From contig JAFMKU010000010.1 in the NCBI GenBank assembly GCA_017852795.1, positions 1 to 51,888 on the forward strand: a DNA stretch of 51,888 bases. The letters run 5' to 3'. Numbering within the stretch: position 1 is the first letter of the stretch; each line of letters opens with the position of its first letter. The position numbers and the translations under genes were made by a program. The notes under the pieces were generated by a model. It saw only the letters and a list, made by a program, of their open reading frames with translations. It ran no database searches and was not told the DNA's origin. The DNA comes from Candidatus Neomicrothrix sp. (GTDB lineage Bacteria; Actinomycetota; Acidimicrobiia; Acidimicrobiales; Aldehydirespiratoraceae). This document shows, one piece after another, positions 1 through 51,888 of this stretch.

Positions 1-628
1 ACGGACGGAACGTGGCCACGATCGCGGCTTCGTCGGCTGGTTGTTTGGGCCGTTGCAGTTCGTAGAGGTGCGGGAACTCCACCCAGGCCGTGACCGCATC
101 CCAGAGCCGTAACGCTGCGTCGCCCGACGGTGGGTCGATCAAGACTGGCCCGAACAAACACTGATCTCCGAAAAACAGTGTCGGCACGCCGTACCCGCCG
201 TGGTCGACGACCCGCTGATGGTCGGCATGCACTTCGTCGTTGGTGGTTGGGTCGGTAATCGCGGCATCTACCAACGCCGGGTCAAGGCCCAACTCGCGAA
301 GCAGGTGCCGGGCCACATCCGGGTCGTGGGGGCGATGCCCATCTTCGTGCAGCGCTCGCCCGGCCCGTTCGTACCAACGGTCAAGGTCGTCCATCGACTG
401 CCGCCGAAGCAGCGCCCCAATTCGCAACATCGACCAGCCGTAACTCCATTCGCGTTCCCACGGATGCAACTTGCCTTCCACCAAGTTGATCTCCTCCAGC
501 GAAAAGAACTTCCAGTTGATGGTGATCCCGGTCTGTTTGCGCACATCACGGATCCATTTCGATGTCTGGTACGCGTACGGACACATGATGTCGAAATGAA
601 AATCAACCGACGTTGGCTTGGTGCTCAT
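1..628 (-). CDS. DsbA-fold oxidoreductase, mycothiol-dependent nitroreductase-like (3' end cut by window)
   Basis: About 209 codons are visible with no stop before the window edge; the Mycobacterium protein Rv2466c is of similar length, so little is missing. The N-terminal beta strand leads into CPYA (Cys16), the place of the CPxC active site, and the second Cys is absent. Near residue 160 a GVPTLFF segment supplies the cis-proline loop of the thioredoxin/DsbA fold. Related actinobacterial proteins use mycothiol to reduce disulfides or nitro compounds; a single-Cys site would fit a monothiol (mycothiol) mechanism. ATG 628 is preceded by GAAGG. It lies 73 bp downstream of the FAD oxidoreductase on the same strand and could be the last gene of the hyuA operon. 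The fold is secure; the substrate is unknown. Confidence 0.75.
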
Positions 629-701
629 CTGCGAACCTTCACAGACTCATTCAACAGATGCAAGCAGGTTGAGATCACGGCAAATTCCTGCCGTCTCGCG
701 T

Positions 702-1910
702 CTAAATCACCGCGCGTTCGAGGAACGGCTCGTTGTCGAGAATCCGCTGATAGCCCAACGGGGACAGATCCAAGCTGCGGTAGTGGCCGTAGGCCAACCA
801 TTCGCTGACCCCACGACCCATGGCCGGAGACTGTTGCAGGCCGTGGCCGGAGAAGCCGTTACAGAACACGAAATTCGTCACCTCGGGATGAGGACCAACA
901 ATCGCGTTCTGGTCAAGCGTGTTGTAGGCGTAATGCCCGACCCAACGGTTGAGCACCTTCACCCGTTCAAAAGCCGGGATTCGTTCGGCCAACACCGGCC
1001 ACACCTTGTCTTCCCAAATGTCGTTATCCATCGTGAAATCGTCGTAGGCCGCGGCAGGGTCCGGGTCGGGCCCGCAACCGGCCATGTAGTACCCACCGTC
1101 GGTGCGAACATGCACCCCTGACGGATCGATGGTCAACGGCAGGTCACGGTCGAGCGGTTCGGCGGCATCGAACACGAACGTGAACCGGCGACGCGGCTCC
1201 ACCGGAAGGTCGAAACCTGCCATGCGGCTGACCTCAACCGCTCGAGGCCCCGCCGCGTTCACCACCGCCCCGCAAGCAACGGTTTCGCCGGACGCCAGCG
1301 TCACCGACGTGATCGACTGGCCGGTGCGGGTCAGCGCCACCACCTCGTTGGTGCAGTATTCAACCCCGGCTCGTCGGGCCTGAGTACGCCAGACATCAAA
1401 GAGTGTTCCGCCATCGAAGTAGCCCTCATCGACCCGATTGTGGCTCCCGCAGAGGATCCCATCGAGGTTGTAAAACGGGTACTCGGCGGCGATCTGGTCG
1501 GGGGTCATGATGTAGGTCGCGGCCCCGCATCGAGCCTGCACTTCTTGGCTCTGGCGCAACGCAGCAGCGAACGCTTCGGTGTCGGCCAGATAGAGGTAAC
1601 CGAAATGGCGCGTACCGATTTCGGGAACGTCCGGGTCGTCGAACTGGCTGCGAATGTCCCGAAGGTACTGCGCCCCAAATTGGCTAATCCGCACGTTGAT
1701 TTCGGTACCGAATTGTTGGCGCATGCAACTGTTGGTGTGGGTAGTAGACGCGAACTCGTAGGACGGGTCGCGTTCAACAACCAGAATCGAACCGTCAAAG
1801 TCGGGGTTAGAGGCCAGAAACCACGCCACCGACGAACCCATGATCGCCCCACCAACGATGACCACGTCGTAACCCACCGCCTTCGGAGGCTGGCTGCTGC
1901 GAGCGGTCAT
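702..1910 (-). CDS. FAD-dependent oxidoreductase, DAO superfamily, FOXRED1-like
   Basis: 402 aa. The N-terminus carries the dinucleotide-binding motif VVIVGGAIMGSSVAW (about residues 15-30) followed by an acidic strand end (VVERD). The C-terminal half resembles human FOXRED1 closely by eye: VEPRRRF, DKVWP.LA.RIPAFE, YNTLDQN, VGPHP and GFSGHGLQQSP appear in the same order. The DAO superfamily includes sarcosine, dimethylglycine and D-amino-acid oxidases, in which FAD oxidises a C-N bond. The ATG overlaps the hyuB stop by 4 nt (ATGA), so the two are translationally coupled in a hyuA-hyuB-FAD operon. This suggests oxidation of an amino acid released by the hydantoinase-type enzyme, for example sarcosine; that is inference. 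Length is normal and no frame disruption is seen. Confidence 0.85.
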   Translation of the reverse strand: MTARSSQPPKAVGYDVVIVGGAIMGSSVAWFLASNPDFDGSILVVERDPSYEFASTTHTNSCMRQQFGTEINVRISQFGAQYLRDIRSQFDDPDVPEIGTRHFGYLYLADTEAFAAALRQSQEVQARCGAATYIMTPDQIAAEYPFYNLDGILCGSHNRVDEGYFDGGTLFDVWRTQARRAGVEYCTNEVVALTRTGQSITSVTLASGETVACGAVVNAAGPRAVEVSRMAGFDLPVEPRRRFTFVFDAAEPLDRDLPLTIDPSGVHVRTDGGYYMAGCGPDPDPAAAYDDFTMDNDIWEDKVWPVLAERIPAFERVKVLNRWVGHYAYNTLDQNAIVGPHPEVTNFVFCNGFSGHGLQQSPAMGRGVSEWLAYGHYRSLDLSPLGYQRILDNEPFLERAVI

Positions 1911-3535
1911 GAAACGTACCCCTGACGGAGGTCGTTGGTCACCGCCTCAGGGTCCCGGTCGGCGGGATCGCCAAACCCGCCTCCTCCCGGAAGTTCCATG
2001 ATGAGTCGTCGGTCGGCGGCCACGGTCGCCACTCCTTTGGTGGGGAACGGTGTTCCATCGTCGAGGTATACCCGTCCGGCTTGGCCGTCGGCCCCGCCAG
2101 CCCGACCCCGCGCCGGATGGTCGACCCGGTCGAACATGGCCGAGAACTCGAACTGGTAACCGTCGGCCGGTCCAATTTCGATGGTTTGGCCCAACCCTCC
2201 CCGGAACTGTCCGGCCCCACCCGAATTCTCCCGAATCTCTTTGCGCCAGATCACGATCGGGCCGACTTGTTCGGTGGCTTCGGCCGACATGGTGCGAACC
2301 CCGGACGGGAACGCGGTGGCGGTCAGGCCATCCAGCGTGGGGCGAGCACCGGTGCCACCGCTGTTAAACATCAAGACCTCAACCGGCGGTTTGGGATCGT
2401 CGGGGGATGCCTGCCGGGCACTGGCTTGGAAGTTCCACAGCGCACCGGCCCCTTCGGCGGGCACCACCTCGGGGCGGGCCTGAGCGATCGCGCCGAAACT
2501 CAGGTCGGTGACGAAATGTCCGATGACGTGACGAACCGACACCGGGTCCGGGTCTTGGGCGTTGAGGATCACTCCCGGCGGAGCGCTCACCGTGAACGGT
2601 TCAAGCGACGCAAAGTTGTTCGGCAATTCTGGCGCCAGCGCAACCAGCATGGCGTAGGTGAAATAGGCCTGCGCGTAGGTCAGCGGCACGTTGACCCCGT
2701 GGCTGCTGATCGGGGAGGTGCCGGTGAAATCGGCGTGCATCCCTTCGCCGCTGACCGTCAACGCCACCTGCAACGTGATCGGCGTGTCGTAGCCGTCAAC
2801 GGTCATCGTGTTGTGGTACGTACCGGCCGGAACGGCTTGGAGCGCGTTGAGCGTTGCGGTGCGGGTGCGGTCGAACACAAACTCGGCCAACTCATCGAGT
2901 CGTTCCAACGAGAACTCGTCGAGCATGGCCAGTAGCCGTCGACGCCCCGTTTCGTTGCTGGCGGCCAAACCGTGAATGTCGCCCACGACCTGGTCGGCTT
3001 CGCGGACGTTGGCTCGCACCAGCCCCACCAGATCGGTGTTGAGGTCACCCCGCTGAGCCCATTTCATGATCGGGATCCGGAGCCCTTCCTCGTACACCTC
3101 GCGACCTTCGGGGCCGTATCCGCGACCGCCGACGTCAACCACGTGCGCGGTTGAGGCAAAGAACCCGATCAGGGTCGGCTCGCTCCCGGTGGGGTTGGTA
3201 AACACCGGCGTCGTCACGGTGATGTCGTGAAGGTGCCCGGTTCCTTTCCACGGATCGTTGGTGATGTACACGTCACCGGGGTAGATGCGTTCGGGTCCAA
3301 TGTCGTTGATGAAATGCCCAACCGCGGCAGCCATCGTGTTGACATGCCCCGGTGTGCCGGTCACCGCTTGGGCCACCATGCGGCCGGTCTGGTCAAACAC
3401 CCCCGCCGAGAGGTCGCCGGCTTCCCGAACCGAGGTCGAAAACGAGGTGCGGACCAGGGTGAGGGCTTGTTCTTCGACGATCGAAATCAGCCGGTTCCAC
3501 ATCACCTGATAGCGAAGCTCTTCGGTCGGGTTCAT
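1907..3535 (-). CDS. hyuB: Hydantoinase B / 5-oxoprolinase beta-type subunit
   Basis: 542 aa, normal for HyuB. The opening (NPTEELRYQVMWNRLISIVEEQA) and the segment TNDPWKGTGHLHDITV near residue 110 are family signatures, as is the glycine-rich end (ELPGGGGFGDPADRD). HyuA/HyuB-type enzymes cleave cyclic amides (5-oxoproline, hydantoin, N-methylhydantoin) in an ATP-dependent reaction; the same fold occurs in acetone and acetophenone carboxylases. Its ATG overlaps the hyuA stop by 4 nt and its own stop overlaps the next start by 4 nt, which implies a strictly coupled operon and equimolar subunits. No carboxylase third subunit is present, which argues against an acetone carboxylase. The exact substrate cannot be read from sequence. 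Confidence 0.88.
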   Translation of the reverse strand: MNPTEELRYQVMWNRLISIVEEQALTLVRTSFSTSVREAGDLSAGVFDQTGRMVAQAVTGTPGHVNTMAAAVGHFINDIGPERIYPGDVYITNDPWKGTGHLHDITVTTPVFTNPTGSEPTLIGFFASTAHVVDVGGRGYGPEGREVYEEGLRIPIMKWAQRGDLNTDLVGLVRANVREADQVVGDIHGLAASNETGRRRLLAMLDEFSLERLDELAEFVFDRTRTATLNALQAVPAGTYHNTMTVDGYDTPITLQVALTVSGEGMHADFTGTSPISSHGVNVPLTYAQAYFTYAMLVALAPELPNNFASLEPFTVSAPPGVILNAQDPDPVSVRHVIGHFVTDLSFGAIAQARPEVVPAEGAGALWNFQASARQASPDDPKPPVEVLMFNSGGTGARPTLDGLTATAFPSGVRTMSAEATEQVGPIVIWRKEIRENSGGAGQFRGGLGQTIEIGPADGYQFEFSAMFDRVDHPARGRAGGADGQAGRVYLDDGTPFPTKGVATVAADRRLIMELPGGGGFGDPADRDPEAVTNDLRQGYVS

Positions 3536-5622
3536 GCTTGGACCTCCTGGCTGGCCGCGGCTCGATAGACCAGAAGCGCGCCGTCGGATTGCATGACGGC
3601 TCGGTGATGCGAGGCCAACACGGTGGTGGTTTGTTCTTCGACGATGACCGCCGGTCCGTTGACCTGCTGACCCGGATTCAGCGCTGACCGATGCACAACC
3701 CCGGCCGACCCCGACTCGCCGGTCACCGGGTCGTAGATGGTCCGGTGGTGGTCGGCGGCAAACTCGGTTCCTTCGGTTCTGAGGGTCACCGGTTCGGGTA
3801 ATGCAACGACCGAAGCGACTCGCACCGACCAGCTCACCGCTTCGATGGTGAGATCGTCGATCGCCCGACCAAAGAACTCTTCGTAGGCTTTCGTGAACTG
3901 CGAACCCAACAGCTCGCTGGCCATCTCGTCGAACGTGCCGTCATCGAGCCGTACCGGGATCTCCCAACCCTGTCCCTTGTAACGCATCGATACTTGACGT
4001 TCGATAACGACCTCGGCATCGGTGCCTTGGCGAACAAACGACATCGCTTCTTGTTCGAGTTCGGAAAGCACCCGGTTGGCGCCGTCGACGTCGAACCCGG
4101 CCGTAGAGGTGTAGAAGCTTCGGATCGCTTCGTAGGCGAACGGAGCCCGAAGAAACCCGACCGCCGAACCAACCCCGGCCGCTTCCGGGATCAGCAGTTC
4201 GTCAAGACCGAGTTTGTCGAGCAACCGTCCGGCGTGGATCGGGCCTGCCCCACCAAAGGCGATCATCGAATAGCCGCTGAGGTCTTTACCGTTTTCCACG
4301 GCGTGGACCCGAGCTGCGTTGGCCATGTTTTCATCGACGACTTCGGAGATTCCCACCGCTGCCGTGTCGGCATCCATGCCGAGGTGACGTCCGACCGACG
4401 CAATGATCGCTTCGCCAGCCAGCGAAGGAGAAAGGTCAATGTTTTTGGCCCCGAACGTATCGGGATGAAGCCGCCCGAGTTGGACGTTGGCGTCGGTCAC
4501 GGTGGCGTCGATGCCTCCCAGTCCGTAGCTGGCCGGTCCCGGTTCCGAACCGGCGCTGTGCGGGCCGATCCGGATCTGGCCGAGTTGGTCGACCGAAGCG
4601 ATCGATCCCCCTCCGGCCCCGATTTCGATCATCTCGATCACGGGGATAGAGATCGGCATCCCGCTGCCCTTTTTGAACCGGGCGGTTCGGTCAACCTCGA
4701 AGGTTTTGGCGGTTTGTGGCGTGAAATGCTCGATCAGCGCGATTTTGGCGGTCGTTCCCCCCATGTCGTAGGACAGAACTCGATCTCGGCCGTATCGAGC
4801 GGCCAGGTCCGCTGCGAAAATCGCGCCGCCTGCCGGTCCGGACTCGACCAGCCGAACCGGGAACTCAGCCGCCGACTCCACCGACATCAACCCGCCACCG
4901 GAATGGATCAGATAGAGCGGGCAGGTCGCACCGCGGGCTTGAAGCTGATCGCGGAGCCGAATGAGGTACGACGCCATCAGCGGTTGCACGTAGGCATTGG
5001 CGCACACGGTGTTGAACCGCTCGAATTCGCGCATCTGAGGGGAGACTTCGCTGCTCAACGAACAGGCAATGTCGGGGAGGGTTTCCCGAAGCAGATCCCG
5101 GAACCGCCGCTCGTGGTCAGGGTTCCGGTAGGAGTGGATGAAACCAACCGCCACCGATTCGTAACCGCCGTCGGCGAGTTGACGAATCAACGTTCGGGCT
5201 TCAGTTTCGTCAAACGGGATCAGCACTTCGCCGCGGGCGTTGAGCCGCTCGTTGATCACGTAACGGTCCGCTCGGGAGATCAGCGGCTGGGGAAGCACAA
5301 TGTTGAGGTCGTACTGTTCGAAGCGACTTTCGGTCCGGGTTTCGATGACGTCCCGGAATCCATTGGTGGTAACGAGCGCGGTGCGTGCACCCCGGCGTTC
5401 GATCAACGCGTTGGTCGCCAACGTGGTCCCGTGGATGATCTGTTCGACGTCGGCCAAGTTCACGTTGGCTTCGGTTGCGATCTGAACGATGCCGTCAAGA
5501 ATCCCGAGTTCGGGGGCTTCATGGGTGGTCAGCACCTTGGTCGATACGTAGCCCCCAGTGGCTTGTTCTAGGACAACATCGGTGAACGTTCCGCCGACGT
5601 CAGCTCCGATTCGTAGAGTCAT
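3532..5622 (-). CDS. hyuA: Hydantoinase A / 5-oxoprolinase alpha-type subunit (ATPase-fold)
   Basis: 696 aa. The N-terminus RIGADVGGTFTDVVLE is the phosphate-1 motif of the actin/hexokinase-like hydantoinase A fold. Further marks are HGTTLATNALIERRGA, SGPAGGAIFA, YDMGGTTAKIALIE and FGGAGPIHAG, in the usual order. With HyuB it should form an ATP-dependent cyclic-amide hydrolase (oxoprolinase or N-methylhydantoinase type). It is first in the operon. No Shine-Dalgarno sequence or canonical TANNNT box is evident before ATG 5622; the upstream 107 bp separates it from tRNA-Ser on the same strand, so cotranscription with or read-through from the tRNA is possible. Function at family level is secure, substrate is not. 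Confidence 0.88.
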   Translation of the reverse strand: MTLRIGADVGGTFTDVVLEQATGGYVSTKVLTTHEAPELGILDGIVQIATEANVNLADVEQIIHGTTLATNALIERRGARTALVTTNGFRDVIETRTESRFEQYDLNIVLPQPLISRADRYVINERLNARGEVLIPFDETEARTLIRQLADGGYESVAVGFIHSYRNPDHERRFRDLLRETLPDIACSLSSEVSPQMREFERFNTVCANAYVQPLMASYLIRLRDQLQARGATCPLYLIHSGGGLMSVESAAEFPVRLVESGPAGGAIFAADLAARYGRDRVLSYDMGGTTAKIALIEHFTPQTAKTFEVDRTARFKKGSGMPISIPVIEMIEIGAGGGSIASVDQLGQIRIGPHSAGSEPGPASYGLGGIDATVTDANVQLGRLHPDTFGAKNIDLSPSLAGEAIIASVGRHLGMDADTAAVGISEVVDENMANAARVHAVENGKDLSGYSMIAFGGAGPIHAGRLLDKLGLDELLIPEAAGVGSAVGFLRAPFAYEAIRSFYTSTAGFDVDGANRVLSELEQEAMSFVRQGTDAEVVIERQVSMRYKGQGWEIPVRLDDGTFDEMASELLGSQFTKAYEEFFGRAIDDLTIEAVSWSVRVASVVALPEPVTLRTEGTEFAADHHRTIYDPVTGESGSAGVVHRSALNPGQQVNGPAVIVEEQTTTVLASHHRAVMQSDGALLVYRAAASQEVQA

Positions 5623-5729
5623 AATCGAATAGCTAACACGCTGTACCGGAAATTGCCATTAGCCCCCGTTCGCGAAACGCACCAATCAGGTGTCTGCCGG
5701 TTCGGCACCGACCGCTGGTGGGGGGTTGC

Positions 5730-5819
5730 TGGCGGAGGGAGGGGGATTCGAACCCCCGGGACCCGTGAAGGCCCGCTGGTTTTCAAGACCAGTGCAATCG
5801 TCCGCTCTGCCATCCCTCC
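5730..5819 (-). tRNA. tRNA-Ser (anticodon UGA)
   Basis: The reverse strand folds as a class II tRNA. The acceptor stem GGAGGGA pairs with TCCCTCC, the discriminator is G, and CCA is encoded at 5732-5730. The anticodon arm is CTGGT-CTTGAAA-ACCAG with UGA at 5785-5783. A long variable arm (serine type) is followed by the T arm with GGTTCGAATCC. Its 5' 37 nt overlap the 3' end of aat on the same strand, and the aat stop codon is the anticodon itself. Mature sequence without CCA is 5733-5819 (87 nt). Confidence 0.97.
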
Positions 5820-6520
5820 GGAGACGATGTTAGGGGGTGCTTCAGCCGACGCGCCTCTCGGCTGGCGAATACACCCGCCGGGGGAGTGGCCAGCAACGCT
5901 GGGAGCCGGGCGAGATATTGGGGGCGAGAGACCTCGGTAACGCCCAGTGTGGCCAGATGCGGGGTGCGCCATTGCACGTCGATGAGCCGGTCTTGGTCGT
6001 CGCTCAAGGCAGCCACCAGCGCAACGACCGCCGCTTTGGAAGCGTCAGTGACCCGGTGAAATTTCGACTCGGCCGCGAACAGCCCCCCCAGCGCGATCCC
6101 GTACAGGCCCCCAACCAGTTGACCGTCACGCCAAGTTTCCACGCTGTGCGCCCACCCCAGTTCGTGCAGTCGCAGATAGGCGGCTTTGATCCGGTCGTCG
6201 ATCCAGTTGCCATCGCTGCGGTCGGCGCAACCATCCATGACCTGCGGAAAAGCAGTGTTGATCCGAAACTCGAACCGTTTCAGTGAACGACGCAGGCTTC
6301 GGCTGACGTGCAGAGCGTCAAGTTCGAGAATGCCCCGAGGGTTAGGAGACCACCAACCAAGGCTGCGGGAACGTTGGGAAGGCATCGGGAACAGGCCACG
6401 CCGGTAAGCCGCCAGCAGAGTTCCCGGTGCGTCGTCGGCTCCGGTAGCGACGAAGTCGTTGAGCTCGTTTCCGAGGTCAACGTCAAAGCTCCAGTCGCTG
6501 GCCGGCGGCTCGATCGGCAT
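5783..6520 (-). CDS. aat: Leucyl/phenylalanyl-tRNA--protein transferase
   Basis: 245 aa. Moves Leu or Phe from aminoacyl-tRNA to N-terminal Arg/Lys of proteins, marking them for ClpS/ClpAP-type degradation (N-end rule), in the cytoplasm. Family marks seen: GLFPMP and GWWSPNPRGIL near residues 40-65, NWIDDRI, HELGWAHSVE, GGLYGIALGG, and ESKFHRVTDASKAA. Homology appears to finish around residue 225; the last 12 or so residues are encoded by tRNA-Ser sequence and end at the tRNA anticodon, so the tail may be a by-product of the overlap. ATG 6520 has TAAGCT 5 nt upstream, which suggests a leaderless start. It is divergent from the gene at 6552. Confidence 0.92.
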   Translation of the reverse strand: MPIEPPASDWSFDVDLGNELNDFVATGADDAPGTLLAAYRRGLFPMPSQRSRSLGWWSPNPRGILELDALHVSRSLRRSLKRFEFRINTAFPQVMDGCADRSDGNWIDDRIKAAYLRLHELGWAHSVETWRDGQLVGGLYGIALGGLFAAESKFHRVTDASKAAVVALVAALSDDQDRLIDVQWRTPHLATLGVTEVSRPQYLARLPALLATPPAGVFASREARRLKHPLTSSPEGWQSGRLHWS

Positions 6521-6525
6521 GCCAC

Positions 6526-6531
6526 AGCTTA
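6526..6531 (-). promoter_or_regulatory. -10 box TAAGCT for aat
   Basis: TAAGCT ends 5 nt before ATG 6520. Its neighbour on the other strand is the -10 of the divergent gene at 6552, only 8 bp away. Inferred leaderless promoter. Confidence 0.45.
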
Positions 6532-6539
6532 GGTTCGCC

Positions 6540-6545
6540 TAGGTT
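6540..6545 (+). promoter_or_regulatory. -10 box TAGGTT for the gene at 6552
   Basis: TAGGTT ends 6 nt before ATG 6552 and no Shine-Dalgarno sequence is present, so the transcript probably begins at the start codon. No -35 element is obvious. Confidence 0.55.
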
Positions 6546-6551
6546 GCGGGC

Positions 6552-7025
6552 ATGGCTGAGGTGAGTGGATCCCGAGGTTTCGTACCCGAACCGGTGATGG
6601 AGACGTTGGCTGACCGGGTGGCAAGAATTCGCAGCGCGGCCCGGGGTCGGGTGCTGGAGCTCAACGGTTCCGACCCGACCGGTGAAGGTGAAGGTCGCTA
6701 CGACACCGTGATTTCGCTGGTTCGGGTCCCCTACGAGCCCGACCTCGATTCCTATGTCGCCACGATGGTCCGCCACCTATCACCCGGCGGATGTCTGTAC
6801 CTGCTCGAACCCACCGTGCGGACGGGGCCGCTAGGTCGACCCTCGCGGCGACGGGTACGGTCGACGGCCGGGGTTCACGTCGGACGCGACGTACCGCGGG
6901 CGCTGCGAAACGCCGGGCTGTTCGTTACCGACCTCGACCGGTTCGTGGTGCCCGACGTGCCGCGGGCGCTGGCGCTGTTCGTCGACGCCACTGCCCGGTT
7001 CCCAACCGAGGCGCCGCCGACCTAG
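6552..7025 (+). CDS. Small class I methyltransferase-like protein of unknown function
   Basis: 157 aa. Residues 33-100 have the beta-alpha-beta pattern of a SAM methyltransferase core: RGRVLELNGSDP, then RYDTVISLVRVPY and HLSPGGCLYLLEP (motif III-like strand and loop). The glycine-rich SAM motif is poor (LNGSDPTGEGEG), and the protein is shorter than catalytic members (usually over 200 aa), so it may be a reduced or inactive relative. The start is supported by a TAGGTT box 6 nt upstream. It is divergent from aat and convergent with the cyclophilin gene, sharing the CTAG stop with it. Function is not assigned. Confidence 0.6.
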   Translation: MAEVSGSRGFVPEPVMETLADRVARIRSAARGRVLELNGSDPTGEGEGRYDTVISLVRVPYEPDLDSYVATMVRHLSPGGCLYLLEPTVRTGPLGRPSRRRVRSTAGVHVGRDVPRALRNAGLFVTDLDRFVVPDVPRALALFVDATARFPTEAPPT

Positions 7026-7885
7026 CTGGTTTCGATCGTGACCGAGTTGACGGTTACCGTGCGCGACGGGGCGCCACCGAGAGAACCACCGGGTTCGTGC
7101 AGGCCGATAATGCCTTGCAGCACCTCGAGCCCTGCCTCGTCGGTTTCACCGAACACCACGTAGGAACCTTGACCATCGAGCAGGGCGGCGTTGGCTCCGG
7201 TGGTGAAGAAGAACTGGGCTGAGGCGCTGTTGGGTCCGGCGGAACGGGCCATAACCAACTGACCAGGTTGGTAGCGGTAAGGCCCGGTCACCTGACCGGC
7301 GTCGTCAACATCGAATGCGGGTTCGTCGGCGATGTTGTACCCCGGGCCCGGATCCGACGCAGATTCGGTGTGGGGTGACCCGCCCTGAATGATGTCGATG
7401 GTGGGATCGCTGCGGAAGATGGTGGTGCCGTCGTAGTAATGCCAGCGGGCCAGGGTGACGAAGTTGTTGACGGTCATCGGAGTAGAGGCGGTTGCCAAAT
7501 CGACCCGGATTTCACCTTCGGAAGTATCGAAGACCGCAACGTGGTCCTGAGCCAAGTTGATGCAAAGTGGTTGCGCAGACTCGAAGTCGATGGTGCGAGG
7601 CGACGAACCATCGGCTTCGGGGCAGTTCTCGTCAGATGGGGCAGTGACATTCGGCAATGAGGTGGCGTCATCGACCGACCCGGTTGCGGTGTCGTCGGAA
7701 GAGGCGTTGGTGGAATCGTCGGTGTTGACCACCTTCAGCACGACGAGGCCGGCGGCGAGCAACACCACGACGATGGTTACCTGCTTGGCCCGGTCGATGA
7801 TGCGAGACCGACGGTAGGCGATCAGTTCAGACGCCTGCTTTTGCTGACGGTTCTCTTTTTGCCGGGCGCGCTTGTCGGTGCTCAT
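7022..7885 (-). CDS. Membrane-anchored cyclophilin-type peptidyl-prolyl isomerase
   Basis: 287 aa. A basic N-terminus (TDKRARQKENRQQK) precedes one membrane helix at about residues 34-50, then a polar Ser/Thr/Asp linker with two Cys, then a cyclophilin domain from about residue 115 to the end. Catalytic-site equivalents visible are TTIFR (Arg55 region of CypA), IIQGG, AQFFFTTG and YVVFGE. The usual His of the HTVFG segment is replaced by Tyr. Topology places the isomerase outside the cytoplasmic membrane, where it would assist folding of exported proteins. TAGGTT lies 8 nt before ATG 7885. The next upstream gene on this strand is a degenerate relative. Confidence 0.85.
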   Translation of the reverse strand: MSTDKRARQKENRQQKQASELIAYRRSRIIDRAKQVTIVVVLLAAGLVVLKVVNTDDSTNASSDDTATGSVDDATSLPNVTAPSDENCPEADGSSPRTIDFESAQPLCINLAQDHVAVFDTSEGEIRVDLATASTPMTVNNFVTLARWHYYDGTTIFRSDPTIDIIQGGSPHTESASDPGPGYNIADEPAFDVDDAGQVTGPYRYQPGQLVMARSAGPNSASAQFFFTTGANAALLDGQGSYVVFGETDEAGLEVLQGIIGLHEPGGSLGGAPSRTVTVNSVTIETS

Positions 7886-7893
7886 CGTTGTAG

Positions 7894-7899
7894 AACCTA
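7894..7899 (-). promoter_or_regulatory. -10 box TAGGTT for the cyclophilin gene
   Basis: TAGGTT ends 8 nt before ATG 7885 within the 18-bp gap to the next gene, so this gene has its own promoter despite the short spacing. Confidence 0.5.
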
Positions 7900-7903
7900 G
7901 CGA

Positions 7904-8719
7904 TCATCCGGCCGGGTTTTGTGTCACGACCGCGGCCCGCAATCGGTACGGGGTGGTGGGGTTGGACAACACCAGGTCATAGATGCGGTCAAAGACATCC
8001 AAACCGTCGCGAACGGTCCCGATAATCGGATGGACCGGGTCGACGGCCAGCGCCTGAGCACCGAGTTCGCCGGTGACAATTGCGAACTGTCCAGGCAAAG
8101 AACCTTGGAGGTCGGCCAGCGCGATCACCGTGCCGATCGGGTAGCTGCCGTCGGCCGGGGCTGGGTCGCTGCTGATGGTGAATCCCGCATCGCCGGCTCC
8201 GCCGACCAGCACCAGCCCGTCGTAGACCACCAAGGGTGCCGATTCGTACACGCCGTAGCGGGCCAGCGCCACGATCAGGTTGGTGGCTTCGGGACTTGTG
8301 GTCGGGTCGAGTTCGACCGCAACTTCACCGGACAGGGTTTCGAGTTGGATCGTGTACTCGGTCGCCGGTTCGAGACAATCGGGTGGGGCCGTAGCGAACG
8401 AGGTGGTTCGGGCCTGGCTGCCGTCGATCGCCGGACAGGGCGTTTCACCGGTGAGGGTGAGGCCCTCGTACCCTTCGCTCACCAGCGAAGGAGGGGTGGT
8501 GTCGAGTGGCACCACCGGAACGTCTTGTTCTTGAGAATCGCCGGTAACCAGAATCAGGCCAGAAACGAGCGGGAGCACCATCGTGACGGCAAGGAGCCCA
8601 ACCGCCATGCTGATCAGGACCCGGCGGCGGCGGGCTTTACGCTGCGTCGCGCTGGCCTGCCGGGCCACAACCCCGTCAGCATGAACCCGCCGTTTTTTCA
8701 GATCATCGTGAGAAACCAC
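7904..8719 (-). CDS. Membrane-anchored divergent cyclophilin-like protein
   Basis: 271 aa. It repeats the plan of its downstream neighbour: basic N-terminus (KARRRR), one membrane helix at about residues 34-58, an acidic linker with paired Cys, then a domain with the same strand order (IQLETLSGEVAVELDPTTSPEATN aligns with the opening of a cyclophilin). The catalytic FHR/IFR, QGG and QFFxT signatures are replaced (VVYDGLVLVGGAG, GQFAIVTGE), so isomerase activity is unlikely. It probably arose by duplication and may bind peptides without catalysis. GTG 8719 is chosen because TAGCGT lies 6 nt upstream. Confidence 0.7.
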   Translation of the reverse strand: MVSHDDLKKRRVHADGVVARQASATQRKARRRRVLISMAVGLLAVTMVLPLVSGLILVTGDSQEQDVPVVPLDTTPPSLVSEGYEGLTLTGETPCPAIDGSQARTTSFATAPPDCLEPATEYTIQLETLSGEVAVELDPTTSPEATNLIVALARYGVYESAPLVVYDGLVLVGGAGDAGFTISSDPAPADGSYPIGTVIALADLQGSLPGQFAIVTGELGAQALAVDPVHPIIGTVRDGLDVFDRIYDLVLSNPTTPYRLRAAVVTQNPAG

Positions 8720-8725
8720 ACCGAG

Positions 8726-8731
8726 ACGCTA
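8726..8731 (-). promoter_or_regulatory. -10 box TAGCGT for the divergent cyclophilin gene
   Basis: TAGCGT ends 6 nt before GTG 8719. Located in the 30-bp gap after the gene at 8750-9586; inferred leaderless promoter. Confidence 0.55.
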
Positions 8732-8749
8732 CCGGTGGGAGTCGGTGGC

Positions 8750-9586
8750 TCAGGCGGGGGAGCAAGGATGGACGCTGGAGACCACACCAAGCCGCCCCGA
8801 CCGGAACGACTCCACAACCCCGTCACGGACGGTGAACACCACCCGGAACTTGGCGTCAATCTCGTCGGTTGGCACGAAGATCAGTTCGGTGGATCCGTCT
8901 CCCAGATCGACTTGTTCGATCTTGTCGCCAAACAGTTCGAGGATCCGCTCGGTGGTGGTGTTGACCCCAACCCCGGAGCGGGTCGTGATCTCTGTTGAGG
9001 TGACGTCGAGCCGTTCGATGGTCCCGTTGTCGACAGTGAAGATCACCCCTGACGGGCCGCGCTCGGGAACGACCAGATAGCAGGCGCCTTCCGGTGAGCA
9101 GGGCACGAGTGGGGTTTCGGCGGCCGTTGAGGCCTGATCCAACGTCATGCCGAACGTGATTTCACCAAACCCGACCGTGGTCACCGAGTCGTTGACTCCC
9201 AGAGCCGGGATGGCAGGACTGTTGGTGGTGCTTGACGAACCCTGAGCGGTTTCGCTGTCACCAGCCGGAGTGTCCTCGCCGCCTTCCGGGTTGCCGGTGG
9301 CGACGGTGGTGGTTGGGGTGGTGGTGGTTGAACTGGAGTCGGTGGCGGCACCGGTCGCCGCGTCAGACCCGGGAACGACACAAGTAATACCGGGCACGGT
9401 GGTGGTTGGGGCGGTGGTGGTCGAACTGGTGTCGGCGGCGGTAACCGTTGACGAGGGTTCGGTGGTGGTGGAATCCGGCACGACCGCGGTTTGTTCGTCG
9501 TCGTCGGACCATGTAACCACCACCAGCCCAGCGGCCATGATGCCGATCAGAACGATGAGGACAAGAAAGACCTGACGTAACTGCAT
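8750..9586 (-). CDS. Anchored extracytoplasmic protein with Thr/Ser-rich linker, unknown function
   Basis: 278 aa from the ATG at 9586. One membrane helix (residues 5-25) is followed by a linker of about 110 residues rich in Thr, Ser, Pro and Gly. The linker contains two copies of an 18-residue block ending SSTTTxPTTTV, a visible internal duplication. The C-terminal 150 residues form a compact domain opening with FGEITFGMTLDQAS and holding two nearby Cys (PCSPEGACYL). Similar FGxIxFGMTxxQ domains occur in exported actinobacterial proteins of unknown role. An upstream in-frame ATG at 9655 would run into tRNA-Lys; TACCAT 6 nt before 9586 supports the shorter form. Confidence 0.7.
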   Translation of the reverse strand: MQLRQVFLVLIVLIGIMAAGLVVVTWSDDDEQTAVVPDSTTTEPSSTVTAADTSSTTTAPTTTVPGITCVVPGSDAATGAATDSSSTTTTPTTTVATGNPEGGEDTPAGDSETAQGSSSTTNSPAIPALGVNDSVTTVGFGEITFGMTLDQASTAAETPLVPCSPEGACYLVVPERGPSGVIFTVDNGTIERLDVTSTEITTRSGVGVNTTTERILELFGDKIEQVDLGDGSTELIFVPTDEIDAKFRVVFTVRDGVVESFRSGRLGVVSSVHPCSPA

Positions 9587-9592
9587 ACCTTG

Positions 9593-9598
9593 ATGGTA
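9593..9598 (-). promoter_or_regulatory. -10 box TACCAT deciding the start at 9586
   Basis: TACCAT ends 6 nt before ATG 9586, and decides between this start and the in-frame ATG at 9655, which lies inside tRNA-Lys. Confidence 0.5.
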
Positions 9599-9627
9599 GG
9601 CGAGGGGTATGACTCGTGTGGTTCGGT

Positions 9628-9704
9628 TGGTGCCCCCGGTGGGATTCGAACCCACGATCTTCGGATTAAAAGTCCGCTGCCGTGACCAACTTGGCTACGG
9701 GGGC
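9628..9704 (-). tRNA. tRNA-Lys (anticodon UUU)
   Basis: Acceptor stem GCCCCCG pairs with CGGGGGC, the discriminator is A, and CCA is encoded at 9630-9628. The anticodon loop is CTTTTAA within the stem GGACT/AGTCC-type arm, giving UUU. T arm carries GGTTCGAATCC. 74 nt without CCA. Confidence 0.97.
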
Positions 9705-9782
9705 ACCGCGGATCCTAACGAGTTGAGGGCGCTGAACGAAACAGCGGAGCAGCAAACCGCGTGAAACGGTTCGGCTCGCCCG

Positions 9783-10487
9783 CTACCAAGCCGGGACGCA
9801 GTCGAGAAACTCCAGTGCCGCATCTATGAAACCGAACTGTTTCGGAAGGTTGAAGTGGTCAACCCCGGCGAGCACCGTCACCTCCACGTTGGGCAGGAGC
9901 TCAGCCAGCGGTTCCGGCGGACCAGCAAAATCTTCGCTGCCGATCACCAGCAGCGCCGGTGCGGTCACCGTAGCCAGCGTGTCGGCGGTGAAATAGCGGT
10001 CGGTTCGCTGCGTTTGGGCTTCCGAAATGGTTCGCAGCAGATCGGGATCCTGGCCGTCGGACCGCATCAAACCATCGAACCGGTAGCCGATGGCCTCCCC
10101 CTGATCGGTCCCAGCCATCGCGTGACCCTCGATCAGGTTTCGCCCCACCCCACCCAGCACCAGGCGCCGGACCAGCCCCGGGAAACGCACTGCGATGTCC
10201 AACGCGGTGCGAGCCCCCAGCGAATACCCGACGATGTCGATCTGGCGGCCGCTGTCGGCGGCAAACGGCAACTGTTCGACTACCGGACCAGCCAGGTCCT
10301 GATAGGCCTCGGGGTTCGTCGGCTTTTCGGCGTCACCGTGCCCGAGCAGATCAATACCGATCGGGCGACGACCACCTTCCTTGACCAGATCAAACCAGCC
10401 CGGCTCGACCCACGTCCGTTGCGTGGACGTAGCGAAGCCATGCAAGAACACGATCGGGACTGGCGCCTCACCGGTGGTCTCGAACAT
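9783..10487 (-). CDS. Alpha/beta hydrolase
   Basis: 234 aa, a compact alpha/beta hydrolase. HGFATS near residue 16 is the oxyanion-hole HG motif. GYSLGA (about residues 87-92) is the nucleophile elbow with its Ser. VIGSEDFAGP holds the likely catalytic Asp, and GVDHFN near residue 213 the catalytic His. The lid region is short. Substrate cannot be told; small esters or carbon-carbon bonded metabolites are typical. TAAGGT sits 7 nt before ATG 10487, and the gene is divergent from the MFS transporter. Confidence 0.82.
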   Translation of the reverse strand: MFETTGEAPVPIVFLHGFATSTQRTWVEPGWFDLVKEGGRRPIGIDLLGHGDAEKPTNPEAYQDLAGPVVEQLPFAADSGRQIDIVGYSLGARTALDIAVRFPGLVRRLVLGGVGRNLIEGHAMAGTDQGEAIGYRFDGLMRSDGQDPDLLRTISEAQTQRTDRYFTADTLATVTAPALLVIGSEDFAGPPEPLAELLPNVEVTVLAGVDHFNLPKQFGFIDAALEFLDCVPAW

Positions 10488-10494
10488 GCCGCTG

Positions 10495-10500
10495 ACCTTA
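10495..10500 (-). promoter_or_regulatory. -10 box TAAGGT for the alpha/beta hydrolase
   Basis: TAAGGT ends 7 nt before ATG 10487 with no Shine-Dalgarno sequence; inferred leaderless promoter. Confidence 0.5.
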
Positions 10501-10539
10501 CGAGGTGGGAGCCATCACCGCCATTTCTCAACCCGCCGG

Positions 10540-10545
10540 TACCGT
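10540..10545 (+). promoter_or_regulatory. -10 box TACCGT for the MFS transporter
   Basis: TACCGT ends 7 nt before GTG 10553, which selects this start over the in-frame GTG at 10505. Confidence 0.5.
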
Positions 10546-10552
10546 GACGCCG

Positions 10553-11773
10553 GTGACCGCCCCCGACCTGCGCCCCGACCGCGCTTTCACTCCCCGAGTG
10601 CTGGCCGTATTTGGGGCCACGGCGTTGTATTTCGGGATCGCCGGAGTGTCGTTCCCGGTGCTGCCCCGACTCGTCGAACGCGAACTCGGAGGATCCGAAG
10701 CCGACATCGGGCTGGCTTTTGGGGTGTTTGCCATCGGGATGCTGCTGGTTCGACCGTTGGCCGGCTGGATGCTGGACCGGGTTGGTCGTCGCCCGGTGAT
10801 GGTCGCCGGTTCATCGGCGCTGGTGATCCTGCAGTTGCTGCACGTTCCCGCCGCGTCGACCGGACACCTCAGCATCCTGCTCGCGGTTCGAGTACTGACC
10901 GGCGCGGCCAGCTCCGCGATGTACCTTTCGCAGGCCACCGTGGCGACCGAACTCCCACCGCCGCATCACCGCGACCGAGTGTTCGCGCTGTTTTCAACGG
11001 TGGTGCTGGTCGGGTTCGCAGTTGGTCAAGTAGCAGGCGAGTCGGTGATGCAGAGCTACGGGTTTGGTTGGGCCTTTGCGCTGGCGGCCGGGTTTGCGGG
11101 GGCCAGCGCCCTGGTGGCGTTCACGCTCCCCGAAACCCGCCCGGACGAGGTGGTGCCCGCCGCATCGTTTACCGACCTGTTCCATCCGGCCGCGGTCCGG
11201 GTCGGCGTCGTCAACCTGCTCATCTTCGTTGCCTTCATGGGGTTCAACGCGTTCATCGCTGACTACGCCGAAGAGTTCGGAATGGCCGAAGCCCGCTGGA
11301 TTCTGCTCACCTACTCGTTGACGGTGATGGCGATGCGCGCCGCAAGCGGGTACGTGCTCGGCCGCTTCGCCCGAATCCACATCGCCACCTTCGCTCACCT
11401 CACCGTGGTCGCCGGCGCGGTGCTGCTGTCCACGGCAAACAGCGTCACCCAGCTCTACCTAGCCGCGGTGGTTATCGCCATCGGGTTGGCGTGGAACGTC
11501 CCATTGATGGTGCTGATCGCCGTTGACTCGGCCACCGAAGCGCAACGGTCTCGAGCGGTCGCCACCGTCACTACCTTTGGTGACCTCGCGAACTCGGTCG
11601 GGACGCTGGTGCTGGGTCTCGTTGCCGAAACCTGGGGGTACCCCGGGATGTACCGGATGGTGGCGGTGTCGGGGGTGGCGGCGCTGCTGCTGATGCGTAG
11701 CCGGTTCATGGCCACGACCGCCGGTTTGCATCGGGCCGGTGGCGCCCCGGTTGCCCCCAGCGCGGTTCGCTAA
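10553..11773 (+). CDS. MFS transporter
   Basis: 406 aa from GTG 10553, with about 12 hydrophobic helices. The loop between helices 2 and 3 has GWMLDRVGRRPVMV, the major facilitator signature, and a similar DRVFALF segment follows helix 4. A central loop separates two six-helix halves. Its family resembles drug or metabolite exporters, but no substrate-specific motif is visible. The start chosen removes 16 residues that precede the first helix and is supported by TACCGT 7 nt upstream; GTG 10505 is the alternative. The gene is convergent with the ABC exporter, leaving 11 bp. Confidence 0.85.
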   Translation: MTAPDLRPDRAFTPRVLAVFGATALYFGIAGVSFPVLPRLVERELGGSEADIGLAFGVFAIGMLLVRPLAGWMLDRVGRRPVMVAGSSALVILQLLHVPAASTGHLSILLAVRVLTGAASSAMYLSQATVATELPPPHHRDRVFALFSTVVLVGFAVGQVAGESVMQSYGFGWAFALAAGFAGASALVAFTLPETRPDEVVPAASFTDLFHPAAVRVGVVNLLIFVAFMGFNAFIADYAEEFGMAEARWILLTYSLTVMAMRAASGYVLGRFARIHIATFAHLTVVAGAVLLSTANSVTQLYLAAVVIAIGLAWNVPLMVLIAVDSATEAQRSRAVATVTTFGDLANSVGTLVLGLVAETWGYPGMYRMVAVSGVAALLLMRSRFMATTAGLHRAGGAPVAPSAVR

Positions 11774-11784
11774 CGAAACCTGGA

Positions 11785-13647
11785 TCAGGCCTGCTCGCCG
11801 CGAACCAGCGAGTCGTACAGTTCGGCGTAGAGCCCACCGGCGGCCCGCAACGCTTCGTGAGTTCCCCGTTCGACAACGACGCCCTGGTCGAGCACCAGGA
11901 TCTGGTCGGCCGCGACGATCGTTGACAAGCGGTGCGCGATCACCAGCGAAGTGCGGCCCTTCAAGGCGTGGGCCAGCGCCTCCTGCACGTGCACCTCGTT
12001 TTCGGTGTCGAGGTGCGACGTTGCTTCGTCGAGGATGACGATCGCCGGGTCTTTGAGCAGCATCCGGGCGATCGCTAACCGCTGCTTCTCGCCGCCGGAA
12101 AGCCGGTAACCCCGTTCGCCAACCACCGTGTCGTAGCCTTCATCGAGGCTGGCGATCACGCCGTGGATCCGAGCCGCAGTGCAGGCTTCGGTAAGTTCGG
12201 CGTCGCTGGCGTCCGGGCGGGCGTAGCGAAGGTTCGCCCCGATCGTGTCATGGAACAGGTGCGGATCCTGGCTGACCACACCGATGGCCTGCCGCAACGA
12301 TTCCTGCGTGAGGGTGCGCACGTCGATCCCGTCGATCGTGACCGAACCGCCGGTGACGTCGTACAGGCGGGGGACCAGCGAGGTCATCGTGGTTTTGCCA
12401 GCCCCGGAAGGTCCGACGATCGCCACCATCTGCCCCGGTTCGATCACCGCCGAAACCCCACGCAGCACATTGCTGTTTCCGCCCGGCTGGTCTCCTCCCA
12501 ACGAAGCGGGGGTACCGGCCGGAGGGGCGGGATACCGGAACGTCACTTCGTTAAACGCCACCGCGCCCCGGGGCGACGGAAGCGCACGGGCGTCGTCGGC
12601 GTCGACGATCGGGTTGGGAGTGTCGAGCACCTCAAAGACCCGTTCGAACGAGACAAACGCGGACATCACGTCAACTCGGGCGTTCGACAACGAAGTCAAG
12701 GGAAGGTAGATCCGCACGGTAAACAAACCGAGCGCCACCAGCGTGCCTTCGGTGATGTTGCCGTCGATGACCTGATGGCCTCCCCACCAGTACACCAAGG
12801 CGGTGCCGATCGCCCCGACCAGCGTGAGCGCAGCGAGAAAGATCCGGCTGTACATGGCGGAACGGACCCCGATGTCTCGCACCCGGCCGGCGTGGCTACC
12901 AAAGTCGTCGGCTTCGGCCCGGTGGCGTCCAAACAATTTGACCAGCAACGCACCAGCCACGTTGAACCGTTCGGTCATGGTGTTGTTCATGCGGGCGTTG
13001 AGGTTCATCCCTTCGCGGGTGATGTCGGACAGCCCGGCCCCTACCCGGCGGGCAGGGATCACGAACACCGGAAGGATCACCACCGCCATCAAGGTCAGGC
13101 GCCATTCCAGCACCAGCATGGTGGCCAACGTTCCGATCAACGTGATGACGTTGCCGACCACGGTCCCGAGCGTGCCGGTGAACGCCCGTTGTGCCCCGAT
13201 CACATCGTTGTTGAGACGCGAGATCAAGGTTCCGGTCTGGGTGCGGGTGAAAAACGCCAGCGGCATCCGTTGCACATGGTCGAACAGGGCGATCCGTAGG
13301 TCGAAGATCAGTTCCTCACCGATCCGGGCCGATAGCCAGCGTTCGACCAGTCCGATCAGCGCTTCACCAACCGCGGCCACCACCATCAAGATGAACAGCA
13401 GGTTGAGCAGACTTGAATCACCGGAAGAAATCGCGTTGTCGAACACCTCCCGGATGAGCAGCGGTGGAAGCAAGCCCAGCATGGTGGCGGTGACCACGGT
13501 GGCGACGAAACCCACGATGAGTCGCCGGTACGGGCGAGCGAACCCGAGAACGCGTCGTCGGGTCTGCCGACCGATCTGTTTGCCTTTGAGCCCCGACGGA
13601 TCGGAGGAAATCGAGTGAAGGATCTGGAACGGACTCGTTGCAGTCAT
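11785..13647 (-). CDS. ABC exporter, fused permease and ATPase
   Basis: 620 aa half-transporter that should dimerise. A six-helix type I exporter domain occupies roughly residues 30-340 and an ATPase domain the rest. Walker A is GPSGAGKTT (412-420), the Q loop SQDP follows, the signature LSGGEKQR lies near 516, Walker B VILDEAT near 537-543, and the switch His is in IAHRLS. It exports lipids, peptides or drugs from the cytoplasm or inner leaflet; the substrate is not deducible. A proline/glycine-rich insert separates permease and ATPase. TAGGAT is 9 nt before ATG 13647. It is divergent from the pncB operon. Confidence 0.9.
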   Translation of the reverse strand: MTATSPFQILHSISSDPSGLKGKQIGRQTRRRVLGFARPYRRLIVGFVATVVTATMLGLLPPLLIREVFDNAISSGDSSLLNLLFILMVVAAVGEALIGLVERWLSARIGEELIFDLRIALFDHVQRMPLAFFTRTQTGTLISRLNNDVIGAQRAFTGTLGTVVGNVITLIGTLATMLVLEWRLTLMAVVILPVFVIPARRVGAGLSDITREGMNLNARMNNTMTERFNVAGALLVKLFGRHRAEADDFGSHAGRVRDIGVRSAMYSRIFLAALTLVGAIGTALVYWWGGHQVIDGNITEGTLVALGLFTVRIYLPLTSLSNARVDVMSAFVSFERVFEVLDTPNPIVDADDARALPSPRGAVAFNEVTFRYPAPPAGTPASLGGDQPGGNSNVLRGVSAVIEPGQMVAIVGPSGAGKTTMTSLVPRLYDVTGGSVTIDGIDVRTLTQESLRQAIGVVSQDPHLFHDTIGANLRYARPDASDAELTEACTAARIHGVIASLDEGYDTVVGERGYRLSGGEKQRLAIARMLLKDPAIVILDEATSHLDTENEVHVQEALAHALKGRTSLVIAHRLSTIVAADQILVLDQGVVVERGTHEALRAAGGLYAELYDSLVRGEQA

Positions 13648-13656
13648 GGTGCTCCG

Positions 13657-13662
13657 ATCCTA
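13657..13662 (-). promoter_or_regulatory. -10 box TAGGAT for the ABC exporter
   Basis: TAGGAT ends 9 nt before ATG 13647, a slightly long spacing. The divergent pncB box lies 30 bp away on the other strand. Confidence 0.45.
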
Positions 13663-13691
13663 CGGCTGAATGGGCGGCCCGACGCTGGCGC

Positions 13692-13697
13692 TAGCGT
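13692..13697 (+). promoter_or_regulatory. -10 box TAGCGT for pncB
   Basis: TAGCGT ends 7 nt before GTG 13705 and only 1 nt before the in-frame GTG 13699, so it selects 13705 as the leaderless start of the operon. Confidence 0.55.
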
Positions 13698-13704
13698 AGT
13701 GGCC

Positions 13705-15081
13705 GTGCAACCGTCGTCTGCGCTGCTGACCGACCACTACGAGCTGACCATGGTCGCGTCAGCTCTCCGTTCTGGGGTGGCTCACCGGCGCGCCGTGTTC
13801 GAACTTTTTGCTCGCCGTTTGCCGGCTGGGCGGGCCTACGGCGTGGTCGCCGGCATCGACCGGATGCTCGAAGCGGTGGGCCGCTTTCGTTTTGATGAAT
13901 CCACTATCGATCATCTGGTGACCGCGGGGGTGGTGGCGCCCGGGCCGATGGTCGATTGGTTGGCCGACTACCGGTTCAGCGGCGACATCACCGGCTACGC
14001 CGAAGGTGAACTGTTCTTTCCTTACAGTCCGGTGTTGACCGTGACCGGCTCGTTTGCCGAATGTGTGGTGCTGGAGACGGTTTTGCTGTCCATCCTCAAC
14101 CACGACAGTGCGGTGGCGTCGGCCGCGGCTCGCATGTCCGACGCGGCCGGTGATCGCCTCCTGATCGAAGGCGGTTCGCGTCGAACCGACCCCGAGTCGG
14201 CAGTGGCTGCGGCCCGAGCGGGTTTCGTCGGTGGGTTCGACACCACCTCCAACCTGGAAGCGGGACGGCGCTACGGCATCCCGACCGGCGGCACGACCGC
14301 CCATGCCTTTGTGCTGGCTCATCGGTCTGAAAGTGATGCGTTCGCCGCCCAGAGCGAAACGCTTGGCGCCGACTCGACCTATCTGGTCGACACGTTCGAT
14401 GTCGCGGAAGGGATCCGGCGGGCGGTGGCGACGGTTGGTACCGACATTGGCGCGGTGCGAATCGATTCCGGTGACCTGCTGAGCGAAACGCTGGCGGCGC
14501 GGGCGTTGCTCGACGAACTGGGTGCGAAGAGCTGCCGGATCGTGGTGTCCAGCGACCTCGACGAGTTCAAGATGGCAGAACTCGAAGCGGCCAACGCCCC
14601 GATCGACGCCTACCTGGTCGGAACGAGCCTGGTCACCGGTTCGGGACACCCCACCGCGTCGATGGTTTACAAACTGGTGTCGATCGCCGACGATGACGAC
14701 CCGTCCAGTGAGCTACGAGCGGTGGGCAAACTGTCCCCCGGCAAACGCACCTTGGGTGGGCGCAAAGACGTCCACCGAACGCTTGATGCCGACGGCCGGT
14801 TTAGTGCCGAAGTGCTCTCGGTGCTTCCCGTAGATCTCGAGGGCGATTCGATGACCCCTCAGGTGTCGTTGATGCGCGACGGTGAAGTGGTGGTGGATCT
14901 CACCAACCCGGCCGCGGCTCAGGCCCGCTGCGCGCAACGCCGAACCCAGCTGTTGGACGCCGACCGAACCCCTTGGCCCGAGCGCGCCCCGGCCATCCCG
15001 ACCATCTGGGAAGGTGTGGAGGAACCGTTGTCGGCCCCGGTGCACGCCGGAGTTGTCAACGGTCCGGCCGTCAGCGAGTAG
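13705..15081 (+). CDS. pncB: Nicotinate phosphoribosyltransferase
   Basis: 458 aa. Converts nicotinate and PRPP to nicotinate mononucleotide in the Preiss-Handler NAD salvage pathway, cytoplasmic. The N-terminus LLTDHYELTMVAS is the family opening. GGTTAHAFVLAH (about residues 200-211) carries the His that is phosphorylated, followed by DTFDV, RIDSGDL and SSDLDEF, which line the PRPP site. Open frame extends further upstream to 13615, but that would overlap the ABC gene, and the TAGCGT box favours GTG 13705. It is followed 12 bp later by the nicotinamidase gene, which makes its substrate, so the two form a salvage operon. Confidence 0.93.
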   Translation: MQPSSALLTDHYELTMVASALRSGVAHRRAVFELFARRLPAGRAYGVVAGIDRMLEAVGRFRFDESTIDHLVTAGVVAPGPMVDWLADYRFSGDITGYAEGELFFPYSPVLTVTGSFAECVVLETVLLSILNHDSAVASAAARMSDAAGDRLLIEGGSRRTDPESAVAAARAGFVGGFDTTSNLEAGRRYGIPTGGTTAHAFVLAHRSESDAFAAQSETLGADSTYLVDTFDVAEGIRRAVATVGTDIGAVRIDSGDLLSETLAARALLDELGAKSCRIVVSSDLDEFKMAELEAANAPIDAYLVGTSLVTGSGHPTASMVYKLVSIADDDDPSSELRAVGKLSPGKRTLGGRKDVHRTLDADGRFSAEVLSVLPVDLEGDSMTPQVSLMRDGEVVVDLTNPAAAQARCAQRRTQLLDADRTPWPERAPAIPTIWEGVEEPLSAPVHAGVVNGPAVSE

Positions 15082-15093
15082 AGGAGAAGGTCA

Positions 15094-15708
15094 ATGGTGC
15101 GGGCCCTGATCGTGGTGGATGTGCAAAACGATTTCTGCGAAGCGGGATCGCTGGCGGTCGCCGGTGGGGCTGAAGTTGCCCGCTCGATTTCGTCGCTGGT
15201 GGGAACCAACCGGGCCAACGGCCGCTACGACGCGGTGGTGGCTACGAAGGACTGGCATGTCGATCCCGGATCGCATTTCGCCCCGACCGGTACCGAACCG
15301 AACTACGTGGATACTTGGCCGGTGCATTGCGTGGCCGAAAGCAACGGAGCCGAGTTTCACCCGGAGCTGACCATCGCAGTTGACGAGGTGTTTCTCAAAG
15401 GCCAAACCAGTCCGAGCTACACCGGTTTCGACGGCACAGCCGTTGGAAGCCCAGCCGTTGGAAGCCCAGCCGTTGCTCGAACGTCGGGTGACGGGGTTGA
15501 TCTGGAGCGGTGGCTCCGGGACCGGGCCGTCGAGGCGGTGGATGTGGTGGGGCTTGCCACCGATCACTGTGTCAAAGCCACGGCGTTGGACGCCGCGGCC
15601 CGCGGGTTCGAAACCAACGTGCTGCTGGCCTACTGCGCTGGGGTTGCGGCCGACACGACCGAAGCGGCGCGGTCGGAAATGGCCGCCGCCGGTATCGGTC
15701 TGACCTGA
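15094..15708 (+). CDS. pncA: Nicotinamidase
   Basis: 204 aa. Hydrolyses nicotinamide to nicotinate and ammonia, feeding PncB. The catalytic triad is visible as Asp9 (VVDVQNDF), Lys102 (FLKGQ) and Cys159 (ATDHCVKA); metal ligands Asp53, His55 and His61 lie in TKDWHVDPGSHF. Between the Lys and Cys a low-complexity insert (residues about 116-127) is built from a pentapeptide AVGSP repeated twice and a half, encoded by a 15-bp DNA tandem repeat. The insert lies at a surface loop and should not disturb the site. A GAGGAGAAGG Shine-Dalgarno region precedes ATG 15094. The stop overlaps the next start (TGATG). Confidence 0.93.
   Translation: MVRALIVVDVQNDFCEAGSLAVAGGAEVARSISSLVGTNRANGRYDAVVATKDWHVDPGSHFAPTGTEPNYVDTWPVHCVAESNGAEFHPELTIAVDEVFLKGQTSPSYTGFDGTAVGSPAVGSPAVARTSGDGVDLERWLRDRAVEAVDVVGLATDHCVKATALDAAARGFETNVLLAYCAGVAADTTEAARSEMAAAGIGLT
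15439..15475 (+). repeat. 15-bp tandem repeat inside pncA, about 2.5 copies
   Basis: Unit GCCGTTGGAAGCCCA at 15439-15453 and 15454-15468 is exact, followed by a partial GCCGTTG. It is in frame and encodes AVGSP, so copy number could vary without frameshift. Confidence 0.9.
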
Positions 15709-16268
15709 TGGGGCTTGACCGAGATCCGGGCTGGTGGCCGGTCGTCCGTCGTTTGCCGTTGCTGGTCGTGCCAGTGCTCGGCATGCGGTCTATGGCGCTA
15801 AACCGGTCGGGGTTGGATTCGATGCGGATGGTCTGGTTGACCCTGGCCAACGCCATGGTGCTGCTCTGGTTTCCGGTGACGTTGGCGTCAGGGCAGGGCC
15901 TCGACCGTCTGGACACCACGACCGGCGCGGTCCTGGTGGCGTTGGTCGGAACGTTCGCCCAGCTAGTTGCCCCCCGGTTGACTCCGGCTTGGGATTTCGC
16001 AGACGCGGCCCGGTTCGCCCGTTCGTTTCAGCGTGCCACGTTCACCCGGATCGGTTTGGCCCAGATCGCGGTGGCGGTCGGGCTAATGGGTTTTCTGCTC
16101 AGCGGTTCGGTGTGGGTGTACGGCACCGGGTTTGTGATCGCCGGAGCGGGAATGGTTGACGCCGCCCCCGGCCGACGCCGAGTGGCCGAAGCCCAGCGGG
16201 CCGCCGATGCCGCCGGCTGCGATCTGGTGGTGGTCCGGGTCTTGACTGGGCATCAGCTCAGCCGCTGA
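15708..16268 (+). CDS. Membrane protein of unknown function in the pncB-pncA operon
   Basis: 186 aa, chosen to start at ATG 15708 because it overlaps the pncA stop by one base (TGATG), a sign of coupling. Four hydrophobic segments can be seen, about residues 12-26, 44-62, 74-90 and 123-155. Between the third and fourth is a short amphipathic stretch (FADAARFARSFQRATFTR) that may lie along the membrane. The C-terminal 30 residues are charged and probably cytoplasmic. No family is recognised. Its position suggests a link with nicotinamide or nicotinate uptake or with NAD metabolism, but this is only context. Confidence 0.6.
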   Translation: MGLDRDPGWWPVVRRLPLLVVPVLGMRSMALNRSGLDSMRMVWLTLANAMVLLWFPVTLASGQGLDRLDTTTGAVLVALVGTFAQLVAPRLTPAWDFADAARFARSFQRATFTRIGLAQIAVAVGLMGFLLSGSVWVYGTGFVIAGAGMVDAAPGRRRVAEAQRAADAAGCDLVVVRVLTGHQLSR

Positions 16269-16278
16269 CCCGAGGCGT

Positions 16279-16722
16279 TCACGAACCGTCGAGGTGACGG
16301 ACTAGTGCGTCAAGCGCTGCGAAGTAGCTGTTCTTTCCGAAGCCCAACACCACCCCGAGGCAGACGGCGGACAGCACCGAGTGATGTCGAAACGTTTCTC
16401 GAGCGTGCACGTTGGAAAGGTGGGTTTCAACCACCGGCAGCCCGCTGCCCGCGATGGCGTCACGCAGCGCGATGGAGTAGTGCGTGAACGCCCCCGGGTT
16501 GAAGATCACACCGTCGGCCCAGCTTTGCGCATCCTGCAACGCGTCAACCAGATCTCCTTCGGCGTTCGATTGCCGATGCCGGATCTCCGCGCCGCGCTCG
16601 GCAGCAAGGTTGGTGACGGCAGCGACGATGTCGTCAAGCGTGTCCGACCCGTAGATCTCTGGCTCTCGGGTTCCGAGCAGGTTGAGGTTGGGGCCGTTGA
16701 GCAGCAGGATCTGATGCGCCAT
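16279..16722 (-). CDS. aroQ: Type II 3-dehydroquinate dehydratase
   Basis: 147 aa, the normal length of the dodecameric type II enzyme. It removes water from 3-dehydroquinate to give 3-dehydroshikimate in the shikimate pathway. The opening [19 protein letters not shown] contains the catalytic Arg and Tyr on the flexible lid. [24 protein letters not shown] and [12 protein letters not shown] hold the substrate-binding Asn, Thr/His and the catalytic His. TAGCCT lies 7 nt before ATG 16722. No other shikimate gene is adjacent. Confidence 0.95.
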
Positions 16723-16729
16723 GGGCTCA

Positions 16730-16735
16730 AGGCTA
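16730..16735 (-). promoter_or_regulatory. -10 box TAGCCT for aroQ
   Basis: TAGCCT ends 7 nt before ATG 16722; no Shine-Dalgarno sequence. Inferred leaderless promoter. Confidence 0.55.
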
Positions 16736-16787
16736 CGGGCTGGGTTGCCGATGGTGCGGGACGTTTCCCTCGAGCGTCCGGTCCCTC

Positions 16788-16793
16788 TAGCGT
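16788..16793 (+). promoter_or_regulatory. -10 box TAGCGT for the PLP dehydratase
   Basis: TAGCGT ends 6 nt before ATG 16800. It is identical to the boxes of pncB, the gene at 8719 and the aminotransferase at 24242. Confidence 0.58.
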
Positions 16794-16799
16794 CAGGGG

Positions 16800-17786
16800 A
16801 TGGTTGATCCTGAACCTGCCGGGTCGAGTATCCCGTTTAGTGTCGATGACATCGCCCGAGCCGCGCAACGACTCGCGGGCGTTGCCCACGTCACCCCGGA
16901 ACTCACCAGTCGAACCCTCGACGAACGCTGTGGTGCTCAGGTACGGCTGAAGGCCGAGTGTTTTCAGCGCACCGGTTCGTTTAAGTTCCGGGGCGCCTAC
17001 AACGCGGTGGCTTCTCTCGAACCGGATCAGCGCCGACAGGGGGTGGTCACGTACTCGTCGGGCAACCACGGCCAGGCGGTGTCGTTGGCTGCGTCGCTGC
17101 ACGGCGTCCCGGCGGTGGTCGTCATGCCCGAAGATGCCCCGGCGATCAAGCAGGCCGCGACCGCCGGATACGGCGCCGAAGTGATCCTCTATGACCGCTA
17201 TTCGCAAAGCCGCGAAGCGATCGGCGAGCGGTTGGCTGCCGAGCGGGGATTGACGTTGATTCCGCCCTACAACGACTGGTCGGTGATGGCCGGACAGGGC
17301 ACGGTGGCATTGGAGTTGTTCTCAAACGCACCGGTGGATCTGTTGCTGGTGTGCGTCGGAGGCGGAGGGTTGATCTCGGGTTCTGCAACGGTGGCCAAAT
17401 CCCACGGTGACGTGCGGGTGGTAGGGGTCGAACCGGAAGCAGGTGACGACGTCAAACAGTCGCTGGAGCGCGGCGAACTGGTGTCCATCGACCCTCCCCG
17501 CACCATCGCCGATGGCCAACAGACGACATCGCCCGGCGACAAAACGCTGGCGGTGATCCTGGACCGGGTCGATGAGATCGTGCTGGTTAGCGACGCAGAG
17601 ATCGTGGCGGCGATGCGGTTCGCGTTTGAGCGTCTCAACGTGGTGCTCGAACCCAGTGGCGCTAGTGCGTTGGCCGCGTTGCTCAGCGGTCGCGTCGATG
17701 TCGCCGGGTTGCGGGTAGGGGTGACGCTTTCGGGAGGCAACGTCGATCTCGACCGGTTCCGGGAGCTCACGGCCCCCGGTGGGTGA
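16800..17786 (+). CDS. PLP-dependent threonine/serine dehydratase or serine racemase family
   Basis: 328 aa fold-type II PLP enzyme. Lys62 in [11 protein letters not shown] is the Schiff-base lysine, [13 protein letters not shown] binds the substrate carboxylate, [10 protein letters not shown] binds the PLP phosphate, and [10 protein letters not shown] closes the domain. There is no C-terminal ACT regulatory domain, so it matches short catabolic threonine dehydratases or serine racemases rather than biosynthetic IlvA. Products would be 2-oxobutyrate or pyruvate plus ammonia. The stop TGA and the stop of the convergent gene form the palindrome TGATCA. Family is secure, substrate preference is not. 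Confidence 0.85.
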
Positions 17787-19346
17787 TCAGCGTTCGCCGG
17801 TGAGCGAATGGTTCAAGATGTTGGCGGTTACCTGAGCAACCTGAGGGTCGGAAAGCCCGAACACCCAATCGGTGGAGCCGCACACCGTCATGGTGCCGCC
17901 CGACGCCCCCCACGGCCGGCTGGTCATCATCACTGCGTTGCCGTGCATGGCTCGGGCCAGGTTTTCGTCGTTGATCCCTCCGAAAACCCGTTCGGCAATG
18001 AATTCGGCGTCTCCTTGATCGCTGAGCGCAGCGATCGATTTTGGATACTGGCCGACCCGCAGGTTGGAGGTAGGGGTGAACGCCACGATGGTGCTTTCGG
18101 CGGGAAGGTCGGGGCGGGGCGCTGCCTCGGGAAGCCCGATGTCGTTGAGTTGGATCGGGCATCCGACCGTTTCGTATCCGACGATCCCGTCGTCGCGTCC
18201 AAGCACATCGCCGTAGCCGAGGTTGGTGCCGTCAAGCATCCAATGGTCGGACCGGTAGATCACGAAACCACCCACCCCGCGGGGTGTGGCCGCACCGAAC
18301 CGGGCGTAGAGCCCGTAGGCGCTGCCAGCGCCGAGCAGCGACCATTCGGGTTGGCCCACAACCGGGTCGGCCCACATTCCGGTCATGGTGGATTCGTCGC
18401 TGCTGCCCATCACCGGATCGTCGAGGTGGGCTCGGTATTTGTGACAGATCATGGCCAGCCCCGGCGCAGTGTCGGTGAGGCGAACCTGCCAGAACATGGT
18501 GTTTCCGCTGAGCGACACGACGTCACCGCCGCTGGCCCCGAATTCGTCCAACCGTTGGCGCTGATCTGCCGACCAGTACTCGTCGTGGCCGACCCCGATC
18601 ACGACGTCGTACCCGTCGAGACTGTGCGGGTCGGTGTCGAGATCACTTGAGATCAGATAGTCGAAGCGGTAGCCGAGCGCCTCAGCCCATTCCACGAACC
18701 GGCGTTCGTGGGTGAACCATCCGGTTGACCCGATCGCCGACGGGTAGTTGTGGTCGGTGCGGTACTGCTGAAAGGTGACCCCGTCGATGTCGGGCGTTTC
18801 GCCGGTGTACACCGGTCGGGCTTTGCGGTCGTCGCGTTCGGTTGTCGGCCGGTGCAGCATGCCGCGGGCAAACGGTCGAGCGAAGCTGACCTGATGCCCA
18901 CCGGTGTACAAGCTTCGGCCGCCCCAGGTGTTGTAGGCGTTCCAGGTGTTGGTGGCGAGCACCAGCACCGCCCGGTTGCGACGATCGCCAGCCCGCAGCA
19001 CAAACCCGGCGTGGTTAACGCGACCGCCTCGGTCGTCTTCGGGTCCCTCGGATGCTTCGAGCGTGACGAGATAAAACCCGGATTCCCAGTCGGTGGTGGT
19101 GGGGATGGTGAGTGTCTCGGGCCAACGGCAGCCCTGCGCGTCGGCGTCGGCGGGAGGGAGATGGTGCTGACCGGGTTGATCGACGGCCGACCAGACGGTT
19201 TGGCGGTCCGCTCCCCAGCGTTGAACCGTGACCGAAAACCGGGCGGCGGTGGTGGAGATGTGGAGCGAAACCGGTTGGCCCGGCTGGTAGCTCAGCGACC
19301 CGCAATACCCTTCGATGGCATCGGCGAACGTCTGGTCGTCGCTCAT
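17787..19346 (-). CDS. N,N-dimethylformamidase large-subunit-like protein
   Basis: 519 aa. It resembles the large (beta) subunit of N,N-dimethylformamidase: TNTWNAYNTWGGRSLYTG near residue 150, FDYLISSDLD, VVIGVGHDEYWS and SGNTMFWQVRL in order. Dimethylformamidase splits DMF to dimethylamine and formate with an iron centre. The known enzyme needs a small alpha subunit; none is encoded next to this gene, and the protein is much shorter than the roughly 760-aa DMFase large subunit. It may therefore be a relative with another substrate. Its ATG overlaps the yaaA stop by 4 nt, so yaaA is its upstream operon partner. No signal peptide is seen. Confidence 0.75.
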   Translation of the reverse strand: MSDDQTFADAIEGYCGSLSYQPGQPVSLHISTTAARFSVTVQRWGADRQTVWSAVDQPGQHHLPPADADAQGCRWPETLTIPTTTDWESGFYLVTLEASEGPEDDRGGRVNHAGFVLRAGDRRNRAVLVLATNTWNAYNTWGGRSLYTGGHQVSFARPFARGMLHRPTTERDDRKARPVYTGETPDIDGVTFQQYRTDHNYPSAIGSTGWFTHERRFVEWAEALGYRFDYLISSDLDTDPHSLDGYDVVIGVGHDEYWSADQRQRLDEFGASGGDVVSLSGNTMFWQVRLTDTAPGLAMICHKYRAHLDDPVMGSSDESTMTGMWADPVVGQPEWSLLGAGSAYGLYARFGAATPRGVGGFVIYRSDHWMLDGTNLGYGDVLGRDDGIVGYETVGCPIQLNDIGLPEAAPRPDLPAESTIVAFTPTSNLRVGQYPKSIAALSDQGDAEFIAERVFGGINDENLARAMHGNAVMMTSRPWGASGGTMTVCGSTDWVFGLSDPQVAQVTANILNHSLTGER

Positions 19347-20146
19347 TTCTTGGCTGCGGCGACGCCCCCGTCGGTGCGGGTGAACACGGGTTGTGTCGCC
19401 GTGGACTGGGACGGGTCGTACCGGTAATCCAGCTCGTCGAAGGCGGTCAGGTCTTTCAGCGAGGTGACGCGGTTGCGGATCATCCAGCCGGCCATCGCTC
19501 CTCGGGCCCGTTTGGCGAAGAACGAGACGATCTTGAACGGCCCGTTGCCTTTGGCATCGAGAAAGACCGGCGCCACGACTCGGCCGTCGAGTTTCTCGGA
19601 CTGCACCGAATGGAAGTATTCGTTGCTGGCCAAGTTGACCAGCACGTTGGCACCGGGGCTGGCCGCCAGATCGTCGTTGAGCAGCGTGGTGATTTGGTCG
19701 CCCCAGAAGGCGTAGAGGTCTTTGCCGTACGGGTTGGCCAGCGAAGTTCCCATTTCGAGCCGGTAGGGCTGCATCAGGTCCAACGGGCGAAGCACGCCGT
19801 ACAACCCGGACAGGATCCGCAGCGTCTTTTGGGCGTGGGTGTAGTCGCGTTCGGTGAACGTATTGGCTGCGTCCATGCCGAGGTAGACGTCGCCGCTAAA
19901 CGCCAGCAGAGCCGGTCGGGCGTTGGCTGGTGTGAACGGCCGGTGCCAGTCCTGGAAGCGTTCGTGGTTCAGTTCGGCGAGTTCGGTCGAGACCGACATG
20001 AGTTTGGCGATGGCTTGCGGAGAGCGGCTCGCCATGGCGTCGACCAGTTCCTCGGAGCGGTCAAGCAGCCGCGGTTCGGAGTGCTTCTTGGTCGGAAGCT
20101 TCGTTTCGTAGTCGAGTGATTTGGCGGGAGAAACAACGATCAGCAC
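19343..20146 (-). CDS. yaaA: Peroxide stress protein YaaA (DUF328)
   Basis: 267 aa. The opening LIVVSPAKSLDYET and the segments LAFSGDVYLGMDA, ILSGLYGVLRPLDLMQPYRLEMG, FWGDQIT and NLASNEYFHSV are family signatures. In Escherichia coli YaaA lowers free iron and protects DNA and protein during hydrogen peroxide stress. Start GTG 20146 gives the exact family N-terminus; TAAACC lies 6 nt upstream but is a poor -10. The downstream dimethylformamidase-like gene overlaps by 4 nt, an unusual partner, perhaps because that family uses iron. Confidence 0.92.
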   Translation of the reverse strand: MLIVVSPAKSLDYETKLPTKKHSEPRLLDRSEELVDAMASRSPQAIAKLMSVSTELAELNHERFQDWHRPFTPANARPALLAFSGDVYLGMDAANTFTERDYTHAQKTLRILSGLYGVLRPLDLMQPYRLEMGTSLANPYGKDLYAFWGDQITTLLNDDLAASPGANVLVNLASNEYFHSVQSEKLDGRVVAPVFLDAKGNGPFKIVSFFAKRARGAMAGWMIRNRVTSLKDLTAFDELDYRYDPSQSTATQPVFTRTDGGVAAAKK

Positions 20147-20191
20147 CCCTATGGTTTACCCGACCAGCACGACCCGCGCCTACCGCAGAGT

Positions 20192-20197
20192 TAGGCT
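20192..20197 (+). promoter_or_regulatory. -10 box TAGGCT for the aminotransferase at 20206
   Basis: TAGGCT ends 8 nt before ATG 20206 and favours this start over frame that stays open to 20116 inside divergent yaaA. Confidence 0.52.
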
Positions 20198-20205
20198 CGG
20201 ACGTT

Positions 20206-21333
20206 ATGCCTGGACTTCTCCCCGAAATCGACCCGGACGGCCTGCTGGAGTATTCGGTGGTCTACACCGACCGTTCGGTGAACCACATGAGCGTGTCGTT
20301 CCAAAACGTGATGAACGACATTTCTCGGGTGCTGCGGTCGGTGTACAACGCAGCGGCGGTTGCGGTCGTGCCCGGAAGTGGAACGTTTGGGATGGAAGCG
20401 GTCGCCCGCCAGTTCGCCACCGATCAGCATGTGCTGGTGGTACGCAACGGCTGGTTTAGCTACCGCTGGACGCAGATTCTTGACACGGGCCGGATCGCGG
20501 CCAGCCACACCGTCTGTCAGGCTCGTCGGGCGGTTCCCGGCCGTCAGGAACCGTTCGCTCCCGCACCGATCGGCGAGGTTGTGGCCGCTATCGAAGCGGA
20601 ACGCCCCGCGGTGGTGTTTGCCCCGCATGTCGAAACGTCAGCCGGGATGATGCTGCCCGACGATTATCTGCGAGCGGTAGCCGACGCGGTCCATGGTGTA
20701 GGTGGCCTGCTGGTCCTTGACTGCATCGCTTCGGGGGCGATGTGGGTGGATATGCAGGCCCTTGGCGTAGATGTGTTGGTCTCGGCACCCCAGAAAGGTT
20801 GGAGCGGTTCGCCGTGTGCGGGTCTGGTGATGATGAGTGAGGCCGCAGTGGCGCAACTCGACAACACCACCAGCACCAGTTTTGCCTGCGACCTAGGCAA
20901 ATGGCGTCAGATCATGGCCGCCTACGAAGCTGGGGGTCACGCCTATCACGCCACGATGCCCACCGACGCGTTGCGTCATTTCCGCGACGTCATGCTCGAA
21001 ACCGAGGCCTACGGCTTTGATCGGGTTCGAGACGAACAGCACGAACTGGGCTGCTTGGTGCGAGCCGCGCTGACGGAGCGGGGCGTGGTTTCGGTTGCGG
21101 CCGAAGGGTTCACCGCTCCCGGTGTGGTGGTTTGCTACACCGACGATCCCGACCTCAAATCAGGGGCCAAATTCGCGGCTCACGGGATGCAGATCGCAGC
21201 AGGGGTTCCGTTGCAGTGCGACGAAGGAGACGACTTTTCGACGTTTCGCCTCGGCCTGTTCGGGCTCGACAAATTGCACAACCCGCAGCGAACCGTGGAC
21301 TCGCTCACCGCCGTGCTTGATCAGGTGCTTTAG
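20206..21333 (+). CDS. Class V aminotransferase (alanine/serine-glyoxylate type)
   Basis: 375 aa fold-type I PLP enzyme. PGSGTFGMEAVARQF (residues 56-70) is the glycine-rich cofactor site. HVETSAGMMLP binds substrate, DCIASGAMWVDM holds the Asp that contacts the PLP ring nitrogen, and Lys197 in SAPQKGWSG is the Schiff-base lysine. Members move amino groups from Ala or Ser to glyoxylate or similar oxoacids. The gene is convergent with the DmdA-like gene and shares a 4-bp TTAG stop overlap with it. Substrates cannot be assigned from sequence; a role in glyoxylate/serine one-carbon metabolism is inference. Confidence 0.82.
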   Translation: MPGLLPEIDPDGLLEYSVVYTDRSVNHMSVSFQNVMNDISRVLRSVYNAAAVAVVPGSGTFGMEAVARQFATDQHVLVVRNGWFSYRWTQILDTGRIAASHTVCQARRAVPGRQEPFAPAPIGEVVAAIEAERPAVVFAPHVETSAGMMLPDDYLRAVADAVHGVGGLLVLDCIASGAMWVDMQALGVDVLVSAPQKGWSGSPCAGLVMMSEAAVAQLDNTTSTSFACDLGKWRQIMAAYEAGGHAYHATMPTDALRHFRDVMLETEAYGFDRVRDEQHELGCLVRAALTERGVVSVAAEGFTAPGVVVCYTDDPDLKSGAKFAAHGMQIAAGVPLQCDEGDDFSTFRLGLFGLDKLHNPQRTVDSLTAVLDQVL

Positions 21334-22454
21334 GCCGGAGCCGTGAGGCTTTCTCCGAACGGCACGGCGCTGACCGTGACAACCAGCGGGTTGCCGTCGG
21401 CGTCGACGTTGAGCTGGGTGCCGGCCTGGGCGTAGGCCACCGGGACCAAAGCCAGACCGACCGCTTTGCCGAGCTTCGGTGACCAGGTCGCGTTGCGGAG
21501 GGAACCGGCGGGGGCACCGTCGCAGGTTGCCGGCCAAGGATTCTCGCAAGCCGGTAGCTCACCGTCGATGGTGACGTTGACCAAGCGCCGTCGTGCTCCG
21601 GCGTCGGCCTGGCGGCTCATCAGCGCCGCCCGCCCTACGAAATCTCGACCGTCAAGATCAACCCATTTGCCGAGTTCGGCCTCGAACGGGTCGGTGTCGT
21701 CATCGGTGTCGGACCGGTACGACAGCAGACCGTTTTCGATGCGTTCCATCTGGTGCGGGGTGCCGGGTGCGATCCCGTACGGTTCACCGGCTGCCATCAC
21801 CCGATCCCAGAGTTCCTGACCGCGGCTGCCGTCGGTGAGAAACAACTCGACCCCTCCCTGACGGCTCCAACCAGAACGGCAGATCACCATGGGGATCCCG
21901 TCGAGGCTGATCGGCCGATGGTGGAAGAAGCCGAGTTCGTCCATCACCGAATCGCCGAACAGGTCACGGCAGACCGCTTCGGCTTTGGGCCCTTGGATGG
22001 CCAACGGAGAGACGTCGGGTTCCACGACCCGCACGTCGTACCCGCCGGCCCCCGCCACCGCCTGGCAATGCAACAGCACGTCGCTGTCGGCGATCGACAG
22101 CCACCAGCGATCGTCGGCAAGGCACAGCGCGATTGGATCGTTGATCAGGATCCCGTCGTGGTTGCACATCGGGGCGTAGCGGGCCCGTCCCGGTTTCAAG
22201 TTGGCCAGCGACCGGGCACACAACAGGTCGGTGAGGGTTCTGGCGTCGGGTCCAGAAATCTCTACCTGACGTTCAGCGCCAACGTCCCAGATCGAGACGC
22301 CGGTCATCACCCGTTCGTATTCGCCGATCGGGTCTCCGAACGACGTGGGCATGTACATGCGGTTGTAGATCGTGTAGTGGGTTGCGCCGGCGTCTCGGGC
22401 AGCGTTGAAAAAGGGGGATTTGCGGATCCGTGATCCGATGGTGATTTCGGCCAT
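21330..22454 (-). CDS. DMSP demethylase-like aminomethyltransferase (GcvT fold, DmdA family)
   Basis: 374 aa. From memory of the SAR11 DmdA sequence the order of blocks matches well: TIYNRMYMPT, SIWDVGAERQVEISGPDA, NDPIALCLADDRWWLSIAD, VVEPDVSPLAIQGPKAE, CRSGWSRQGGVELF and ERIENGLLSY. DmdA moves a methyl group from dimethylsulfoniopropionate to tetrahydrofolate in the cytoplasm, giving methylmercaptopropionate. Other GcvT-fold relatives use glycine-derived or N-methyl donors, so substrate is not certain; the DmdA-specific residues need checking. ATG 22454 has TAATCT 9 nt upstream; the in-frame GTG 22460 would be only 3 nt from the box. No other DMSP genes are adjacent. Confidence 0.75.
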   Translation of the reverse strand: MAEITIGSRIRKSPFFNAARDAGATHYTIYNRMYMPTSFGDPIGEYERVMTGVSIWDVGAERQVEISGPDARTLTDLLCARSLANLKPGRARYAPMCNHDGILINDPIALCLADDRWWLSIADSDVLLHCQAVAGAGGYDVRVVEPDVSPLAIQGPKAEAVCRDLFGDSVMDELGFFHHRPISLDGIPMVICRSGWSRQGGVELFLTDGSRGQELWDRVMAAGEPYGIAPGTPHQMERIENGLLSYRSDTDDDTDPFEAELGKWVDLDGRDFVGRAALMSRQADAGARRRLVNVTIDGELPACENPWPATCDGAPAGSLRNATWSPKLGKAVGLALVPVAYAQAGTQLNVDADGNPLVVTVSAVPFGESLTAPA

Positions 22455-22463
22455 AAGCACCAG

Positions 22464-22469
22464 AGATTA
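22464..22469 (-). promoter_or_regulatory. -10 box TAATCT for the DmdA-like gene
   Basis: TAATCT ends 9 nt before ATG 22454 and 3 nt before GTG 22460. The same hexamer precedes crgA. Confidence 0.45.
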
Positions 22470-22549
22470 GCCATTGGCCCATTCCGTTTGTCGAGTTTTT
22501 CTGAACGATTAGCAGCATCGTCTCGGCTCGGTCTCGGCCATGATGGCGT

Positions 22550-23656
22550 ATGACCAAACAGGCCGAGCCGGAACTTCACGGCAACTACGACCCGCAGTAC
22601 CAGCCGGTGGCCGATGCCATGGCCGCGAACTTCACCGAAAGTGGGGATCTTGGGGCCAGCGTGGCGGTGTATGACCGGGGCCAACTGGTGGTCGATCTCT
22701 GGGCCGGTGCCGCGTCGGTTGATGGGCAACGGCCCTGGGAGCGCGACACGGTGGTCAACGTCTGGTCCACCACCAAAACCATCGCCGCGTTGACGGTGCT
22801 GATCCTGCACGACCAAGGATTGCTGTCGGTTGATCAACCGGTGGCATCGATCTGGCCCGAATTCGCGGCCGCCGGCAAAGACGGGGTGCTGATCCGTCAC
22901 GTCCTGAGCCACACCGCGGGTTTGCATACGTTTGATCCGCCGATCAGTCACGACGAGATGTTTGACCCGGTGGTTTGCACGCAACGAATGGCGGCGCAGG
23001 CGCCGGCCCATGCCCCGGGTGAACGTTTCGCCTATCACGCCTTCACTCAGGGGGTGCTGCTCGGTGAGGTAGTCCGGCGGGTGACCGGGCAGACGATGGG
23101 GGAGTGGATCCGTCGCGAACTCACTGGCCCGACCGGAGTGGACTTCCATCTTGGTGTTCCTGAATCGGTGATGGACCGGATCGGCGAGATGCGCACCGAC
23201 GAGATGCCTGCCGCCAACGACGGGCCCGATCGGGTGGCTGATGTCAACACTTTGCGTTGGCGACAAAGCGAGTTCCCGGCGTCGAATGGTCACGGCAACG
23301 CCCGTTCGGTGGCGGCTTTGTTGACCCTCGTCACCCGATACCCGGCGATTGACCGGCCGACGCTGACCCCGGCCACGGTCGAACGGATTTTGGAAGTCCA
23401 ATGGGATGGACCCGACCCGATCACCGAGAACCACGTGAAGATGGGGATCGGGTTTGGGCACAACAGCCCGTCGATGCCGGTGGGGGTCAACGACCAAACA
23501 GTGTTCTGGGCGGGCCTTGGTGGCTCGATGGCGGTCGTTGACCTCGCCCACGACCTGGTCTGCTGTTACGCCATGAACCGGATGATTCCCGGAGCGGAGG
23601 GTGGGATTCGAGCCGTTCGAGTGATGCACGCGGCGCATCAAAGTCGAAACGCGTGA
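22550..23656 (+). CDS. Serine hydrolase, class C beta-lactamase / EstB esterase family
   Basis: 368 aa. The catalytic SxxK motif is STTK (Ser73-Lys76), preceded by VVNVWS as in EstB-type esterases. The Tyr motif is FAYHAFTQG, typical of this esterase group and different from the YxN of true AmpC. GLGGSMA near residue 322 may be the third motif. No signal peptide or lipobox is visible, so it is probably cytoplasmic and acts on esters or small amides rather than on beta-lactams. The short gap to the divergent DmdA-like gene (95 bp) holds both promoters. No clean leaderless box is seen here; CATGAT 5 nt upstream is weak. Confidence 0.83.
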   Translation: MTKQAEPELHGNYDPQYQPVADAMAANFTESGDLGASVAVYDRGQLVVDLWAGAASVDGQRPWERDTVVNVWSTTKTIAALTVLILHDQGLLSVDQPVASIWPEFAAAGKDGVLIRHVLSHTAGLHTFDPPISHDEMFDPVVCTQRMAAQAPAHAPGERFAYHAFTQGVLLGEVVRRVTGQTMGEWIRRELTGPTGVDFHLGVPESVMDRIGEMRTDEMPAANDGPDRVADVNTLRWRQSEFPASNGHGNARSVAALLTLVTRYPAIDRPTLTPATVERILEVQWDGPDPITENHVKMGIGFGHNSPSMPVGVNDQTVFWAGLGGSMAVVDLAHDLVCCYAMNRMIPGAEGGIRAVRVMHAAHQSRNA

Positions 23657-23695
23657 CTGTTGTCGCACGCGCGCATCGGCGCCAAAACTCGGCTC

Positions 23696-23733
23696 TAGCG
23701 TTTTGGTAGCAGCTTCCCCCAAGCTGCGCTTTT
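23696..23733 (+). promoter_or_regulatory. -10 box TAGCGT and 5'-terminal hairpin of the cNMP-binding gene
   Basis: TAGCGT at 23696-23701 predicts a transcript start near 23708. The first transcribed bases would fold as GCAGCTT, loop CCCCC, AAGCTGC (23709-23727), followed by GCTTTT. A Shine-Dalgarno GGAGG lies at 23736-23740. The hairpin could protect the 5' end or act as an attenuator. Confidence 0.45.
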
Positions 23734-23746
23734 CTGGAGGTTTCCA

Positions 23747-24160
23747 ATGTTGCTACGTCGTCGTTTCGAAGTTCCCGCTGAGTTGGCTGGGACGGATCTG
23801 GCTGCGGTTGTCCCCGAGGCTGAACTAGCCGTCATTGCCCGTCGAGGAACGACGGTCACGGTCGGGATGGGCAAGAACGTCATGGGTGAAGACACCTTTG
23901 GTCGTGAGTTTCTGATCGTGCTGAACGGTCGCCTGAGTGTGACCCGTGACGGCGAGGACCTGGCGGTGTTGACCGCGGGCGATATCGCCGGTGAAATCGC
24001 ACTGTTGGGTAAGGCCCGCCGCACCGCCTCGGTGAGCGCTCAGGTGGACACCAAGGTGTTGGCGTTCAACCGGCGTGAGTTCTCGTCGGTGCTCGACGAG
24101 TGCCCGGCGTTCGCCAACTTTGTGATCGCCACTGCGGAATCCCGGGATCAGGCTGCCTGA
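23747..24160 (+). CDS. Single-domain cyclic nucleotide-binding protein
   Basis: 137 aa, consisting almost only of a CNB beta-barrel. The phosphate-binding cassette is readable as GDIAGEIALLGKARRTASVSA (split GEIALL and RRTASV, about residues 85-103), with the conserved Glu and Arg that bind cyclic phosphate. There is no DNA-binding, kinase, channel or transporter domain, so it may be a cAMP sensor acting on a partner protein or an orphan adaptor. It has a clear Shine-Dalgarno sequence (GGAGG, 6 nt spacing) and a leader with a hairpin, in contrast to its leaderless neighbours. The downstream aminotransferase has its own promoter. Confidence 0.85.
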   Translation: MLLRRRFEVPAELAGTDLAAVVPEAELAVIARRGTTVTVGMGKNVMGEDTFGREFLIVLNGRLSVTRDGEDLAVLTAGDIAGEIALLGKARRTASVSAQVDTKVLAFNRREFSSVLDECPAFANFVIATAESRDQAA

Positions 24161-24228
24161 TTGGCGATGACCTGACCTTCACCGGTCGGGTCGACGTTTG
24201 CCGCGCTTGCCTTTGGCGAGAACAGAAC

Positions 24229-24234
24229 TAGCGT
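24229..24234 (+). promoter_or_regulatory. -10 box TAGCGT for the aminotransferase at 24242
   Basis: TAGCGT ends 7 nt before ATG 24242; no Shine-Dalgarno sequence. Inferred leaderless promoter. Confidence 0.55.
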
Positions 24235-24241
24235 CTGGTCG

Positions 24242-25426
24242 ATGTCGTTGCGCTTCGGTCGTGCCCTAGTTGCCATCCCCGGTCCTTCGATCATTCCGGA
24301 CCGGGTGTTGGACGCCATGCGAACGCCGATGCCCAACATCTACGACGGTGAACTGCTTGACGTCTCGGCCGAGGTGCTTGACCGGCTGCCGGCGATTGCC
24401 GACACGACCGGCCATGCCTTCATGCTGATCGGCAACGGTCACGCTGGATGGGAAATGGTGGTCGCCAACACCATGAACCGGCGCGACAAGGTGCTGGTTT
24501 TGGATTCGGGCCGGTTCCCGCTGATGTGGGGTGAAGCGGTCAAATTTGCGGGAGTCGAGACCGAAGTGCTGACCGGAACGCCGTTCGGTCCGGTTGATCC
24601 TGCGGCGTTGGAGGCGAGGTTGGCGGCGGGACCAGCCGACGAGTTTGCCGCGGTTATCGGCGTGCATGTTGACACCGCCAACTCGGTTCGCAACGACGTT
24701 GCGGCCCTGCGGCGGGCGATCGATGCATCCGGTTCGTCGGCGTTGTTCATGATCGATGGCATCGCGGCGTTGGGTTGCGACGAATACCACATGGATGCCT
24801 GGGGGGTGGACGTCACGGTGGGGGCGTCGCAGAAAGGGCTAATGACCCCGCCTGGCGTGGCGCTGGTGTGGGCCAACGAACGGGCGGTGCAACGGGGCAA
24901 CGGCAACGACCTTCGGCTCCGCTACTTGGATTGGGATTCGAGAATCAATGCCGAGCAGGTGTACCAGAACTACGGCGGTACCCCGCCGGTGAGTCACCTT
25001 TACGCGCTGCGCGAAGCGCTTCGGATGATCGATGAGGAAGGCGGGTTGCCGGCGGTTTGGGCCCGGCATCAGGTGCTGGCCGACGCGGTTCGAGCCGCGG
25101 CCGACGCATGGGCGAGCCCCGACGGAATCGCCTTGTGTATCGAAGATCTGAACGCCCGTGCCAACGGTGTCACCACCCTGCATTCGGGGTCGGTGGATGC
25201 TCTGGAGTTGGCGAGGCGATGCGAACAGGGTGCCGGGCTGACGATCGGGCGCGGAGTGTTAGCCCCCGAGCACATGTTTCGGATCGGTCACATGGGTCAC
25301 GTGAACCCGCCGTCGGTGATGGGAACGTTGGGCACCATCGAAGCCGCGCTGCGGTCAATGGATGCACCGCTGGGGGGCTCGGGCCTTGCCGCCGCCGCGA
25401 CCGTGATCGCCGACGGACTTCGCTGA
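24242..25426 (+). CDS. Class V aminotransferase (alanine/serine-glyoxylate type)
   Basis: 394 aa. The opening VAIPGPSIIPDRVLDAM is the family start, NGHAGWEMV near residue 65 the glycine-rich cofactor loop, MIDGIAALG the Asp strand, and Lys198 in GASQKGLMTPPG the Schiff-base lysine, which matches serine-glyoxylate and alanine-glyoxylate aminotransferases more closely than the enzyme at 20206. C-terminal RIGHMGHVNP is typical for the group. It probably transfers the amino group of Ser or Ala to glyoxylate. It ends 1 bp before the convergent flavoprotein gene. Having two class V enzymes 3 kb apart suggests distinct substrates. Confidence 0.85.
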   Translation: MSLRFGRALVAIPGPSIIPDRVLDAMRTPMPNIYDGELLDVSAEVLDRLPAIADTTGHAFMLIGNGHAGWEMVVANTMNRRDKVLVLDSGRFPLMWGEAVKFAGVETEVLTGTPFGPVDPAALEARLAAGPADEFAAVIGVHVDTANSVRNDVAALRRAIDASGSSALFMIDGIAALGCDEYHMDAWGVDVTVGASQKGLMTPPGVALVWANERAVQRGNGNDLRLRYLDWDSRINAEQVYQNYGGTPPVSHLYALREALRMIDEEGGLPAVWARHQVLADAVRAAADAWASPDGIALCIEDLNARANGVTTLHSGSVDALELARRCEQGAGLTIGRGVLAPEHMFRIGHMGHVNPPSVMGTLGTIEAALRSMDAPLGGSGLAAAATVIADGLR

Positions 25427-25427
25427 G

Positions 25428-26693
25428 CTACGACCCGTTCGTGCTGGGTCGAGTCGGGTGGGCCAGGATCGTTTCCGCGCACCGACGTCCTGAAAACAAC
25501 GCCCCCTGAATCGACGCGGTGTCTCGATGGTCGCCGCAGACGTGGAGGCCTTCACCAAGCGCGGTGCGTTGTTTGGGCGGAAACGAAGGCGGCTGGGCCG
25601 GCTGCCCGTGGGCGATGGTGTCGGTGCGAAGGTGACGCCAGTGATCGACCGCCGGACCCCACAGGGACCGCAACTGGTCGCGGACGCGGGGTTCGGCGTC
25701 GGGGAGGAACTGGCCAGGGCAAGCCGCAGCAATCAGGGCCTGGCCGTCGGGGGCATAGCTGGGAGCGACGTTGCTCATCACCGCGATGTTGTGGGCGGGA
25801 CCGGCGCCATCAAGCACCAGCAACGGTTGTTGATGCGGCGGAGTGTCGGCTGCAAACCAGACGCAGGTCGCCGGGTTGGATTCCACCGGAGGGAGCCCCA
25901 GCAGCCGTGACGCAGTCGGTCCGTCGGTGGCGACGATGACGTGATCGGCCGAGAGGCTTCCCCCTTCGAAATGTACCTGCCCCGGTTGGATGTCGTGCAC
26001 GGGACGGTTCAGGTGAATGGTGCCCTTATCGAGCCGTGCCGCGAGTTGGGCCGGGAGCGCACCCATGCCGGTCGCCGGGATCAAGGCGTCGCCGCGAAAC
26101 AGTTGTTGGAGGATCACGTCGAACATTCGGTTGCTGGTTTGCAGCGTCGGGTCGAGTTGGATTCCGCCGACGAACGGTCGAAAGAACTGTTCGATCATGG
26201 CGGAGCTGTAACCCCGTTGACGCAGCGCTTCGGCGGTGCTGGTGTCGGGTTGGCGAAGCAGGTCTCGGGTGTCGGTTCGCCGGAGCCGGATCCGGTCGTT
26301 GAGCAGCCGGGTCTTGTCCACAAGGGTACCGACCGGGGAGATCGCGGAGCTGAGCAGGGTGCGGGGTTGACGAAGCGGATCTCCGAGGGGCCGAAGCCGG
26401 TCACCGATTCGTACCAGCGCGCCGGGAGCGAACGGTCGCAGGTCGAGCGCAGCCCGATCGAACTGGCGATCGAGTTCGGGGTAGGCGCCGAGCAATATCT
26501 GGAACCCTCGGTCGAGGGTGAACCCTTCGACGATGTCGCTGCGAACCCGGCCACCGACCCCGTCGCTGGCTTCAAGCACGACGACCTGCCGTTCGGCGTC
26601 GGTCAGGATGCGAGCCGCGGCCAGTCCGGCCAGTCCGGCGCCGATGATCGCAATCTCGGTAGCGTCTGGGATGTCGGGTCCGGCAGTAGCCAC
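25428..26693 (-). CDS. FAD-dependent amine oxidase / protoporphyrinogen oxidase-like protein
   Basis: 421 aa from GTG 26693. The N-terminal AIIGAGLAGLAAARIL is the FAD Rossmann motif, followed by VVVLEASDGVGGRV, the GG motif of the amine oxidase/phytoene desaturase group. DRGFQILLGAYPEL follows. The middle (FFRPFVGGIQLDP, PATGMGALPAQLA) also matches that group, and CGDHRDTASIQGALFSGRRCAE is the C-terminal FAD segment. Substrate could be an amine, carotenoid-like lipid or porphyrin; no neighbour decides. GTG 26693 is preferred over GTG 26699 because TAGTCT ends 6 nt before it and 0 nt before the other. Confidence 0.8.
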   Translation of the reverse strand: MATAGPDIPDATEIAIIGAGLAGLAAARILTDAERQVVVLEASDGVGGRVRSDIVEGFTLDRGFQILLGAYPELDRQFDRAALDLRPFAPGALVRIGDRLRPLGDPLRQPRTLLSSAISPVGTLVDKTRLLNDRIRLRRTDTRDLLRQPDTSTAEALRQRGYSSAMIEQFFRPFVGGIQLDPTLQTSNRMFDVILQQLFRGDALIPATGMGALPAQLAARLDKGTIHLNRPVHDIQPGQVHFEGGSLSADHVIVATDGPTASRLLGLPPVESNPATCVWFAADTPPHQQPLLVLDGAGPAHNIAVMSNVAPSYAPDGQALIAAACPGQFLPDAEPRVRDQLRSLWGPAVDHWRHLRTDTIAHGQPAQPPSFPPKQRTALGEGLHVCGDHRDTASIQGALFSGRRCAETILAHPTRPSTNGS

Positions 26694-26699
26694 GCCCAC

Positions 26700-26705
26700 A
26701 GACTA
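26700..26705 (-). promoter_or_regulatory. -10 box TAGTCT for the amine oxidase-like gene
   Basis: TAGTCT ends 6 nt before GTG 26693 and directly abuts GTG 26699, so it corrects the start by two codons. Confidence 0.52.
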
Positions 26706-26768
26706 CGGGGTGCTCGCCCGGACGGCAGTTCCGCCTTCCACCGGGTGGGATGGGGTTGGGAGGATGTT

Positions 26769-28211
26769 GTGAGCAAGCCACAGTTGATTGCCTATGTCGA
26801 CCGGTTGGCCGGCGACCTGACCGGTCTACGTCGGATTCTCAACCAGGAGTTGGCGGGGGCGTTTGGTGGGGTTCATCTGTTGCCGTTTTTTGTGCCAATC
26901 GACGGGGCCGATGCCGGTTTTGACCCGGCCGATCATCTGACGGTCGATCCGCGGCTGGGAGATTGGGATGGAGTCGCGGCGCTGGCGGCAAGCCACGACG
27001 TGGTGGCTGACCTGATCGTCAACCATGTGTCGGTTGATTCTGATGCGTTTCGGGATTGGCAGGCTCGCGGTGACGCTTCGCGGTGGGCGGGGATGTTTCT
27101 CACCCGTGAGCACGTCTTTGGGCCGGACCCCGACGCTCCGGAAATCGAGATGGTGTATCGACCGCGGGCGGGTCGTCCGTTCACTGTTTATGAGGTGGCG
27201 GGTGAACCCGTTGAGGTGTGGACGACCTTTACCGGCCAGCAGGTCGATCTCGACACCGATCATCCCACCACGATGGCCTACCTCCATTCGGTGCTCGACC
27301 GGTTAGCCGACGGGGGTGTGACGCTGGTGCGGTTGGACGCGGTGGGGTATTCGGTGAAGCGGGCCGGTACGTCGTGTTTCATGCTGGCCGAGACCGAGGC
27401 GCTCATTGAGCATCTGGTGGGGGAGGCCCATCGGCGGGGGATGAGTTTGCTGGTGGAGATCCGTGGCCATCACCGCCATCAGCAGGCGATGGCCGATCTG
27501 GTGGACATGGTGTACGACTTCGCGCTGGGGCCGTTGACGCTGTTCGCGTTGTATACCGGCGAGGTGGGCCCGTTGGCTGAGTGGCTGGTTGAGCGCCCCG
27601 AGCGGTGCCTGACGGTGCTCGACACTCACGACGGCATCGGTGTGGTGGATGTGGCCGCTGACGGTCAGCATCCGGGTCTGCTCGATACCGATCAACTCGC
27701 CCGGCTGGTGGCCGGGATCGAGTCGGCGAGCGGTGGAACCAGTCGGCGGGCGGTGACCGCCCCGTCGGGTCCAGGGTTGTATCAGATCAACTGCACGATC
27801 CGCGATGCGCTGGCCGGAGATCGGGAAGCGATCGTGCTGGCCCGTCTGATGCAGGTGCTGGCCCCCGGGATTCCTCAGGTGTACTACGCCGGGTTGGTGA
27901 ACGCGGGCAACGATGTGGCCCGGGCCGATGCCACCGGGTCGCCCCGTGAAATCAACCGTCCTTTCTTGACTGGGGATGACCTGACCGCGGCGCTTGACGA
28001 CCCGGTGACCACCGATCTGTTGGCGTTGCTGCGCTGGCGGACATCCGAGGCCCGTCTGTTTGAAGGACAGTTTTCGGTTCTGCCAGCCGATCCGGGAGTG
28101 TTGGGGTTGCGCTGGGAAAACGACGGCCGGGTCTTGGAGGCCTGGCTGGATTTCCCGACTCGCAGTTTCACGGTGACGTTGGACGGCGAGTCGTTCACGC
28201 AGTTCACCTGA
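26769..28211 (+). CDS. Sucrose phosphorylase-family enzyme (GH13 subfamily 18)
   Basis: 480 aa, normal for the family. The opening PQLIAYVDRLAGDLTGL, LPFF.PIDGADAGFDP.DH.TVDPRLGDW and DLIVNHVS are GH13_18 signatures. By numbering against Bifidobacterium sucrose phosphorylase (offset 2), Asp190 (VRLDAVGY) is the nucleophile, Glu230 (LLVEIRGHH) the acid/base and Asp288 (LDTHDGIG) the stabiliser, so it should be active. At the place of His234, which faces the acceptor, it has Arg232, and the loop is IRGHH in place of VHSYY. It therefore may not use sucrose; glucosylglycerol or another glucoside is possible. It would release glucose 1-phosphate in the cytoplasm. GTG 26769 follows GGGAGG by 5 nt. 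Confidence 0.82.
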   Translation: MSKPQLIAYVDRLAGDLTGLRRILNQELAGAFGGVHLLPFFVPIDGADAGFDPADHLTVDPRLGDWDGVAALAASHDVVADLIVNHVSVDSDAFRDWQARGDASRWAGMFLTREHVFGPDPDAPEIEMVYRPRAGRPFTVYEVAGEPVEVWTTFTGQQVDLDTDHPTTMAYLHSVLDRLADGGVTLVRLDAVGYSVKRAGTSCFMLAETEALIEHLVGEAHRRGMSLLVEIRGHHRHQQAMADLVDMVYDFALGPLTLFALYTGEVGPLAEWLVERPERCLTVLDTHDGIGVVDVAADGQHPGLLDTDQLARLVAGIESASGGTSRRAVTAPSGPGLYQINCTIRDALAGDREAIVLARLMQVLAPGIPQVYYAGLVNAGNDVARADATGSPREINRPFLTGDDLTAALDDPVTTDLLALLRWRTSEARLFEGQFSVLPADPGVLGLRWENDGRVLEAWLDFPTRSFTVTLDGESFTQFT

Positions 28212-28214
28212 CCC

Positions 28215-28264
28215 AAATCCAAGTTTCATAGCCGAGGCTTGGATTTGATTGGTCAGAATCCAAG
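28215..28264. promoter_or_regulatory. Inverted and direct repeats of AATCCAAG before the Fic fragment
   Basis: AAATCCAAG (28215-28223) is repeated exactly inverted as CTTGGATTT (28238-28246), 14 bp apart, and AATCCAAG recurs in direct orientation at 28257-28264, just before GTG 28267. Arm centres are 23 bp apart. This looks like an operator for a dimeric regulator, possibly an autoregulatory site of the intact Fic protein. It could also form a hairpin in RNA ending the upstream gene, but no T tract follows. Confidence 0.5.
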
Positions 28265-28266
28265 TT

Positions 28267-28740
28267 GTGGCTAGTGACCTTTCAGGGTCGCTCGTCGGCT
28301 CCACGGTCCTGATCCGAGGCATGGATCATCGCTTGAACGCGCCCTACGAACTTGGGGCGTTCGTGCCAGCTCCTCTACCCCGAGTGCTCGACCTTCCAAA
28401 CGAGGTCTGGATGGCCCTGACGGATGCCATGGGGGCGCTTGGTCGTCTCGATTCGGCGGCGAGTTTCATCCCCAACCCGCAACTGGTGACCCGAGTGGCG
28501 ACCCGTCGCGAAGCGATCGGTACGTCGGCGATTGAAGGGACGTTCGCGAACTTGACGGAATTGTTCACCGCGGAAGCAGCCTTCGGTGATGAGGTAACGC
28601 AGGCCGTTCCCGCCAACGTTCGGGAGGTGATGAACCCGTCGGCGGACACCTCGCTGGCGTTGGATGCCGCTTTGACGGTGGTTTCTGCGCTGAGCCCTTC
28701 GGGGCCGTCAGGGTGTCAGGAGTTGTCGACGCTGAGGTAG
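28267..28740 (+). pseudogene. Fic family N-terminal fragment, catalytic core lost
   Basis: 157 codons. Residues about 20-110 match the Fic N-terminal domain: YELGAFVPAPLP, ALGRLDSAASFIPNPQLV and TRREAIGTSAIEGTFANLTELFTAEA, the last holding the (S/T)xIEG-like inhibitory-type helix. After VREVMN homology stops. The AMP-transfer motif HPFxxGNGR and the C-terminal winged helix are absent here and in all frames of the following 150 bp. The fragment ends 155 bp before tRNA-Gly, a common recombination site. GTG 28267 and TTG 28249 are both possible starts; 28267 follows the repeat operator directly. Probably a decaying remnant; a free inhibitory domain is a weaker possibility. Confidence 0.65.
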
Positions 28741-28895
28741 TCGACGACGAGTGGATCAGAGTGCGCCGTGTGGGTGAAGACGACGCGGATGAACCAGGCG
28801 TCGGGATGCGCACCACCCACGGGCGACGCCAGCCACCGCGTTCGACGAGGCCACAGGTTGTGCTCCGACCCGTTCGCAAGCTGTGCACTCACGAG
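28741..28895. other. Gap between Fic fragment and tRNA-Gly, no recognised gene
   Basis: 155 bp (28741-28895). Both strands hold short open stretches without recognised motifs. The reverse strand could encode about 60 residues ending in a stop at 28716, read through from the tRNA, with a plausible protein-like end (PLVVDYLSVDN). It may be a remnant left with the truncated Fic gene. No terminator, att repeat or promoter box is evident. Confidence 0.4.
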
Positions 28896-28969
28896 TGGAG
28901 CGGGTGACGAGAATCGAACTCGCGTTCTCAGCTTGGGAAGCTGATGTTCTACCATTGAACTACACCCGC
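28896..28969 (-). tRNA. tRNA-Gly (anticodon CCC)
   Basis: Acceptor GCGGGTG pairs with CACCCGC, the discriminator is T, and CCA is encoded at 28898-28896. Anticodon arm TCAGC-TTCCCAA-GCTGA gives CCC. T arm has GTTCGATTC. 71 nt without CCA. Confidence 0.97.
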
Positions 28970-29082
28970 GGTAGACGGTGATCGTAGCGTCGTCGGGCGG
29001 TGCTACCACGGGCGGATGGTTGAGTTGGCGCCGGTTGGGCGGCCATTTTGCTTTTTCCTTCTCGTGCGGCGCAGGGAGGCGC

Positions 29083-29088
29083 TAGGGT
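29083..29088 (+). promoter_or_regulatory. -10 box TAGGGT for tdk
   Basis: TAGGGT ends 8 nt before ATG 29097 and favours it over the in-frame start at 29016. Confidence 0.52.
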
Positions 29089-29096
29089 CGCCGCCG

Positions 29097-29837
29097 ATGG
29101 CAGAGCTTCGGTTCACGTTCGGGACAATGGGGTCCGGCAAGTCCACTCAGGCGCTCCAGATTCACCACAATCTGCGGGCCCGGGGCTTGTCGACCATTCT
29201 CATGACCCAACTTGACCGCCGCGTTGGCCGGGTGTCGAGCCGGTTGGGAGTTTCGGCTGAGGCCGAAATTGTCGAACCGGCGACCGACCTTCTGGACCTG
29301 GTTCGGCGCCGGCTCGAAGAGGAAGGCGTCGTGCACGCAGTGATCTGTGACGAGGCTCAGTTCTACGAGCCGTTGCAGTGCGAGCAACTCGCCCGGGTCG
29401 TTGATGAATTGGATGTAGATGTCTACGCCTTCGGGCTGCTCACGACCTTTCAGGGTGTGATGTTTCCCGGTTCGGCCCGGATGATGGAGCTCGCCGATTC
29501 GCGCACCGAAATTCAGGTGGAAGCTCGCTGTCGGTGTGGCGCCCGGGCGACGCACAACGCACGGTTTGTCGACGGCCATCAGGTCGTTTCGGGGCAGATG
29601 GTGGTGGTCGGCGACACCGGTGGTCCGGTCGCGGGAGAAGTGACCTACGATCTTCTCTGTCGTGCTCACTGGATGGAGGGAGCTCGGGCTGCTCGAGGCG
29701 CTCAACTGGAGTTGCTTCGAGCCGACGAGGCTCGTTCTGAAGGAAGTCCGGCCCGGAGCGGTCCGGTGGAAGTCGATCCCAGTGCCGTCCCAACCCCTTT
29801 GCACCCAACCCTTCCTACAGCAGGAGAAGCATCGTGA
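29097..29837 (+). CDS. tdk: Thymidine kinase, type II
   Basis: 246 aa. Phosphorylates thymidine and deoxyuridine with ATP in the cytoplasm. The P-loop is GTMGSGKST (residues 9-17), LMTQLDRR follows, the Walker B region with the catalytic Glu is ICDEAQFY, and the lasso domain has the zinc site CRCG plus CRAHW, so all four ligands are present (3 Cys, 1 His). The last 30 or so residues ([23 protein letters not shown]) are a Pro/Ser-rich tail beyond the usual end. Start fixed by the TAGGGT box. The stop overlaps dcd (GTGA), so thymidylate salvage and dUMP production are coupled. Confidence 0.93.
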
Positions 29838-30397
29838 TCCTCTCCGATCGCACGATCCGTGAACAGCTCGAACGTGGCCGGATCGTCATTGATCCGCTCG
29901 ACCCCAACGGCCTGCAGCCGTCGTCGGTTGATCTGCGTTTGGATCGTTGGTTCCGGGTGTTCAAGAACCACGCCATGGGCCACATCGACGTCAAGACCAA
30001 CTTGGAAGAACTCACCGAACTCGTCGAGGCGGTCGGGGATGACCCGTTCATCTTGCATCCGGGCGAATTCGTCTTGGGTTCGACCCTGGAACGGGTCGCG
30101 GTGCCCGATGATTTGGTGGCGCGATTGGAAGGCAAGTCGAGCCTGGGCCGGTTGGGTCTGCTGATCCATTCGACGGCGGGGTTCGTTGATGCCGGCTTTG
30201 ACGGTCAGCTCACGTTGGAGTTGAGCAACGTGGCCAACCTGCCCATCACCCTCTACCCCGGGATGAAGATCGGCCAGATCTCGTTTCAGCAGATGACGAC
30301 ACCGGCCGAAACCCCCTACGGGTCAAACCATCTCAAGTCGAAATACAAGCACCAGAAGGGCCCGACGCCGAGCCGTTACTGGGAGAACTTCAGCTAA
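29834..30397 (+). CDS. dcd: dCTP deaminase, probably dUMP-forming (bifunctional)
   Basis: 187 aa trimeric dUTPase-fold enzyme. [14 protein letters not shown] binds the base, [44 protein letters not shown] (split: [24 protein letters not shown]) holds the catalytic Ser-Arg and Glu regions, and [11 protein letters not shown] is the C-terminal phosphate arm. The HSTAGF segment and end match the mycobacterial bifunctional dCTP deaminase/dUTPase, which makes dUMP directly from dCTP. GTG 29834 overlaps the tdk stop and has AGGAG 7 nt upstream. A terminator hairpin follows at 30419. Confidence 0.92.
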
Positions 30398-30418
30398 CTC
30401 CCGCCTGATGGAGCGACG

Positions 30419-30441
30419 CCGGTAGTAGCGATACCGGTTTT
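30419..30441 (+). terminator. Rho-independent terminator after tdk-dcd
   Basis: Stem CCGGTA (30419-30424), 7-nt loop, exact partner TACCGG (30432-30437), then TTTT (30438-30441). Only 22 nt after the dcd stop and touching the convergent crgA stop. The T tract is on the plus strand only. Confidence 0.6.
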
Positions 30442-30724
30442 AGCGGTACTGCGTGGCGGCGATGATCCCGCCGAGCACGAGGGCTAAGCCAAGCAGCAGG
30501 ATGCCGTTGCTGGTGTCCCAAAACGATGTGGAGTAGTTGAGCACCAGCACCGCGATCCCGGAGCCGAGCAGGCCGAACATGATTCCGGCCACCCAAGGCG
30601 GGCTGGGGGGAAGATCCTGATGCCCGGTGTGGCTAACCGTGTCCGGTCGATAGCCCTCGGGATGGGTTCCCTTGGGGGTTGTTCGACCACCGGAAACCCG
30701 ACGTTTCGTCGGTTTTTCTGCCAT
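30440..30724 (-). CDS. crgA: Cell division protein CrgA
   Basis: 94 aa. The usual plan is visible: a charged N-terminal tail (KPTKRRVSGGR), then PPSPPWVAGIMFGLLGSG starting helix 1 (about residues 44-62), a short loop (STSFWDTSNG) and helix 2 ending in AATQYR at the C-terminus. In mycobacteria CrgA helps recruit FtsI/PBPB to the septum and binds FtsZ and FtsQ. In many actinobacteria the gene sits near oriC with pknAB and rodA; here it stands alone beside dcd. TAATCT lies 6 nt before ATG 30724. Confidence 0.85.
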   Translation of the reverse strand: MAEKPTKRRVSGGRTTPKGTHPEGYRPDTVSHTGHQDLPPSPPWVAGIMFGLLGSGIAVLVLNYSTSFWDTSNGILLLGLALVLGGIIAATQYR

Positions 30725-30730
30725 TCCCTG

Positions 30731-30736
30731 AGATTA
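30731..30736 (-). promoter_or_regulatory. -10 box TAATCT for crgA
   Basis: TAATCT ends 6 nt before ATG 30724. Inferred leaderless promoter. Confidence 0.52.
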
Positions 30737-30849
30737 GGCGACGATTTCGTATTTGGGCTGTCATCCAAGGCAGTCTGCTCGACGAGGCGAATGACAACGA
30801 TGTGATTCTCAACAGTCTTATGCATAGGCTGTGGAAAACGCTGGCCTAG

Positions 30850-31107
30850 CTATTCGTCGATCGGGGCGACCAGATCCATGTCTTCGAGACAATGCCGGGG
30901 TGGTTCAGGGTCGATATCGGGAGCGATGGTCATCCGAACCTCGGTCCCGCATACCGAACAGCGGTACATGATTTTCACCTTCCGAAGCTCGCCAGCCGGA
31001 GGCGGTTCGGGGATCGGATGGGCCAAACCCCGCAGCATCGTCAAGCCAATCCGCAGGATCACAAGGCCGACGACCACGGCGAGGAAGATGTTGAACGCGT
31101 TGCCCAC
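30850..31107 (-). CDS. Small membrane protein with zinc ribbon, unknown function
   Basis: 85 aa. One hydrophobic helix (residues 6-24) is followed by a Pro-rich linker and a cytosolic half-ribbon: YRCSVCGTEVR (Cys50 and Cys53), with a further Cys in PPRHCLEDMD and a His just before it. These could form a C2HC zinc site. GTG 31107 is preceded by TAGGCT at 6 nt, which supports it as a true start. No family name can be given. Its place next to crgA hints at an envelope or division role, but that is only position. Confidence 0.65.
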   Translation of the reverse strand: MGNAFNIFLAVVVGLVILRIGLTMLRGLAHPIPEPPPAGELRKVKIMYRCSVCGTEVRMTIAPDIDPEPPRHCLEDMDLVAPIDE

Positions 31108-31113
31108 CCGGCC

Positions 31114-31119
31114 AGCCTA
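31114..31119 (-). promoter_or_regulatory. -10 box TAGGCT for the zinc-ribbon membrane protein
   Basis: TAGGCT ends 6 nt before GTG 31107; same hexamer as the aminotransferase promoter at 20192. Confidence 0.52.
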
Positions 31120-31150
31120 GAGCCCGACCCGGCACCACACCCCGATCCGG

Positions 31151-32314
31151 CTACTGGCGCTCCCAGACACAGATCCCAGCCACCCCCGCCGATGACCGCA
31201 CCGCAGCCCCCACCGTCCCCGGCTGCGCCCGGGCCAGTCCGTCCACGATCAACCGAAGATCTTCAGCCGCACCCGCGTCACCGACCGCCAGCGTCCCACC
31301 GTCAGGGTTGAGCGCCATCCGAGAACCGGCACGCTTGGCGTCATCTTCTGGGATCCCAAGCGCCCGAGCGGCAACCCAAGCCACGCTGGCGGTTGGCTCT
31401 GCCACATCCCAGCGGTCAACGGAGGCGTCACCGGTGGCGGTGGCGATCAGTGATTGGGCGCGCCGGGCCGCAGGGACGGTCGCAAGCAACGAACCCGCAC
31501 CAATTTCCACCGCCCGCACCACCCCCAACGCGTGGTCGGCTTCGGCTGAGAGCACCACCACCGACACACCGTCGGCGACCGGGGCCAAGCTCGCAGCGGT
31601 CGTCAATCCATCCTCGCTAAACACCCCCGACGGGCCATCGGCAACAACCCCGTCAACCCGGCGGATCGCATCGCGGGCAACCGGCACGCCGCGTTGGACC
31701 GCTACGGCTTCGCCGGGCCGTGCCCCCACCGGGAGGATCCACGGCACCGGGTCGGCCTGCGCGGCGAGCCGCCGCGAGATACTGCCCGCCACCCACCCGG
31801 CCAGAACCGACCGATCCGCGCCAAGCTCCAACGCTTCCCGGTCGGCCACCTGAAACGGTGGAAGCAAACCACCCGCTTGCTGGTACCGCTCCGCAGGTTG
31901 GGTACCCCACGGCCGTCCGTAGGCCCGATTGAGCGCCGACGCTCCAGGCTGGACAACCGACGCGCAACCCAAACCGATCACCATGACGTTTTGCGCTGCA
32001 CCGGCCCGGATCGCCAACCCGCCTGCTTCCAGCGCGGCCATGCCGCTCACCGGGTTGGCGTCAACCACCCGAGCCGAAACGATGTCCGGCCAACCGGCAG
32101 CCAACACGACGGCTCGGGCCACGTTGGCGCCCTGCGCACCGACGGGTTCGTCACACCCCAGCCACACCTGATTGATCTGGTCGGGGCGAAGGCCGCTTAG
32201 GTCCAACGCTTGGTTGACCACCAGCGCAGCCAAGTCCACCGGATGCCAACCGGCGAGCACGTCACCCGCCGCCGCGAACGGGCTTCGGATAGCGGCGGTG
32301 ATCAACGGCAACAC
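31151..32314 (-). CDS. Thiolase-like protein lacking most catalytic residues
   Basis: 387 aa, full thiolase length. N-terminal thiolase features are clear (AAIRSPF, LGCDEPVGAQGANVARAVVLAAGWP), and the nucleophile region reads DANPVSGMAALEAG, where active enzymes have N-x-x-C-x-S-G: the Cys is absent. The GHPxGxxG His motif reads GDAGAAEDL, so that His is also lost, and the NEAFA segment reads EPTASVAW. Only the C-terminal Cys (ICVW) remains, without the GGG that follows in thiolases. It cannot do normal thiolysis or condensation and may be a structural or binding paralogue. GTG 32314 is divergent from doxX. No frameshift is seen, so the loss is evolved, not recent decay. Confidence 0.75.
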   Translation of the reverse strand: MLPLITAAIRSPFAAAGDVLAGWHPVDLAALVVNQALDLSGLRPDQINQVWLGCDEPVGAQGANVARAVVLAAGWPDIVSARVVDANPVSGMAALEAGGLAIRAGAAQNVMVIGLGCASVVQPGASALNRAYGRPWGTQPAERYQQAGGLLPPFQVADREALELGADRSVLAGWVAGSISRRLAAQADPVPWILPVGARPGEAVAVQRGVPVARDAIRRVDGVVADGPSGVFSEDGLTTAASLAPVADGVSVVVLSAEADHALGVVRAVEIGAGSLLATVPAARRAQSLIATATGDASVDRWDVAEPTASVAWVAARALGIPEDDAKRAGSRMALNPDGGTLAVGDAGAAEDLRLIVDGLARAQPGTVGAAVRSSAGVAGICVWERQ

Positions 32315-32327
32315 CAGACCAGTCTCC

Positions 32328-32349
32328 TACACTTCTCACTCTCAGGAGG
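32328..32349 (+). promoter_or_regulatory. -10 box TACACT and Shine-Dalgarno of the DoxX gene
   Basis: TACACT at 32328-32333 predicts a short leader, and AGGAGG at 32344-32349 sits 7 nt before ATG 32357. One of the few genes here with a strong Shine-Dalgarno sequence. Confidence 0.5.
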
Positions 32350-32356
32350 AACTGTC

Positions 32357-32902
32357 ATGTTTGCTCAACTTTTTGCCGGTGAATTCGTTGCCGATGCCGA
32401 TGCCGCCAGTCTCGGAGTGCTGGTGCTGCGGGTCTGTGCTGGCCTCGCCATGGCCTCACACGGATGGGCGAAATTCACCAAAGGTGGCAAGATCGCCGGC
32501 ACCGCCGGATGGTTCGATTCGATGGGGATGCGTCCCGGCCGGTTCCATGCCCGCCTCGCCGCCTCCACGGAACTCGGCGCCGGGCTGCTGTTGGCGGTCG
32601 GCCTGTTTGTACCCCTAGCCGCACTGGCGTTTGTGGCGCTCATGTTCGTGGCCGGTTACACCGTGCATCGCCCCAACGGGTTTTTCAGCGTCAACAACGG
32701 CTACGAGCTCAACGTGATCTTCGCGGTGCTGGCCGTTGGGGTCGCCACCGTCGGCGCTGGTCGCTACTCCATCGACTCCCAGTTGGGTCTCATTGAAGAT
32801 TTCGACGGCTGGGTTGGTCTGGTCATCGCAGCCGTCGGTGGCGTTGGTGCGGCAGTCACCCAACTTGCGGTGTTCTACCGGCCACCAGCCGACCAGGCCT
32901 AG
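32357..32902 (+). CDS. DoxX family membrane protein
   Basis: 181 aa with four hydrophobic helices. The DoxX signature starts with VLVLRVCAGLAMASHGWAKF (split: LRVCAGLAMASHGWAK) near residue 25, then GMRPGRFHARLAASTELGAGLLL, GYTVHRPNGFF and a C-terminal helix pair. Members act in membrane redox processes or as quinone or thiol-related partners; in mycobacteria DoxX joins superoxide dismutase and a thiol oxidoreductase. No such partner lies here. Start ATG 32357 is chosen for AGGAGG at 7 nt; longer upstream frame would enter the divergent thiolase-like gene. Confidence 0.85.
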   Translation: MFAQLFAGEFVADADAASLGVLVLRVCAGLAMASHGWAKFTKGGKIAGTAGWFDSMGMRPGRFHARLAASTELGAGLLLAVGLFVPLAALAFVALMFVAGYTVHRPNGFFSVNNGYELNVIFAVLAVGVATVGAGRYSIDSQLGLIEDFDGWVGLVIAAVGGVGAAVTQLAVFYRPPADQA

Positions 32903-33016
32903 CCGCTGATCCCCAGCCGATTCACCGCAACCGACGAAAGCCGTTCGCTACCGATCGACCTGATCGGGTATCGCCAAATCTTCAGAACCTTCAGCAGGCC
33001 GCCCGCCTTGTTTGAA

Positions 33017-33907
33017 TCAGTCGGAGTAGATGATGTCGAGCGTGCCTTCTTCGAACCGACCGATCGACGGGTCGACGTAGGCCTCGCCGTGGTAGTTCGC
33101 GACCGCCTGGGCTTCAAGGTCAAGGATCGCAGTGTTCACGACACCGCTGCGCTGATCGGAAAGGGCCTTCGCGAGGTCCATCGGGTCGGCGTTGGGATGG
33201 TTCTCCACCGTGGCGGGTCCGACGCTTTCGATTTCGATCAGGTGCCAACCGAAATCGGTCTGGACCGGCCCAACCACGTCACCGGCTGATCCGGCGTGGG
33301 CCACTGCCTCAAATTCGGCCACAAACGACCCTTCCGAGGTGCACCCGAGGTCACCGCCGCTGGGTCCGCTCGGCCCCGTAGACAATTCGATCGCCAAATC
33401 AGCGAACGCTTCACCGGCGTTGTACCGGTCGAGTGCCGCTTGTGCTTCTTCTTCGGTTTCGACCAGGAGATGGTTGGAACACAGGTAGTTCGGTGGGTCA
33501 AGTTCGTCGAGTCCCGTGATTTCGTTCTCGGACCAGCGGTTCACCGTGTAACTCAGCGCGAACGCCTCAAGCAGGTTGGCGTATTCGGTGTCGTTATTGT
33601 CGGCGTCTTGTTCACCGATCAGCGTCTTGGCGTTGTCGAGGTCTTCGCTCGACACCGGATAGCCGCGTTCAAGCAGTTCTCGTTCTACCGCCCGACCGGT
33701 CAACCATGTAGTGACGATCTGGGCGACTCGTTCCGGAACCGTGTTGTCTCCGTCGGGGAGCAGATCGTTGAGCTGACCCTGAGTCATTTCCGAGTCACCG
33801 AACGACGCTACGACCGTGTTGTCGTCGGCGCTGGAACCGCACGACGCGCCCAGCAGAGCAACGAGCAGTACCAGCGAGGAGAGGCGAAGTGCACAAAGTC
33901 GGTTCAC
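33017..33907 (-). CDS. Parvulin-type (SurA/PrsA-like) peptidyl-prolyl isomerase lipoprotein
   Basis: 296 aa. Signal peptide residues 1-22 end in a lipobox LLGASC, so the mature protein is tethered by Cys23 on the outer face of the membrane. Residues about 30-130 resemble the SurA N-terminal chaperone region (VPERVAQIVTTWLTGRAVERELLERG). A parvulin domain follows: CSNHLLVETEEEAQAALDR, FADLAIELSTGPSGPSGGDLG, and TDFGWHLIEI near residue 222. It should help fold exported proteins, complementing the cyclophilins at 7-8.7 kb. GTG 33907 has TAGCCT 9 nt upstream, overlapping the opposite-strand box of the yqeC-like gene. Confidence 0.88.
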   Translation of the reverse strand: MNRLCALRLSSLVLLVALLGASCGSSADDNTVVASFGDSEMTQGQLNDLLPDGDNTVPERVAQIVTTWLTGRAVERELLERGYPVSSEDLDNAKTLIGEQDADNNDTEYANLLEAFALSYTVNRWSENEITGLDELDPPNYLCSNHLLVETEEEAQAALDRYNAGEAFADLAIELSTGPSGPSGGDLGCTSEGSFVAEFEAVAHAGSAGDVVGPVQTDFGWHLIEIESVGPATVENHPNADPMDLAKALSDQRSGVVNTAILDLEAQAVANYHGEAYVDPSIGRFEEGTLDIIYSD

Positions 33908-33916
33908 GAAGGGTGA

Positions 33917-33926
33917 AGGCTAACGT
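33917..33926. promoter_or_regulatory. Bidirectional promoter: overlapping -10 boxes TAGCCT (-) and TAACGT (+)
   Basis: The ten bases AGGCTAACGT contain TAGCCT on the minus strand (33917-33922, 9 nt before GTG 33907) and TAACGT on the plus strand (33921-33926). The two boxes share the central TA. The plus box ends 7 nt before ATG 33934, which opens a 22-codon frame overlapping the yqeC-like start. Confidence 0.45.
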
Positions 33927-33933
33927 GATCGAG

Positions 33934-34002
33934 ATGGCGAACCTGCCCCCAGCGACAGCCCCCACGTTCGGGCGGGCAACACCTCACCATGCAGTGGGCT
34001 GA
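33934..34002 (+). CDS. Candidate leaderless 22-codon leader peptide before the yqeC-like gene
   Basis: ATG 33934 is at the leaderless distance (7 nt) from TAACGT and opens 22 codons ending with TGA at 34000-34002, 11 nt inside the yqeC-like gene in another frame. The peptide begins MANLPP and ends HHAVG. Translation could bring ribosomes to ATG 33989, which has no Shine-Dalgarno sequence. It is speculative; coding potential is too short to judge. Confidence 0.3.
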   Translation: MANLPPATAPTFGRATPHHAVG

Positions 34003-34699
34003 TCTCGGACCGGCCTTGGGGCTCAGCCGCCAAGAATTGGTCAGCTTCGTCGGGGGCGGAGGCAAAACCAGTGCCGTGTTCGCACTCGCCGAGCATCGTT
34101 CGGGCCGTCGGATCGTCACGACCACCACCAAGATGGGTCGGGAACGAACCGGAGGGCTTCCGGTGCTGCTCAATCCCTCCGATCAGGACATTGCTGCCGG
34201 GTTGGAGACCAATCCTGCGCTGCTGGTGTGGGGGGCCGTAGACGAACACCGCGCGGTGGGGGTTTCCACCGCCGATTGTGACCGCTGGATGCACCTGGCC
34301 GACACGGTGGCGGTAGAAGCCGACGGGTCTCGCCGGCGTCCGTTCAAAGCCCCGGCCGCCTACGAACCGGTCATTCCGGCGGCCACCACCACCCTGGTGG
34401 CCTGTGTCGGGTTAGCTGCGGTCAACGCGCCGATCGCTGAGGGCTGTCATCGCCCCGAATTGGTTGCGGGTCTTCTGGGTTGCGACGAAGCGGACCGGTT
34501 GACCGCCGAACGGTTAGTGACCGTGCTGCTGTCTGATCAGGGTTCGCGGCGCGAATGCCCCGACCATGCTCGCTTCGCGGTGTTGTTGAACCGTTGCACC
34601 CCCGAACGTCAAACCTTGGCTGACGAGGTTCGCGAACGGATAGCAACAGCCGACCCGGCGGTGACCACGGTGGTCATCGACGAAATGCCGCCGGGTTAG
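33989..34699 (+). CDS. YqeC-like putative selenium-dependent hydroxylase accessory protein
   Basis: 236 aa P-loop protein. VGGGGKTS (residues 21-28) is the nucleotide-binding loop, followed by TTTTKMG, and EADGSRRRPFKAP near residue 108 is the family's Walker B-like signature. YqeC proteins accompany selenium-dependent molybdenum hydroxylases, where they are thought to act in labile selenium cofactor formation. No hydroxylase, SelD or YqeB is in this window, so its role here is open. ATG 33989 lacks a Shine-Dalgarno sequence; a leader peptide frame overlaps it. Its stop shares TTAG with the convergent EamA gene. Confidence 0.8.
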   Translation: MQWADLGPALGLSRQELVSFVGGGGKTSAVFALAEHRSGRRIVTTTTKMGRERTGGLPVLLNPSDQDIAAGLETNPALLVWGAVDEHRAVGVSTADCDRWMHLADTVAVEADGSRRRPFKAPAAYEPVIPAATTTLVACVGLAAVNAPIAEGCHRPELVAGLLGCDEADRLTAERLVTVLLSDQGSRRECPDHARFAVLLNRCTPERQTLADEVRERIATADPAVTTVVIDEMPPG

Positions 34700-35520
34700 G
34701 CCAGCACGATCGCCACGGTGCCGAACAACACGATGACCAACCCGACTACTTGGGCTCGGTTGACGGCATCGCCAAACAGCACCCGACCGGCCGCCACGCT
34801 GCTGGCCGGAAACAGCGATGCCGTGACCGACGTGGCCGCGGCGTTCACCGCGTAGCCGAGCAGCACAAACACCGAACTCAACGATCCGAACACTCCGGCC
34901 GCGATCGCCCATCCGGTGTAGCGGCGAGGTGGGAACACCGGCTGGTGTCGCAGCAGGGCAAAACCGGCGATGGTGACGAACGCGGCGAGGCGTTGGGCCA
35001 CGATCGGCCACTGCCCAGAGTCTTCGCTGATCTCGATCAGCAGCGCGCTCCCGATGCCGTACCCCAACCCGGCCCGAATCCCGATGGTGACACCGGCCCG
35101 AACGTTGCTCGCGGCACCGCCACCGATCGTGACAAACCCCAGACCAGTCAACACCAGTCCCGAGCCAAGAAACCCAAACGCCGACGGCACCCCATCGACG
35201 CTCGCCGCGTAACTAAACGGAAGCAGCACAAACAGCGCCGCCACGGTTGGCCCCATCACCGCCGACGACGACACTCGCAACCCGGTCAGGTAACTAGCCA
35301 ACCCGGCGCCGTACCCAACCCCGGAGAGCGCGCCGATCAGCAGATCTCGCGTCACCCACGAGCCTCCGATGGCAAGCGCCACAAACACTGTGGTTACCGC
35401 AGCCAAAAGGCTGGCGATCGCCGCGGCAGCAATCGCGCTGAACTCATCAGAGATACGGCGGGAGAAGATTTCGTTCCCGGTGATCGAGAACGCGCCGAGC
35501 AGTCCGAGGAGGGCACCCAT
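34696..35520 (-). CDS. EamA/DMT family transporter
   Basis: 274 aa with about ten hydrophobic helices in two EamA repeats: GALLGLLGAFSITGNEIFSRR opens the first, and GWAIAAGVFGSLSSVFVLLG lies in the second. Members export or import amino acids, nucleosides or other metabolites. The gene starts 3 bp after the dihydropyrimidinase stop on the same strand, so it is likely cotranscribed and may move a product or substrate of that enzyme. Its stop overlaps the yqeC-like stop. Substrate is not deducible. Confidence 0.82.
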   Translation of the reverse strand: MGALLGLLGAFSITGNEIFSRRISDEFSAIAAAAIASLLAAVTTVFVALAIGGSWVTRDLLIGALSGVGYGAGLASYLTGLRVSSSAVMGPTVAALFVLLPFSYAASVDGVPSAFGFLGSGLVLTGLGFVTIGGGAASNVRAGVTIGIRAGLGYGIGSALLIEISEDSGQWPIVAQRLAAFVTIAGFALLRHQPVFPPRRYTGWAIAAGVFGSLSSVFVLLGYAVNAAATSVTASLFPASSVAAGRVLFGDAVNRAQVVGLVIVLFGTVAIVLA

Positions 35521-35523
35521 GAT

Positions 35524-36930
35524 CTAGACGAAAAGGTCGGGGATGCCTCGTGGCAGGTACCGGCCGTGTCCGGGCCGTCCGACAAAGCTGCGGTTATCGA
35601 TCACCAGCGAGCCACGGCTCAGCACGGTCTGCACCTGCCCGGTGACTTCCAACCCTTCCCACACCGAACCATCAACGTTCATGTGGTGGGTCGCGGCGCT
35701 GAGGGTGTGGCGAACGGTCGGGTTGTACACGACGAGGTCGGCGTCGCTGCCGGGGGCGATCACTCCCTTTTGGGGGTACAGGCCAAACAGGCGCGCCGGG
35801 GTGGTCGAGCAGGTTTCGACCCATCGGGCCAGCCCCAGTTCCCCCTGAACAACCCCACTATGCAGCAGGTCCATGCGGTGCTCGATCGAACCAAGCCCGT
35901 TGGGGGTCTGCCGGAAATCGTCTTGGCCCAGCAGCTTTTCGTTGTCGCAGAACGGGCAATGGTCGGTTGACACCACCGCCAGATCGTCGTGGCGGAGGCC
36001 CTGCCAAAGGTCGGCATGATGGTCGTGGCTGCGCAGCGGTGGACTACAAACCGCGCGAAGCCCGTCGATCCCGGGCTGGTCGAGCTGCCCTTCGAGCGTC
36101 AGGTAAAGGTATTGCGGGCAGGTTTCGGCAAAGACGTTCTGGCCGCGGGAGCGGGCCCAGGCAACCTGTTCGAGAGCGTCGGAGGACGACAGGTGCACGA
36201 TGTAGAGCGGAGCGCCGGCGATTTCGGCCAGCGCCGAGGCCCGGTGCACGGCTTCGGCTTCGAGCCGGGCCGGGCGGGTACGGCCATGCCACACCGAGTC
36301 GGTTTGGCCGCGGTGGGCGGCCTGATCTCGGAGCACGTCGATCGCCAACCCGTTCTCGGCGTGCATCATCACCAACCCGCCGAGGTCAGCAGCTCGCTGC
36401 ATGGCCCGCAGAAGTTTGCCGTCGTCGTTGTACCAGACGCCCGGGTAGGCCATGAAGTACTTGAAGCTGGTGATCCCGTCCGCGATCAGGCTTTCCATCG
36501 CTTTGAGGGACTGGTCGTTGATGTCGCCCATCGCCAGATGGAAGCCGTAGTCGATCGCACACTGGCCGTCGGCTTCGCGGTGGCGTTGCTCGACGGCCTC
36601 GCCGACCCTCGTCCCGGCCGGTTGACCAACGAAATCAATGATGGTGGTGGTCCCACCCCAGGCCGCCGCCGCAGTGCCCGACGCGAAGCTGTCAGCCGAG
36701 GTCGCTTCAGGGGTCATTTCAAGCTGAAGGTGGACGTGGGCGTCAACCCCACCGGGCAGCACGTAACAGCCGGTGGCGTCGATGATTCGGTCAGCGGTTT
36801 GCGCAGCCGAAGCGGCCAATGCAGAACTCGGATCGAGTACCGCGCTGATCGTTTCGCCGTCGACGACAACGTCGGCCGGTGATGCCCCACTCGTGGACAC
36901 CACGGTTCCCCCTCGGACCAGTGTGGTCAT
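35524..36930 (-). CDS. Dihydropyrimidinase / D-hydantoinase
   Basis: 468 aa amidohydrolase. The metal site is readable: DAHVHLQ (His-x-His), FKYFMAYPG with the carbamylated Lys, MMHAENG and VHLSSSDAL with the two further His, and STDHCPF with the Asp. It opens six-membered dihydropyrimidines or five-membered hydantoins to N-carbamoyl amino acids without ATP. No carbamoylase is next to it; an EamA transporter follows by 3 bp. It is a different chemistry from the ATP-dependent HyuAB at 2-5.6 kb. ATG 36930 is selected over TTG 36936 since TAGGGT ends 6 nt before it and abuts the TTG. Confidence 0.88.
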   Translation of the reverse strand: MTTLVRGGTVVSTSGASPADVVVDGETISAVLDPSSALAASAAQTADRIIDATGCYVLPGGVDAHVHLQLEMTPEATSADSFASGTAAAAWGGTTTIIDFVGQPAGTRVGEAVEQRHREADGQCAIDYGFHLAMGDINDQSLKAMESLIADGITSFKYFMAYPGVWYNDDGKLLRAMQRAADLGGLVMMHAENGLAIDVLRDQAAHRGQTDSVWHGRTRPARLEAEAVHRASALAEIAGAPLYIVHLSSSDALEQVAWARSRGQNVFAETCPQYLYLTLEGQLDQPGIDGLRAVCSPPLRSHDHHADLWQGLRHDDLAVVSTDHCPFCDNEKLLGQDDFRQTPNGLGSIEHRMDLLHSGVVQGELGLARWVETCSTTPARLFGLYPQKGVIAPGSDADLVVYNPTVRHTLSAATHHMNVDGSVWEGLEVTGQVQTVLSRGSLVIDNRSFVGRPGHGRYLPRGIPDLFV

Positions 36931-36936
36931 CGCCAA

Positions 36937-36942
36937 ACCCTA
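36937..36942 (-). promoter_or_regulatory. -10 box TAGGGT for the dihydropyrimidinase
   Basis: TAGGGT ends 6 nt before ATG 36930. The in-frame TTG 36936 immediately follows the box and so cannot be a leaderless start. Confidence 0.55.
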
Positions 36943-37020
36943 GCCGCCTCCTTTGGTCTGCGGTGGGGGTTGGGGCAAGCTGCCTGTGTTGAATGCCGCG
37001 TGTGGTTCGGACTGTCGGGA

Positions 37021-37069
37021 TACCCTCTCTGGTCTCTGGACCGTCGTTTCTTGCACGGTTTCCAAGGAG
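37021..37069 (+). promoter_or_regulatory. Candidate -10 TACCCT and Shine-Dalgarno of the glycoconjugate operon
   Basis: TACCCT at 37021-37026 would start a leader of about 45 nt. AAGGAG at 37064-37069 lies 8 nt before ATG 37078. The Shine-Dalgarno sequence is clear, the promoter box is tentative. Confidence 0.4.
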
Positions 37070-37077
37070 TGCTGACC

Positions 37078-38277
37078 ATGGCCCAAGCTGAGAAACTGAA
37101 CGCTCCGGCGACAACGACCGGGCCACGTTGGTTCGACGGTCTCGACGGGTTGCGAGCCCTGGCCGCGTTTTTGATCGTGCTGCATCACGCCGGGTTCGCC
37201 AGCGGGTTGACGTTCACATCGGATTGGGTCGGTCCGTTCCTGGCTCGGATGGAGATTGGCGTCCCCGTCTTCTTTCTGCTGTCGGGCTTTCTTTTGTTCC
37301 GCCCGTTTGTCGCCGCGCAGTTCGCCGGCGAACGCCCATCAGATGTGGTTGGGTTCTGGCTCCGTCGTCTGGTTCGGATCTTTCCCGCCTACTGGCTGGC
37401 CTATTTCGTCCTGCTCGCGGTCGGCGCTATCAGCGTGGTGGGGATCGCCGGGTATCCCGCCAACGGTCTGCTGGCCCACATTTACCGTCCGCTGTGGGTG
37501 AAATCAGGCATCACCCAGTCGTGGAGCCTCGGTACCGAAATCAGCTTCTATCTGGTGCTTCCCGGGTTGGCGCTGATCGGTGCCCGGCTCGGCGCAGGCC
37601 GCAGCATCAACCGTCAAGCCATCCGTTTGCTGACGTTCTGTGCTGGTTTAGCGGCGCTGAGTTTGGTGTTCCGACTCGGTATGCACACGGTTTCTCCCTA
37701 CTGGGCCAATTCGTACGGCGCAGTTTCGCGACTCTGGTTGCCGTCGTATCTGGATGTGTTCGGAACGGGGATGGGCCTCGCCGTGTTGTCGGCGTGGGCT
37801 GAGCATCGGTCGCTGGTCGCCGGATATTTAGCGTCGATCACCCGTCGGGTCTGGCCCTGGTACCTCGCCGCATTGGTGATGTATTGGATGGTCTGCACCC
37901 AGCTCGAATTGGGGCGTGGTTTGGAGATGGGGACGTTCCCGATGGAGGTCGCCCGCCAGACGTTCTATCTCGGGGTTGCGCTGGCCATGGTGTTCCCGGT
38001 GATCTTTGCCGATCCTCAACGATCGTTGATTGTCCGCTTCTTCTGCCATCCGGTGATGGCCTTTCTGGGCAGCATTTCCTATGGCGTGTACCTCTGGCAT
38101 CAGGCATTTCTGACCTGGATCCGCCATATACTGGACTGGCCTGAGTTCCAAGCGAACTTCCTGGTGTTGGTGGCGGGGGCGTCGCTGGGTTCGGCGGCGG
38201 TGGCCTATGTCAGTTTCCGCTTGTTGGAGCAGCCCCTGATGGCCAAGGTGCGGCGATGGTTGGCGGCCCGGTCGTGA
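37078..38277 (+). CDS. Acyltransferase 3 family membrane protein (OafA/YrhL-like)
   Basis: 399 aa with ten or so membrane helices. The family signature GLDGLRALAAFLIVLHHAGF begins at about residue 20 and holds the Arg and the catalytic-region His; RRLVRIFPAYWLAYF follows, and WSLGTEISFYLVLPG and YGVYLWHQAFL are further conserved blocks. Members acylate sugars of surface glycans, lipids or antibiotics at the membrane. It is the first gene of a four-gene operon whose members overlap (GTGA, TGATG and 8 nt), so acylation and glycosyl transfer are likely steps on the same envelope molecule. ATG 37078 is chosen for AAGGAG at 8 nt. Confidence 0.88.
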   Translation: MAQAEKLNAPATTTGPRWFDGLDGLRALAAFLIVLHHAGFASGLTFTSDWVGPFLARMEIGVPVFFLLSGFLLFRPFVAAQFAGERPSDVVGFWLRRLVRIFPAYWLAYFVLLAVGAISVVGIAGYPANGLLAHIYRPLWVKSGITQSWSLGTEISFYLVLPGLALIGARLGAGRSINRQAIRLLTFCAGLAALSLVFRLGMHTVSPYWANSYGAVSRLWLPSYLDVFGTGMGLAVLSAWAEHRSLVAGYLASITRRVWPWYLAALVMYWMVCTQLELGRGLEMGTFPMEVARQTFYLGVALAMVFPVIFADPQRSLIVRFFCHPVMAFLGSISYGVYLWHQAFLTWIRHILDWPEFQANFLVLVAGASLGSAAVAYVSFRLLEQPLMAKVRRWLAARS

Positions 38278-38987
38278 GCCGAACGGTTGCTGTCATTCCG
38301 GCGTTTAACGAAGAAGCGGCGCTGCCGTCGCTGCTCAACGAGTTACGCGCCGTGGCCGGTTTAGTGCCGGTGGTCGTAGACGACGGCTCAACCGATTCGA
38401 CGGCCCAGGTCGCGCGGCAGGCCGGAGTCGCGGTGCTGCAACTCCCGTTTAACCTCGGTGTTGGTGGCGCAGTGCGGGCCGGGTTGTGTTGGGCAGTGGA
38501 GCGAGACGCCGAGCGGGTGCTGGTGATCGACGCCGACGGCCAACACAATCCATCCGATATTGATGCGCTGATCACCGCGGTCGATCAGGGGGCCGGCTTG
38601 GCGATTGGCAGCCGGTTTGCCGAAGGCGCCGGCGCCTACACCGTGGGATCGACGCGGCGTCGCGCCATGCGTCTGCTGAACGGCATTGTTCGTTCCACCA
38701 CCGGCGTCGCGGTCACCGATGCCACCTCCGGTTTTCGGGCCATGAACCGGACGGTTGCTGAGTTTCTGGCTCGGGAATACCCAGTGGAGTATCTGGCCGA
38801 CACCGTCGAGGTGGTGGTGATGGTTCACCGGGCCGGGTTCGACGTGGTTGAGGTCCCGGTTTCGATGCGTATCCGGGCTGGTGGTCTGCCATCGTCCCGG
38901 CGGTTCCGGCTGGCGTTCAACATGCTTCGCCTGCTGGTTGGCATTCTCGGAGGCGTGTTGTTTGGGCGAGGCCGGAGGAAAACCTGA
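38274..38987 (+). CDS. Family 2 glycosyltransferase (polyprenyl-phosphate sugar synthase-like)
   Basis: 237 aa. VIPAFNEEAALPSLL opens the GT-A fold; VVDDGSTDST binds the nucleotide; DADGQHNPSDI has the DxD-type metal site; TDATSGFRAMNR carries the acceptor region. There is one weak hydrophobic segment at the C-terminus (residues about 215-232). It resembles enzymes that load a sugar from a nucleotide donor onto polyprenyl phosphate, which would supply the GT39 membrane transferase at the end of this operon. GTG 38274 overlaps the upstream stop (GTGA). Confidence 0.87.
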   Translation: MSRTVAVIPAFNEEAALPSLLNELRAVAGLVPVVVDDGSTDSTAQVARQAGVAVLQLPFNLGVGGAVRAGLCWAVERDAERVLVIDADGQHNPSDIDALITAVDQGAGLAIGSRFAEGAGAYTVGSTRRRAMRLLNGIVRSTTGVAVTDATSGFRAMNRTVAEFLAREYPVEYLADTVEVVVMVHRAGFDVVEVPVSMRIRAGGLPSSRRFRLAFNMLRLLVGILGGVLFGRGRRKT

Positions 38988-39337
38988 TGAGTAATGCAGC
39001 ACAGGTGGGGGTGGCGTTGTGTGCGGTAGTGCTCACGCTGTGGACCCTTCGTCTGGTGGGGCAACGAAAGCTTCGATCCAAGTACGCCTTGTTGTGGTTG
39101 GTGGTGACGTCGCCGCTGGTTCCGCTGGCGTTCTTCCCGGGGATCGTCGACGCTGCCGGTGACGCGGTAGGGGTGGAGTACGCACCGGCGTTGCTTTTCG
39201 CCGCGGCCGATCTGTTGTTGTTGGCTATCGTCATCCACTATTCGTGGGAACTGAGCCGGGCTGAGGTTCGGTTGCGCCGGTTAGGTGAAGAAGTCGCGCT
39301 GCTGCGGGCCCGACTCGACGAGGTCGAACATGACTGA
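38987..39337 (+). CDS. DUF2304 membrane protein
   Basis: 116 aa. Three hydrophobic segments (residues about 4-22, 35-53 and 66-86) with RKLRSKYALLWLVV between the first two, the characteristic DUF2304 stretch, then an amphipathic charged tail (RLRRLGEEVALLRARLDEVE) that could form a coiled coil. DUF2304 genes repeatedly accompany polyprenyl-phosphate GT2 enzymes in envelope clusters, as here, and the protein may anchor or regulate the transferase. ATG overlaps the GT2 stop by one base (TGATG), and its stop overlaps the next gene by 8 nt. Confidence 0.83.
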   Translation: MSNAAQVGVALCAVVLTLWTLRLVGQRKLRSKYALLWLVVTSPLVPLAFFPGIVDAAGDAVGVEYAPALLFAAADLLLLAIVIHYSWELSRAEVRLRRLGEEVALLRARLDEVEHD

Positions 39338-40685
39338 AACCTGGTCTGAGCGAAACTTCTGGCCGGCGGTCTGGGCCATTGCCTTGGCCATGCTGGGCTT
39401 GCGTCTGGTCTTCATCATGGTTTGGCGTGCCGACGCGTTTTCCAACGACTACGTGGTCACCTACGGCGACTCGCTGTTCTATCACGCCGCCGGAAACCAA
39501 CTCGCTGATGGGCTCGGCTGGATCAACCCGTGGCAATACATCCAGACCGGCGAGACGGTTCAGGCGGCTGATCACCCCCCGCTGTACATTGCCTTCCTCG
39601 GTTTCTGGTCCTGGCTCGGGTTCGAAGGCTGGGTCGAACACATGGTGTTGACCGCGGTATGGATCTCTACCCCGATGGTGATCATGTGTGGTCTGGCCGG
39701 CCGGGAGATCGGTGGCCGTCGCCTCGGGATCATTGCCGCGCTGGTCGCTGCGCTTTACCCCAACATTTGGGCGTGGGACGGCACGGTGTTGTCCGAACCG
39801 GTGGCCATGCTGACGGTGGCCACCATGGTTTACGTCGCCTTCCGATTCTGGCGTCGACCCTCGATGAGTGGCGCCGTGTGGATGGGGGTCGTGCTTTCGT
39901 TTGCCGCGTTTGCTCGAGCAGAGTTGTTGCTCATGAGCGTGCTGGTTGTGATGCCGCTGGTGTTGAGAGTGCGGGACTGGCCGTGGCGAAACCGACTCGC
40001 TGCTTTGGTCATCGCCGGGGTATCCAGCATGGCGGTGCTTGCGCCTTGGGTGGCGTTCAACCTGTCGCGCTTCGACGAACGGGTGTACCTCTCGGAGGGC
40101 TTTCAGGTCACGCTGGCCACTTCGACCTGCGACAAAACGTATTACGGCGATGGAATTGGCTACTGGAATTACGACTGCATCGGTGGCTATCTCGATGAGG
40201 TGGGGCTGACCAGAGACAACAGCGAGCAACCCGAACGCTCAAAGGCGTTGCTCGATGGTTCGCTGCGCTACATCGGTGACCATCTCGACCGGCTGCCGGT
40301 AGTGGTTGCGGTTCGTTGGCTTCGCATTGTGGGTCTCTGGAAACCGGCGGCTCAGGCCCGCACCGATGCGATGCTGGAAAGCCGCAATCAGTGGGTGACG
40401 TTTGTGGCGCAGGCTTCGGGTTACGTCTTTATGGCGTTGGCTGCGGTCGGTGCGGCGCAGCTTCGCCGCCGCCGGACTTCGATCGTTCCGCTCGTGGGTC
40501 CGCTGATCGCAGTGCTGATCACGATCACCATCACGTTCGCCCAGAACCGATATCGGGCGTCGATCGAACCGGTGGTTGCCATCCTCGCCGCGGTTGCGTT
40601 GGAGTCGATGGTGCGAGGGTGGTTTGCCCTTCGTGACGATCCTGAGGATCAGCCTTCACCCGACTCGGTTAGTCAAACCAGTTGA
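39330..40685 (+). CDS. GT39-like membrane glycosyltransferase
   Basis: 451 aa, about 11 membrane helices. An early lumenal loop has DSLFYHAAGNQLADG near residue 50 and HPPLYIAFLGFW near residue 85, the pattern of GT-C enzymes of the PMT/ArnT type that use polyprenyl-phosphate sugars; the acidic D in the first loop is the expected catalytic region. A later external loop holds two Cys (STCDKTYYGDG, NYDCIGG) that may form a disulfide. It probably transfers a sugar outside the membrane to a glycan, lipid or protein. Start 39330 overlaps the DUF2304 gene by 8 nt. It overlaps the convergent SDR gene by 17 bp at the 3' end. Confidence 0.82.
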   Translation: MTETWSERNFWPAVWAIALAMLGLRLVFIMVWRADAFSNDYVVTYGDSLFYHAAGNQLADGLGWINPWQYIQTGETVQAADHPPLYIAFLGFWSWLGFEGWVEHMVLTAVWISTPMVIMCGLAGREIGGRRLGIIAALVAALYPNIWAWDGTVLSEPVAMLTVATMVYVAFRFWRRPSMSGAVWMGVVLSFAAFARAELLLMSVLVVMPLVLRVRDWPWRNRLAALVIAGVSSMAVLAPWVAFNLSRFDERVYLSEGFQVTLATSTCDKTYYGDGIGYWNYDCIGGYLDEVGLTRDNSEQPERSKALLDGSLRYIGDHLDRLPVVVAVRWLRIVGLWKPAAQARTDAMLESRNQWVTFVAQASGYVFMALAAVGAAQLRRRRTSIVPLVGPLIAVLITITITFAQNRYRASIEPVVAILAAVALESMVRGWFALRDDPEDQPSPDSVSQTS

Positions 40686-41493
40686 GCGTCGACCGCATGG
40701 TCGCCTCGAAGTCTTCGAAACTCATCGCGGTTTTGGCGGCGTCGATGAGTTGCGCGTCGCCACCGACCAGCGTGCGTAGCGGGGTCTGATCGTCGTTGAT
40801 TGCGGTGGCGATGGCGTCAGCGACATCCTGAGGGTCGGCTGGCGGACCGTCCCCGTCGAGCGCGCTGAGCGCAGTTCGGAAGGCGTCGCAGCGTTGCTGG
40901 TGGATCGACCCGTCCCAGTCGTCGGGCCGCTGAATCTTGTCTTGGAAACCCGTCGCGAAGCGGCCGGGTTCGATGAGGTGGACTCGGATCCCAAAGTGAC
41001 GCATCTCGAAATGGGCTGCTTCGCTGAGTGCTTCGAGCGCGAACTTGGACGCCGCGTAGCCGCCTCCGTATGGGGTTCCTACCCGTCCCGCGATCGAGCT
41101 GACGTTGACGATGACGCCGTGGCCTCGGGTTCGCCACTGCGGGAGCACAGCCCGCATGGTGCGCAGCGGCCCCAAGACGTTGGTGTCGAGTTGGCCCAGC
41201 ATGAGTTCGTCGCTGAGCTGTTCGACCGCGGCCTGCACCTCGAACCCGGCGTTGTTGACGAGCCCGTCGAGCGTTTCGGCATCGGCGAACGCAGCGGCGA
41301 CCGAGTCAGGGTCGGTCACGTCAAGGGTGCGGGTTTCGATGTGGAGCCCTTCGGCGTCGCAGGCCGCCATCAGGTCGTGGGCGTTGTTCGGGTTGCGCAT
41401 GGTGGCGATGACGTCGTGGCCTTGGCGGGCCAGCGTCACCGAAGCCAGCAGACCAAAGCCGCTGTTCGAACCGGTAATGAGGATTCGTGACAT
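40669..41493 (-). CDS. Short-chain dehydrogenase/reductase
   Basis: 274 aa classical SDR. ITGSNSGFGLLAS is the glycine motif for NAD(P), NNAGFEVQ the structural NNAG, VSSIAG the catalytic Ser strand and YAASK the Tyr-xxx-Lys pair. The Arg in the early TMRNPNN loop suggests preference for NADP. It reduces or oxidises an unknown alcohol/ketone. The ATG is preceded by AAGGAT at 7 nt, which could serve as a poor -10 or as a Shine-Dalgarno sequence. It follows the gene at 41518 by 24 bp and may share its transcript. Confidence 0.85.
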   Translation of the reverse strand: MSRILITGSNSGFGLLASVTLARQGHDVIATMRNPNNAHDLMAACDAEGLHIETRTLDVTDPDSVAAAFADAETLDGLVNNAGFEVQAAVEQLSDELMLGQLDTNVLGPLRTMRAVLPQWRTRGHGVIVNVSSIAGRVGTPYGGGYAASKFALEALSEAAHFEMRHFGIRVHLIEPGRFATGFQDKIQRPDDWDGSIHQQRCDAFRTALSALDGDGPPADPQDVADAIATAINDDQTPLRTLVGGDAQLIDAAKTAMSFEDFEATMRSTLNWFD

Positions 41494-41517
41494 GCCCGTG
41501 ATCCTTGCACGCCCCGG

Positions 41518-42678
41518 TCAGGTTGGTTGCTCGTTTGCCACGATTCGTTCGACCGCGCCGTCAAGTCCAAGCACGTACAGTTCGCCGTCGGGTGCTTCCA
41601 CAAAGGCGCTCAGGCGGTCCACCGCAATGCCGAGGTCTTGATCGTCGATGACCATTGCTGCGTCGAGGCGAATGGCCCGGATCTTGCCGTCGCAGTAGTC
41701 GCCGTACAGGTATGCACCGTTGAGTTCAGGCAGGGCCGAACCCCGGTAGACGTAGCCACCGACCACCGCGCACCGGCCCGAGTCGTGTGAGTAGTAGTGC
41801 ACCGGCGGCACATGATCAGCCGGTTCGGGCCCCTGACTCACCGGCCCTTCGAAGCGGTTCCAACCGAAGTTGGCTCCCGGTTGATCGCCGGGGATCCGGT
41901 CGATTTCTTCGATGGCGTCCTGGCCGACATCGCCGATGTAAAGGTCGCCGGTTGTTCGATCGAACGAGAACCGCCACGGGTTCCGAAGCCCGTAGGCCCA
42001 GATCTCGCTGGTCGTGCCGTCGCGGCTGAGGAACGGGTTGTCGGCCGGGACGGTGTAGGGCGTCGCGGCTTCGGGAGTGGGGGTGATCCGCAGGATCTTG
42101 CCGAGAAGCGAGTCGAGGTTCTGGGCCTGATCGGTTGGGTCGTTGGCCGAACCGCCATCGCCAAGTCCGACGTACAGGTGGCCGTCGGGGCCGAACTGCA
42201 CGAACCCACCGTTGTGGTTAGTGAAGGGCTGGTCGATGGCCACCACCGTGATGAAATTGTCGTTGATCGGCCAGCCGGTGGCGTCGACTGGCAGCGCCGC
42301 AACCCGAGTGTTGTTGTCGCGGTTGACGTAGCTGACGTACAGGTAGCGGCCGTCAGGGTCGTAGCTGATCGACAGCAGACCACCTTCGCCGGTCATGGCG
42401 AGCTCGGAGCTGAGATCAAGCACCGGTTCGCCCGGTTGATCGCCGGTGAAGTCGATGATGACCCCGGTCCGTTGGGCCAGCAGCACGGTCGGTGAAGCGG
42501 GATGAAACGCCAGATCGACAGGTTGGTCAACGCGGGCCAACCGTTCGGTAGCGACCACCGCGACGGTGGCGGGCTGGTCGCGGCTGCAGGCGCTGGCGAC
42601 GAACCCGAGCAGTCCGACCGCGATCGCGGCCGTGCACCGCAACAACATCCACCGCTTGGTCGACGGTTTCATGGCCAA
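41518..42678 (-). CDS. PQQ-type soluble sugar dehydrogenase lipoprotein (glucose/sorbosone dehydrogenase family)
   Basis: 386 aa. A signal peptide of about 30 residues ends in a lipobox ending at Cys (VASAC), so the protein should sit on the outer face of the membrane. The six-bladed propeller has the family marks GEGGLLSISYDP, NHNGGFVQFGPDGHLYVGLGDGG (split: TNHNGGFVQFG and LYVGLGDGG), WAYGLRNPWRFSFD and YLYGDYCDG. The His and Arg in NHNGG and GLRNPWR are the PQQ-site residues of related enzymes. Substrate is likely an aldose sugar. It starts 8 bp after the ALDH stop and the two could form an operon for aldehyde/aldose oxidation. Confidence 0.85.
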   Translation of the reverse strand: MAMKPSTKRWMLLRCTAAIAVGLLGFVASACSRDQPATVAVVATERLARVDQPVDLAFHPASPTVLLAQRTGVIIDFTGDQPGEPVLDLSSELAMTGEGGLLSISYDPDGRYLYVSYVNRDNNTRVAALPVDATGWPINDNFITVVAIDQPFTNHNGGFVQFGPDGHLYVGLGDGGSANDPTDQAQNLDSLLGKILRITPTPEAATPYTVPADNPFLSRDGTTSEIWAYGLRNPWRFSFDRTTGDLYIGDVGQDAIEEIDRIPGDQPGANFGWNRFEGPVSQGPEPADHVPPVHYYSHDSGRCAVVGGYVYRGSALPELNGAYLYGDYCDGKIRAIRLDAAMVIDDQDLGIAVDRLSAFVEAPDGELYVLGLDGAVERIVANEQPT

Positions 42679-42685
42679 CCCCAGC

Positions 42686-44101
42686 TCACAGGAACCGGCG
42701 GATCAACTTCGATTTCTTCTCGGTGTACGGCGGGTAGACCAGCTTCGGGTCGATCCGGGTCGGCTTTTTGAGCACCGCCCGCAGGTTCGAGAAGGTATCG
42801 AAGCCAGCTCTGCCGTGATAGCGACCAAACCCCGATTCGCCGACCCCACCGAACGGCAGGTCGCTGGGGAGCAGATGCTGGATCACATGGTTGATGCAGG
42901 TGCCGCCAGCGCTGGTGTGATCGATGACGTGCTCGATGGTGTCGTCGTGTTCGGCAAAAACGTAGAGCGCGAGCGGGTGAGGGCGGTCGGTGACAAACGA
43001 GATGGCGTCCGCCAACGAATCAACAGTGATGATCGGCAGGATCGGACCGAAGATTTCTTCCTGCATCACCGGCGAGTCCGGGTCCGGGTCGATGATGATC
43101 GTCGGCTCAACCCACCGGTCAGCCACGTCGCTGTCGCCACCGAAGGCCACCGTCCCGTTGTGGTTCGCGAGCAACCCTCGAAGGCGTTCGGTGTGTCGTT
43201 CGTTGACGATCGAAGTGAAATCAGGGTTGGTTCGGGTGTCGGTTCCGTCGGCGAACTCAGCGAAAGAACGTTCGAGGAGTTCGACGAAACGGTCGCGGTG
43301 GGTCGCCGAGATCAGCACGTAGTCGGGGGCGACGCAGGTTTGGCCGGCGTTGAGCCATTTCCCCCAGGCGATCCGGCGGGCCGCGACCTCAAGGTTTGCC
43401 GAGTCGTCGACCAGCACCGGGCTTTTGCCTCCGAGTTCAAGCGTGCAGGGGGTCAGGTGGCGGCTCGCGGCCTGATGAACGATGCGACCAACCGCGGTTG
43501 ACCCGGTGTAGAAGATGTAGTCGAACCGTTGTTCGAGCAGCTCGGTGGAGGTATCGACGCCGCCTTCGACGGTGGCGATGGCCTTCGAGTCGGTAAAGCG
43601 GGGCAGCAGTTCGGCCAGCAAGGCGCTGGTGGCGGGGGCTACTTCCGACGGTTTCAGCACGCAGGCGTTTCCGGCCGCGATCGACACTGCGGCTGGCAGC
43701 AACAGCAGCTGCACCGGATAGTTCCACGGCGCAATGATCAGGGTCACGCCCAGCGGCTGGGGCAGGACGTAGGCCCGACCGGGTTGCACGGTCAACGGCA
43801 CCTTCACCCGCCGGGGTTTCATCCACTTCGGGAGGTGTTTGGCAATGTCGTCGATTTCGGACGCCACCGTCGCGATGTCTGCGGCGTACCCCTCGATCGA
43901 AGGTTTCCCGAGGTCGGAGGCCAGCGCCGCTTCGAAGCGGTCGCTTTCGGTGCGCAGCATGGCGGACAGGCCGCGCAGTTGGTCGAGTCGCCAGCTCACC
44001 GGGCGGGTCAGTCCCGAATCAAACCCGGCCCGCACCGCGGCGACAGTGTCAGCGATGTTGGCGGTGTCGTTCGGTGCGGTGGTTTCAGTGTGAAAGGCCA
44101 T
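42686..44101 (-). CDS. Aldehyde dehydrogenase family protein
   Basis: 471 aa, short ALDH3-like form. The motif IIAPWNYPVQLLLLP is typical of class 3 enzymes, Glu222 lies in LELGGKSP and the catalytic Cys256 in NAGQTCVAPDYV. NHVIQHLLPSDLPFGGVGESGFG (split: LPSDLPFGGVGESG) closes the domain. It oxidises aldehydes to acids with NAD(P). ALDH3 enzymes often act on fatty or aromatic aldehydes. The upstream 100 bp is GC-rich low-complexity DNA; CAGACT 5 nt before ATG 44101 is a weak -10 candidate. Confidence 0.9.
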   Translation of the reverse strand: MAFHTETTAPNDTANIADTVAAVRAGFDSGLTRPVSWRLDQLRGLSAMLRTESDRFEAALASDLGKPSIEGYAADIATVASEIDDIAKHLPKWMKPRRVKVPLTVQPGRAYVLPQPLGVTLIIAPWNYPVQLLLLPAAVSIAAGNACVLKPSEVAPATSALLAELLPRFTDSKAIATVEGGVDTSTELLEQRFDYIFYTGSTAVGRIVHQAASRHLTPCTLELGGKSPVLVDDSANLEVAARRIAWGKWLNAGQTCVAPDYVLISATHRDRFVELLERSFAEFADGTDTRTNPDFTSIVNERHTERLRGLLANHNGTVAFGGDSDVADRWVEPTIIIDPDPDSPVMQEEIFGPILPIITVDSLADAISFVTDRPHPLALYVFAEHDDTIEHVIDHTSAGGTCINHVIQHLLPSDLPFGGVGESGFGRYHGRAGFDTFSNLRAVLKKPTRIDPKLVYPPYTEKKSKLIRRFL

Positions 44102-44188
44102 GGTTCAGTCTGCCACTGGCCCGGTCCACCCGCACCGGCATCGGCCCCGGCCCCGGCAGCGGCCCACCCGCACTGGCCCCGGCTGGCG

Positions 44189-44216
44189 CCTACCGGTTGA
44201 TGCCTACCGGTTGATG
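44189..44216. repeat. 14-bp tandem duplication at the 3' end of the epimerase gene
   Basis: CCTACCGGTTGATG occurs at 44189-44202 and again at 44203-44216. The second copy holds the stop codon and last residues of the UDP-glucuronate decarboxylase gene; the first copy repeats them just past the stop. Looks like slippage or recent duplication. Confidence 0.85.
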
Positions 44217-45142
44217 ACTGAACGGAAGTAGTCGGCAGTGCGGGCCAAACCGTCGCGGAGGTCCACCGTGGGTTCCCAGTTGAGCCGGGCCCGAGCCTGG
44301 CTGATGTCGGGCTTGCGTTGGGTCGGGTCATCGGTGGGCAGAGGCCGATACTCAATGGTCGATCCCGAACCGGTGATTTCCTGCACGAGTTCGGCCAGTT
44401 CGGCAATGGTGAACTCGGTGGGGTTGCCAATGTTGGTTGGTTCGGCAACGTCGGAGTCGTGAAGGGCCAGCAACCCGGCCGCTTCGTCGTCGACAAAACA
44501 GAAACTTCGGGTATGGCTCCCGTCGCCATAGATCGTCAGCGACTCCCCGCGAAGCGCCTGCACGATGAAGTTCGACACCACCCGGCCGTCGTCGGGTTGC
44601 ATACGGGGGCCGTAGGTGTTGAAGATTCGGGCGATTCGGGTCTCGACGCCGTGTTCGCGTCGGTACGACATGGTCGCTGCTTCGGCAAACCGTTTCGCTT
44701 CGTCGTACACACTGCGGGGCCCGATCGGGTTCACGTGGCCCCAGTAGTCCTCGCGTTGAGGGTGCACTTGGGGGTCTCCGTAGATCTCGGAAGTGGAGGC
44801 CAGCATGAAGGTGGCTTCCTTTTCTCGGGCAAGTTCCAGACCGTTCAGGGTGCCGATCGAACCCACTCGGAGCGTTTCGATCGGCAACCGCAGATAGTCG
44901 ACCGGTGACGCCGGGCTGGCGAAGTGCAGGATCGAATCGACCGGTCCATCAACGGTCAGCGACGTGGTCACGTCGTGTTCGAGGACCGTCAACCGCGGGT
45001 TGTCGTCAAGGTGAGCGAGGTTTGCTCGTGACCCGGTAACCAGATTGTCGACCACGATCACGTCGTCGCCGCGGGCCAGCAGCCGGTCAACCAGATGAGA
45101 TCCGAGAAACCCAGCCCCCCCGGTGACAACTCGACGCGCCAT
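44204..45142 (-). CDS. UDP-glucuronate decarboxylase (UDP-xylose synthase)
   Basis: 312 aa extended [20 protein letters not shown] is the NAD motif, [11 protein letters not shown] the UXS-specific loop, [14 protein letters not shown] and YWGHVNPIG follow, and [11 protein letters not shown] holds the catalytic Tyr-xxx-Lys. [20 protein letters not shown] is also characteristic. It converts UDP-glucuronate to UDP-xylose, the step after the upstream UDP-glucose dehydrogenase, whose stop overlaps this ATG (TGATG), so the pair forms a two-step nucleotide-sugar operon. The first 56 codons of the longer open frame lie inside that gene and are rejected. Confidence 0.9.
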
Positions 45143-46410
45143 CAGGACCGTCCGATGTTTTGATAGGTGAAACCGTGCTGTTCGGCGTCGCTGTAGGCCA
45201 GCAGATTGCGGGTGTCGATCAGATGCCGCTGGTTGACAACTTCGGCGAGTCGGCTCAGATCGAGTTTGGCGTATTCGGGCCATTCGGTGGCGATCACCAC
45301 CGCGTCGCATCCCTGCGCCGCGGCGAAGACGTCGTCGTGAAGTTCGATCCCGTTGGGGGCGGTGGTCAGCGCCGGATCGTGGGCCCGTACCGTGGCCCCC
45401 CGAGCGGTGAGGCGTTTGACGATCTCCAGTGCCGGTGAGTCTCTGGTGTCGTCAGTTCCGGCTTTGAACGTCAAGCCGAGTACCGCAACGGTGGCGCCGG
45501 CCAGGTCAACGACCGATCCGACCTTGTCGGTGACCCGGTCGAATTGTTGTTGGTTGGCGTCGACCGCGGCCCGCAGCAGGGCAAAATCGATGCCTTGCTG
45601 GTTGGCGAGGCTGATCAGGGCCTGCGTGTCTTTCGGGAAGCACGACCCACCCCATCCGGGTCCCGGCTGCAGGAAATCCGGTCCGATCCGAGCGTCGTGG
45701 CCCATACCGGCGGTCACCGCGTCAATATCGGCCCCGTAGCTTTCGCAGATGGCCGCCATGGTGTTGACAAACGAAAGTTTCATGGCCAGAAACGCGTTCG
45801 ATGCGTACTTGCAGGCTTCGGCGGAGGCGGCGTCGGTCATCAGGACCGGGCAGGTGAACGCCTGGTAGAGGTCAGCGACCCGCTGGTTCGCGATGGGGTC
45901 GTCGCCACCCACGATGATCCGCTGCGGGTTCAAGAAGTCGCTGACCGCGGTTCCTTCTCGAAGAAACTCCGGGTTCGACACCACCGAAACGTCGGCGCGA
46001 CCGAGCGCGGTGGCAACCATCTGGCTGGCGCCGATCGGCACCGTTGATTTGTTGACCACGATCGTCCCAGGCCGAAGCAGCGGCCCGATGGTTTCAGCGG
46101 CTGCGAGCACGTAACCCATTTCGGGTTCGCCATTGGTGGCTTGCGGGGTAGGCAAGCAAAGAAAGACAATGTCGGCTTCGGCGACCGCGTGTTCGCTCCC
46201 GAGCACAAACGAAAGCCGCTGGTCGGCGAGCGCATCGCTGAGCAGTTCGGGCAACCCCGCTTCTCGGATGGGGATTCGTCCGGCCCGCAACTCGTTGATC
46301 TTGTCGGCGTCAACGTCGGCGCAGATAACTGTGTGGCCAAGATGGGCGAGTCCGACTCCGGTGGTTAGACCAACGTAGCCGGTTCCAACAATGGCAATAG
46401 TTGAAGGCAC
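45142..46410 (-). CDS. UDP-glucose 6-dehydrogenase
   Basis: 422 aa. [20 protein letters not shown] is the NAD motif with VICADVD ending the second strand; [23 protein letters not shown], the catalytic Cys in GGSCFPKDT (about residue 255), and [16 protein letters not shown] are all canonical. It makes UDP-glucuronate for the decarboxylase encoded next. TAGCAT lies 6 nt before GTG 46410. The products may feed the envelope glycans made by operons such as that at 37-40.7 kb. Confidence 0.94.
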
Positions 46411-46416
46411 CGGTTC

Positions 46417-46422
46417 ATGCTA
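46417..46422 (-). promoter_or_regulatory. -10 box TAGCAT for the UDP-glucose dehydrogenase operon
   Basis: TAGCAT ends 6 nt before GTG 46410, within the 28-bp gap after metZ, so the nucleotide-sugar operon has its own leaderless promoter. Confidence 0.55.
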
Positions 46423-46438
46423 GTCGCAAAGCAGCAAG

Positions 46439-47635
46439 CTAGCTTTCAGGGGCGGTCAGCGCGCCTGCGAGGTCGTCGATGAGGTCGTCGACGTCTTCGA
46501 GCCCGACCGAAAGCCGGATGGTTTGATCGGTGATTCCCATTTGGGCCCGCTGCTCGGGCCCCAGCCGGTAATGGGTGGTGGAGGCCGGGTGGGTGACCAG
46601 CGATTTGCTGTCACCGAGATTGTTGGAAATATCGACGAGTTCGAGCCCGTCGAGTAGCCGGAATGCGTCGGCTTTCGTTCCGGCCAGTTCGAACGTGACG
46701 ATGGTTCCACCCGCCGCCATCTGGCGTTGCGCCAGATCGTATTGCGGGTGCGAGGGCAGGCCGGGGTAGCGAACCGAAGCGATACGCGGATGGTTTTCGA
46801 GATGCTCGGCGATGGTCAAGGCGCTGGCACTTTGCTGGTTGACGCGCAGCGCCATCGTTTCGAGAGCTTTGACCAGCACCCACGCGTTGAACGGGCTGAG
46901 CGACGGGCCGGTGTGTCGGATCAGCGGCTGGAGTTGTTTGCCAATGAACGCTTCAGACCCGAGGATGATCCCGCCGAGTGTGCGGCCCTGACCATCAACG
47001 TGTTTGGTGGTGGAGTAGACGATCACGTCGGCACCGAGTTCGATCGGTCGTTGCAGCACGGGGCTGGCCAGCACGTTGTCCACGATCACGGTTGCCCCGG
47101 CGGCGTGTGCGAGTTCGCTGACCGCCGCGATGTCGACGAGTTCTTGCATTGGATTAGACGGAGACTCAAAGAAGACGACGGCGGCGGGTTCGGCCAACGC
47201 GGTTCGCCAGGCGTCAAGGTCGGTTCCGTCGACGAATTCGGTGGTGATGCCCCAACGGGGGAGGATTTCGTTGAGGATGATGAAGCAGGATCCGAACAGG
47301 CCCCGGGAGGCAACAACCCGGTCTCCGGTGACGAGGCTGGCGGCGAGTGCGTTAAACACTGCGGACATTCCGGAGCTGACCGCGAACGCGGCTTCGGCCC
47401 CTTCGAGCGACCGGAACCGTTCTTCGAACATGCTGACGGTGGGGTTGCCGTACCGGGAATAGATGAAGCGGTCGTGGTCGCCGGCAAACGCCGCTTCGGC
47501 TTCGGCGGCGGACTCGTAGACGTAGCCGCTGGTGAGGAACATCGCTTCGGCGGTTTCGTCAAAGGCGCTGCGGTTCACCCCGGAACGAACAGCGCGGGTG
47601 GCTGGTTTCCATTCGGGCCGGGAGTTTCCGGTCAT
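46439..47635 (-). CDS. metZ: O-succinylhomoserine sulfhydrylase
   Basis: 398 aa PLP enzyme of the Cys/Met family. TRAVRSGVNRS.FDETAEAMFLTSGYVY is typical for MetZ, SRYGNPTVSMFE follows, SSGMSAVFNAL binds PLP phosphate, and the Schiff-base Lys is in YSTTKHVDGQGR. It joins sulfide to O-succinylhomoserine to give homocysteine in methionine synthesis, although O-acetylhomoserine is an alternative substrate. Its ATG overlaps the rhodanese stop by 4 nt, so it is coupled to a sulfur-carrier gene. Start 47635 is preferred to 47668, which would extend into the rhodanese frame. Confidence 0.88.
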   Translation of the reverse strand: MTGNSRPEWKPATRAVRSGVNRSAFDETAEAMFLTSGYVYESAAEAEAAFAGDHDRFIYSRYGNPTVSMFEERFRSLEGAEAAFAVSSGMSAVFNALAASLVTGDRVVASRGLFGSCFIILNEILPRWGITTEFVDGTDLDAWRTALAEPAAVVFFESPSNPMQELVDIAAVSELAHAAGATVIVDNVLASPVLQRPIELGADVIVYSTTKHVDGQGRTLGGIILGSEAFIGKQLQPLIRHTGPSLSPFNAWVLVKALETMALRVNQQSASALTIAEHLENHPRIASVRYPGLPSHPQYDLAQRQMAAGGTIVTFELAGTKADAFRLLDGLELVDISNNLGDSKSLVTHPASTTHYRLGPEQRAQMGITDQTIRLSVGLEDVDDLIDDLAGALTAPES

Positions 47636-48045
47636 GGTTGCACCCAGGGGAGGCCGGCCGCTTTCCAACCGGCGGTGGTTCCGCGGTGCCCGGCCGGGTC
47701 GGTGGGGCCTTCAAACCCGTCGCTGATGTTGTACGCGGTGTAGCCCTGTTCGGTGGCGGCGCTGGCTGCGGCCGCTGACCGTGCCCCCGACCGGCACAAG
47801 AAGAGCACGTCATGGTCGGTGCTGACCCCGGCCTGGCGGAGTTCGTCAAGAAAGTGCGGGTTGGCTTGGCCGTCCGGGTAGGTGGTCCAGCTAATCAGGA
47901 TCGGTGCCTTGCCCGTCTGTTGCAGGTCGGGGGTGCCGACGAAGGTCCATTCGGCGGCGCTGCGAACATCAACGAGCACCGTCTGGGGGTTGTCGGCGAG
48001 CCGCCGGTATGCGTCGGTGACGTTGATGTCTCCGGCGTAACTCAT
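47632..48045 (-). CDS. Single-domain rhodanese-like sulfurtransferase
   Basis: 137 aa, one rhodanese domain. The catalytic loop is CRSGARS with Cys84 and the usual Arg at its far side, VLVDVRSAAEW is the conserved early strand, and GLPW the C-terminal mark. Rhodaneses carry a persulfide on Cys and hand sulfur to acceptors. Its ATGA overlaps on both sides (DUF1737 gene upstream, metZ downstream) make it the middle gene of a coupled three-gene unit and suggest that it passes sulfur toward homocysteine synthesis or protects MetZ from sulfide limits; that role is inference. An insert (FVGTPDLQQTGKAP) after the first strand resembles that of actinobacterial family members. Confidence 0.87.
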   Translation of the reverse strand: MSYAGDINVTDAYRRLADNPQTVLVDVRSAAEWTFVGTPDLQQTGKAPILISWTTYPDGQANPHFLDELRQAGVSTDHDVLFLCRSGARSAAAASAATEQGYTAYNISDGFEGPTDPAGHRGTTAGWKAAGLPWVQP

Positions 48046-48221
48046 GGCGCCAAGTCTTTTCTGATCACGGCTTGGCCGGTGACGACCCGGCCATCACAAC
48101 TGGTCAGTGTCGGCGATCCGTAGAGCACGTATCCGTCTTGAAGCGCGGCGCTGACCTTTTCGCAGAACTCGCGGTTGTCGGTGCCGGTCAAGAGTCGGTA
48201 AGCAAGTGGGGTTTCAGACAT
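48042..48221 (-). CDS. DUF1737 small protein
   Basis: 59 aa. The DUF1737 pattern is visible: YRLLTGTDNREFCEKVSAALQDGY, then WxLYGSP-like VLYGSPTLTSCDG and the end VVTGQAVIRKD. The function of the family is unknown; some members lie beside metabolic operons. It has one Cys near the middle of the fold. Translation starts at ATG 48221, which AAGGAG precedes by 6 nt; a longer frame to 48275 lacks support. It is the first gene of the coupled operon with rhodanese and metZ. A TACCCT box at 48280-48285 would give a leader of about 50 nt. Confidence 0.75.
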   Translation of the reverse strand: MSETPLAYRLLTGTDNREFCEKVSAALQDGYVLYGSPTLTSCDGRVVTGQAVIRKDLAP

Positions 48222-48279
48222 CGCAGGCTCCTTGGGTCGAGTGACAGCATCCGGCCGCCCGGTGTGCCACCCCATCGGA

Positions 48280-48285
48280 AGGGTA
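48280..48285 (-). promoter_or_regulatory. Candidate -10 box TACCCT for the DUF1737-rhodanese-metZ operon
   Basis: TACCCT on the minus strand predicts a transcript start near 48273 and a leader of about 50 nt to ATG 48221. It is the only good box in the 118-bp gap. No riboswitch fold is recognised in this short leader. Confidence 0.35.
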
Positions 48286-48339
48286 CTGCTCTGGTCGAAG
48301 GTCTCCCCGTTGTTGCGGTCTGGTTGACAGCCGGCGGTT

Positions 48340-49722
48340 TCAGCGCGGGGCTCGGGGCAGCGAGATCACGGCGTCAATCCCACCGTCCGGGTTGTCGTCG
48401 AGTCGGGCACTCCCGCCGGAAGCGTCGGCGAGTTGCCGCACGATGCTGAGCCCGAGGCCGGTGCCTCCGCTTGCCGCGCTGGGTGAACGCCAGAACCGGT
48501 CGAAGGCCTGCTGGCGTTCTTCGGCGGGCAGGCCCGGCCCCTGGTCGATGACGTGCACGTCGACGCGGTCGGGGTGTTCGTCGACACGAATTTCGATGGT
48601 GCTTCCGTTCGGCGACACCTCTAAGGCGTTGTCGATCAGGTTGTCGATCATCTGGTCGAGCCCGGTTGGCACCACCATCACCGCTGGTGGCTGAGCGCGG
48701 CCGGTCACGGTGAGGGTTACCCCTTGTTCCTCGGCCAGCGGGGTCCACGTTTCGGCCCGTTCTTGGATGGTGGGTCCGAGATGGAGCGGTTCGGGTTGGA
48801 TGGAGCTGGCGTCGACGCTGGACAGCACCAGCAGGCCTTCGATCATTCGACCAAGCCGTTCGGTTTCGGCGATCGCGGCGGCCAGATGTTCAGCGTCGCG
48901 TTCGTTGGTGTGTGTCTCGGCAAGGCTTTCGAGTCGGATGCGCAGCGCGGTGAGCGGGGTTCGGAGCTGATGCGAGGCGGTTCCCGCGAAGGCTCGTTGC
49001 CGGTCGAGCAGTTGGTTGACTTGCACCGCCATGGTGTTAAACGACTGGGCGAGCGACCGTAGCTCGGGTGGGCCATCGTTGGGATCGGCTCGCTGGCTGC
49101 GGTCCCCGTTGGCGAACGCTTTAGTGACTCGGGTGAGTTGTTCCACCGGCCGCACGACCGCTCCGGCAAACACGAGGGCGGCACCCACCGCGAGCAGGAT
49201 CGCCACGCCGACGACGAGAGCCAACCCGATGAGCCGACTGTTGACTTCGCTGGTAACCGCGCTGGCGGGCGCGGTGATGCGGATCGCCCCGATGGTGGCG
49301 TCACCGGACAGGATCGGCACCGCAACAAAAAACAGCGGCTCGCCGAGCGTTACTGACTGGCGTTCGCCAGTCACCGGCGCACCGCTAAGGGCCTGCATGA
49401 TTTCGGGCCGGTTAGAGAAATCTTCGGCCGGGTCGAAGCTGGGGCCAATAACGGCGACGGCTGCGTCGTCCACAACAACGACCGAAACTCCTTCGGTGGC
49501 TTCGTAGCGCTGCACGAGGCCGGTCAGCACGATGTCGCTGGCTGCGAGGTCGTTCTCAAGTGCTTCCTCGACCCGCCCGGCCAGCACGAACGCGTCGCGT
49601 TCGAGGCGGGTCACGAGCCGGTCGCGTTCAACGTCGTGCAGGTGCGAAACCAGGGGTAGGTCTTGGACGACGAGGATGGCGAGCACGACCGCCACCAGCA
49701 CGCCGACGAGGCGAAGCCTCAT
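48340..49722 (-). CDS. Sensor histidine kinase
   Basis: 460 aa. Membrane helix 1 spans about residues 5-22, an extracytoplasmic sensing region residues 23-163, helix 2 residues 164-189, HAMP 190-242. The H box is TASHQLRTPLTAL with His251. The ATPase domain has DNLIDNAL (N box), DQGPGLP (G1) and GTGLGLSIV (G2). The sensing region has a dCache/PAS-like strand pattern (VSVVVVDDAAVAVIGPSF). No Cys or metal-binding cluster is visible there. ATG 49722 overlaps the response regulator stop by 4 nt. The signal is unknown; the divergent Asp/His-tail gene may be a target. Confidence 0.9.
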   Translation of the reverse strand: MRLRLVGVLVAVVLAILVVQDLPLVSHLHDVERDRLVTRLERDAFVLAGRVEEALENDLAASDIVLTGLVQRYEATEGVSVVVVDDAAVAVIGPSFDPAEDFSNRPEIMQALSGAPVTGERQSVTLGEPLFFVAVPILSGDATIGAIRITAPASAVTSEVNSRLIGLALVVGVAILLAVGAALVFAGAVVRPVEQLTRVTKAFANGDRSQRADPNDGPPELRSLAQSFNTMAVQVNQLLDRQRAFAGTASHQLRTPLTALRIRLESLAETHTNERDAEHLAAAIAETERLGRMIEGLLVLSSVDASSIQPEPLHLGPTIQERAETWTPLAEEQGVTLTVTGRAQPPAVMVVPTGLDQMIDNLIDNALEVSPNGSTIEIRVDEHPDRVDVHVIDQGPGLPAEERQQAFDRFWRSPSAASGGTGLGLSIVRQLADASGGSARLDDNPDGGIDAVISLPRAPR

Positions 49723-50453
49723 GCCGGCCACTCCGAGGGGGCAACCAGTCGAAAGCCGACTCCGCGAACCGCTTCGATCCACTGCCGATCGCCAAGTTTG
49801 CGGCGGATCCCGGCGACGTGCGCGTCGAGGGTTTTGGTCGGGCCGAACCAGTTGGCGTCCCAGACCCGTTCGATGATGTCGGTTCGGGTTCGGACCGCTC
49901 CCGGGTCTTCGGCAAGGTACCCGAGCAGATCAAATTCTTTCGGGGTGAGCGCCAGGCTTTCGCCGTCGAGGGTGGCTCGGTGGGTGCGGTGGTCAATCGT
50001 CAACGGCCCCACGGTGATCGCCGTGCCGTCGTCGGTAACAGAGCCGCCGGTGGCAGGGCTACCGGTGGTCCGGCCATCGGCTGGGGTGGAGGGGCTGCCG
50101 GTTCGCCGCAGCACCGCTCGGATCCGAGCGATGAGTTCGCGAGCACCGAGGGGTTTGACCATGTAGTCGTCGGCCCCGAGTTCTAAGCCGAGCACCCGAT
50201 CGAATTCGTCGCTGCGGGCGGTGACCACAATGACCGGCACGTTGGAGGTGGCTCGGATTTGGCGGCAGACGTCGTAGCCGTCCATGTCGGGCAATCCGAG
50301 ATCAAGCAGGACGACGTCTACCGGCGCGTCCCGCAATTGTTCGAGCGCGGCGGCGCCACGGTCGAACCGGTTGACGACGAACCCGGCGCGGGTGAGCGGT
50401 TCGTGGAGCGACGCGGCGATGGCGTCGTCGTCTTCGATGAGCAGCAGATCCAC
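49719..50453 (-). CDS. OmpR-family response regulator
   Basis: 244 aa. The receiver domain has acidic pocket IEDDD, phosphoacceptor Asp51 (LLDLGLPDMDG), Thr78 and Lys100 (DDYMVKPLG). A Thr/Ser/Gly-rich linker of about 25 residues is longer than usual. The winged helix ends with TLDAHVAGIRRKLG and VRGVGFRL, typical of the OmpR/PhoB DNA-binding domain. It controls transcription with the histidine kinase that follows. GTG 50453 has no strong box; CAAGCT at 6 nt is weak. Direct repeats about 50-100 bp upstream may be its operator. Confidence 0.93.
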   Translation of the reverse strand: MDLLLIEDDDAIAASLHEPLTRAGFVVNRFDRGAAALEQLRDAPVDVVLLDLGLPDMDGYDVCRQIRATSNVPVIVVTARSDEFDRVLGLELGADDYMVKPLGARELIARIRAVLRRTGSPSTPADGRTTGSPATGGSVTDDGTAITVGPLTIDHRTHRATLDGESLALTPKEFDLLGYLAEDPGAVRTRTDIIERVWDANWFGPTKTLDAHVAGIRRKLGDRQWIEAVRGVGFRLVAPSEWPA

Positions 50454-50499
50454 TCGGCAAGCTTGGCACTTTCTGCACCGGTTCCCTGCCGTTGGGGTC

Positions 50500-50561
50500 G
50501 GTTCTTTGTCGTATTTACCGGTTTCGCACTGGTTCTTTGACGTTTCTTGGATCTTTGCGGG
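50500..50561. promoter_or_regulatory. Direct repeats GGTTCTTTG in the divergent intergenic region
   Basis: GGTTCTTTGTCGTATTT (50500-50516) and GGTTCTTTGACGTTTCT (50531-50547) start 31 bp apart, about three helical turns; a weaker GGATCTTTG starts at 50549. They lie between the divergent response-regulator and exported-protein genes, in a locally T-rich stretch. Direct repeats are the usual site type for OmpR-family regulators. The spacing is larger than the common 11-bp arrangement. Confidence 0.4.
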
Positions 50562-50621
50562 ACTTCTGCTGGATCGCCTTCTCGTACGGTTGGTGGTGTT
50601 CCGAAACGAGCGTTGGTTCGG

Positions 50622-50633
50622 TTCGGATCCGAA
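50622..50633. promoter_or_regulatory. Perfect 12-bp palindrome TTCGGATCCGAA
   Basis: TTCGGATCCGAA at 50622-50633 is an exact palindrome 34 bp before the exported-protein start. It could be an operator or a chance site. Confidence 0.3.
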
Positions 50634-50666
50634 TCCCCCAAACCCGATCTGTGGAGTTGATCAACG

Positions 50667-51392
50667 ATGAAAACGTCTTTTGCGAATGCCTTGTCTCTCG
50701 TCGGTGTGCTGGCAGCCGGCACGGCGGCGGCCATGGCCAACACCTCGATTTTCGATAGTGGTTCGAACGCCGCCAACTCGTCGGTGTTTGTTCCTCCGTC
50801 CCAGACCGTTGATCTGGTGCTTCCCGAGGTGAGCGCGTCAGACAGCGCCGTGTTGACCGCAGGATCAGAAACCGAAACAGCAGTCGATGGTTCGTTGCCG
50901 GAACCTTCCAGCACCGGCGGTTCGTCCACCTCGGCGTCGGCGTCGAGTTCGACATCGTCATCGGGAGCCAAAGTTTCGGCGTCGGCGGTGGGCGACGAGG
51001 TGGTGGATTCTCCGGCCGACAGTCCGGTGTCGTTCCTGACCGCATTCAACGTGGGCGACGCCGGCACGGTCACCGTTGACGTGGTGAACGGTTCGCTCCT
51101 GATTGTCGATACGGCTCCGCAGGCGGGTTGGACGGTCGAAACCGCGCAGATGGATTCGGTGCGCAACTCGGTAAAGGTCGCGTTTGTTGATGGAACGGTC
51201 CGAGTGATTTTTACCGCCTCGTTCGATGGGGCGACGATTTCACCGTCGGTTCGTTCTGAGCCAATGCAGTCCAGCTACTACGACGACGATGACCACGACG
51301 ACGATCACGACGACGATGACGACGATCATGACGACGATGACGATGACGATGACGATGATGACGACGATCATCACGAGCGGGACGACGACTGA
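50667..51392 (+). CDS. Exported protein with Asp/His-rich C-terminal tail, unknown function
   Basis: 241 aa. An N-terminal signal segment (residues 6-25, cleavage after an Ala-rich end AAAMAN) leads to a low-complexity Ser/Ala/Thr region to about residue 120. A compact beta-rich domain follows, VSFLTAFNVGDAGTVTVDVV to ASFDGATISP (residues about 120-190). The last 36 residues (206-241) are nearly all Asp with scattered His, a likely divalent-metal-binding tail. Similar domains plus acidic tails occur in exported actinobacterial proteins of unknown role. It is divergent from the two-component system and 5 bp before the next gene. Start ATG 50667 has TGGAG about 11 nt upstream. Confidence 0.65.
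   Translation: MKTSFANALSLVGVLAAGTAAAMANTSIFDSGSNAANSSVFVPPSQTVDLVLPEVSASDSAVLTAGSETETAVDGSLPEPSSTGGSSTSASASSSTSSSGAKVSASAVGDEVVDSPADSPVSFLTAFNVGDAGTVTVDVVNGSLLIVDTAPQAGWTVETAQMDSVRNSVKVAFVDGTVRVIFTASFDGATISPSVRSEPMQSSYYDDDDHDDDHDDDDDDHDDDDDDDDDDDDDHHERDDD
51282..51389 (+). repeat. GAC/GAT triplet tract encoding the Asp/His tail
   Basis: 108 bp of in-frame GAC and GAT codons interrupted by CAC or CAT. The triplet tract encodes Asp and His and is prone to slippage in steps of three, so tail length may vary between strains. Confidence 0.9.
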
Positions 51393-51397
51393 CCGCG

Positions 51398-51888
51398 ATG
51401 TCCGAAACGTTGGATTCCCAGCCTGGAGAACCGGTAAACGAACCGGCGGTGGCCGGCCGGGCGCGACCGAACCCTGCGGGGAAGCGTCGCAATCCGGCCC
51501 GGGTCGCTCGGGTCGCCACGGTTGGCGTTTCGTCCACGGCGGTAGCGGCCCTGATGGCCAGCTATCAACTCAGTGAGAACACCGCGTCGGCAACCACCGC
51601 GCTAGCACCGGTGCAGGATCCGGCGGCGACGCTTGATCCGGGAGTGATCCGGATGAGCGCCGATGCCGAAGTTGTGGTCTTGACGGTCGACACCAACGGT
51701 CGGGTGGTGGACCTGGCCCAGATGGAGTCGGTGGCTCAACTCCAGGCGTTTCTTGCCCAAGCCGAACCGATCTTGGGCGGAGTCGCCGACCCTTCGATCG
51801 CTCCGGTTGCTGATCTGGCCAGCGCCTCGGATCCGACGGCCACCGTTCCCGGCACGGCGCCCGGCCCGGCCCCGGCCCCGGCCACCCC
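51398..51888 (+). CDS. Anchored exported protein, unknown function (3' end beyond window)
   Basis: 163 codons are visible, with the end beyond the right edge. Residues 1-39 are polar and basic (RARPNPAGKRR, ARVAR), then one hydrophobic segment (about residues 40-57, ATVGVSSTAVAALMASY) that could be a signal anchor. A Ser/Thr/Ala-rich stretch is followed by an Asp- and Val-rich segment (VVLTVDTNGRVVDLAQ) and a Pro/Ala run at the visible end. The ATG follows the Asp/His-tail stop by 5 bp, so the two are probably an operon. No family is recognised. Confidence 0.55.
   Translation, partial: MSETLDSQPGEPVNEPAVAGRARPNPAGKRRNPARVARVATVGVSSTAVAALMASYQLSENTASATTALAPVQDPAATLDPGVIRMSADAEVVVLTVDTNGRVVDLAQMESVAQLQAFLAQAEPILGGVADPSIAPVADLASASDPTATVPGTAPGPAPAPAT

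Follow-up and report, generated by a model that had tools for sequence, protein, structure and literature searches.

The 51,888-bp window from Candidatus Neomicrothrix sp. spans contig C55 from end to end, in a draft genome of 2.3 Mb. Near its right end, the plus strand carries the gene for an exported protein of 241 aa (50667..51392), here called TAIL, which is composed of a hydrophobic N-terminus, a low-complexity linker, a beta domain (GW domain; residues 117-196, 51015..51254), and an acidic tail of 36 residues (51282..51389; 29 Asp, 5 His, 1 Glu, and 1 Arg) ending in DDD. The gene for a second, anchored protein with one hydrophobic segment (P2; 51398..51888, plus strand) starts 5 bp past the TAIL stop codon and is cut by the contig end. 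Both genes are divergent from a regulator pair on the minus strand, which encodes an OmpR/PhoB-type response regulator with a receiver and a winged helix (RR; 49719..50453; Pfam Response_reg, 7e-29, and Trans_reg_C, 7.2e-22) and a membrane sensor histidine kinase (HK; 48340..49731; Pfam HAMP, HisKA, and HATPase_c). A sequence-only reading of this region had described the Asp/His tail, the two exported proteins, and their divergence from the HK/RR pair, all of which were borne out. It had also stated that neither exported protein has a recognised family, and the searches agreed: TAIL and P2 matched no Pfam family at E<=1, FMN_bind (PF04205) included, P2 had no match in NCBIfam, and TAIL had a single weak NCBIfam match to its acidic end. 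A hidden FMN_bind domain in P2 or TAIL was thus rejected.

As the window covers the entire contig C55, it is the contig end, and not the choice of the window, that cuts P2. A search of the same draft genome retrieved its sole ApbE match at the start of contig C25, and the last 18 bases of the window are the first bases of C25. Across the join given by this overlap, the P2 reading frame is kept (continuing at L059:19-175 on C25), which yields a full-length protein of 215 residues with the end VPTTTMGTTGGS, the last residue being the predicted acceptor Ser. P2 is followed on C25 by ApbE (L059:165-1091; PF02424, 1e-55, for L059:165-1088) and by a PF01794-like membrane protein, a two-haem ferric-reductase-like cytochrome b (L059:1088-1678). 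As the 18-bp overlap is GC-rich and repetitive, the join leans equally on the gene order, which occurs uninterrupted elsewhere. A search to the right of the window for further members, as the sequence-only reading had advised, thus found ApbE and the cytochrome. Its proposed function, metal buffering or envelope stress, was not retained as the primary role, as the two genes just outside the window point to a flavin/haem electron-export cluster.

RR was taken as the bait for relatives because TAIL and P2 diverge too fast. The search of genome contigs with the TAIL protein found no relative, and the search of 61 genomes with the P2 protein matched only P2 itself; weak TAIL matches were rejected as relatives, as they represented the GW domain in other exported proteins. 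A profile of eight RRs matched in 80 of the 397 genomes of the order (E<=1e-78), and 85 RR loci were examined (77 loci fetched in the main round, seven fetched separately, and the window joined to C25). apbE was in the cluster at 41 of these loci, the window included, with TAIL-P2-ApbE divergent from RR/HK. The cytochrome was also present in 39 of the 41, and the other two (L097 and L048) reached the contig end first. In 44 loci, the divergent strand had no ApbE match reaching 80 bits. These were set aside, and among them the contig end was reached in L102, L105, L118, L121, L135, L148, L163, and L051. In L047, TAIL-P2-ApbE-cytochrome was located downstream of its HK instead. L134 and L136 were near-identical. 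Clustering of the neighbour proteins from the 41 loci and from 28 of 80 named loci revealed no further recurrent family of comparable frequency, and no recurring iron-transport gene was found beside the cluster among the same neighbours.

The named relatives were Acidimicrobiia. The isolate Desertimonas flava SYSU D60003 (L211) carried HK-RR / TAIL-P2-ApbE-cytochrome, and similar gene sets were found in other classes of the phylum (e.g., L286). The system is patchy in its distribution. In the window's genus, a search of the eight other members gave RR matches of only 43-48% identity, the four of them covered by the eight-RR profile search had no match there, and from their sequences all eight seem to lack this regulator. 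Within the window's family, the cluster was seen only in G022 and the window's own genome. Some layouts differed from the common one. In L153 (G261:C10), the TAIL-P2 pair is present twice in a row ahead of a single ApbE and a single cytochrome, with P2 ends SGTTSASG and SGTTKASG. In L137 (G407:C4), TAIL and P2 are seemingly one ORF of 582 residues ending in NSGGS. In L216, L221, L225, and L240, TAIL-P2-ApbE-cytochrome is divergent from genes read by eye as putative NADH dehydrogenase subunits A-D.

A probable RR binding site lies in the divergent promoter of the window (50532..50556, plus strand), where CTT(T/G)G occurs twice, at 50535 and 50546, as half-sites with an 11-bp spacing. The stretch upstream of the RR start (up to 150 bp) was scanned in 52 loci, and 30 contained pairs of CTT[GTA][GAC] at the exact 11-bp spacing; dinucleotide shuffles gave an expectation of approximately 0.5. 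At the remaining spacings between 6 and 40, pairs were found in 0 to 5 loci, and the reverse strand gave none at the seven spacings examined (9-12 and 21-23). Direct repeats about one helical turn apart suit an OmpR/PhoB-type regulator, and the repeat in the shared promoter supports control by the adjacent RR through this predicted site. Together with the recurrence of the arrangement in 41 of the 85 RR loci, the repeat upholds the earlier view of TAIL, P2, and the adjacent regulator as a unit. Homologues unlinked to two-component genes had been named as evidence against such a unit, and some were found: in eight loci (L216, L221, L225, L230, L233, L240, L254, and L260), TAIL occurred with P2/ApbE/cytochrome and had no match to this RR/HK in the stretch examined. 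Thus, the regulator is frequent and not defining.

The ApbE proteins of the P2 systems kept HHxxDP and GGD. Their conserved acid was Glu in 37 of 39 systems, compared with none of the six FMN_bind-linked copies, which have Asp at this position, and the residue four positions after it was Lys in 21 of 39 (Thr to Lys). The six Asp-bearing FMN_bind-linked copies grouped together with one other sequence (support 0.99). If the position of the Asp-to-Glu change is the metal site, the chemistry of the P2-linked ApbE could differ. In three of the loci set aside (L131, L132, and L145), an operon of another kind lies opposite the same RR/HK. By eye and by motif, its products were identified as a large ferric reductase, an SGA[ST]-bearing FMN_bind protein, and ApbE, and neither TAIL nor P2 was found in that slot. 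A hydrophobic N-terminus was absent from all 39 ApbE copies of the P2 systems. FMN loading would consequently be cytosolic, and P2 would have to cross the membrane after its modification, which is unusual. Cytosolic ApbEs are known (PMC12052999).

The cytochrome of the window's cluster scored 27.7 bits against PF01794 (Ferric_reduct), just under the curated cut-off of 28. Four His residues were invariant in the 28 aligned cytochromes (positions 49, 63, 133, and 146 of the first), which fits a pair of MsrQ-type b-haems (PMC8238504, section 10; PMC11334425). The protein has no NAD-binding part, which makes a quinol donor the likelier reading. When the cytochrome profile was compared with PDB sequences, the sole match at E<=0.1 was the metalloreductase STEAP4 (E=0.016), which was weak and partial; STEAP4 is far larger (459-residue chain).

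In P2, a single membrane anchor is followed by a Pro/Ala linker, and the protein closes with [S/T]x[G/A]S at its C-terminus. In 37 P2 proteins, the 25 residues before the helix contained 6.4 K/R and those after it 0.7, corresponding to an N-in/C-out topology, and the part past the helix had a median length of 105 residues, 62% of them P/A/S/T. P2 was picked blindly at the 41 loci, using position, coding score, and a helix only and leaving the motif unused. The C-terminal [ST]x[GA][ST], with at most one extra residue, was found in 35 of the 41 compared with 5 of 594 controls drawn from the remaining proteins at the 85 loci, one of the five being the fused L137 protein itself; these values are kept as counts, and the binomial value, which ignores the relatedness of the loci, was set aside. 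The six loci outside the 35 comprised L107 (TKPS), L111 (TRSS), and four without a pick (L097, L137, L150, and L151). The P2 proteins of L097, L150, and L151 end in SRAS, SHGSR, and TRATP, respectively, and the fused ORF of L137 ends in SGGS. For a second set of 80 named loci, 15 of which were unscorable, the strict motif was present in 48 of 65, and several others ended in T-x-P-S; many of these loci lie on contigs already present in the first set, which makes the second count dependent on the first.

The published ApbE motif is [S/T]GA[S/T] (PMC8238504), and its longer form of seven residues is DxxSGA[ST] (PMC12052999). The upstream Asp was described as essential in one study (PMC10722498) but, according to PMC12052999, mattered little in another. 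Most P2 ends agree with the relaxed motif, and nearly all P2 ends lack the upstream Asp. The end of the L092 protein, DTSSGAS, matches DxxSGA[ST] exactly and is the only one among the P2 ends inspected by eye with Asp six residues before the acceptor. The window P2 lacks this Asp, and its end, TTGGS, is only like [S/T]GA[S/T].

ApbE was found in 41 of the 41 cluster genomes and FMN_bind (PF04205) in eight; the domain search did not find FMN_bind in the other 33, the window's genome included. Exactly one ApbE match was present in 18 of these 33 genomes, the window's again among them, and DUF2271, DUF3570, and FMN_bind were found in none of the 18. Twenty second ApbE loci were also fetched, of which several had a small exported or membrane protein directly before ApbE and others did not. 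The ends THAS, SGGS, SQGS, and SHGS were found among these proteins (L172, L173, L174, L186, and L188). In L172 (G292:C151), a small membrane protein ending in RTHAS, ApbE, a cytochrome, and another regulator/kinase pair run in one direction, and this arrangement is a second design of the same idea. A P2-like protein without ApbE close by was observed in L043 and L133. Overall, P2 is probably a flavin carrier that occurs in nature and bears the flavin at its C-terminus, within a regulated module for electron export; its flavinylation is predicted from sequence.

The GW domain, defined by our own profile, alignment, and AlphaFold2 and not found in Pfam, spans approximately 80 residues before the tail and has a near-invariant Gly-Trp. 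It was detected by the profile in 25 of 52 TAIL proteins. Its AlphaFold2 model (mean pLDDT of 93.3) has seven strands, and the fold search gave no convincing structural match (none by Foldseek at E<=0.001; best VIA Z of 5.9). In L049, L050, and L051, other RR or HK genes have as neighbours exported proteins that carry the GW domain once or twice, and the domain may have its own link to two-component systems. TAIL ended in DD in 38 of the 41 homologous loci, compared with 43 of 604 proteins called in the 85 loci (tails included), and its acidic end is thus not due to chance. It had been anticipated that a tail variable in length and composition would count against the proposal. The length did vary and His was absent from the last 40 residues in 6 of the 41 proteins, but the acidity and the final DD were kept. 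Acid/His runs are not rare in the window's genome. A DNA search also found them in proteins read by eye as ribosomal protein L22 with an Asp-His repeat (L003:998-1687, G000:C112) and cytochrome oxidase subunit I with an Asp/His-rich end (L004:1-1632, G000:C66), and both were set aside as unrelated.

Taking the conserved cluster, the C-terminal motif, the lack of known substrate domains in many genomes, the ApbE signature, and the promoter repeat as the sequence observations to be explained, we infer the flavinylation of P2, the direction of the electrons, the acceptor, and the role of TAIL as follows. HK would sense an envelope signal, and RR would drive TAIL-P2-apbE-cytochrome from the shared promoter, as suggested by the conserved divergence and the 11-bp repeat. 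Cytosolic ApbE is predicted to transfer FMN from FAD to P2, with the Ser/Thr of the C-terminal [S/T]x[G/A]S as the acceptor. P2 would place one helix in the membrane and a Pro/Ala/Ser/Thr linker of approximately 100 residues outside; tethered in this way, FMN would act as a swinging arm with no folded flavin domain around it. By homology to MsrQ-like proteins, the cytochrome with its two b-haems would pass electrons, most likely from menaquinol, to the flavin of P2. The weakest step is that of TAIL, which would hold or present the acceptor close to the flavin; Fe(III) or some other metal is the likeliest candidate. We judge that the module as a whole, from HK to TAIL, has a better than even chance of being correct.

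The role of TAIL is the weakest part of this model because TAIL occurs both with the flavin genes where this regulator pair has no match and with the regulators where ApbE is missing. It occurs beside RR/HK without ApbE in L043, L044, L046, L090, L133, L152, and L158, and may thus serve the kinase rather than the flavin. Such loci would suit a metal-buffering or metal-sensing unit, in which TAIL binds a divalent metal outside and informs or obeys HK, and P2, ApbE, and the cytochrome are incidental or a secondary output. The GW domains beside RR/HK genes in L049, L050, and L051 agree with this, as does the best NCBIfam model for HK, which is a heavy-metal sensor scored far below its cut-off (176 of 292.55 bits). 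However, TAIL joins P2, ApbE, and the cytochrome in loci without a match to this RR/HK and in other classes of the phylum, it is missing where the same RR/HK face the FMN_bind system, and the His residues of the tail are not conserved; we therefore regard the metal unit as improbable. A further proposal deals only with TAIL and could hold together with the flavinylation of P2. The acidic end would bind calcium or a cationic cell-wall polymer and be a mere scaffold or spacer for P2, as could be expected when the tails keep their acidity and final DD but vary in His and length, and about half of them also come with a small beta domain. This leaves unexplained why the final residues are so strictly conserved (ends of the GxDDDD type), and we give it a small chance. 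The kinase partner is held as a rival role of TAIL, and a partner that presents an acceptor or binds metal is favoured; TAIL, as a putative assignment, probably presents a metal or another acceptor.

The identity of P2 as the substrate was weighed in the same way. ApbE might modify an FMN carrier encoded elsewhere, with the Ser-rich end of P2 being a coincidence or a docking or processing signal. The absence of the upstream Asp from nearly all P2 ends and the T-x-P-S or T-x-S-S ends of some systems (L107, L111, and several in the second set) would be consistent with this. However, in many families the motif occupies the very end of a linker that is otherwise of low complexity, the pattern is repeated at separate paralogous loci, and all 18 single-ApbE genomes lack the three known substrate domains searched. 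A carrier encoded elsewhere is thus quite unlikely, and P2 is retained as the candidate flavin carrier. More broadly, we lean towards a phylum-wide natural family of flavins on a tether, in which single-helix membrane proteins, with the C-terminal [S/T]x[G/A]S as the sole conserved feature of their outer part, would be loaded with FMN by a dedicated cytosolic ApbE subfamily and, accompanied by an acid-ended partner, would form a system for electron export, replacing the folded FMN-binding domain and explaining part of the orphan ApbE genes.

In the 2021 survey (PMC8238504), 17% of the genomes in the flavinylation set (2571) had ApbE and no FMN-binding-domain protein, from which it follows that some ApbE substrates are unknown. 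P2 provides a concrete candidate substrate class for ApbE in Acidimicrobiia and other actinobacteria, including the cultured D. flava SYSU D60003. If the prediction is true, a covalent flavin works as a swinging arm without a surrounding protein fold, P2 is a natural short flavin tag, and there is a bearing on how outward electron transfer can be built. No description of this cluster or carrier type was found in the literature searched, which included few subscription journals and no bioRxiv preprints.

By its gene content, the TAIL-P2-ApbE-cytochrome cluster is a putative variant of MsrQ-like flavinylation with a candidate new class of ApbE substrate. MsrQ-like clusters, found mainly in actinobacteria, have apbE beside a two-haem PF01794-type cytochrome, and their electrons are predicted to pass outwards onto a covalently bound flavin (Meheust et al. 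2021, eLife, PMC8238504). The cluster described here shares apbE and the two-haem PF01794-type membrane cytochrome, but its cytochrome has no NAD-binding part, it lacks the FMN_bind protein that is typical, though not universal, of the MsrQ-like clusters, and TAIL, P2, and the two-component pair are added. Like DUF2271, DUF3570, Flavodoxin_4, and FMN_red (PMC8238504, PMC11334425), P2 was found as a candidate substrate by its partnership with apbE; those are folded domains, whereas the part of P2 after its helix is approximately 62% Pro/Ala/Ser/Thr. The closeness to Flavin-tag, an engineered C- or N-terminal DxxSGA[ST] (PMC12052999, PMC10722498), lies in the modification, predicted here, of a short end peptide without a folded flavin domain. 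Flavin-tag is engineered, whereas P2 would be a natural, membrane-tethered protein end with a relaxed motif.
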